Positions 1-38,416 of a DNA stretch of 38,416 bases are shown here, piece after piece. The notes beneath the pieces were generated by a model that saw only the letters and a program-made list of their open reading frames with translations, did no database searches and was not told the origin of the DNA. Position numbers and translations under genes: made by a program. Positions within the stretch are counted from its first letter, which is position 1, and the number at the start of each line of letters is the position of its first letter. The stretch is from Actinomycetes bacterium (GTDB taxonomy: Bacteria; Actinomycetota; Acidimicrobiia; Acidimicrobiales; RAAP-2). The stretch lies in assembly GCA_021831125.1 (NCBI GenBank), contig JAKBNI010000010.1:1-38416 (forward strand), written 5' to 3'.

Positions 1-611
1 TCGCCGCGGTGCTCGGCGGCACCCAGAGCCTGCACACCAACGGCTTCGACGAGGCCCTCGGCCTGCCCACCGAGGCCGCGGCGCGCCTGGCGCTGCGCAC
101 CCAGCAGGTGATCGGCCACGAGTCGGGGGTCACCGGGACGGTCGACCCGCTCGCGGGCTCGTACTTCGTCGAGCGCCTGACCGAGGAGGTCGAGGCCCGG
201 GCCGGGGAGTACATCGCCGAGATCGAGCGCCGCGGCGGCGCGGTGGCGGCGATCGAGGCCCGCTTCCCCCAAGAGGAGATCGAGGCCGCGGCCTACGCCT
301 ACGCCCGCGCGATCGAGCGCGGCGAGAAGGTCGTGGTGGGCGTGAACCGCTTCGCCGACACCGCGCCCGCCGAGCCCGAGGTCTTCCCGATCGACCCGGC
401 GCTCGAGGCCCGCCAGCGCGAGCGGGTGGTGGCCCTCAAAGTCGCCCGCGACGGCGCGGCCGTGGCCGCGGCCCTCGAGGATCTCGGGGCGGCCGCGCGC
501 GGGAGCCAGAACGTCCTGTACCCGATGAAGGCCGCCTTGGCGGCCCGGGCGACCCTGGGCGAGGTGGCCGACGCTCTGCGCGAGGTCTTCGGGGTCTACC
601 AGCCGGCCTAG
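1..611 (+). CDS. Methylmalonyl-CoA mutase large subunit, C-terminal part (5' truncated)
   Basis: This is the tail of an adenosylcobalamin-dependent acyl-CoA mutase of the methylmalonyl-CoA mutase large-subunit type, which interconverts methylmalonyl-CoA and succinyl-CoA. The reading frame is open from position 3 and runs in from outside the window; about 200 residues are visible. Family hallmarks seen are [18 protein letters not shown], the segment [16 protein letters not shown], then [12 protein letters not shown]. The protein ends shortly after [10 protein letters not shown] with no B12-binding domain, so the cobalamin domain must be on a separate subunit. The stop codon overlaps the stop of the convergent M20 gene in a CTAG. 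Together with the carboxylase alpha chain nearby it suggests propionyl-CoA assimilation. Mutases for isobutyryl-CoA or ethylmalonyl-CoA share this fold, so substrate is inferred. Confidence 0.9.
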
Positions 612-1765
612 CGGCGCGCGAGGAGCCGGGCCCGCAGGGGTGCGTCCTGGGCCACGGCGACGCCGGTCAGGGCGAGGGCCTTCGCTCCGTCGAGGACGGC
701 CCGGTCGGCCTCGGGCGTCGCACAGGCCGCGGTGAAGGCGGCCTGGTGGTTCACGGCGCCCCCGGTGGGGATCATGAGCATCGGATGGATCGAGGGCACG
801 ACGAGCGAGACGTTGGCCATGTCGGTCGAGATGGTCGGGCGGGGCTCGCCGGCGTCGTCCAGGTCGAAGCGACGCCCGAGCGACTCCGCGGCGTGTCGGT
901 AGTGGGCGAGCAGGTCGGGGTCGGACACCATGTGGCTGAAGGCGTGGCCGAGCTCGGCGACGCGCATCGAGGCGCCCGCGGCCAGCGCCCCGGCCTCGAA
1001 GCAGGCGCCGAGGCGTGCGCGCAGGGCGACCAGGCGCTCGGCGGTGAGCGAGCGGGCCATGAACCGCCCGACGGCGCGCGGGGGGATGACGTTGGCCGCC
1101 GACCCGCCCTCGAGGACGATCCCGTGGACCTGGTCCCCCGGGGGGAGGTGCTGGCGCAGCAGCCCGATGGCCACCTCGGCGACGGTCAGCGCGTCGAGGG
1201 CGTTCACGCCCTCCCACGGGGCGGCCGAGGCGTGGGCCTCTCGGCCGGCGTAGGTGACGTCGAAGTGGTCGACGGCGAGGCAGGTCGCCTCGAGCCGCTC
1301 GGTGGGGAAGGGGTGGACCATCATCGCGGCGTGGACCCCGTCGAAGGCGCCGGCGTCGAGAAGGTCGATCTTGCCGCCGCCGCCCTCCTCCGAGGGCGTG
1401 CCCAGCAGCACGACGGTGAGGTCGAGGTCCTCGGCCACGGCGGCGAGCCCCGCCGCCGCCCCCAGCGAGGAGGCCGCGATGATGTTGTGCCCGCAGGCGT
1501 GGCCCACCTCGGGCAGGGCGTCGTACTCGGCGCACAGGGCGAGGTGCAACGAGCCGGTCCCGGCCGTGGCCACGAAGGCCGTGGCCCGCCCGGCCACGCC
1601 GCGGGTGACGGTGAAGCCGGCCCGCTCGGCCGCCGCCGCCACGGCCTCGGCGCTCTGGTACTCCTCGTAACCGAGTTCGGGGTGGGCGTGGACGAAGTGG
1701 CTGAGCTCGATCAGCTCCTCGCGCGCGGCGTCGATCGTCGCGGCGGCGCGCCCGGCGACGCTCAC
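608..1765 (-). CDS. M20 family metallopeptidase / amidohydrolase
   Basis: Zinc-dependent amidohydrolase of peptidase family M20, cleaving amide bonds of small N-acyl amino acids or dipeptides; cytosolic, no signal peptide seen. Length is 385 residues, usual for the family. Metal-site motifs visible are [11 protein letters not shown] near the N-terminus, [16 protein letters not shown] (about residues 75-90) and [10 protein letters not shown] with the catalytic Glu. The [16 protein letters not shown] form resembles the PM20D2/AbgB-like branch rather than carboxypeptidase G2, but the substrate is not predictable. I chose the GTG at 1765 because it overlaps the stop of the upstream carboxylase gene (GTGA), implying translational coupling. 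The frame remains open far upstream inside the carboxylase, but that extension is Arg-rich shadow coding and not protein-like. Confidence 0.88.
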
Positions 1766-3513
1766 TCGATCTCCACGACGACGTCGCCCGCGGCGACCGA
1801 GTCGCCGGTGGCGACGCGCACCGCCGAGATCACGCCGGACTTCTCGGCGGCGACGGTGTTCTCCATCTTCATCGCCTCGAGGATCACGACGGTGTCGCCG
1901 GCCTCGACCGGCTGGCCCACCTCGACGGCGACCTTCACGATGGTGCCCTGCATGGGGACGGTGACCCGGCCCGACCCACTGCCGAGCACCCCCGCGTGGT
2001 GCTGGCGACGGGGTTTGGCCGCGGTGGAGACGGGGCGGTTCAGCTCGTCGCCGTTCTCGGGCACCCAGAGGGCCACGGTGACGCGTCGGCCGTTGACCTC
2101 GGCGGTCACGTCCTTGCGCACCCGCCCGTCCCCGACGCTCACGGCGGCACCGGGGGCCGACGGGAGCTCGGAGAAGTCGAGACGGGTCTCGACCCACCGG
2201 GTCGAGTGGGTCCCCTCGACGAAGTCGTCGTCGGAGAGGATGACGACGTCGGCCGGGAGCGTCGTCGCGACGCCCTCGATGGTCGTCTCTTCGATCGCGC
2301 GCAGCATCCGGCGCCGCGCCCGCTCGCGGTCGGGCCCCCAGACCACCAGCTTGGCGATCAGGTTGTCGTAGTACTGGCTGATCGTGTCGCCCGCCTCGTA
2401 GCCGGCGTCCAGGCGCACCCCCGGCCCGGCCGGGGGCCGGAGCGACGTGATGGTGCCCGGCGAGGGGGTGAAGCGGCCCTGGGCCGGGTCCTCGGCGTTG
2501 ATGCGCACCTCGATCGCGTGCCCGTCGCGCGCGACGTCGTCCTGTCCGAAGGGCAGGGCCTCACCCGAGGCGACGCGCAGCTGCCACTCCACGAGGTCGA
2601 GCCCGGTCACGAGCTCGGTCACGGGGTGCTCGACCTGCAGGCGGGTGTTCATCTCGAGGAAGTAGAACGCTCCGTCTTGGTAGAGGAACTCGACCGTGCC
2701 GGCGTTCACGTAGCCGCAGGCGCGCGCCACGCGCACGGCCGCCTCGCCCATGGCGGTACGGACGTCGTCGGGGAAGTTCGGGGCGGGCGACTCCTCGACG
2801 AGCTTCTGGTGGCGCCGCTGGGCCGAGCAGTCGCGCTCGCCGAGCCACAGCACGGTCCCGTGGCCGTCGGCGAGGACCTGCATCTCGATGTGGCGCGGCC
2901 ACGAGAGGTACCGCTCGACGTAGCACTCCGAGCGTCCGAAGTAGCTCTGGGCCTCGCGCTGGGCGCTCTCGAGCGCGGCCTCGGCGTCGGCCGGGGACTC
3001 CACCACCTTCATCCCGCGCCCGCCGCCGCCGAAGGCGGCCTTGATCGCCACGGGCCAGCCGAACTCCTCGCCGAAGGCGACCACCTCGGCGGCGCCGGCG
3101 AGGGTCTCGCTGCGCCCTGGGACCCCGGCGACCCCGGCGGCCTCGGCCGCCCGACGCGAGGAGATCTTGTCACCCATCACCTCGATCGCCTCGGGCGGCG
3201 GGCCGATGAAGGTCACGCCCCGCGAGGTGATGGCCCGGGCGAAGTCCGCGTTCTCGCTGAAGAACCCGTAGCCGGGGTGCACGGCGTCGGCCCCGGAGCG
3301 CTCGAGCACCCCGAGGATTGCCTCGGTGTTGAGGTAGCTCTCGGCCGCGCTCTGGCCCCCGAGGGCGTAGGCCTCGTCGGCCAGGCGCACGTGCAGGGCG
3401 TTGCGGTCGAGCTCGGAGTAGACCGCGACGGTCTGGACGCCCAGCTCCCGGCAGGTGCGCATGACCCGCACCGCGATCTCACCGCGGTTGGCGATGAGGA
3501 CTTTCTTCAGCAC
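1762..3513 (-). CDS. Acetyl/propionyl-CoA carboxylase alpha chain (biotin carboxylase + biotin carrier)
   Basis: ATP-dependent carboxylation of a covalently bound biotin, feeding an acyl-CoA carboxylase beta subunit not encoded here. The 583 residues hold an N-terminal biotin-carboxylase domain ([16 protein letters not shown]), an ATP-grasp domain with the glycine loop [10 protein letters not shown], the active-site segment [14 protein letters not shown], a biotin-carboxylase C-domain, and a C-terminal carrier domain with EAMKMEN in which Lys at about 549 is the biotinylation site. This matches actinobacterial AccA/BccA size. The start is GTG 3513 with a GGGAGG ribosome site at 3519-3524. It is coupled to the M20 gene downstream, and its biotin ligase is encoded divergently next door. 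The nearby mutase favours propionyl-CoA as substrate, but acetyl-CoA or both are possible. Confidence 0.95.
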
Positions 3514-3558
3514 GCGGACCTCCCGGAGAACCCAACTTTTCTAGCACCGGACCCCGAA

Positions 3559-3564
3559 ACCCTA
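3559..3564 (-). promoter_or_regulatory. -10 box for the carboxylase gene
   Basis: TAGGGT on the minus strand. It shares two base pairs with the birA -10 box on the other strand. Transcription would start near 3552, leaving a leader of about 39 nt that carries the GGGAGG site. No clear -35 is visible. Confidence 0.5.
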
Positions 3565-3568
3565 ATGT
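3563..3568 (+). promoter_or_regulatory. -10 box for birA, leaderless
   Basis: TAATGT ends 7 nt before the GTG start of birA at 3576, so the transcript would begin at or next to the start codon. There is no Shine-Dalgarno sequence between box and start. Confidence 0.55.
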
Positions 3569-3575
3569 TCTCATC

Positions 3576-4316
3576 GTGGCGGTGATGGTCTGGCGGGTCG
3601 AGCGGCTCGAGTCGGTGGGCTCGACCAACACCCACCTGCGCGCCCAGGCCGAGGCCGGGGCGCCCGAGGGCCGGGTGGTCGTGGCCGACTTCCAGAGCGC
3701 CGGTCGGGGTCGCCACGACCGCGTCTGGGAGGCGCCGAGTCGCTCGTCGCTCCTGTGCTCGGTGCTCCTTCGCCCCACCCTCGAGCCCGACCAGCGCCAG
3801 TGGGCCGTGGCGGCCGTCGCGCTCGCGGCGCGCGCGGCGCTGGTGCGCCTCTGCGGGCTGAGCGTCGGGCTCAAGTGGCCCAACGACCTCGAGGTTGACG
3901 ACGCCAAGCTCGCCGGAGTGCTCGCCGAGTCGAGCCCCGACGGGGCCGTCGTGGTCGGGCTCGGGGTGAACCTCACCTTCGAGGGACCCCCACAGGCCCG
4001 CGCGACGAGCGTGCGCGCGGCGGCCGGGGTCACCCTCGAGCCCGAGGCGCTGCTCGACATCGTCCTGGAGGAGATCGAGCGGCGCCGGCCGCTGCTCGAC
4101 GACGTCGAAGGGCGGGCCCGCCTGCGCGAGGAGTACCGGCGTGCCCTCGGCACCCTCGGGCGGCGCGTGCGCGTCGAGCAGCCCTCGACGACCTTCGAGG
4201 GCGAGGCCCGAGACCTCGACGACGCGGGGCGCCTCGTCGTGGCCACCGAGTCGGGCGAGGTCGCCGTGGCGGCGGGCGACGTCGTGCACCTGCGCACGGT
4301 GCGGGCCGAGCGATGA
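3576..4316 (+). CDS. birA: Biotin-[acetyl-CoA-carboxylase] ligase, monofunctional
   Basis: Activates biotin with ATP and attaches it to the EAMKMEN lysine of carboxylases such as its divergent neighbour. The 246 residues show the family signatures ESVGSTNTHLR, the biotinyl-AMP loop QSAGRGRHDRVW (residues about 41-52), KWPNDLEVDDAKLAGVL and a small C-terminal SH3-like domain. There is no N-terminal winged helix, so this is a class I ligase and should not act as a biotin-operon repressor. The start is GTG 3576, preceded by a -10 box with no ribosome site. The stop overlaps the start of rfbD by ATGA, so a carbohydrate operon follows it, an association with no obvious biochemical link. Confidence 0.93.
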   Translation: MAVMVWRVERLESVGSTNTHLRAQAEAGAPEGRVVVADFQSAGRGRHDRVWEAPSRSSLLCSVLLRPTLEPDQRQWAVAAVALAARAALVRLCGLSVGLKWPNDLEVDDAKLAGVLAESSPDGAVVVGLGVNLTFEGPPQARATSVRAAAGVTLEPEALLDIVLEEIERRRPLLDDVEGRARLREEYRRALGTLGRRVRVEQPSTTFEGEARDLDDAGRLVVATESGEVAVAAGDVVHLRTVRAER

Positions 4317-5221
4317 CGACCCGCGTCCTCGTCACCGGCGCCCACGGCCAGGTCGGCCAGGACCTGATGGACCACCTGCGCGGGGCCCTCCCGCCCGGGG
4401 GCGACCCCACCTTCGAGCCCGACGCCACCCCGGTCGAACCCGGGGAGTTCGCGGCGGTGGGCCTCTCCCGCGCGGAGCTCGACGTGAGCGACCCCGCGTC
4501 GGTGGCGCGCGCGCTCGCGATGTCCCGACCCGACGTGGTCGTCAACCTCGCGGCCTACACCGCGGTCGACCGGGCCGAGGACGACGCGGCGGCCTGCTAC
4601 GCGGTGAACGAGACGGGCCCGGCCCTGCTGTCGGCCGCCTGCGCCGAGACGGGCGCCCACCTCGTGACCGTCTCGACCGACTACGTCTTCGACGGCACCA
4701 AGGGCGCGGCCTACGTCGAGGGCGACGCGCCGAACCCCCTGGGCGTCTACGGCGCGTCGAAGTGGGCCGGGGAGCGCCGGTGCGCGCCGCGCGACACCGT
4801 CGTGCGCACGTCCTGGGTGATGGGCGTGCGCGGTCGCAGCGTGGTGCACGTGATGGCCGAGCGCGCGCGCCGGCGCGAGCCGGTGCGCTTCGTCGACGAC
4901 CAGCGCGGCACGGTCACCTCGGCGAGCGACCTCGCCCGGGTCCTGGTCACGATGGCCCGCGAGCGCCCGGGGGGACTCTGGCACGTGGCGAACCCCGGCG
5001 ACGCCACGTGGTACGACGTGGCGGTCCACGTCGGATCCCTCCTCGGGGCCGGCGAGGGTTTCGCCTCCCCGATCGCCACGAGCGACCTCGACCCGCCTCC
5101 GCGCGCCCGACGCCCGGCGCGCAGCGACCTCGACACCACCCGGTTCGCCGCACGCTGGCGGGCGCTGCCGCCGTGGCGCGAGGCGGTGGCGCGCCTGGTG
5201 GCCGACCGGGTGGCGCCGTGA
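4313..5221 (+). CDS. rfbD: dTDP-4-dehydrorhamnose reductase
   Basis: NAD(P)H-dependent reduction of dTDP-4-dehydro-L-rhamnose to dTDP-L-rhamnose, the sugar donor for cell-wall and surface glycans. The 302-residue protein has the Rossmann motif VTGAHGQVGQDL at its start, NLAAYTAVDRAE, the STDYVFDG segment with YVEGDAPNPLGVYG, and the catalytic YxxxK as YGASK. It sits between birA (4-nt ATGA overlap) and a family 2 glycosyltransferase (GTGA overlap), so the three are translationally coupled. The other dTDP-rhamnose genes (rfbA, rfbB, rfbC) are not in the window. Length and motifs are ordinary for the family. Confidence 0.92.
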   Translation: MTTRVLVTGAHGQVGQDLMDHLRGALPPGGDPTFEPDATPVEPGEFAAVGLSRAELDVSDPASVARALAMSRPDVVVNLAAYTAVDRAEDDAAACYAVNETGPALLSAACAETGAHLVTVSTDYVFDGTKGAAYVEGDAPNPLGVYGASKWAGERRCAPRDTVVRTSWVMGVRGRSVVHVMAERARRREPVRFVDDQRGTVTSASDLARVLVTMARERPGGLWHVANPGDATWYDVAVHVGSLLGAGEGFASPIATSDLDPPPRARRPARSDLDTTRFAARWRALPPWREAVARLVADRVAP

Positions 5222-6066
5222 CCTCGGTCGCGCGCGACGTGGCGGCGGTCGTCGTCGACTACCACACGGGCGACCTGCTCGTGGGGTGCGTCGACTCACT
5301 CGTGGCCAACGACGTCGAGTCGATCGTCGTGGTCGAGAACGGCGAGCCCGGCTCGGCCCCCCGAGACCTCGGCCATCCCGGGGTGCGCGTGCTCGAGGTG
5401 GAGGGCAACCTGGGCTACGGCCGGGCGGTGAACCGGGGCGCGGCCCTGGTCGCGGCGGCGCCCTACCTGCTCGTCTCGAACCCCGACGTCGTCGTCCACG
5501 AGGGCGCCGTCTCGGCCCTGGTGGACTTCCTCGAGACCCACCCCACGGTGGGCATCGTGGGCCCCCAGATCGAACGGCCCGACGGCTCGCCCTACCCCTC
5601 CGCGCGGGTCTTCCCCAACCCGTGGCTCGCGGCGGCCCACGCGCTGCTCGGCCCGTGGTGGCCCGACAACCCGGCGACCCGCCGCTACCGCTCACCCCAC
5701 CCCGACGGCTCGGCCGACTGGGTGTCGGGGGCGTTCTTCCTCGTGCGGCGGGCGGCCTTCGAGGAGGTCGGGGGGTTCGACGAGCGCTACTTCATGTTCG
5801 CCGAGGACATGGCGCTGTGCTGGTCCCTGCGCCGCGCCGGCTGGGGGGTCGCCACGACCCCCGACGGGGTCGTCACCCATGTCGAGGGCGCCGCGCGGGC
5901 CCGGGCGCCCCGGGCGATGCTCGTCGCCCACCACCGCAGCGCCCTGCGCTTCGAGGCCCAGACGGCCACGGGCCTGCGCCGGGCCCTGGTGCCGGTCGCG
6001 GCGCTCGTGCTCGGGCTGCGCCTCGTCGTCGTCCTGGCCCGGGGCCCCTCCGCTCCCCGGGCCTAG
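5218..6066 (+). CDS. Family 2 glycosyltransferase, rhamnosyltransferase-like (WbbL type)
   Basis: Inverting nucleotide-sugar transferase, probably using dTDP-rhamnose made by the preceding reductase, acting on a lipid-linked glycan at the inner membrane face. I start it at the GTG at 5218 overlapping the rfbD stop, giving 282 residues. Seen in order are an N-terminal AAVVVDYHTGDLL strand, the region EGNLGYGRAVNRG, the metal/nucleotide motif VSNPDVVV, then DWVSGAFFLVRRAAFEEVGG and DERYFMFAEDMALCWSLRRAG, characteristic of WbbL-like rhamnosyltransferases. The C-terminus has a hydrophobic stretch (VPVAALVLGLRLVVVLA) that could anchor it. The exact acceptor is unknown. Its stop codon is part of the TAGGAT -10 box of the downstream RNA. 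Confidence 0.88.
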   Translation: MTSVARDVAAVVVDYHTGDLLVGCVDSLVANDVESIVVVENGEPGSAPRDLGHPGVRVLEVEGNLGYGRAVNRGAALVAAAPYLLVSNPDVVVHEGAVSALVDFLETHPTVGIVGPQIERPDGSPYPSARVFPNPWLAAAHALLGPWWPDNPATRRYRSPHPDGSADWVSGAFFLVRRAAFEEVGGFDERYFMFAEDMALCWSLRRAGWGVATTPDGVVTHVEGAARARAPRAMLVAHHRSALRFEAQTATGLRRALVPVAALVLGLRLVVVLARGPSAPRA

Positions 6067-6069
6067 GAT
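6064..6069 (+). promoter_or_regulatory. -10 box for the structured RNA at 6076
   Basis: TAGGAT overlaps the stop codon of the glycosyltransferase. Counting 6-7 nt downstream predicts a 5' end at 6076, exactly the first base of the closing helix of the RNA. No -35 consensus is visible. Confidence 0.5.
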
Positions 6070-6075
6070 GGGCGC

Positions 6076-6324
6076 GGGCTGCGCGTGGTCTGTGGTTGAA
6101 AGTCGAGGCCAGCCGCGGGCGAAGCGACCCACGTAAGGCGTCTTGTCGACGCTGAGCATGGCGCGGTTTAGAGGTAAGTCCTGCCTCGCCCGGGGCACCG
6201 TGCCCCGGGCGGGAGCCGGTGAAGAGTGCGGGTCCGGCCCGGGAGAGCGCCAGCTGCCCGAGCCGCGCACGGACACCGCCGCAGGCAGGTGTGGGGTCAA
6301 AGACCAGGTCAGCACGCGCAGCCC
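6076..6324 (+). ncRNA. Structured RNA of unknown family, about 249 nt
   Basis: The gap between the glycosyltransferase and secA is non-coding but holds a set of nested complementary segments that fold into one compact RNA. A perfect 12-bp closing helix pairs 6076-6087 with 6313-6324. Inside it 6086-6091 can pair with 6301-6306, sharing two bases with the closing helix. There is a hairpin 6138-6142/6148-6152. A long-range helix CCTGCC 6180-6185 with GGCAGG 6284-6289 encloses an 11-bp hairpin (6187-6197/6201-6211) and a two-part stem (6217-6221/6274-6278 and 6226-6230/6266-6270). A -10 box places the 5' end at 6076, and secA has a separate -10 box after the RNA, so it looks like an independent small RNA rather than a secA leader. 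I do not recognise the family; a 6S/Ms1-like RNA is one possibility. Its 3' end is inferred from the helix. Confidence 0.6.
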
Positions 6325-6347
6325 CTCGGATCGAGGTCCTCGACCGG

Positions 6348-6353
6348 TAGGGT
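6348..6353 (+). promoter_or_regulatory. -10 box for secA, nearly leaderless
   Basis: TAGGGT lies 9 nt before the ATG of secA. The transcript would have a leader of only about 2-3 nt, with no ribosome binding site. Confidence 0.5.
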
Positions 6354-6362
6354 GAGACGGTC

Positions 6363-9018
<2,656 letters not shown>

Positions 9019-9032
<14 letters not shown>

Positions 9033-10161
9033 GGCCGAGGCCCTCCGACAGGCCGACGCCGTCCTGGCCGACCTGCGTCAGCGCTGGGTGGCGGCGCGCG
9101 ACTACCTCAAGGTCGACGCCTCCCGCTCCCGGCGCGACGAGCTGAGCGCGCTGGCGGCCGATCCGCGGCTCTGGGACGACCAGGACCACGCTCGCCAGGT
9201 CACGACCGAGCTGGGCCGGCTCACCAACGACCTCGAGGCCTTCGACGACCTCGGGCGACGCCTCGACGACGCCGAGGTCCTCTCCGGGCTCATCGAGGAG
9301 TCCCTCGAGGGGGGCGAGGCCGACGATTCCCTGGCCGACGAGCTCTCCGCGAGCGTCGGTTCGCTCGAGGTGGACCTGGCGGCGCTCGAGACCCAGAGCC
9401 TGCTGAGCGGGCGCTACGACGAGAACGACGCCATCGTCGACCTCCACGCCGGAGCCGGGGGCACCGACGCCCAGGACTGGACCGAGATGCTGGTGCGGAT
9501 GTACACGCGCTGGGCCGAGCGCCACGGCTTCCAGGTCGAGGTCGACGAGGCGACCGAGGGCCAGGAGGCGGGCCTGCTGTCGGCGACGTTCATCGTGAAG
9601 GGTCGCTTCGCCTACGGCTGGCTCTCGGCCGAGCGGGGCGTCCACCGGCTCGTGCGCATCAGCCCCTTCGACGCCCAGGCGCGGCGCCAGACGAGCTTCG
9701 CCAGCCTCGACGTGACCCCGCTGCTCGACGACGACGCCTCCGAGGTCGAGATCGACGAGAAGGACCTGCGCGTGGACACCTACCGCTCCTCGGGCGCGGG
9801 CGGCCAGCACGTCAACAAGACCGACTCGGCGATCCGGATCACCCACCTGCCCACGGGGATCGTCGTGAGCTGTCAGAACGAGCGCTCCCAGCACCAGAAC
9901 CGCGCGCGGGCCATGCAGATCCTCGAGGCGAAGCTGGCCGAACGGGCCCGGGCCGAGCGCCAGGCCCAGCTCGACGCCCTCTCGGGCCAACGCGCCGAGA
10001 ACGCCTGGGGCAGCCAGATTCGCAGCTACGTGCTGGCGCCCTACCAGCTCGTGAAGGACCACCGCACCGACCACGAGACCGGCAACGTCGAGGCCGTGCT
10101 GGCGGGCGACCTCGACGGCTTCATGGAGGCCGAGTTGCGCCGCCTGCGCGCGGCCGGATAA
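9019..10161 (+). CDS. prfB: Peptide chain release factor 2
   Basis: Recognises UGA and UAA stop codons and triggers release of the peptide on the ribosome. The 380-residue protein carries the RF2 codon-recognition tripeptide SPF at 215-217 and the catalytic GGQ at 261-263 within [12 protein letters not shown]. It also has the typical [12 protein letters not shown] segment and [10 protein letters not shown] near the C-terminus. The frame is continuous from ATG 9019, so there is no programmed +1 frameshift such as the one in enterobacterial prfB. The start codon lies inside the end of secA (14-nt overlap). A 110-bp gap containing two hairpins and a -10 box separates it from ftsE. Confidence 0.96.
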
Positions 10162-10204
10162 GAATCGGCGATTCCCCTGGTGAGGACCGATGTGTGGTCC
10201 CAGG
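10162..10204 (+). terminator. Two hairpins after prfB, possible weak terminator
   Basis: Directly after the prfB stop, GAATC 10162-10166 pairs with GATTC 10170-10174. A second stem pairs 10176-10179 with 10201-10204 and 10184-10188 with 10196-10200. There is no T-run, so termination is uncertain; the stems may partly insulate ftsE from secA-prfB transcription. Confidence 0.35.
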
Positions 10205-10221
10205 GTGCGGGGGCGTCCCAG

Positions 10222-10227
10222 TAGAAT
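10222..10227 (+). promoter_or_regulatory. -10 box for ftsEX
   Basis: TAGAAT lies 45 nt before the ftsE start, predicting a transcript start near 10234 and a leader of about 39 nt. This would give ftsEX a promoter separate from secA-prfB. Confidence 0.45.
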
Positions 10228-10272
10228 GAGCGCGGACGCACCACCGTCGCGTCGAGAGTCGGAGCCCCAGAC

Positions 10273-10971
10273 GTGATTCGTTTCGAGAACGTGTCGAAGA
10301 CCTACAAGAACGGCACGCCCGCGCTGCGCAACGTGACCCTGGACATCGAGAAGGGGGAGTTCGTCTTCCTCGTCGGCGCGTCCGGATCGGGCAAGACGAC
10401 GTTCCTGCGCCTCTTGCTGCGCGAGGAGACTCCCGACGTGGGGCGGATCCTCGAGGCGGGCCGGGACATCGGCGAGCTGCCCAAGTGGCGCGTGCCCTAC
10501 CTGCGGCGCAACATCGGCTGTGTCTTCCAGGACTTCCGCCTGCTGCCGAACAAGTCCGTCTTCGAGAACGTCGCCTTCGCCCTCGAGGTGATCGGTCGGC
10601 CTCGCTCGACGGTCGACTCCCAGGTGCCCCAGATCCTCGAGCTGGTGGGCCTCACCGACAAGGCGAAGAACCTGCCCCACGAGCTCTCCGGCGGCGAGCA
10701 GCAGCGCGTCGCGGTGGCCCGGGCCTTCGTGAACCGGCCGCTCATCCTGCTCGCCGACGAGCCGACGGGCAACCTCGACCCCGCGAACTCCGAGTCGATC
10801 ATGGCCCTGCTCGAGCGGATCAACCGCACCGGCACCACGGTCGTCATGGCGACCCACGACAAGGCCCTGGTCGACCGGATGCGCCGACGCGTCGTGGAGC
10901 TCGACCGTGGCGAGATCGTGCGCGACCAGGTCCGGGGCGTCTACGGCATCGACGAGGGAGTGGCGATCTGA
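10273..10971 (+). CDS. ftsE: Cell division ATP-binding protein FtsE
   Basis: ATPase of the FtsEX complex, which in other bacteria couples the divisome to activation of periplasmic or extracellular peptidoglycan hydrolases. The 232 residues show Walker [11 protein letters not shown] (about 36-45), the Q-loop region [20 protein letters not shown], the ABC signature [15 protein letters not shown] and Walker [14 protein letters not shown], followed by the switch histidine in ATHDKAL. The start is GTG 10273. The gene overlaps ftsX by one base (TGATG), typical of this pair. Confidence 0.95.
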
Positions 10972-11825
10972 TGCGCGTCTATCTGCGCTACGCCTTCAAA
11001 GAGACCTTCACCAACCTCTGGCGCAACCGGATGATGACCGTCGCGGCCGTGCTGACCGTCGCGGTCTCGCTCTCCCTGGTGGGCTCGGCCCTCCTGCTCA
11101 AGCAGTCGGCGGCCCAGGCCTCGGCGCAGTGGCAGCAGGGGACCCGGGTCACCGTCTGGATGCAGCCCAACGCCTCCCAGAGCGAGATCGACTCGGTGAA
11201 GACCCAGCTGACCAGCCTGCCCATCGTCAAGGACTGCCAGTACTTCACCCAGGCCCAGGACTACCAGCAGGCCAAGACGCTGCTGCCGGCCGACGAGTGG
11301 TCGGTCCTCACGCCCTCGGCGACCCCCTCGTCGTTCCGTTGCGTCCCGACGGTCCCCACTGACGCCTTCACGGTCCAGTCGACCTTCACCAACCAGCCGG
11401 GCGTCTACCAGGTCACCGCGCCCGAGCAGCAGATCCGCCAGATGAACCACGCCATCCGGATCCTCCAGATCGTCTTCCTGGCGCTGGCCGCGGTGCTCTT
11501 GCTCTCGGCGACCGTGCTCATCTTGAACACGATCCGCATGGCCATCTTCTCGCGCCGGCGCGAGGTCTCGGTCATGAAGCTCGTGGGGGCGACCAACTGG
11601 TTCATCCGCGTGCCCTTCATCACCGAGGGGTTCATCGAGGGGCTCCTGGGCTCGGCCGTGGCGATCCTGGCGGTCACCGCGCTGCACACGTGGTACCCGC
11701 TGCACAACGAGTTCGCCCTCAACGCCTCCGCGCTGGTCGGGACGAACACCGTCGTGCTCGTGGTGGGCGTGGTAATCGGCTCGGTGGGCTCGGCGATCGC
11801 CATTCGTCGCTTCCTCGACGTCTAG
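10971..11825 (+). CDS. ftsX: Cell division protein FtsX (permease-like)
   Basis: Membrane partner of FtsE. The 284 residues give the FtsX topology: a short cytosolic N-terminus, TM1 about 21-44, an extracytoplasmic domain about 50-160, then TM2 about 163-188, TM3 about 218-240 and TM4 about 258-278. The conserved segment FSRRREVSVMKLVGATNWFI joins TM2 and TM3. The extracytoplasmic domain holds two cysteines, at about 89 and 124, which could form a disulfide. I start it at ATG 10971, which shares its A with the ftsE stop. In many actinobacteria smpB follows ftsX; here a convergent msrB does. Confidence 0.94.
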   Translation: MRVYLRYAFKETFTNLWRNRMMTVAAVLTVAVSLSLVGSALLLKQSAAQASAQWQQGTRVTVWMQPNASQSEIDSVKTQLTSLPIVKDCQYFTQAQDYQQAKTLLPADEWSVLTPSATPSSFRCVPTVPTDAFTVQSTFTNQPGVYQVTAPEQQIRQMNHAIRILQIVFLALAAVLLLSATVLILNTIRMAIFSRRREVSVMKLVGATNWFIRVPFITEGFIEGLLGSAVAILAVTALHTWYPLHNEFALNASALVGTNTVVLVVGVVIGSVGSAIAIRRFLDV

Positions 11826-11859
11826 GGGCGACCTCGGGCGGTGCCGGGCGGGCCCGTCG

Positions 11860-12261
11860 CTAGGCGCCCGCGCCGTCCTCGAAGTCGAGGGCGAGGGAGT
11901 TCACGCAGTAGCGCAGCCCCGTCGGGGTCGGGCCGTCGGGGAAGACGTGGCCCAGGTGACCGCCGCAGCGCGCGCAGAGGATCTCGGTGCGCTCACGGAA
12001 GAGCGAGTGGTCGGGGCGCTCGACGATCGTCCCCGGCTCGCAGGCGTCGAAGCTCGGCCAGCCGCAGCCCGAGTCGAACTTCTGCGCGGTGCGAAAGAGC
12101 ACCTGGCCGCACCCGGCACAGGTGAAGACGCCGTCGGCGTCGACGTGCAGGAGGGATCCCGAGAAGGGGGCCTCGGTCGCCGCCTGGCGCAGGACCGCGT
12201 AGCGATCGGGGTCGAGGGCGCGGCGCCACTCCTCGTCGGTCTTCTCGATCTCGTAGCTCAC
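11860..12261 (-). CDS. msrB: Peptide-methionine (R)-S-oxide reductase
   Basis: Reduces methionine-R-sulfoxide residues in oxidised proteins with thioredoxin as electron donor. The 133-residue protein is the usual single-domain MsrB. It has two zinc CxxC pairs (CAGC in the first third, CARC in the second half), the substrate segment SGCGWPSFDA, HLGHVFPDGP and the catalytic cysteine in GLRYCVNS. The start is GTG 12261, immediately behind a -10 box and with no ribosome site. It converges on ftsX with a 34-bp gap. Confidence 0.95.
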   Translation of the reverse strand: MSYEIEKTDEEWRRALDPDRYAVLRQAATEAPFSGSLLHVDADGVFTCAGCGQVLFRTAQKFDSGCGWPSFDACEPGTIVERPDHSLFRERTEILCARCGGHLGHVFPDGPTPTGLRYCVNSLALDFEDGAGA

Positions 12262-12267
12262 GGCGCC

Positions 12268-12273
12268 ACCCTA
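12268..12273 (-). promoter_or_regulatory. -10 box for msrB, leaderless
   Basis: Minus-strand TAGGGT ends 6 nt before the GTG start of msrB at 12261, so the predicted transcript begins at the start codon. Confidence 0.55.
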
Positions 12274-12296
12274 CCGGCGAGCGCCCGTCTCGGCCC

Positions 12297-14222
12297 CTAG
12301 GCGAAGCGGGCGCGAGGCGCCTCGGGCGCCGCGGGCGCGAACTCGGGCTCGTCGCGCAGCAGCCGGGTGAAGGCGCCGGCCAGTCCCTCGGGGTCGAGCC
12401 CGATCTCGGCGAGCAGGTGGTCGGGCCGGTCGTGGGTGAGAAAGACCCTCGGCACGCCCAGGATCCGCGTGGTGGGGAAGGGGCGGGCGAGCTCCTGGGC
12501 CCGGCCGCGCACCGCCGAGACCATGAGCGTGCCGGCCCCGCCGTGGCGGGTGCCGTCCTCGACGGTGATGATGCGCGTGTGGGCGACGGCGTCGTCGATC
12601 ATGGCCGGGTCCGGGGGCAGGACCCGCACGTCGTACAGGGTGACGCGTTCGGCGTCCTCGCCCATCAGCTCGAGCGCGGCGTGGGCCGCGGGGGCCATCT
12701 TGCCCAGCGCCAGGACGCAGAGCGACCCGTCGCCCGAGCGGACCCGGCGTGCCGAGAGGCCCTCACCGACCCGGCCGTCGAAGGGGCGCGGCATCGTCTT
12801 GGGGTAGCGGATCGCCGCCGGGGCCGAGAGCGAGAGCGCGGTGCGCAGCATCACCTCGACCTCCGCCGCGCTCGAGGGCGCGAAGACCGTCATGTTGGGG
12901 ATCGCCAGGCACAGGGCGAGGTCGAGCAGGCCGTGGTGGCTCGGGCCGTCGTCTCCGGTGATCCCGGAGCGGTCGAACACGAAGACGACGGGCAGGTCCA
13001 GCAGGCCCACGTCGAGGTGGGCCTGGTCGAAGGCCCGGGAGAAGAAGGTCGAGTACACCGCGACGACGGGCTTGAGCCCACCCATGGCCATACCGGCGGC
13101 GGCGGTGACCATGTGCTGCTCGGCGATCCCGACGTCGAAGAACCGCTCGGGGTACTTCGTCTCGAAGTCCAGCAGTCCCGTCGGGCCGGCCATCGCGGCG
13201 GTGAGCGCGACCACGCGGTCGTCCTCGGCCGCCGCGGCGAGCAGCGCCTCGGAGAAGGCCTGGCTGAACGACGGCGGGATCGCGACGTCGTCGTCGACGC
13301 GCGGAGAGAGCTTGTAGTCGTGCATGCGCAGGTCGTCGCTCACCGCCGGGCCGTAGCCGCGGCCCTTCTGGGTGAGCACGTGGACGACGATGGGCCCGTC
13401 CCACTGGGCGGCGCTCGTGAGGGCGTGCTCAAGGGCCTCGACGTTGTGACCGTCGATCGGCCCGACGTAGCGCACGCCGAGGGTCTCGAAGAAGGTATGG
13501 GGAGTGACCATCTCGCGCACGGCCGTCGTGACGCTGTCGATGCCCCGGTAGGCCGCCTTGCCCAGGCGCGGGAGCCGCGGGACGAGCCGGCGCACGCCGC
13601 TGCGCACACTGAGGTAGGTGCGGTTCAGGCGCAGCGCGGTGAGCGACTCGGAGAGCTTCGAGACGGTCGGGGCGTAGCTGCGTCCGTTGTCGTTGAGCAC
13701 GATGACGACGCGCTGGTTGGAGTGGCCCAGGTTGTTGAGGGCCTCGTAGGCCATGCCCCCGGTGAGCGAGCCGTCGCCCACCACCGCCACCACGTGGCGC
13801 CGGCCCCCCCGGCCGGCCAGCTCGCGGCGCCGCTCGAGGGCCACCGACAGGCCGTGGGCGTAGGAGAGAGCCGTAGAGGCGTGGGACGACTCGATCCAGT
13901 CGTGCTGGCTCTCGGAGCGGTTCGGGTAGCCCGAGAGCCCACCGCGCTGGCGCAGCGACTTGAAGCCGTAGCGCCGGCCGGTCAGGAGCTTGTGGACGTA
14001 GGCCTGGTGGCCGGTGTCCCAGAGGAGCACGTCCTGGGGCGACTCGAAGACCCGGTGCAGGGCGAGGGTGAGCTCCACCACCCCGAGGTTCGACCCCAGG
14101 TGGCCGCCGGTCTTGGTGACCGAGGCGATGATGAAGTCTCGGATCTCGCGGCTCAGTTGATCGAGCTGCTCGTAGGTGAGCGCCCGAAGGTCGTCCGGGC
14201 TCTCGATGGACGGCAGGATCAT
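12297..14222 (-). CDS. dxs: 1-deoxy-D-xylulose-5-phosphate synthase
   Basis: Thiamine-diphosphate enzyme that condenses pyruvate with glyceraldehyde-3-phosphate, the first step of the MEP isoprenoid pathway. At 641 residues it is normal length. Motifs are TKTGGHLGSNLGVVELTLAL with the substrate histidine, the ThDP motif VGDGSLTGGMAYEALNN, YVGPIDGHN, and the pyrimidine-domain segments FDVGIAEQHMVTAAAG and DRSGITGDDGPSHHG. I choose ATG 14222 (MILPSIESPDDLRAL) because it matches the family N-terminus and lies 8 nt from a -10 box. The frame is open further upstream, but only through low-complexity Arg-rich sequence antisense-like to the next gene. Confidence 0.96.
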   Translation of the reverse strand: MILPSIESPDDLRALTYEQLDQLSREIRDFIIASVTKTGGHLGSNLGVVELTLALHRVFESPQDVLLWDTGHQAYVHKLLTGRRYGFKSLRQRGGLSGYPNRSESQHDWIESSHASTALSYAHGLSVALERRRELAGRGGRRHVVAVVGDGSLTGGMAYEALNNLGHSNQRVVIVLNDNGRSYAPTVSKLSESLTALRLNRTYLSVRSGVRRLVPRLPRLGKAAYRGIDSVTTAVREMVTPHTFFETLGVRYVGPIDGHNVEALEHALTSAAQWDGPIVVHVLTQKGRGYGPAVSDDLRMHDYKLSPRVDDDVAIPPSFSQAFSEALLAAAAEDDRVVALTAAMAGPTGLLDFETKYPERFFDVGIAEQHMVTAAAGMAMGGLKPVVAVYSTFFSRAFDQAHLDVGLLDLPVVFVFDRSGITGDDGPSHHGLLDLALCLAIPNMTVFAPSSAAEVEVMLRTALSLSAPAAIRYPKTMPRPFDGRVGEGLSARRVRSGDGSLCVLALGKMAPAAHAALELMGEDAERVTLYDVRVLPPDPAMIDDAVAHTRIITVEDGTRHGGAGTLMVSAVRGRAQELARPFPTTRILGVPRVFLTHDRPDHLLAEIGLDPEGLAGAFTRLLRDEPEFAPAAPEAPRARFA

Positions 14223-14230
14223 CGGCGTCC

Positions 14231-14236
14231 AGCCTA
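14231..14236 (-). promoter_or_regulatory. -10 box for dxs, leaderless
   Basis: Minus-strand TAGGCT ends 8 nt before the ATG start at 14222. There is no Shine-Dalgarno sequence in the gap. The box supports 14222 as the dxs start. Confidence 0.5.
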
Positions 14237-14262
14237 CCGGCGGGTAGGCCCGGGAGGGGGCG

Positions 14263-14562
14263 TCAGTCGGCCGACGACGCGCCGGCCGTGGGAGCGGTCG
14301 CGGCCGGCGCGGGCGACGGCGCGGCCTCGGCGGCCGGGCTCGGCGAGGTCGCGCCCGACGTGGCGCCGCTCGACGAGGACCCCGACGGTCGGCTGTCGGT
14401 CTTGTAGAAGCCGCTGCCCTTGAAGACAATCCCCACCGAGGAGAAGACCCGGCGCAGCGGCCCCCCACAGCGCGGGCAGTCGGTCAGGGGAGCGTCGCTG
14501 AAGCGCTGGACGGCCTCGTGGCGCTCGCGGCAGTTCTGGCACTCGTACTCGTAAGTGGGCAT
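14263..14562 (-). CDS. FmdB-type zinc-ribbon protein
   Basis: Small protein of the FmdB/putative regulatory zinc-ribbon family, whose function is not established. The first 60 residues have the family pattern: MPTYEYECQNC, then DCPRCGGPLRRVFS and a KGSGFYKTD segment, giving two Cys pairs for one zinc. After residue about 60 the protein turns into a Ser/Ala/Pro-rich tail with no fold expected. I chose ATG 14562 over the upstream in-frame start at 14577 because MPTYEYEC is the conserved N-terminus and GAGG lies just upstream. It is divergent from moaC. Confidence 0.85.
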   Translation of the reverse strand: MPTYEYECQNCRERHEAVQRFSDAPLTDCPRCGGPLRRVFSSVGIVFKGSGFYKTDSRPSGSSSSGATSGATSPSPAAEAAPSPAPAATAPTAGASSAD

Positions 14563-14589
14563 GGGACCTCGGGACACGACGACCCGAGC

Positions 14590-14595
14590 AGTGTA
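14590..14595 (-). promoter_or_regulatory. -10 box for the zinc-ribbon gene
   Basis: Minus-strand TACACT predicts a start near 14583 and a leader of about 21 nt that contains the GAGG ribosome site. It lies 29 bp from the divergent moaC -10 box. Confidence 0.4.
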
Positions 14596-14624
14596 CCGGT
14601 CACGGACGGGGAAACGGCCGTGGG

Positions 14625-14630
14625 TAGCAT
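14625..14630 (+). promoter_or_regulatory. -10 box for moaC, leaderless
   Basis: TAGCAT ends 6 nt before the ATG of moaC at 14637, with no ribosome site. Confidence 0.5.
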
Positions 14631-14636
14631 GGCGCG

Positions 14637-15140
14637 ATGGACGACTTCCGCCAGCTGCGTCGGCCCGGCGGGGCCGGGGCCTTCGGGCGCGAGATCGGTC
14701 CGAGCGAGGTCAGCGCACGCCGCGCCCTGGCCCGCTGTCGGGTGACGATGCTGCCCTCCACGACCGAGGCCGTCGCCGCCAACACCCTGAACAAGGGGGA
14801 CGTCCTGGCGACCGCCCGGGTGGCGGGTATCCAGGCGGCCAAGCACGCGGCGACGCTGCTGCCCATGGCCCACCCGGTCCTGGTCGGCAACGTCCACGTG
14901 AACTTCACCATCGCCGACAGCCACATCGAGGTCGAGGCGGCCGTCGACACGGTCGACCGCACCGGAGTGGAGATGGAGGCCCTGACGGCCGCCACCGTGG
15001 CGGCGTTGACGATCTACGACATGTGCAAGTCGACGGACCGCACGATGACCATCGAGCAGGTGGCGCTGTGGGAGAAGTCCGGTGGTCGCTCGGGCACGTG
15101 GCGTCGCGACGGGTTCGGCGACGGCGCGAACGGCGCCTAG
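14637..15140 (+). CDS. moaC: Cyclic pyranopterin monophosphate synthase (molybdenum cofactor)
   Basis: Acts after MoaA to convert 3',8-cyclo-7,8-dihydro-GTP into cyclic pyranopterin monophosphate, the first pterin of molybdenum cofactor synthesis. The 167 residues carry NKGDVLATARVAGIQAAK, TGVEMEALTAATVAALTIYD followed by MCK, and the C-terminal KSGGRSG. The usual PLCHP motif reads PMAHP here: the catalytic-region histidine is kept but the neighbouring Leu-Cys is changed. No other moa gene is in the window. The start is ATG 14637, six nucleotides after a -10 box. The C-terminal tail after KSGGRSG is short and Gly-rich. Confidence 0.93.
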   Translation: MDDFRQLRRPGGAGAFGREIGPSEVSARRALARCRVTMLPSTTEAVAANTLNKGDVLATARVAGIQAAKHAATLLPMAHPVLVGNVHVNFTIADSHIEVEAAVDTVDRTGVEMEALTAATVAALTIYDMCKSTDRTMTIEQVALWEKSGGRSGTWRRDGFGDGANGA

Positions 15141-15163
15141 TCCGCCCTCGACCCCGGGGCGAG

Positions 15164-15169
15164 TACCCT
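15164..15169 (+). promoter_or_regulatory. -10 box for pafBC, leaderless
   Basis: TACCCT ends 6 nt before the GTG at 15176, which is why I choose that GTG as the pafBC start. Confidence 0.5.
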
Positions 15170-15175
15170 CCATCC

Positions 15176-17140
15176 GTGGCCGCCAAGGAGACCGCCGTCC
15201 GCGCGGGCGTCGAGCAGAGCCGTGAGAGGCTCGTCGCGCTCGTCTTGCTGCTCCAGCGCGCCTACCAGCGCGGGCCGCTCACCCAGGAGCAGATCGTCCG
15301 GGAGCTGACCGTCGACGAGTTCCCGGCCTCGGCCCGGGGGCCGCGCAAGGTACGGGCCTACGAGGGCAGTGACGTCGCGGTGCGCCAAAAGTTCGAGCGC
15401 GACAAGGCCCGGATCCGGGACCTCGGGTTCGAGATCGAGACGGTGACCCTGCCCGACGGCTCGATCGGCTACCGGATCGACCCGGCCAGCGCGTACGCCC
15501 CGGCCATCGCCTTCACCCCGGACGAGGCGCGGGTCGTGCGCCTCGCCCTCGCCCTGTGCGGGGTCGGGCGTCGCGGTGTCTTCTCGCTCTTCAGCGACGC
15601 GCCGTCGTTCGACGGCGGGCGTGAGGCCTCGCCCTACCTGACGCCCATCCTGCGCGCGCTCCACCTGCGCCGGGCGCTGGCCTTCGACTACCTCTCGTCG
15701 ACCAACAAGACCCGCCGGGTCGAGCCCCTCGTGCTCGACGTGATCCGCGGGGTGGGCTATCTCGTGGCCCGGGTCCAGGACGCGAGCGAGATCAAGGGCT
15801 ACCGGCTCAACCGCATCACCTCGATGCCCATCGTGCTCTCCGACGCCTTCGGGGTCGACGAGGAGACGCTGGCCCTGGCGCGCGCCTGGCGCCCCGAGTT
15901 CGCACGCCCCCCCAAGCCGCTGCGCGTCGTGGTGGCCACCAACGAGGCCTACGCCGAGCTCCTGGCCCGCCAGTACCCTGCGGCCGAGCTGGACCGCCAC
16001 GGTGACGGCGCCGTCGACGTGGTCATCGACTTCGACTCCCCGCGCAACGCCCTGCGCTTCGTCCTGGAGGGCGCCGACCGGGTCCGCCTGCGCTCGCCCA
16101 AGTCGCTGCGCACCGAGCTCGCGCAGTGGCTCGACGGGGTCAACCACGCCGCGGTCCCCGCGATCGAGCCCGGCCGGTTCGAAGCTGCCGGGGGTCAGGA
16201 CGTCCTCGGCCAGACCCTTCAGCTCCTGCACGCGGTCTACGCGAGCGAGGACGGGCTGCGCGTCACGGAGCTGGCGGCGCGCTTCGGCCTCGCCCCGGCG
16301 CACGTCCGGCTGATCATGGATCGACTCGTGACCATGGAGCCGCTCGTCGACACGACCGACGGCACCGACACCTTCCCCGCGCACGTCATCAAGGAGTGCG
16401 ACGACTGGGACGACGAGGAAAACGACGACTCCCTCTACCGTGCCGACTTCTCCGACCTCCCCCACGGGGCGCCCGAGCCGTCGCCGCTGATGTGGCGTGA
16501 CCTCTACGAGCTCAACATCGCCCTGCGAGAGGCCTCGCGAGTGTACGACGAGCCCTCGGTCCACTCGGCCATCGCCAAGATCGAGGCCGCGGTCGCCGCG
16601 CCGGTGCAGGTCGAGTCCGCGAGCGAGAGGCTGCTCGGCGACGTCGAGCGCGCCGTCGAGGAGCACGCGCAGATCAAGGTCGAGTACCTGAGCGCCGCCT
16701 CCGGGGAGGTGTCGGTCCGGGCGATCGAGCCCCGCGAGATCCGGGTCCTCAACGGACACGCCTACGTCCGGGCGTACTGCACGAGCCGCGAGGGCTGGCG
16801 GACGTTCCGGGTGGACCGGGTCAACGCGATCCTCGCCACGTCGCCGGTCACGTCCGTGCGGCCGGCCGACCCCGTGGCGAACTGGCTGACCCAGGTCGGC
16901 GAGGAGGGTCATCAGGTGGTGGTCGTCGTCGAGGCCGGCCAGCGCTGGCTGTTCGAGCCGCTCCCCGGCGCGCGCTGGCTGGCTCTGCCCGACGGGCGCC
17001 ACGCGGTGACCTTCCGGGTGGGGGACCCCGTGACGCTCGACCGGCTGATGGTCCAGGCCGGTCCCGGCGCCGCCGTCGCCTCCGCGGAGCTGCGCGACGC
17101 GGGCCGCGAGCTCGCCCGGCGCATCGCGGCGACCCTGTAG
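15176..17140 (+). CDS. pafBC: Fused PafB-PafC WYL-domain transcriptional regulator
   Basis: Tandem WYL-domain regulator matching PafB joined to PafC. In mycobacteria PafBC activates LexA/RecA-independent DNA-damage genes. The 654 residues contain an N-terminal winged-helix segment (RLVALVLLLQRAYQRGPLT, then KFERDKARIRDLGFEIETV), a first WYL domain about 170-320 (EIKGYRLNRI), a second helix-turn-helix region about 340-400 (RVTELAARFGLAPAHVRLIM), and a second WYL domain about 500-600 (WRTFRVDRVNAI). Many actinobacteria encode PafB and PafC as two genes. The start GTG 15176 lies behind a -10 box. The relaxase-like gene follows after only 26 bp with its own Shine-Dalgarno, so they may be cotranscribed. 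No proteasome or pup gene is nearby. Confidence 0.88.
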   Translation: MAAKETAVRAGVEQSRERLVALVLLLQRAYQRGPLTQEQIVRELTVDEFPASARGPRKVRAYEGSDVAVRQKFERDKARIRDLGFEIETVTLPDGSIGYRIDPASAYAPAIAFTPDEARVVRLALALCGVGRRGVFSLFSDAPSFDGGREASPYLTPILRALHLRRALAFDYLSSTNKTRRVEPLVLDVIRGVGYLVARVQDASEIKGYRLNRITSMPIVLSDAFGVDEETLALARAWRPEFARPPKPLRVVVATNEAYAELLARQYPAAELDRHGDGAVDVVIDFDSPRNALRFVLEGADRVRLRSPKSLRTELAQWLDGVNHAAVPAIEPGRFEAAGGQDVLGQTLQLLHAVYASEDGLRVTELAARFGLAPAHVRLIMDRLVTMEPLVDTTDGTDTFPAHVIKECDDWDDEENDDSLYRADFSDLPHGAPEPSPLMWRDLYELNIALREASRVYDEPSVHSAIAKIEAAVAAPVQVESASERLLGDVERAVEEHAQIKVEYLSAASGEVSVRAIEPREIRVLNGHAYVRAYCTSREGWRTFRVDRVNAILATSPVTSVRPADPVANWLTQVGEEGHQVVVVVEAGQRWLFEPLPGARWLALPDGRHAVTFRVGDPVTLDRLMVQAGPGAAVASAELRDAGRELARRIAATL

Positions 17141-17166
17141 GCGACCGTTGGGCCCGGGAGGGCCCG

Positions 17167-18240
17167 ATGATCCGTGTCCTGGCGCGGCGCAGCCTGGATG
17201 TCACCTACTTCACCCGGGACCCGGCGCGCGAGCTGGAGGGCGTGCGCGAGGGCGGCCCGGGGTGGTGGCTTCGAGGAGGGGGTGATTCGACGGACCCGGC
17301 GCGCGTGGCGCGGGTGCTCACGGGCACGGCCCGGGCGAGGACCGTCGGCTACGACCTGGTGGTCGCGGCGCCCCGGGTCGTGTCGGTGCTCGTCGCGCTC
17401 GACGAGGGGCGCGCGAACGGCGTCGTCGCCGCGCACCGGGTCGCGGTGGGCGCCGCGATCGACTACCTCGAGGACCGGGCGCTCGTCGTGCGCGAACGGA
17501 CGGGGGGCGAGACGCGCACGCGCGCGGCACGGTGGGAGTCCGCGGTCGCCTTCACCCACGGGGTCAACCGCCACGCGGAGCCCCATCTGCACGACCACGT
17601 CCTGGTGGGCGCTCGGCCCGAGGGCGCCGACGTGGTGCTCGACGCCCGAGCCCTCGTCGCCCACACGCGCGCGGCCGACGCCCTCTACCGCGCGACCCTG
17701 CGCTACGAGGTGGCGCGGCGCGCCGGGTTCGAGGTGTGGCGCTCCTTCGCAGGGGTCGAGCACGTCAGCGATCTCGACGAGGGCTACCGTGCCCTGTGGC
17801 CCGGCCACCACGCGGCGCGCGGCGAGAAGGCCCACTGGGAGCGTGGGGAGGTCGTTGAGCGCTGGCGGGCCGAACGTCGACGGGTCGTGCTCGTGGGCGC
17901 GCGCCCCGCACCGACTCGTCACCGCGCCACGCTCGACGAGCACCGCTTCGCGGGCGCCTTCGAGGGACGCCTCGACGTGGCCCGTCGCCACGTCGTCGCG
18001 GCGTGGGCCGACGCCGCCGTGTTCGGCCAGCGCGCGCCCGAGGTGGTCGCCTCGGTCGACGTCCTCTACCCCGAGCTGCGAGGCGGACGCGGCGTGCACG
18101 AGGTGACCGTGGGCGTACCGCGGGCGCGGATGCTCGAGCGCGTGGCCGAGCGCGGCGCGCGCCCCCTGGAGCCGGCGGCGCTCGACGCGTGGTCTCAGCG
18201 CTCGCGGTCCCGTGAGAGGGCGCGCGAGCGCTCCTGGTGA
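17167..18240 (+). CDS. MobF/TrwC-type relaxase domain protein, helicase-less
   Basis: HUH-type single-strand endonuclease domain like the N-terminal part of conjugative relaxases of the MobF family. The 357 residues show YDLVVAAPRVVSVLVAL (61-77, matching the family's DLTFSAPKSVSVL), an AHRVAVGAAIDYLED helix, and the metal triad in HAEPHLHDHVLV with His 140, 142 and 144. The likely nicking tyrosine is Tyr14 in DVTYFTRD; only one Tyr is present there, unlike TrwC. Full MobF relaxases approach 1000 residues because of a C-terminal RecD-like helicase, which is absent. The C-terminus is Arg-rich and its last 46 bp overlap the convergent coupling-protein gene. ATG 17167 is preceded by GGGAGG at 17156-17161. 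Whether it still nicks DNA is unknown. Confidence 0.78.
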   Translation: MIRVLARRSLDVTYFTRDPARELEGVREGGPGWWLRGGGDSTDPARVARVLTGTARARTVGYDLVVAAPRVVSVLVALDEGRANGVVAAHRVAVGAAIDYLEDRALVVRERTGGETRTRAARWESAVAFTHGVNRHAEPHLHDHVLVGARPEGADVVLDARALVAHTRAADALYRATLRYEVARRAGFEVWRSFAGVEHVSDLDEGYRALWPGHHAARGEKAHWERGEVVERWRAERRRVVLVGARPAPTRHRATLDEHRFAGAFEGRLDVARRHVVAAWADAAVFGQRAPEVVASVDVLYPELRGGRGVHEVTVGVPRARMLERVAERGARPLEPAALDAWSQRSRSRERARERSW

Positions 18241-19526
18241 CGGGCGAGTCGGGGGTCGGCGTAGTAGGGCGTGAGGGCGACCCAGCGCAGGTCGTTCGTC
18301 GCCGAGAGCGCGAGGGCGTGGCCCGGGCGCCCGCGCCCGACGTCGCTCGCGGTGACCCTCGTGCGCTCGACCCACCCGCTCGAGAGGCTCCGCGCGCGCC
18401 CTCGATGGTCGCGGTGCACCGTGGGGTTCGCGACGAACTCGCGCCCGCCGAGGCGCTCGAGCGCCTCGAGCGTCGCGCGGTCGGCGATGCCCGGGAAGAC
18501 CAGGGTGGAGGGGAAGAGGGAGAGGAGGCCGTCCGCGCCCGCGCCCCACCGGGCGCGGGCCTGGCTGAGGTCCTGTAGGCAGGCGAGGGTCACGACCCCC
18601 TGGCCCCCGCCCTCGGAGACGATCGAGCCGAGCCGCGGCAGGGGCGCGACGTTGGCCAGCTCATCGAGAGCGAGCAGGAGCCGGGCGCCCTCGTGGTGGC
18701 GCTCGTAGGTGGCGTGGACGACCTCGTCGATCAGCCCGACCACGAGCGGCGTGGCCACGGCCTGGTGACGACTGGGCGAGACCACGTGGAGGTGGTGGCC
18801 GCCTTCGAGGAACGCGTCGAGGTCGAGGGGTGGCTCGAGGGACGCGGCCCGCGCCGCGTCGGTGCGCAGTCCGGCGAACAGCCCGGCCGCGGTCGACCAG
18901 ATCCCCGAGCGCTCGCGTTCCTCGGTGGCGAGCACGCCGCGCAGGGTGGCCACCGAGGCGTGGCGCTCCCCGTGGTGGGCGACGAGGGCGTCACCGAGCT
19001 CGCCGACCGAGCGCTCGTCGACGCGGGTCGCGAGTTGGCCGAGAGGCTCGTCGCGCAGCGCGGCGCCGTGGAGGAGGGGGGCGAGGAGGGCCGCCGCTCG
19101 CTCGCTCCAGTGGTCCTCGGCACGCTCCACGCTGCGTCGTGAGACGTCGAGCAGCGTGCGCGCGACGAGGACCGCGCCGTCCCATCGACGGGCCTGGCGC
19201 AGTGGCGAGTAGCCGACGCGCGTAGCGCCCTCGGGCGTCGCGACGGTGCCCGAGGGATCGAACAGGAGTGTCGCGACGTCACGACGTGCGCGGGCCATCG
19301 TCGTCACGACGTCGTCCTTTGTCGAGGTGACCACGCACGCGTCGGTGGTCATCAGGAGATTCGGGATGATGATCGAACTCGTCTTGCCACTACGCGTGGG
19401 TCCGAGGACGAGTGTCGAACGCTGCGCGCCACTCGTCGCGTCGCCGTGCGCGCCGCGACCGAGGTAGACACCGTCGAGTTCGACCACGCACCCATCGGTC
19501 GGAAAGTGGTGCGAAATGCTTGACAC
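18195..19526 (-). CDS. TraG/TraD/VirD4-like coupling ATPase, lacking membrane anchor
   Basis: ATPase of the type IV coupling-protein family, which in conjugation docks the relaxase-DNA complex at the secretion channel. The 443 residues start with GVYLGRGAHGD and Walker A GPTRSGKT at 42-49, followed by IIIPNLLMT and TSTKDDVV. Walker B is LLLALDEL at about 283-290 with ANVAPLPRLGSIVSEGGGQG, then LQDLSQARARWG, all typical of this family. The usual N-terminal pair of transmembrane helices is missing, since the P-loop comes at residue 42. The start is GTG 19526; no good ribosome site is seen, so it is uncertain. The gene converges with the relaxase-like gene and overlaps it at the 3' end. No VirB/Tra channel gene, integrase or att site is visible around it. 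Confidence 0.82.
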   Translation of the reverse strand: MSSISHHFPTDGCVVELDGVYLGRGAHGDATSGAQRSTLVLGPTRSGKTSSIIIPNLLMTTDACVVTSTKDDVVTTMARARRDVATLLFDPSGTVATPEGATRVGYSPLRQARRWDGAVLVARTLLDVSRRSVERAEDHWSERAAALLAPLLHGAALRDEPLGQLATRVDERSVGELGDALVAHHGERHASVATLRGVLATEERERSGIWSTAAGLFAGLRTDAARAASLEPPLDLDAFLEGGHHLHVVSPSRHQAVATPLVVGLIDEVVHATYERHHEGARLLLALDELANVAPLPRLGSIVSEGGGQGVVTLACLQDLSQARARWGAGADGLLSLFPSTLVFPGIADRATLEALERLGGREFVANPTVHRDHRGRARSLSSGWVERTRVTASDVGRGRPGHALALSATNDLRWVALTPYYADPRLARHQERSRALSRDRER

Positions 19527-19771
19527 GCCCTCGCGTACCGAGTGAACTTTTCATTGTCCTTTGGCGGAGGGGGCCGAAAGGCGTGAGTCGTCCCAGACGA
19601 CGAGCGCCGCTCCTGCGTCACGGGGCCGTGCACTGCGGGCAGTCGCGGTACGGCCGAGAGGCCGGGCCGCACATGTGCGAGTTCACGTCAATCAAGGCGG
19701 TACCCGACGCGTCATCACAGTGGTGACCGGTGGTCCCAAGTTGATTCAACGTTGAGTCCCAAGGAGGGAAA
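19527..19771 (+). other. Non-coding gap between coupling ATPase and Lys-rich gene
   Basis: About 245 bp with no convincing ORF, between divergent genes. It should hold both promoters, but I find no TANNNT box at the usual place. Near its right end GTTGATTCAAC (an 11-bp palindrome with a central T) lies about 20 bp before the Shine-Dalgarno AAGGAGG of the Lys-rich gene and could be an operator. The segments GTGAACT near 19541 and AGTTCAC near 19683 are complementary but far apart. Confidence 0.3.
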
Positions 19772-20023
19772 GTGGCACCTGCCGCGAAGAAGAAGGCTGC
19801 GGCTAAGAAGGCCCCGGCCAAGAAGGCTGCGGCCAAGCGCCCGGCCAAGAAGGCTGCGGCGAAGAAGGCCCCGGCCAAGAAGAAGGCCCCGGCCAAGAAG
19901 GCTGCGGCCAAGCGCCCGGCCAAGAAGGCTGCGGCCAAGCGCCCGGCCAAGAAGGCTGCGGCCAAGCGCCCGGCCAAGAAGGCTGCGGCCAAGCGCCCGG
20001 CCAAGAAGGCTGCGGCCAAGTAG
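19772..20023 (+). CDS. Lys/Ala/Pro/Arg-only histone-H1-like protein
   Basis: An 83-residue protein composed solely of Met (start), Ala, Lys, Pro and Arg, arranged as KKAAAKRPA and KKAPA repeats. It resembles the low-complexity C-terminal tails of actinobacterial HU (HupB) and histone H1-like proteins, but there is no globular HU or other DNA-binding domain. A strongly basic, disordered nucleic-acid-binding protein acting on the nucleoid is the natural inference. It is very likely real: a strong AAGGAGG site stands 5 nt before the GTG start at 19772, and a palindromic terminator follows. The second half consists of exact 27-bp tandem repeats, so copy number may vary between strains. Confidence 0.8.
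19901..20020 (+). repeat. 27-bp tandem repeat in the Lys-rich gene
   Basis: Four exact consecutive copies of a 27-bp unit coding for AAAKRPAKK (19901-19927, 19928-19954, 19955-19981, 19982-20008) plus a 12-bp partial copy. One further exact copy lies at 19826-19852. The repeat is in frame and in a coding region, so it is not a CRISPR array. Confidence 0.9.
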
Positions 20024-20029
20024 TCACAG

Positions 20030-20078
20030 ACTCTCGCCGAGAGAGTGGTGCTGGAGGGGGCCCCGGGGCCCCCTCCAG
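20030..20078. terminator. Terminator shared by the Lys-rich gene and cofC
   Basis: A small stem (20030-20035 with 20041-20046) is followed by a perfect 28-nt GC palindrome at 20051-20078, which can form a 12-bp stem with a 4-nt loop. It sits between two convergent genes and can act on both strands. There is no T-run, as is common for GC-rich actinobacterial terminators. Confidence 0.7.
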
Positions 20079-20084
20079 CGCTGT

Positions 20085-20636
20085 CTAGGGGCTAAGGCGC
20101 TCGAGGTCCCCCGGATCGTCCACGTCAAAGCGCCACGGGCTATCGGTGACGGTCCGCCACGCGAGCCCGAGACGGGCCGCCTCGCGCTCGTGGTGCGTCC
20201 GCGACGACGGGCCGAAGCAGAACCGGAAGTCCGCGCCGGTGGGGACGACGAGCACGGTGGTCCCGGTGCCGTGGTGGTCGGCGACGACGGTAACGCCCGG
20301 TTCGGGCAGGAAGTCCCCGAGGCCCGCCGGATCGACGAGGTCACCGTGGGCGACGACGGCCACGTCGACCACGTCCGCGATCCGCCGGTACGCCGCACCG
20401 ACGGCGGCGTTGAGCCCCGGTGGCGTGAGCACCACGCCCGCGCCGAGTGCGCGCGCCCAGCGGGCCACGTCGTCGTCGTCGGTCGCCACGAACGTGTCGC
20501 GGGGACGGGCGGAGAGCACGACGGCGCGCGCGAGCTCCTCGACGAGCCGCCGCACGTCGAGGCCCGCGACGGCGCGCAGGCGTGACTTGGCGCGATCGAA
20601 CGACCTCAGGGGCACGATGACGCCGACCTCCACCAC
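20085..20636 (-). CDS. cofC: 2-phospho-L-lactate (or phosphoenolpyruvate) guanylyltransferase
   Basis: CofC/FbiD family nucleotidyltransferase that activates 2-phospholactate or phosphoenolpyruvate with GTP in coenzyme F420 synthesis. The 183 residues start with the family motif VGVIVPLRSFDRAKSRL, then RLVEELARAVV, FVATDDDDVARWA, and the acidic VVAHGDLVDP and WRFDVDDPGDLERL near the C-terminus. No other F420 gene (cofD, cofE, fbiC) is in the window. The start is GTG 20636, or the adjacent GTG 20633, placed by a -10 box 8 nt upstream. It is divergent from rnhB with interlocked promoters. Confidence 0.87.
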   Translation of the reverse strand: MVEVGVIVPLRSFDRAKSRLRAVAGLDVRRLVEELARAVVLSARPRDTFVATDDDDVARWARALGAGVVLTPPGLNAAVGAAYRRIADVVDVAVVAHGDLVDPAGLGDFLPEPGVTVVADHHGTGTTVLVVPTGADFRFCFGPSSRTHHEREAARLGLAWRTVTDSPWRFDVDDPGDLERLSP

Positions 20637-20644
20637 GACGATGC

Positions 20645-20650
20645 ATGCTA
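20645..20650 (-). promoter_or_regulatory. -10 box for cofC, leaderless
   Basis: Minus-strand TAGCAT ends 8 nt before the GTG at 20636. It lies 17 bp from the rnhB -10 box, so each box sits where the other's -35 element would be. Confidence 0.5.
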
Positions 20651-20667
20651 CGGGCCGACCGTCCCTG

Positions 20668-20673
20668 TACCGT
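20668..20673 (+). promoter_or_regulatory. -10 box for rnhB, leaderless
   Basis: TACCGT ends 7 nt before the GTG at 20681. This fixes the rnhB start at 20681 rather than at the earlier in-frame ATG at 20645. Confidence 0.5.
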
Positions 20674-20680
20674 GGGCGCC

Positions 20681-21424
20681 GTGGCGGCGCCGACGGACCT
20701 CATGGCGCGCGAGCGGGCACTGCTCGCGGCGGGAGACGTCGTCGTCGGCATCGACGAGGTCGGTCGCGGCGCCCTCGCGGGGCCGGTCTGCGTGGGCGTG
20801 GTGGTGCTCGAGCGCGCGGTCGACCCGCCGCGGGGGCTCACCGACTCCAAGCGGCTCAGCGCCGGGCGCCGCCGAGCGCTCGTCGAGCCGTTGCTCGGCT
20901 GGGCCGCCGACTGGCGCCTCGGCTCGGCGAGCGCCGAGGAGGTCGACGCCTGGGGGATCGCCGCGGCCCTCGCCGTGGCGGCCGGCCGGGCCCTCGACGC
21001 GCTCGCGACGCGCCCGACCCACGCCCTCGTCGACGGGCCGTGGAACCTCCTGCGCGCGCCGCGGGACGTTCCCCTCGGGGCGCCGACCCCACCTCCCTCA
21101 CGGGCCGACGGGCTCGCCGTGACCCCCGTCGTCAAGGGAGACCTCCACTGCGCCTCGATCGCCGCCGCCTCGGTGCTCGCCAAGGTGGCCCGCGACGACC
21201 TCATGGTCGACTTGGCCTCCGAGTGGCCCGATTACGGGTGGGCGGCCAATAAGGGCTACGGCACGCCCGACCACCTGGCGGCCCTGCGTCGCCGCGGCCC
21301 CTCGCCCCACCACCGGGTCACCTGGCGCCTGCCCGGGGCGGCCGGGCGGGCCGCGGCCCCTGGCCCCACCACCGGGTCTCCGGGCGCCCGCCCCGACCGG
21401 CCGGGTCGTGGGCCCTCTGACTAG
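20681..21424 (+). CDS. rnhB: Ribonuclease HII
   Basis: Cleaves the RNA strand of RNA-DNA hybrids and removes single misincorporated ribonucleotides. The 247 residues show the type 2 RNase H motifs: GIDEVGRGALAGPV with the first Asp-Glu pair, LTDSKRLS, the central ALVDGPW aspartate, and KGDLHCASIAAASVLAKVAR followed by the last catalytic Asp. The C-terminal 30 residues are Pro/Gly/Arg-rich and look unstructured. I use GTG 20681 because it follows a -10 box at a leaderless distance; an ATG at 20645 in frame would overlap the cofC promoter. Confidence 0.94.
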   Translation: MAAPTDLMARERALLAAGDVVVGIDEVGRGALAGPVCVGVVVLERAVDPPRGLTDSKRLSAGRRRALVEPLLGWAADWRLGSASAEEVDAWGIAAALAVAAGRALDALATRPTHALVDGPWNLLRAPRDVPLGAPTPPPSRADGLAVTPVVKGDLHCASIAAASVLAKVARDDLMVDLASEWPDYGWAANKGYGTPDHLAALRRRGPSPHHRVTWRLPGAAGRAAAPGPTTGSPGARPDRPGRGPSD

Positions 21425-21444
21425 GGCCGTCGGGCCGAGAACAG

Positions 21445-21450
21445 TAGGAT
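21445..21450 (+). promoter_or_regulatory. -10 box for the double ABC ATPase, nearly leaderless
   Basis: TAGGAT lies 9 nt before the ATG at 21460, predicting a leader of 2-3 nt. Confidence 0.5.
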
Positions 21451-21459
21451 TGAGCGGTT

Positions 21460-23505
21460 ATGGCCCCACTGCTCTCGGTCGAGAACCTCAAGGTCCAGTT
21501 CGCCTCTCGCGCCTCGCTCGCCACCGCCGTCGACGACTTCTCCTTCCGAATCGAGCCGGGCCAGTGCGTCGGGCTCGTGGGCGAGTCCGGCTGCGGCAAG
21601 ACGACGACGGGCCTGTCGATCATGCGCCTCCTGCCCCCCAACGGCCACATCGCCGGGGGACGCATCCTGCTCGACGACGTCGACCTCGCCTCGCTCAGCG
21701 ACAAGGAGATGCGCCGCCACCGGGGCAAGTCGGTGGCGCTCATCCCCCAGGACCCGATGAGCTCGCTCAACCCGACGACCAAGATCGGCAAGCAGATCGG
21801 CGAGGGACTGCAGATCCACGAGGGGGCCTCGGTCGACGAGGCGCGCAAGCGCGCCCTCGAGGTCCTCGAGATGGTCGAGATGCCCCGGCCGGCGGAGCGG
21901 CTGGACCAGTACCCGTTCGAGCTCTCCGGCGGTCTGCGCCAGCGCGTGATCATCGCGATGGGCCTGGTCTGCCGGCCGAAGCTCCTGATCGCCGACGAGC
22001 CGACGACGGCCCTCGACGTGACCATCCAGGCCCAGATCCTGGACCTGATCGACAACCTGCGCTCCGAGCTCAACATGGGCGTCCTGCTCATCACCCACGA
22101 CATGGGCGTCATCGCCGGCCGGGCCGACCGCGTGGTCGTCATGTACGGCGGCAAGAAGGCCGAGCAGTCCGAGACCAACGAGCTCTTCCACCGCATGCGC
22201 CACCCCTACGCCCAGGCGCTCCTGGCCTCGATGCCCAACCTCGAGCTCGCCTCCAAGCACCGTCTCGACTCCATCGCGGGTCTCCCGCCGGACCTCTCCA
22301 AGGAGATCATCGGCTGTCGCTTCGCGCCGCGCTGCGCCTACGCCACGGACCAGTGCCGGGCCCAGGAGCCCGCGCTCTCGGTCGAGGCCGACCACGAGTT
22401 CGCCTGCTTCCACCCGGTGAACGGCCCCGTGCCGGTCGAGGTCCGCGCGGCCGAGACGGCCGTGGCGGCCACCACGGAGCGCCCCGAGATCCTGCGGATC
22501 GAGGGCCTCGTGAAGGAGTTCCCCATCAAGTCGGGGCTGGTGCGTCACCGGGTCGGGGCCATCCACGCCGTCTCGGACGTCACCTTCTCGATTCGTGCCG
22601 GCGAGACCTTCGGCCTCGTGGGCGAGTCGGGCTGTGGCAAGACCACGATCGGGCGCATGGTGGTGGGCCTCGAGCACCCCACGGCCGGCGAGATCTACTT
22701 CGACGGCGACCTCGTCTCCTCCCGACGTCACAAGCCCACCCGGGCCCAGCGCCGTGACCGCCAGATGATGTTCCAGGACCCGTACTCCTCGCTGAACCCC
22801 CGTATGACGGTGGGCGACATCCTGGCCGAGCCCCTGCGCATCCAGCGCCAGGGCACCCGGGCCGAGCAGCGCGCGCGCGTCGAGGACCTCCTGCGGGTGG
22901 TGGGCCTCGAGCGCATGGCGGCGGACCGCTACCCCCACGAGTTCTCCGGCGGCCAGCGCCAGCGCATCGGCCTCGCACGCGCCCTCGCCCTCAACCCCCG
23001 GCTGATTGTGGCCGACGAGCCCGTCTCGGCCCTCGACGTCTCGATCCAGGCCCAGATCCTCAACCTGATGAAGGACCTCCAGAAGGAGCACAGCCTCACC
23101 TACGTCTTTGTCAGCCACGACCTGGCGGTCGTGTACTACATGGCCGACACGATCGGCGTGATGTACCTCGGCAAGATCGTGGAGATCGGCGACGCGGAGT
23201 CGGTCTTTCGCACCCCGGCCCACCCCTACACCCAGGGGCTCCTCGACGCGGTGCCCGTGCCCGAGCCCGAGGCCGCCCGCAGCCGTCGGGGGATCCAGGT
23301 TCGCGGCGAGCTGCCCTCCGCGGTGAACCCTCCGTCGGGCTGTCGTTTCCGGACCCGGTGCCCACGCGCCCAGGACCTGTGCGCGACCGAGGAGCCGGCG
23401 TTCAGGGCCTTCGGGCGCAGCCAGCAGGCGGCCTGCCACTTCCCGCTGCGCACCCCGGTCAGCGTGGGCTCGGCTCCGGCCAGCGGCGCGGCCTCCGCCT
23501 CGTAG
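21460..23505 (+). CDS. Fused oligopeptide/dipeptide ABC importer ATPase (DppD-DppF type)
   Basis: Two complete ABC ATPase domains in one 681-residue chain, powering a peptide-type importer at the inner membrane face. Domain 1 (about 1-320) has Walker [11 protein letters not shown], signature [15 protein letters not shown], Walker [13 protein letters not shown] and a C-terminal oligo_HPY cap with [15 protein letters not shown]. Domain 2 (about 340-680) repeats this with [37 protein letters not shown] and [15 protein letters not shown]. Most systems encode these as two genes, although fusions are known. The permeases and binding proteins are on the opposite strand, converging on this gene, so the transporter is not a single operon. 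The start is ATG 21460. Confidence 0.92.
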
Positions 23506-23545
23506 TCCCCGGCGAGGGACCAGCGGCGAGCCCGACTCTCACGCC

Positions 23546-23580
23546 ACGGTTCGGACCGTCGCCTCGCCCCGCGGGCGAGG
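23546..23580. terminator. Terminator between convergent ATPase and permease genes
   Basis: Two hairpins: ACGGT 23546-23550 with ACCGT 23555-23559 (loop TCGG), and an 8-bp GC stem 23562-23569 with 23573-23580. It ends 2 nt before the permease stop codon, so it can serve transcripts from both strands. No T-run. Confidence 0.55.
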
Positions 23581-23582
23581 GG

Positions 23583-24578
23583 TCAGCGCTCGATCAGGCG
23601 GACCTCGAAGGCGTCGCGTAGGGCGTCACCGATGTAGTTGATCGCGACCACGACCAGGATGAAGATCCCCGCCAAGGGGTAGATCTCCCACCAGTAGCCG
23701 TTGGCGATCTGGTCTGACCCGTTCTGGAGCATCGTCCCCCAGTCCGTGTTGGGGGGCTGGATGCCGAGCCCGAGGAACCCGAGGGTCGAGAGGAAGAGGA
23801 TCGCGTCGGCGACCGAGAACGTGCCGACGGTCACGATGTTGCTGATCGAGTTGGGGAAGACGTGGCGGCGGATGATGTGCCACTTGCTCGCGCCCATGGC
23901 GGTGGCGGCCTGGGAGTACTCGAGCTTTCGGATCAAGAGGGCATCACCGCGCACGATGCGGGCGTTGCCGAACCAGCCGGTGAGCCCGATGAGCAGGATC
24001 AGGAAGGTCGCCGAGCGCGAGAACAGGGTGACCAGGGTGATGAGGAGGAACAGCAGGGGGATGGAGAGGGCCGCGTCGAGGATGCGCATCATGACCGTGT
24101 CGACGACGCCGCCGACGAAGCCCGAGACCATCCCGTAGATCGTGCCGACGAAGATCGTCACGAGTCCCGCGAGCAGGCCCACCGTGAGGGAGTACTCGCC
24201 ACCGAAGGCGATGCGTCCCAGCACGTCGAACCCGTTGGAGTCGGTGCCCAGCGGGTGGGCGGCCGACGGCGGGGCGTTGAAGGGCTGGGTGAGCGCGAGG
24301 TTCTGGTTGGTCTGATTCGTCGGGTGCAGGTGCGGCCACAAGAAGCAGAAGATGACCACGATGGCGAGGTAGATGACCGATACGATGGCCAGTTTGTTGT
24401 GCATGAAGATGCGCACGCGCTGGCGCCACATCGGGATGACGACGCCCGCCTGGTCGGACACGCCTTCGGGCTTGAAGGAGAGCTCGTCGACCATGCTCCC
24501 CGTGGCGAAGTCGTGAGGGACCTCGCGCGACTCGAGTTCCTTGGTCTCGAGCTCCTCGGTGCTCTTCTCGGTCGTCAC
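23583..24578 (-). CDS. Peptide-type ABC transporter permease, DppC/OppC family
   Basis: Inner-membrane subunit of the importer. The 331 residues have a long charged cytosolic N-terminus (about 1-55), a first TM segment about 64-84, an extracytoplasmic stretch with HPLGTDSNGFDVLGRI, and five further TM segments. The EAA loop that contacts the ATPase is seen around ATAMGASKWHIIRRHVFPNS, and the family motif FLGLGIQPPNTDWGTML precedes the last TM segment. The start GTG 24578 overlaps the stop of the DppB-like gene by 4 nt, with AAGGAG just upstream, so the two permeases are translationally coupled. Substrate class (peptide, nickel or glycoside) cannot be decided. Confidence 0.9.
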   Translation of the reverse strand: MTTEKSTEELETKELESREVPHDFATGSMVDELSFKPEGVSDQAGVVIPMWRQRVRIFMHNKLAIVSVIYLAIVVIFCFLWPHLHPTNQTNQNLALTQPFNAPPSAAHPLGTDSNGFDVLGRIAFGGEYSLTVGLLAGLVTIFVGTIYGMVSGFVGGVVDTVMMRILDAALSIPLLFLLITLVTLFSRSATFLILLIGLTGWFGNARIVRGDALLIRKLEYSQAATAMGASKWHIIRRHVFPNSISNIVTVGTFSVADAILFLSTLGFLGLGIQPPNTDWGTMLQNGSDQIANGYWWEIYPLAGIFILVVVAINYIGDALRDAFEVRLIER

Positions 24579-25543
24579 TGGTCTCCTTGGAGTCGAATGC
24601 GGGGGTTGACCACGCCCAGCAGGATGTCAGCGATGAGGTTGCCCAGGAGGGTGAAGATCGAAACCAGCAACGTGATCCCGAGGACGGTGGGCGAGTCGAG
24701 GAAGGTCGCGGCGTTCACCGTCTCGATGCCTAGGCCGGCGTAGTTGAAGACGCTCTCGATGATGAGGGCTCCGCCGAAGAGGCCGGGAATCGCGAGACCA
24801 AGGATCGTGACGATGGGGCCGAGGGCGTTGCGGAAGGCGTGGGCGAAGAGGACCCGGCGATTCGAGCAGCCCTTGGCGCGAGCGGTGCGCACGTAGTCCT
24901 GGACGAGCACCTCGAGGACGGTCCCGCGCATGAAGCGACTGAGCAGGGCGACGCTCGCGATCGTGAGCGTCCCCACCGGCAGGATGAAGCCCAAGGGGTC
25001 GGTGAAGATGGCCCAGGGAGCGACCCCGCTCGGCGGTGAGGCCGGCAGGTGGGTGATGCCGAAGCTGAAGACCTGCAGGACGAGCAGGCAGAGCAGGAAC
25101 AGCGGGATCGCGTAGAGGATAAAGGCCGAGCCGGTCGCGGTGTAGTCGAAGACGGTGTTGCGCTTGTTGGCCTGGAAGATCCCCAGGGGGACCGCGATGA
25201 GGAAGGTCAGCACGAGTGCGGTGAGGGCGAGCCAGACGGTGCGCGGAACGTAGAGCGAGATGATCCCCCACACCGAGAGGTTCTGCTTGTAGGAGAAGCC
25301 GAGGTTGTGGTGCCAGACGACCTGGACGATGTAGTCCCACAGTCGCACGAGGTAGGGGTGGTACATCCCGTGCTGGACGCCCCAGTTGTGCACGTTCACC
25401 GCGGAGGCCTTGGTGCCGAGCACCACGTACGCCGGTGCGAGGATGCCGTGGGGCTCGAAGTAGGGCAGCGTGAAGGTGAACACCAGCACGATGAACAGCA
25501 CGAACACCGCCTGGACCAGGCGACGGACGATGTAGGCGAACAT
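24575..25543 (-). CDS. Peptide-type ABC transporter permease, DppB/OppB family
   Basis: Inner-membrane partner of the DppC-like permease. The 322 residues begin with FAYIVRRLVQAVFVLFIVL, the typical OppB N-terminal TM helix, and contain the EAA loop YVRTARAKGCSNRRVLFAHAF and a C-terminal TM pair. An insertion of about 75 residues after TM1 (containing VHNWGVQHGMYHPYLVRLW) is extracytoplasmic. I choose ATG 25543, which lies 6 nt after a -10 box; a TTG two codons earlier would abut that box. A strong terminator and its own promoter separate it from the upstream binding-protein gene, so permease and binding protein levels can differ. Confidence 0.9.
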   Translation of the reverse strand: MFAYIVRRLVQAVFVLFIVLVFTFTLPYFEPHGILAPAYVVLGTKASAVNVHNWGVQHGMYHPYLVRLWDYIVQVVWHHNLGFSYKQNLSVWGIISLYVPRTVWLALTALVLTFLIAVPLGIFQANKRNTVFDYTATGSAFILYAIPLFLLCLLVLQVFSFGITHLPASPPSGVAPWAIFTDPLGFILPVGTLTIASVALLSRFMRGTVLEVLVQDYVRTARAKGCSNRRVLFAHAFRNALGPIVTILGLAIPGLFGGALIIESVFNYAGLGIETVNAATFLDSPTVLGITLLVSIFTLLGNLIADILLGVVNPRIRLQGDQ

Positions 25544-25549
25544 GGCCAA

Positions 25550-25555
25550 ACTCTA
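25550..25555 (-). promoter_or_regulatory. -10 box for the permease pair, leaderless
   Basis: Minus-strand TAGAGT ends 6 nt before the ATG at 25543. Confidence 0.5.
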
Positions 25556-25592
25556 GCAGCGCAGCGGAAAATCTTCCTTTCGGGGCGACCCC

Positions 25593-25635
25593 AAAAACCC
25601 GAGACCCGGGCCCCTCTCGGGGCCCGGGTCTCGGG
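25593..25635 (-). terminator. Rho-independent terminator after the first binding-protein gene
   Basis: A perfect 17-bp stem (25598-25614 with 25619-25635, loop of 4 nt) is followed on the minus strand by five T residues (25597 to 25593). It is the only terminator in the window with a classical T-run. It starts 22 bp after the binding-protein stop codon and should stop most transcripts before the permease genes. Confidence 0.88.
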
Positions 25636-25657
25636 TCTCAGGAACTGACCGGGAGGT

Positions 25658-27523
25658 CTACTTGAAGTAGAAGTACTCCGGGTTGAAGTTCTGGAGCGGG
25701 TTCGGGGTGAAGCCGATGTCGTGGACGCCCACGTTCTTCTTCACCTCGCTCGGCGTGAAGGCGTTCGGCTGGAACAGCACCGGCACCTGCTGCATGAAGT
25801 ACTTGGCGTACTGGGTCAGGTTGGCCGTACCGAACGTCGTCGTCTTGATGATGGCCGTCATCTTCGGGTTGTTGTAGTCACCGATGTTGAAGCTGGCGCC
25901 CGGGACGAAGCCCCACTCACCCGAGGGGTAGTAGTCCGGAGCGTAGATCCAGCCCGCACCCCAGTCACACACGTCCCAGTTGGTGGCGTGGGCGGCGCAG
26001 TCGGAGATCACGTTGTTGAACGGCTCACCGATCTGCATCGTCTTGATGCCCAGCGTGTTCCAAGCCGAGAGCATGGTCTCCACCGTCTGGGTGAAGGCCG
26101 GGGTGCCCGTGCCGTACTCGAAGCGGATCGTCAGGCGGTTGCCCTTCGAGATGCCCTTACCGCAGTCCGAGGGCGCGGTGCCCGGCTTCTCACAGAGCAG
26201 CGCCCCGTGGACCTGCTTCCAACCGTGCGAGGCCAGCATCGACGCCGACTTCTTCAGGTCGTAGTTGTACATGTTCTTCGGAACCTGGCCGATGGACGCC
26301 GAGGCGGTCGGGGGCAGCGGGCTCCAGGTCGGCAGGCCGTAGCCCTTGTCGAGCTTGGCGATGATGCCGGTCTGGTTCACCGCGTACTGCAGGGCCTGGC
26401 GGATGTACAGCTGGTCCAGGTACTTGGCGAAGGGGTTCTTCGGGTTGAAGTTGTACTGGGCGTAGTCCATGCCCCAGTCACCGGCGCTCGCAACGATGTT
26501 GTAGTTGTTCGAGATGGCCGACCAGTTGGGACCGACCTTGCCCGGAGCCGGAGCCGGCTTGCTCAGGTACGACGTGTCGATGAACCCGAGGTCGACCAGA
26601 CCCGCGCGCAGGTCGTTGGCCTCGGCCTGGGCCGAGGTGTAGGCCTTGAGCTGAACCTCAGCGACCGAGCTCTTCACCGGGCCCGCGTACTTCGGGTTCG
26701 GCACGAACGACGCGTTGCCGAGGTTGTCGAACGACTTGAGCAGGTACGGGCCGTCCGTGCCGGACTGCCAGAACGTGTTCGTGTAGTTCGAGGTCGTCTG
26801 GGCGTACTGCTGCAGGTAGGTCACGACCGCCTTGCACGCCGTGTCCGTGGCGGCCGCACCGTAGGTGCCGGTCGCGCACGTCGAGGTCGTGTTGGCGCCG
26901 CTCACGTCCCAGGCGTCCGGGAGGGGGGTGATCTCCGACAGGTAGTTGTAGGTGATCCAGCCCGGGTTGACCGCGGCCTTGAAGTTGATCACCACGGTCT
27001 TGGCGTTCGGCGACGAGACCGAGCTCACCTGGTCGGGGATGCCGTAGCCCGGCACGTAGCCGCAGTAGGCCGACGGGTCCGAGTGGTACAGGTTCAAGAA
27101 GAACAGCACCGACTGGGCGTTCACGGCCTGGCCGTCGTAGAAGCTGTAGTTGCCCATGTTGATGGTCACGGTCTTGTTGCCGTTGCTAAAGACCGGGGCC
27201 GCCGCCAGCGACAGGCCGTTGGGGGCCTGCGCACCGACCTGGGGCTTGTCAACGATCGCCGCCGAGTTACCAAGTCCGAACCAGTACAGCGGCCGGTACA
27301 TGAGGTCCTCGAACTGGTTGATGTTGTCAACCGAGAAGTAGGTGCAACTCATATACGGGAAGATGTAGTTCGGGGCAGCGCCCGGACCCTCCGCAGCGAC
27401 CAGGGTGCCACTTGGTGCCGAGGCCCCACTGTTGGCGACACCGGTGGCCAGCGCACCGAGCGCCACCGCACCGGCGGCTGCACCAACGGTGACAAGCAGC
27501 CGTAACTTTCGTGTAAATCTCAT
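25658..27523 (-). CDS. Extracellular solute-binding protein, family 5 (peptide type)
   Basis: Captures the importer's substrate outside the membrane. The 621 residues have a Sec signal peptide (MRFTRKLRLLVTVGAAAGAV, likely cleavage after an Ala around residue 28-36), but no lipobox cysteine, so it is not an obvious lipoprotein. Family 5 features include INQFEDLMYRPLYWFGLG, VLFFLNLYHSDPS and a C-terminal half with YIRQALQYAVNQ. Paired cysteines (for instance C-x13-C and C-x9-C segments) suggest disulfides. It is a paralogue of the next gene upstream. ATG 27523 has a GAGGAAG ribosome site. A probable -10 box lies at 27588-27593, and a T-tailed terminator follows. Confidence 0.9.
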   Translation of the reverse strand: MRFTRKLRLLVTVGAAAGAVALGALATGVANSGASAPSGTLVAAEGPGAAPNYIFPYMSCTYFSVDNINQFEDLMYRPLYWFGLGNSAAIVDKPQVGAQAPNGLSLAAAPVFSNGNKTVTINMGNYSFYDGQAVNAQSVLFFLNLYHSDPSAYCGYVPGYGIPDQVSSVSSPNAKTVVINFKAAVNPGWITYNYLSEITPLPDAWDVSGANTTSTCATGTYGAAATDTACKAVVTYLQQYAQTTSNYTNTFWQSGTDGPYLLKSFDNLGNASFVPNPKYAGPVKSSVAEVQLKAYTSAQAEANDLRAGLVDLGFIDTSYLSKPAPAPGKVGPNWSAISNNYNIVASAGDWGMDYAQYNFNPKNPFAKYLDQLYIRQALQYAVNQTGIIAKLDKGYGLPTWSPLPPTASASIGQVPKNMYNYDLKKSASMLASHGWKQVHGALLCEKPGTAPSDCGKGISKGNRLTIRFEYGTGTPAFTQTVETMLSAWNTLGIKTMQIGEPFNNVISDCAAHATNWDVCDWGAGWIYAPDYYPSGEWGFVPGASFNIGDYNNPKMTAIIKTTTFGTANLTQYAKYFMQQVPVLFQPNAFTPSEVKKNVGVHDIGFTPNPLQNFNPEYFYFK

Positions 27524-27738
27524 TACTTCCTCCCCACGGAGTCGTTTCGACCCCGCCTCGATTCACCACGTCGGTGACTGAAAGGTCACGATAGCCCAGC
27601 GTCGGGCGCGACTACGTGGCGGGAACTGACAGGGGCTTGAGAAAAGACCCAGTGACCGTTCACCGCGCCCAGGTGGCGCCCGGTGATGGATGAATAAAAC
27701 TTCCGCTAGTGAGGAAAATCGCACTCGGCGGGGCGACT
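27524..27738 (-). other. Leader/promoter gap between the two binding-protein genes
   Basis: About 215 bp, less GC-rich than its surroundings, with no ORF. It contains the putative promoter and about 58-nt leader of the downstream binding protein. On the minus strand a TTTT run near 27716, after a weak 4-bp stem, could be a poor terminator for the upstream gene. I see no clear riboswitch fold. Confidence 0.35.
27588..27593 (-). promoter_or_regulatory. Possible -10 box for the first binding-protein gene
   Basis: Minus-strand TATCGT would give a start near 27581 and a leader of about 58 nt carrying the GAGGAAG site. No -35 is recognised; other starts in this AT-richer gap are possible. Confidence 0.35.
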
Positions 27739-29418
27739 CTAAGTGAAGTACCAGTACTCGGGCGTAAGGACCCCCGTCGGGCAGGGCCGCAGGGGGACGG
27801 CCCCCGCCAGCCTCGTCGAGACCTCCCAGAGGGTGTCGGGCGCGGGGAGGTAGAGGACGGGCAGGGTCTGGGCCATGTAGGTGCCGTAGCCGGAGAGCTC
27901 GCCGCGGCGGATCTCGACGAGAGCCAGCCAGTGCGCGAGGACGGGATTCGCGAAGCCGCCGAGGCTGGTCGAGGGTGACGTCGCGTAGAACGGGTCGCCC
28001 GAGGGGTAGTAGTCGCCCAGGTACGCCCACCCCTGGCCCGACCAGCACAGGTCGGTGGCCGTGGCCGACGCGCAGTCCGCTGCCACGTTCGAGCCGGTGT
28101 CGAAGGTGACGCTGAGGGACACCCCGAGGGTGGCCCAGGCGGCCTTGACGACAGCGAGCTCCTGGTCAAGGGCGGGATTCCCGCTCGCCACCACGAGGCT
28201 GAGGGCGAGGGTCTGCCCCGCGGTGACCCCGGCGCCGCACTGGTTCGCCCCGGTGCCCGGGTCGGTGCAGGTCGCCGTGGCGCCCGCGAGGCTCCAGCCG
28301 TGGCTCGTGAGGGCCCGTCGGGCGCCGGCGGGGTCGCCCGGCGTTGCGCTGACCGTGGCGAGGGCCGCGGGGGTCGAGGGGGGGATCGGGCTCGCGCCCC
28401 CGGCGGCCCGGCCGTGGAAGACCGTTGCGATCAGGGACTTCTGGTCGATAGCCTGCTCGAGGGCGCTGCGCAGGTAGCCCTGGGCGACGAGGGGACCCCC
28501 AGAGTCGGTGGCCGCGAAGTTGACCTCGATCCCGTCGAACCCCCAGAAGGGCGCGGCGTAGAGGGTGTCGTGGGTCGAGAGGGCCGGCACGTTCGCCGAG
28601 CCCGCCGGGATCGCCGAGCCCGGGACGGTCCCCACGTCGAGCGTGCCCCGGGCGAGGGCGTCCTCCTCGGCGGCGTAGGAGCTGAAGGCCACCAGGCGCA
28701 CTACGCCGACCCGCGGGCGCACCGGGCCCGAGTAGCGGGGGTTGGCGCTGAAGGTGGCGTCGCCGGACCCGTCGAAGGCGGTGAGCAGCCACGGGCCGTC
28801 GACGCCCCCCTGCCAGAAGGCCGAGGTGAAGCCGGCGGCGGTGGTCCCGATCCCCTGGAGGTAGGCGAGGACCTGGCGACAGGCGGCCAGCGTGCGCGCG
28901 GCGCCGTAGGTCCCGTTCGCGCACGCCGGTGCGGGGCCGGTCGCCGAGCGCGACCAGGCGGGGTCGAGGGGCACGACGTTGGCGAGGTCGTTGCCCATCA
29001 ACCAGTCCAGGTTGACCCGGGTCGAGAAGGTCAGGGTCACGAGGTTCCCCTGGACCCGCACGGCTCGCAGGCCCGCGGGCACGCCCCGCACCGCGACCGC
29101 GTCGCAGAACGCGCTCGGGTCGGCCTCGGCCAGGTTCAAGAAGAACAGGACGCTCGTGCCGTCGACCGGGCGGCCGTCGGCGAAGTGCCAGCCGCGCATC
29201 GCGAAGCTCACCTGGGTGGTCGTCTTGTTGGTCGTGGGCGTCGTCGCCGGCGAGAGGGCGGCCTGGTAGCCGGGCGATCCTGAGAGGCCGTACCAGTAGA
29301 GGGGGCGATAGAGGAGGTCCTGGAACTGCTGGACGTTGGCGAGGGTGTCCTGGGCGCACCCCTCGAGTGGGAAGATGCTGGTCGGAGGGGCTCCGGGGGT
29401 CTCGCCCACGGAGAGCAC
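27739..29418 (-). CDS. Second extracellular solute-binding protein, family 5; true start probably upstream
   Basis: Paralogue of the downstream binding protein: shared blocks are QQFQDLLYRPLYWYGL, SVLFFLNLAEADPSAFC, TSAFWQGGVDGPWLLTAFDG and a PEYWYF C-terminus. The first ATG/GTG/TTG in frame is GTG 29418 (559 residues), which leaves no signal peptide. Upstream the same frame stays open and, read from an ATT at 29502 (or CTG at 29493), encodes a perfect signal peptide: a basic QPLR, then a hydrophobic IAFAAAALVAALVVA and a small-residue end (APRAGAAG). An AAAGG element sits 7 nt before the ATT, and a -10 box at 29531-29536 is well placed. The cysteine pairs match those of the paralogue. Coordinates given are the conservative start. 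Confidence 0.85.
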   Translation of the reverse strand: MLSVGETPGAPPTSIFPLEGCAQDTLANVQQFQDLLYRPLYWYGLSGSPGYQAALSPATTPTTNKTTTQVSFAMRGWHFADGRPVDGTSVLFFLNLAEADPSAFCDAVAVRGVPAGLRAVRVQGNLVTLTFSTRVNLDWLMGNDLANVVPLDPAWSRSATGPAPACANGTYGAARTLAACRQVLAYLQGIGTTAAGFTSAFWQGGVDGPWLLTAFDGSGDATFSANPRYSGPVRPRVGVVRLVAFSSYAAEEDALARGTLDVGTVPGSAIPAGSANVPALSTHDTLYAAPFWGFDGIEVNFAATDSGGPLVAQGYLRSALEQAIDQKSLIATVFHGRAAGGASPIPPSTPAALATVSATPGDPAGARRALTSHGWSLAGATATCTDPGTGANQCGAGVTAGQTLALSLVVASGNPALDQELAVVKAAWATLGVSLSVTFDTGSNVAADCASATATDLCWSGQGWAYLGDYYPSGDPFYATSPSTSLGGFANPVLAHWLALVEIRRGELSGYGTYMAQTLPVLYLPAPDTLWEVSTRLAGAVPLRPCPTGVLTPEYWYFT

Positions 29419-29530
29419 CCCGGCCGCGCCGGCGCGCGGGGCCGCGACGACGAGGGCGGCGACCAGGGCGGCCGCGGCGAACGCTATCCGCAGGGGTTGA
29501 ATGGCGGGGCCTTTCGGTCGGGTCGCCCCA

Positions 29531-29536
29531 ACCCTA
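29531..29536 (-). promoter_or_regulatory. -10 box for the second binding-protein gene
   Basis: Minus-strand TAGGGT predicts a start near 29524, about 22 nt before the ATT at 29502. It is just after the stop of the upstream epimerase gene. Confidence 0.45.
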
Positions 29537-29544
29537 CCCAGGCC

Positions 29545-30450
29545 CTAGGCGAGCGCGGCGCGCACGACGGCGTCGAGGGTGGGGTGCGCGAAGGCGAAGC
29601 CGGCCGCCTCGAGCCGACCCGGGAGCGCGCGCTGGCTGGCGAGCAGGAGCTCCTCGGCCATCTGGGCGCCGAGCGCGAGGCGCAGGGCGAACGACGGAAC
29701 GGCGACGAGGCCGGGTCGGTGAAGGGCCCGAGCCAGGGCGCGGGTCAGCTCGGCGTTGGTGGCCGGGGTGGGGGCGACGAGGTTCAGCGCGCCGCCGAGG
29801 CGGTGGTCGAGGGCGAAGAGCGTCGCGCGGACGTGGTCGTCGAGCGAGATCGGGCTCACCCACTGGGTCCCCGGACCGAGGCGTCCGCCCAGGCCGGCCC
29901 GAAAGAGGGGGAGCTGACGGGCGAGGGCGCCCCCGCGCGCGTCGAGGACGATCCCGGTGCGCAGCACGGCGACCTCGCCCCCGGCCACGGCGTAGCCCTG
30001 GGCCGCGTCCTCCCAGGCGACACAGACGTCGGCGAGGAAGCCCTCACCGGGGCCGGACGTCTCGTCGAGGATCTCGTCCCCGCGCGAGCCGTAGTAGCCG
30101 ATGGCCGACGCGCTCACGAGGTGGGCCCGCGAGTCGGCGCGCGCCAGGAGCTCGGCGACAAAGCGCGTCGCGTCGACCCGCGAGTCGCGGATCGCGCGGC
30201 GGCGGGCCAGGCTCCAGCGTCGCTCGCCGATGCCCGCCCCGGCCAGGTTCACCACGGCGTCGAGCCCTCCCAGGCGCCGGGCGTCCTCCGGGGCGATCGC
30301 TCGGGCGGAGGGGTCCCAGGGGATCGTCGGGCGCGTCGAGGGGGCCGACCCGGGCCGGGCGAGGACGACGACCTCGTCCCCGCGCGCCTCCAGCGCACCG
30401 GCGAGGGCGCGCCCGAGCAGGCCGCTCGCCCCGGTCAGGCCGACGCGCAC
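29545..30450 (-). CDS. TIGR01777-type NAD-dependent epimerase (SDR family)
   Basis: Extended-SDR protein of the YfcH/TIGR01777 family; the physiological substrate of this family is not known. The 301 residues show the Rossmann motif VGLTGASGLLGRAL at the start, the AVVNLAGAGIGERRWS segment that defines the subfamily, SASAIGYYG with the catalytic Tyr region, and a C-terminal DUF1731-like part. I choose GTG 30450, preceded by GGGAGG at a 4-nt spacing, which overlaps the end of the hydrolase gene by 16 nt. The frame is open much further upstream, but only as a shadow of that hydrolase. Confidence 0.85.
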   Translation of the reverse strand: MRVGLTGASGLLGRALAGALEARGDEVVVLARPGSAPSTRPTIPWDPSARAIAPEDARRLGGLDAVVNLAGAGIGERRWSLARRRAIRDSRVDATRFVAELLARADSRAHLVSASAIGYYGSRGDEILDETSGPGEGFLADVCVAWEDAAQGYAVAGGEVAVLRTGIVLDARGGALARQLPLFRAGLGGRLGPGTQWVSPISLDDHVRATLFALDHRLGGALNLVAPTPATNAELTRALARALHRPGLVAVPSFALRLALGAQMAEELLLASQRALPGRLEAAGFAFAHPTLDAVVRAALA

Positions 30451-31241
30451 GCGTCCTCCCACGCCGAGGCGACGGCGGCCGCGAGCTGGTCGGGGCTGGA
30501 CAGGTGCGCCCCGTGGACCGCCCCGGGGATCTCGAGGGTGCGCACGAGGGGGTTCGCGTCGGCGAGGGCGCGCGCGAGGGCGCGGTAGTGCGCCGCGTGG
30601 CCCGACCCGCCGTAGACGTAGACGAAAGGGACCGACAGGTCCGACGGGTCGAAGGGGCGCGGGCCCGCGAGCGCCGCGAGGTCGGCGCGCAGGGCGGGCC
30701 CGTCGGCGCGGCGCGAGTCGCGCTGGCGCTCGCTCAGCCGCTCCCACGCCTCGTCCGAGACGACCCGCCGGAAGAACCGCTCGGCCTCGAGCCGGGGGTC
30801 GTCCCCGGTGGGGGCGGGCGCCCCCGGACGGCGCACCAGCCAGGGGAAGGGGGACTCGTAGGCCACGACGAGGCCGATCGCTTCGGGCGTGCGCAGGGCG
30901 GCGCCCATCGCCACGAGCCCGCCGAAGCTGTGGCCCAGCACGAGGACCGGGCCCGAGCGCGCCTCGGCCTCCACCACCCTCACGAGGTCGCCGACGTGGT
31001 CCTCGAGGTCGCCCACGCCCCGGTCGCGCGAGCCCTGGTAGCCACGTCGGTCGTAGGCGACGACGGCGAGGTGGTCGAGGCGTCGCGCCACCCGGGCGAA
31101 GGACGCGGCCCGGTCCAGCGCGCCGTGGACGCAGACCAGCGTCGCGCTCGGGTGCTCCAGCGGTCGCCGGGCGAGGGCGAGCCCCTCGACCGGGCTGTCG
31201 GCGACGAAGTGGAGGGCACCGGGGGAGCGCGTCCGGGTCAC
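30435..31241 (-). CDS. Alpha/beta-hydrolase fold protein
   Basis: Serine hydrolase of unknown substrate. The 268 residues have the oxyanion region VCVHGALDRAASFARVA, the YDRRGYQGS strand turn, the nucleophile elbow GHSFGG (about residues 103-108) and a late histidine in PGAVHGAHLSSPDQ. This is the standard catalytic order for the fold, and length is typical. A cap domain lies between about 130 and 210. The start is GTG 31241, six nucleotides behind a -10 box. It overlaps the epimerase gene and both face away from kgd. Confidence 0.83.
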   Translation of the reverse strand: MTRTRSPGALHFVADSPVEGLALARRPLEHPSATLVCVHGALDRAASFARVARRLDHLAVVAYDRRGYQGSRDRGVGDLEDHVGDLVRVVEAEARSGPVLVLGHSFGGLVAMGAALRTPEAIGLVVAYESPFPWLVRRPGAPAPTGDDPRLEAERFFRRVVSDEAWERLSERQRDSRRADGPALRADLAALAGPRPFDPSDLSVPFVYVYGGSGHAAHYRALARALADANPLVRTLEIPGAVHGAHLSSPDQLAAAVASAWEDACASA

Positions 31242-31247
31242 CTCGCG

Positions 31248-31253
31248 AACCTA
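31248..31253 (-). promoter_or_regulatory. -10 box for the hydrolase gene, leaderless
   Basis: Minus-strand TAGGTT ends 6 nt before the GTG at 31241. Confidence 0.5.
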
Positions 31254-31295
31254 GCGTCGCGCCGGCCCACCCCGTCGTTATCGAGGTGGCGGCCC

Positions 31296-31301
31296 TAGTC
31301 T
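31296..31301 (+). promoter_or_regulatory. -10 box for the kgd operon, leaderless
   Basis: TAGTCT ends 7 nt before the GTG at 31309, with no ribosome site. Confidence 0.5.
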
Positions 31302-31308
31302 TGGAACC

Positions 31309-34913
<3,605 letters not shown>

Positions 34914-34917
<4 letters not shown>

Positions 34918-36065
34918 GCGCCGCGCGCGCCAAGGCGCGTGTCGTCGTCGACGGCTCGAACATCGCGACCGAGGGGCGCGTCACCCCGAGTCTCGCCCAG
35001 CTCGACGAGGCGGTGCGCGCCTACATCGAGGAGAACCCCGGTGCCGACGTGATCGTCGTGGTCGACGCGACCTTCGAGCACCGGGTGCCGGCGGCGGAGC
35101 GGGCGGCCTTCGGTGAGGCCATATTGGCCGGCGAGGTCGTGACCCCCCCGGCGGGGGCGATCGGGCGCGGCGACGCCTTCATCTTGAAGATCGCCGACCG
35201 GATCGACGCCGTCGTCTTGTCGAACGACTCGTTCCAGGAGTTCCAAGAGGAGTACCCGTGGCTCTTCGACGAGGGCCGCCTCGTCGGGGGCAAGCCGGTG
35301 CGTGGGGTCGGCTGGGTCTTCACCACGCGCCTGCCCGTGCGCAGCCCGAAGGTCCTGCGCCAGGTGAAGAGGGCGGCCAAGGCCGCCGCCCCCGCCGAGG
35401 CGCCGGTCAAGCGCGCCGCGAAGAAGGCGGCCAAGGCCCCCGCCCCCGCCGAGGCGCCGGTCAAGCGCGCCGCGAAGAAGGCCACCAGGGCCGTGACCGC
35501 GACCAAGCCCGAACCGGTGACCGGAGTAGAGCCGGTGGCCAAGGCGAAGAGGGCGGCCAAGGCCGCCGCCCCCGCCGAGGCGCCGGTCAAGCGCGCCGCG
35601 AAGAAGGCGGCCAAGGCCCCCGCCCCCGCCGAGGCGCCGGTCAAGCGCGCCGCGAAGAAGGCGGCCAAGGCGACCCCGGCGGCGACCCCGGCGGCGCCGG
35701 TCAGGCGCGCCGCGAAGAAGGCGCCGGCCCCCGCCCCCGCGCCCGAGGCCGCCCTCGAGCCGGCCGTGGCGCTGCGACGCGGGCGCCACCCGGTCAACCC
35801 CGAGGCGGAGTTCACCCGCTTCCTCGCCGCCCACCGAATCGGGGCACGCCTGACCGGCGAGGTCGTGACCTTCACCTCCCACGGCGCGGTCGTCACCGTC
35901 GAGGTGCGCGGCGGCGGGCGCGTCGAGTGCTACGCCCCCACCGCCTCGCTCGGCTCGCCGCCGCCGGCGCGGGCTCGCGACGTCCTCAGCCGGGGCGAGC
36001 GGCACGCCTTCAAGCTGGTCGCGGTGGATCCCGAGCGGCGGATCGCGGAGCTCGCGCTGGCGTGA
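34914..36065 (+). CDS. NYN (Zc3h12a-like) ribonuclease + Lys/Ala repeat linker + S1-like domain
   Basis: A three-part protein of 383 residues. Residues about 8-135 look like a NYN/PIN-type nuclease: RVVVDGSNIATEGR, VIVVVDATFEH and VVLSNDSFQEFQEEYPWLF supply the acidic residues of the metal site, as in Zc3h12a-like RNases. Residues about 150-290 are a basic repeat (KRAAKKAAKAPAPAEAPV units). About 300-383 look like an S1/OB-fold RNA-binding domain (GEVVTFTSHGAVVTVEV, YAPTASL, FKLVAVDPERRIAELAL). An RNA-cleaving or RNA-processing role is inferred. The start GTG 34914 overlaps the kgd stop (GTGA), and its own stop overlaps the next gene, so it is coupled to central metabolism genes. I do not know a characterised protein of this architecture. 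Confidence 0.8.
35366..35482 (+). repeat. 117-bp exact direct repeat, copy 1
   Basis: Identical to 35546-35662, offset by 180 bp (60 codons, in frame), encoding the basic linker of the NYN-S1 protein. Each copy itself contains two near-identical 40-bp units. It suggests recent internal duplication. Confidence 0.9.
35546..35662 (+). repeat. 117-bp exact direct repeat, copy 2
   Basis: Second copy of the repeat at 35366-35482, base for base. The intervening 63 bp encode the unrelated, Thr/Val/Glu-containing spacer of the linker. Confidence 0.9.
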
Positions 36066-36496
36066 GCGATCTCTCCCTCGACCCGCTCCACTGGCTGCCC
36101 CACCGACCGCCCTTCCTCCTGCTCGACGCCATGACCTCGATCGAGCCCGGGGTCGCGGCCACCGGCCGCTGGACCCTGCGCGGGGACGAGTGGTTCTTCC
36201 CGGGCCACTTCCCTGGGATGCCGGTGACCCCGGGGGTCCTGCTGCTCGAGTCGATCGCCCAGTGCGGGGCGGTGGCGGTGCTCGCCGACCCCCGTTACGC
36301 CGGGCGGCTGCCCCTCTTCGGGGGCGTCGAGCGGGCCCGGTTCCGTCGTCAGGTCGTCCCGGGCGACACCGTCGAGCTCGAGTGCTCGATGTCGCGGCTG
36401 TCGGCGCGCGGCGGTCGGGGCTCGGGCCGGGCCAGCGTCGAGGGCACCCTCGCCGCGGAGTGCGAGCTCTTGTTCGTGCTGGCCGACCGCCCGTGA
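36062..36496 (+). CDS. FabZ-like 3-hydroxyacyl-ACP dehydratase
   Basis: Hot-dog-fold dehydratase removing water from 3-hydroxyacyl thioesters. The 144 residues start with LPHRPPFLLLDAM and contain FFPGHFPGMPVTPGVLLLES, with the catalytic His in GHFPG and Glu in LLES, then GGVERARFRRQVVPGDTVEL. Length fits FabZ. The isolated position outside a fatty-acid cluster, between a nuclease and exonuclease III, means it could act on another acyl carrier or CoA ester. I choose GTG 36062, which overlaps the NYN gene stop; its stop overlaps the next start (GTGA). Confidence 0.87.
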   Translation: MSDLSLDPLHWLPHRPPFLLLDAMTSIEPGVAATGRWTLRGDEWFFPGHFPGMPVTPGVLLLESIAQCGAVAVLADPRYAGRLPLFGGVERARFRRQVVPGDTVELECSMSRLSARGGRGSGRASVEGTLAAECELLFVLADRP

Positions 36497-37248
36497 GGGT
36501 CGTCACCTGGAACGTCAACTCGCTCAACGCGCGCCTCGCGCGCGTGCTCGAGTGGCTCGAGGCGAACGCTCCGGACGTGGCGCTCCTCCAAGAGACCAAG
36601 CTGCGCGAGGCGGCCTTCCCGACCGAGGCGTTCGCCGCCCTGGGCTACGAGGGGGCCCACGTCGGCCAGGGCCAGTGGAACGGCGTCGCGGTCCTCTCGC
36701 GGGTCGGGATCGCCGACGTCGAGCGCGGCCTGAGCGACGGGGAGGCCCGCCTGGTGGGGGCGACCTGCGGGGGGCTGCGGGTCTACTCGTGCTACGTCCC
36801 CAACGGCCGGGCCCTCGACGACCCCCACTACGCGTACAAACTGCGCTGGCTCGACGAGCTGTCCGACCGGCTCGCCCGGCGGGACCGGTCGGGGCCACTG
36901 CTGGTCGCCGGCGACTTCAACGTCGCCCCGGCCGACCTCGACGTCTGGGACCCGGCGGCGCTGGCGGGGCTGACCCACGTGAGCGAGCCCGAGCGGGCCG
37001 CCCTCGAGCGGCTCGAGGCGACCGGCCTGGTCGACGTGGTGCGCGCGCTGCACCCCGACGAGCCCTGCTTCACCTGGTGGGACTATCGCGGGGGCGCCTT
37101 CCACCGGGGCTGGGGGATGCGCATCGACCTCGTCTACGTCGACGCCGACCACGCGACGGCCGTGCGCGCGGCCTACGTCGACCGCGACGCCCGCAAGGGC
37201 GTGAAGCCCTCGGACCACGCGCCGGTGGTGGTCGACCTCGACCTCTAG
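36493..37248 (+). CDS. xth: Exodeoxyribonuclease III (AP endonuclease)
   Basis: Base-excision-repair enzyme that cuts at abasic sites and has 3'-5' exonuclease and phosphatase activity. The 251 residues carry the EEP-fold catalytic set: WNVNSLNAR, LQETKL with the metal Glu, YVPNGRALD, VAGDFNVAPADLDVWDP, WWDYRGGAFHRGWGMRIDL and the terminal SDHAPVVVDL. All key residues are present. GTG 36493 overlaps the FabZ-like stop, so it is the last gene of the kgd operon. Its stop overlaps the stop of the convergent ThDP enzyme in a CTAG. Confidence 0.94.
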   Translation: MRVVTWNVNSLNARLARVLEWLEANAPDVALLQETKLREAAFPTEAFAALGYEGAHVGQGQWNGVAVLSRVGIADVERGLSDGEARLVGATCGGLRVYSCYVPNGRALDDPHYAYKLRWLDELSDRLARRDRSGPLLVAGDFNVAPADLDVWDPAALAGLTHVSEPERAALERLEATGLVDVVRALHPDEPCFTWWDYRGGAFHRGWGMRIDLVYVDADHATAVRAAYVDRDARKGVKPSDHAPVVVDLDL

Positions 37249-38416
37249 CGCGGGGCGAAGACCGCCTCGACGAGGCGCGGCCCAGGCTCGGCGGCGGCCG
37301 CGAGCGCGCTGACGAGCTCCTCGGCGGTGGTCGCGCGCTCGCCCGGGACCCCGAGGCCGCGCGCGAGCGCGACGTAGTCGAGGTCGGGGCGCGAGAGGTC
37401 CATGAGCGACGCGCTCGACGAGCCCTCGGCGAAGGGCCCGAGTCGCTGGCGCTCCCACTCGAGGATGGCGTAGCGCCGGTTCACCAGGACCACGACGGTC
37501 ACGTCGAGCCCCTCACGGGCCATGGACCACAGGGCCGGCGCGCTGTAGAGGAAGGAGCCGTCGGCGACGAGGGCGAGCACCCGGGCCGAGGTGCCCACGG
37601 CGGCCCCCAGCGCGCAGGGCAGTCCGTAGCCGAGGGCGTGGCCGGTGAGCGTGGTGATCCGGTGCGCCGGCGAGGCGTCGGTCGCGGCGAAGAGGTGCAG
37701 GCCCGAGGTGATCGACTCGTCCACCACGACCGTCCCCTCGGCGAGAGTGGCGCCCACCGCCGCACAGAGGGTCTCGGGGGTGAGGGCGCCCGTCGGCGCC
37801 GGGGGTGGCCCGGGCGGCGCGTGGGTCGCGCGCGACGGCGCGCCGAGGCCCTCGGCGAGGGCCTCGAGGGCCCCGAGCGCGTCCTCGCCGGGCGCGGCGA
37901 GGGAGGAGACGCGGGCGTCCGGGCGCACGAGCCGTCCGGCCACCCCCTCGTAGTCGAAGGGGCCGACGGGCTCGCGCGCGCCCACGAGCACGAGCTCGTC
38001 GACCTCGCTCAGCTGGGCCTGGGCGAACTCGGGCACGTAGTTGACCCGCTCGAGGGTCGGCGCGCCCGCCCCGTGGTCGACGATGCCCGGGAAGGGCTCC
38101 ATGAGGAGGCGCACGCCCGCTCTCGCCGCGACCCGGGCCGCCCGCTCGAGTCCGCGTCGGGTGAGGGCCGCGCCCCCGAGCAGGAGGGCCGTGCGCGGTC
38201 CCCTCGCGCGGGCCACCGACTCGAGGGCGTCGGGGTCCACGGGACGCGCCGGGCCCGGAGCGACCGCCACGAGGGGTTCGGCGCAGGGCTGGCCGGCGGC
38301 GTCGGAGGCGACCGCGAGCACGGCCGGGCGGCCCGGCGGGCCGTAGGCGGCGCGCAGCGCGTCGGCGGTGTCGGTGCCGAGGCGCGCGCCCGACACGGCG
38401 CGCCGGTACCACCCGC
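37245..38416 (-). CDS. Acetolactate synthase-like thiamine-diphosphate enzyme (5' truncated by window edge)
   Basis: The central and C-terminal domains of a ThDP-dependent enzyme of the acetolactate synthase/benzoylformate decarboxylase superfamily. About 390 residues are visible; family members are about 520-570, and the frame stays open through the right edge (GWYRRAV precedes the internal GTG at 38396), so the N-terminal pyrimidine domain with its catalytic Glu is outside. Seen are the end of the first domain (AYGPPGRPAVLAV), a central domain, THALGYGLPCALGAAVG-like sequence (LTGHALGYGLPCALGAAVG), and the ThDP motif as ADGSFLYSAPALWS with VNRRYAIL; the usual first Gly of GDGS is Ala. Real acetolactate synthase activity is uncertain; no regulatory subunit or ilv gene is seen. 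Confidence 0.85.
   Translation of the reverse strand, partial: GWYRRAVSGARLGTDTADALRAAYGPPGRPAVLAVASDAAGQPCAEPLVAVAPGPARPVDPDALESVARARGPRTALLLGGAALTRRGLERAARVAARAGVRLLMEPFPGIVDHGAGAPTLERVNYVPEFAQAQLSEVDELVLVGAREPVGPFDYEGVAGRLVRPDARVSSLAAPGEDALGALEALAEGLGAPSRATHAPPGPPPAPTGALTPETLCAAVGATLAEGTVVVDESITSGLHLFAATDASPAHRITTLTGHALGYGLPCALGAAVGTSARVLALVADGSFLYSAPALWSMAREGLDVTVVVLVNRRYAILEWERQRLGPFAEGSSSASLMDLSRPDLDYVALARGLGVPGERATTAEELVSALAAAAEPGPRLVEAVFAPR

Follow-up and report, generated by a model that had tools for sequence, protein, structure and literature searches.

The window analysed here (38,416 nt in all) is one contig of a 2.0-Mb MAG (87% complete, 139 contigs), whose kin, judged by name, are 'Actinomycetes bacterium' MAGs at close range and Acidimicrobiaceae farther out. 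Two solute-binding protein genes, SBP1 and its paralogue SBP2, adjoin two permease genes, and a gene for a fused ABC ATPase faces them; upstream of SBP1 there is an epimerase-like gene, which carries a DUF1731 domain, as well as an alpha/beta hydrolase gene. SBP1 scored 70.5 bits against Pfam SBP_bac_5, for which the curated cut-off is 32.4, and so belongs to the family. As described in an initial annotation of this DNA, the neighbouring paralogue has an ordinary ATG start and a signal peptide; its Shine–Dalgarno (SD) sequence (GGGGAGGA) is strong. Between the two genes there is a terminator-like hairpin with a T-rich tail (27650–27665, reverse strand; 0.5 expected by chance in the region), and SBP1 may therefore form its own transcription unit. 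Elsewhere in the window, genes for a WYL-domain protein, a TrwC-type relaxase and a T4SS coupling protein (14555–19526) look like part of an integrated conjugative element. The coding features considered below are as follows.

27739–29502, reverse strand: SBP1, family 5 extracellular solute-binding protein gene, 587 codons from the proposed start ATT (Pfam SBP_bac_5, E = 1.9e-19; open frame; full-length orthologues)
25658–27523, reverse strand: SBP2, paralogue of SBP1, ATG start, strong SD (Pfam SBP_bac_5, E = 8e-33)
29545–29547, reverse strand: stop codon of the epimerase-like gene, 14 codons ahead of ATT in the SBP1 frame
29425–29502, reverse strand: signal peptide M(I)QPLRIAFAAAALVAALVVAAPRAGA, predicted to be cleaved at A-x-A, ahead of AG (from sequence)

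Reading frame and export signal of SBP1

The SBP1 frame follows the TAG stop at 29547–29545 and runs through 14 codons, none of them ATG, GTG or TTG, before reaching ATT at 29502–29500. Read from this ATT, the frame gives IQPLRIAFAAAALVAALVVAAPRAGA followed by AG, by inspection a textbook Sec signal with an A-x-A site (n-, h- and c-regions likewise assigned by inspection: one Arg in the n-region, a hydrophobic core and an A-x-A c-region). The hydrophobic core and an AGA/ADA motif are kept in all six genomes compared, namely the source genome and five other, separately assembled MAGs whose orthologues share 82–87% amino acid identity with SBP1. Neither SBP1 nor SBP2 has a lipobox cysteine at the end of its signal peptide, unlike typical binding proteins of monoderms, which are lipoproteins with such a cysteine.

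The first canonical start in the frame, GTG 29418, lies downstream of the signal peptide, and inspection indicates that the export signal is present only with a start upstream of this position. The frame thus bears out the earlier observations that no ATG, GTG or TTG precedes the signal and that a product begun at GTG 29418 would lack a signal that the same frame encodes upstream. Because GTG 29418 is the first canonical start of the window's open reading frame, one could take it as the real start, with a product devoid of signal peptide and an untranslated frame upstream; this has next to no probability, since the position is GCG in all five of the other orthologues and has no usable SD (a comparative refutation), and conservation extends over the upstream frame, the signal peptide of which is also found in homologues. 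The most divergent orthologue (G092, locus L037) does have an in-frame GTG, 10 codons ahead of ATT, but this codon overlaps with the TAGGGT −10 box and would hence be upstream of the implied transcript start.

Homologues beyond this clade (approximately 33–49% identical over the matched stretch) were classified automatically by the start preceding the hydrophobic stretch. The 98 distinct start regions so obtained comprised 91 ATG and 7 GTG or TTG, with none lacking a canonical start, which makes the ATT clade a derived exception; in the simplest history, the ancestor of the six would have exchanged a canonical start for ATT in a single event.

Conservation of the ATT codon and its surroundings

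Four features around the proposed start, all on the reverse strand, bear on where translation begins.

29500–29502, reverse strand: proposed ATT start codon, ATT in 6/6 orthologues, with the best SD geometry
29510–29515, reverse strand: SD GAAAGG, pairing over six bases with the 16S 3′ end of congener G092 (...CACCUCCUUUC); invariant
29482–29520, reverse strand: invariant 39-nt block, translation initiation region (six-genome alignment)
29531–29536, reverse strand: −10-like box TAGGGT, conserved in 6/6, with TANNNT placement as in neighbouring genes

When orthologues were compared at the start codon, ATT, SD and spacer proved identical in all five (six of six genomes in total), with no ATG or GTG at this codon, which supports the earlier proposal of a rare non-canonical start. 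The alternative offered with it, that a former start codon was recently mutated to ATT or misread in sequencing, is refuted by the presence of ATT in five other genomes. The canonical starts outside the clade do imply that ATT replaced one at some point, but the codon is shared by six separately assembled genomes that differ at many surrounding sites, so that an error or recent event can be dismissed for practical purposes.

The ATT codon sits in an invariant run of 39 nt (−18 to +20, the A of ATT being position 0) that extends from just before GAAAGG to the end of codon 7 and is the longest invariant stretch in SBP1 plus the 900 nt upstream. When SBP1 codon columns were shuffled, 0.16% of trials produced a run of at least 39 nt (P about 0.0016 for a maximum run ≥39), and the first 21 bases were all invariant in 0.14%. 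Third codon positions differ by 10–27% between pairs and tree length is 1.73 substitutions per site, which indicates that background evolution is not slow; first and second positions change more slowly (89–96% identical, versus 73–90% for third positions, across the six genomes), indicating that the SBP1 protein is maintained by purifying selection. In this 72% GC genome there is pressure away from A/T codon endings: a third base A or T is kept in all six genomes at only 5 of ~870 codons (SBP1 and the upstream gene), and three of these five are SBP1 codons 1, 2 and 6. Where all six encode the same residue, a third-position T found in any genome is invariant in 3 of 83 cases, and an A in 2 of 64. 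Of the Ile codons in eight window genes, 2.3% are ATT, a codon found nowhere else in SBP1 in any of the six genomes; an ordinary internal Ile here would be expected to be ATC. The rare ATT start has probably been kept by selection, as judged from a single evolutionary origin, since only one clade carries it.

Nucleotide conservation of this kind could also mark an operator or RNA regulatory element instead of an initiation region, which would leave the true SBP1 start open: the 39 invariant nt cover synonymous positions of codons 1–7, and a GGG-rich stretch lies upstream of the block. We regard this explanation as highly improbable, because the ordinary ATG of SBP2 sits in a similar invariant run (33 nt, −16 to +16), no fold is common to all six genomes, and Rfam returned no credible match (one sub-threshold chance match on the other strand). 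Part of the conservation could nevertheless reflect a regulatory site rather than initiation. A G-quadruplex motif upstream was considered and set aside, as motifs like it are found 12 times across the window and the first run of G is missing from one orthologue.

The 16S 3′ end (taken from congener G092) is GGAUCACCUCCUUUC, with whose CCUUUC the six bases of GAAAGG pair; the distance of 7 nt initially reported between AAAGG and ATT is correct. The predicted SD duplex is −7.4 kcal/mol for ATT (7-nt spacer) and −2.6 for CTG 29493 (codon 4), which is 16 nt from the SD, so that only the first of the two start codons initially put forward, ATT 29502 and CTG 29493, is strongly favoured. More broadly, a start at some other non-canonical codon (CTG 29493, CTG 29541 or the GTT/GTG codon at 29532) is improbable. 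Near-cognate CTG is a known type of start codon and the 29532 codon is GTG in G092, but that codon is GTT in five of the six genomes, falls within the −10 box and has no SD at a suitable distance, CTG 29541 is upstream of the box, and none of these codons explains why ATT has been retained.

Ribosomes might instead be fed into the signal peptide by readthrough of the upstream stop or by a frameshift from an upstream start. The epimerase stop is in frame with SBP1 in all six genomes and, in the window, a 15-codon TTG–TAG mini-ORF in another frame overlaps the SBP1 start, but the stop and its context vary (TAG-GGC versus TAA-CCC; TAG in five genomes, TAA in G032), G092 has lost the TTG of the mini-ORF, in a fusion product the signal peptide would be buried, and the SD is conserved at ATT, all of which make this origin very unlikely indeed.

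As to transcription, the −10 box previously placed at 29531–29536 is present as TAGGGT (29536–29531), and a consensus promoter scan called no sigma-70 promoter at SBP1. TANNNT boxes that are conserved in relatives also stand 6–7 nt before the starts of kgd (31309; TAGTCT, 7 nt before GTG), the hydrolase gene (31241; TAGGTT, 6 nt before GTG) and the permease gene (25543; TAGAGT, 6 nt before ATG 25543). This arrangement suggests that these three transcripts may be leaderless, and the permease probably starts at ATG 25543 rather than TTG 25549. Applied to SBP1, the box-to-start spacing of the neighbours points to a transcript start at about A29523 and a leader of about 21 nt; from this putative promoter, the leader would hold the SD and leave out the GTG of G092. 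Leaderless initiation of SBP1 itself was rejected, since the implied transcript does not begin with a start codon.

Proposed initiation at AUU and expression of SBP1

On the strength of these comparisons, we propose, with a probability of about 0.86, that initiator tRNA-fMet begins SBP1 translation at AUU 29502, to which a short leader, probably beginning near 29523, would guide the ribosome through its conserved SD GAAAGG (7-nt spacer), and that the product would be a secreted family-5 binding protein of 587 residues, carrying a cleavable signal peptide and probably made in low amounts. SBP1 is probably scarce relative to SBP2 because AUU is a poor start, disfavoured by IF3, whose discrimination against it would yield little SBP1. 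Low expression, which we infer, fits the moderate SD, the rare codon and published measurements on AUU. The SBP1 duplex is weaker than that of SBP2 (−7.4 versus −11.4), and SBP1 evolves faster (82–87% versus 91–94% identity among relatives); both are as expected for the less expressed paralogue, although they are no proof.

Non-canonical starts are known from several bacteria. The E. coli gene for IF3, infC, starts with AUU and its Streptomyces counterpart with AUC, and IF3 discriminates against such starts (PMC9410913, PMC5472188); like SBP1, infC has a conserved AUH start behind an SD, but it is autoregulated and encodes the factor itself, whereas the SBP1 product is a secreted part of a transporter. 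Streptomyces sigR, from the same phylum, likewise has a conserved non-canonical start: its GTC, under repression by IF3, limits one of two linked products and so determines their ratio. The sigR gene differs from SBP1 in the codon, in a very strong SD (AGGAGGTG), in encoding a sigma factor and in having been tested experimentally (PMC5472188). In Staphylococcus, cvfC1 (AUU) and ccpN (AUA) have natural non-canonical starts, and in reporters the output from a conserved AUU start was roughly 10% of that from AUG (PMC13009471). The AUU of cvfC1 is, as in SBP1, conserved with an SD within the genus, but cvfC1 and ccpN, experimentally tested Firmicutes genes for regulators or small proteins, have an extended SD (PMC13009471). 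Extended SDs have been reported at other conserved non-canonical starts (PMC13009471, PMC5472188), whereas the SBP1 SD is moderate and, in the MFE fold, partly taken up in structure, both of which count against the proposal; an extended strong SD is common at IF3-controlled starts, without defining them, and GAAAGG is not of this type. AUU also starts E. coli pcnB (PMC9410913) and Borrelia pncA/BBE22 (PMC13398362), which encode enzymes without a signal peptide, unlike SBP1. The pncA start had been missed, leaving a truncated annotation without an essential N-terminus (PMC13398362).

For SBP1, an AUU start means that gene finders limited to ATG, GTG and TTG would miss the export signal and record a secreted protein as cytoplasmic. 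To our knowledge, very few AUU starts conserved across species have been described, and SBP1 is a new case of this known but sparsely populated phenomenon. Our literature searches found no AUU-started ABC transporter binding protein and no report from Actinobacteria matching the combination of non-canonical start, leaderless transcripts and SD. The locus also illustrates that non-canonical starts can be revealed by comparative evidence alone.

Control of SBP1 by IF3 would be in keeping with what is known of AUU starts and is possible on that analogy; for E. coli infC fidelity mutants, a rise in output of 3- to 15-fold has been reported (PMC5472188). Coupling of SBP1 translation to IF3 level or ribosome state, as for infC (AUC) in the same cell, is a tentative and rather unlikely extension; if true, initiation-factor supply would tune one of the transporter's two tandem solute-binding proteins, and the IF3-governed gene set in this lineage would include nutrient uptake. 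Across the order, infC starts with ATC or, in a few cases, ATA (loci L058–L087, L083 being that of the window's own genome), and by inspection nearly all congeners examined have ATC behind a strong SD, AAGGAG, so that ribosomes of this genus do use AUH starts.
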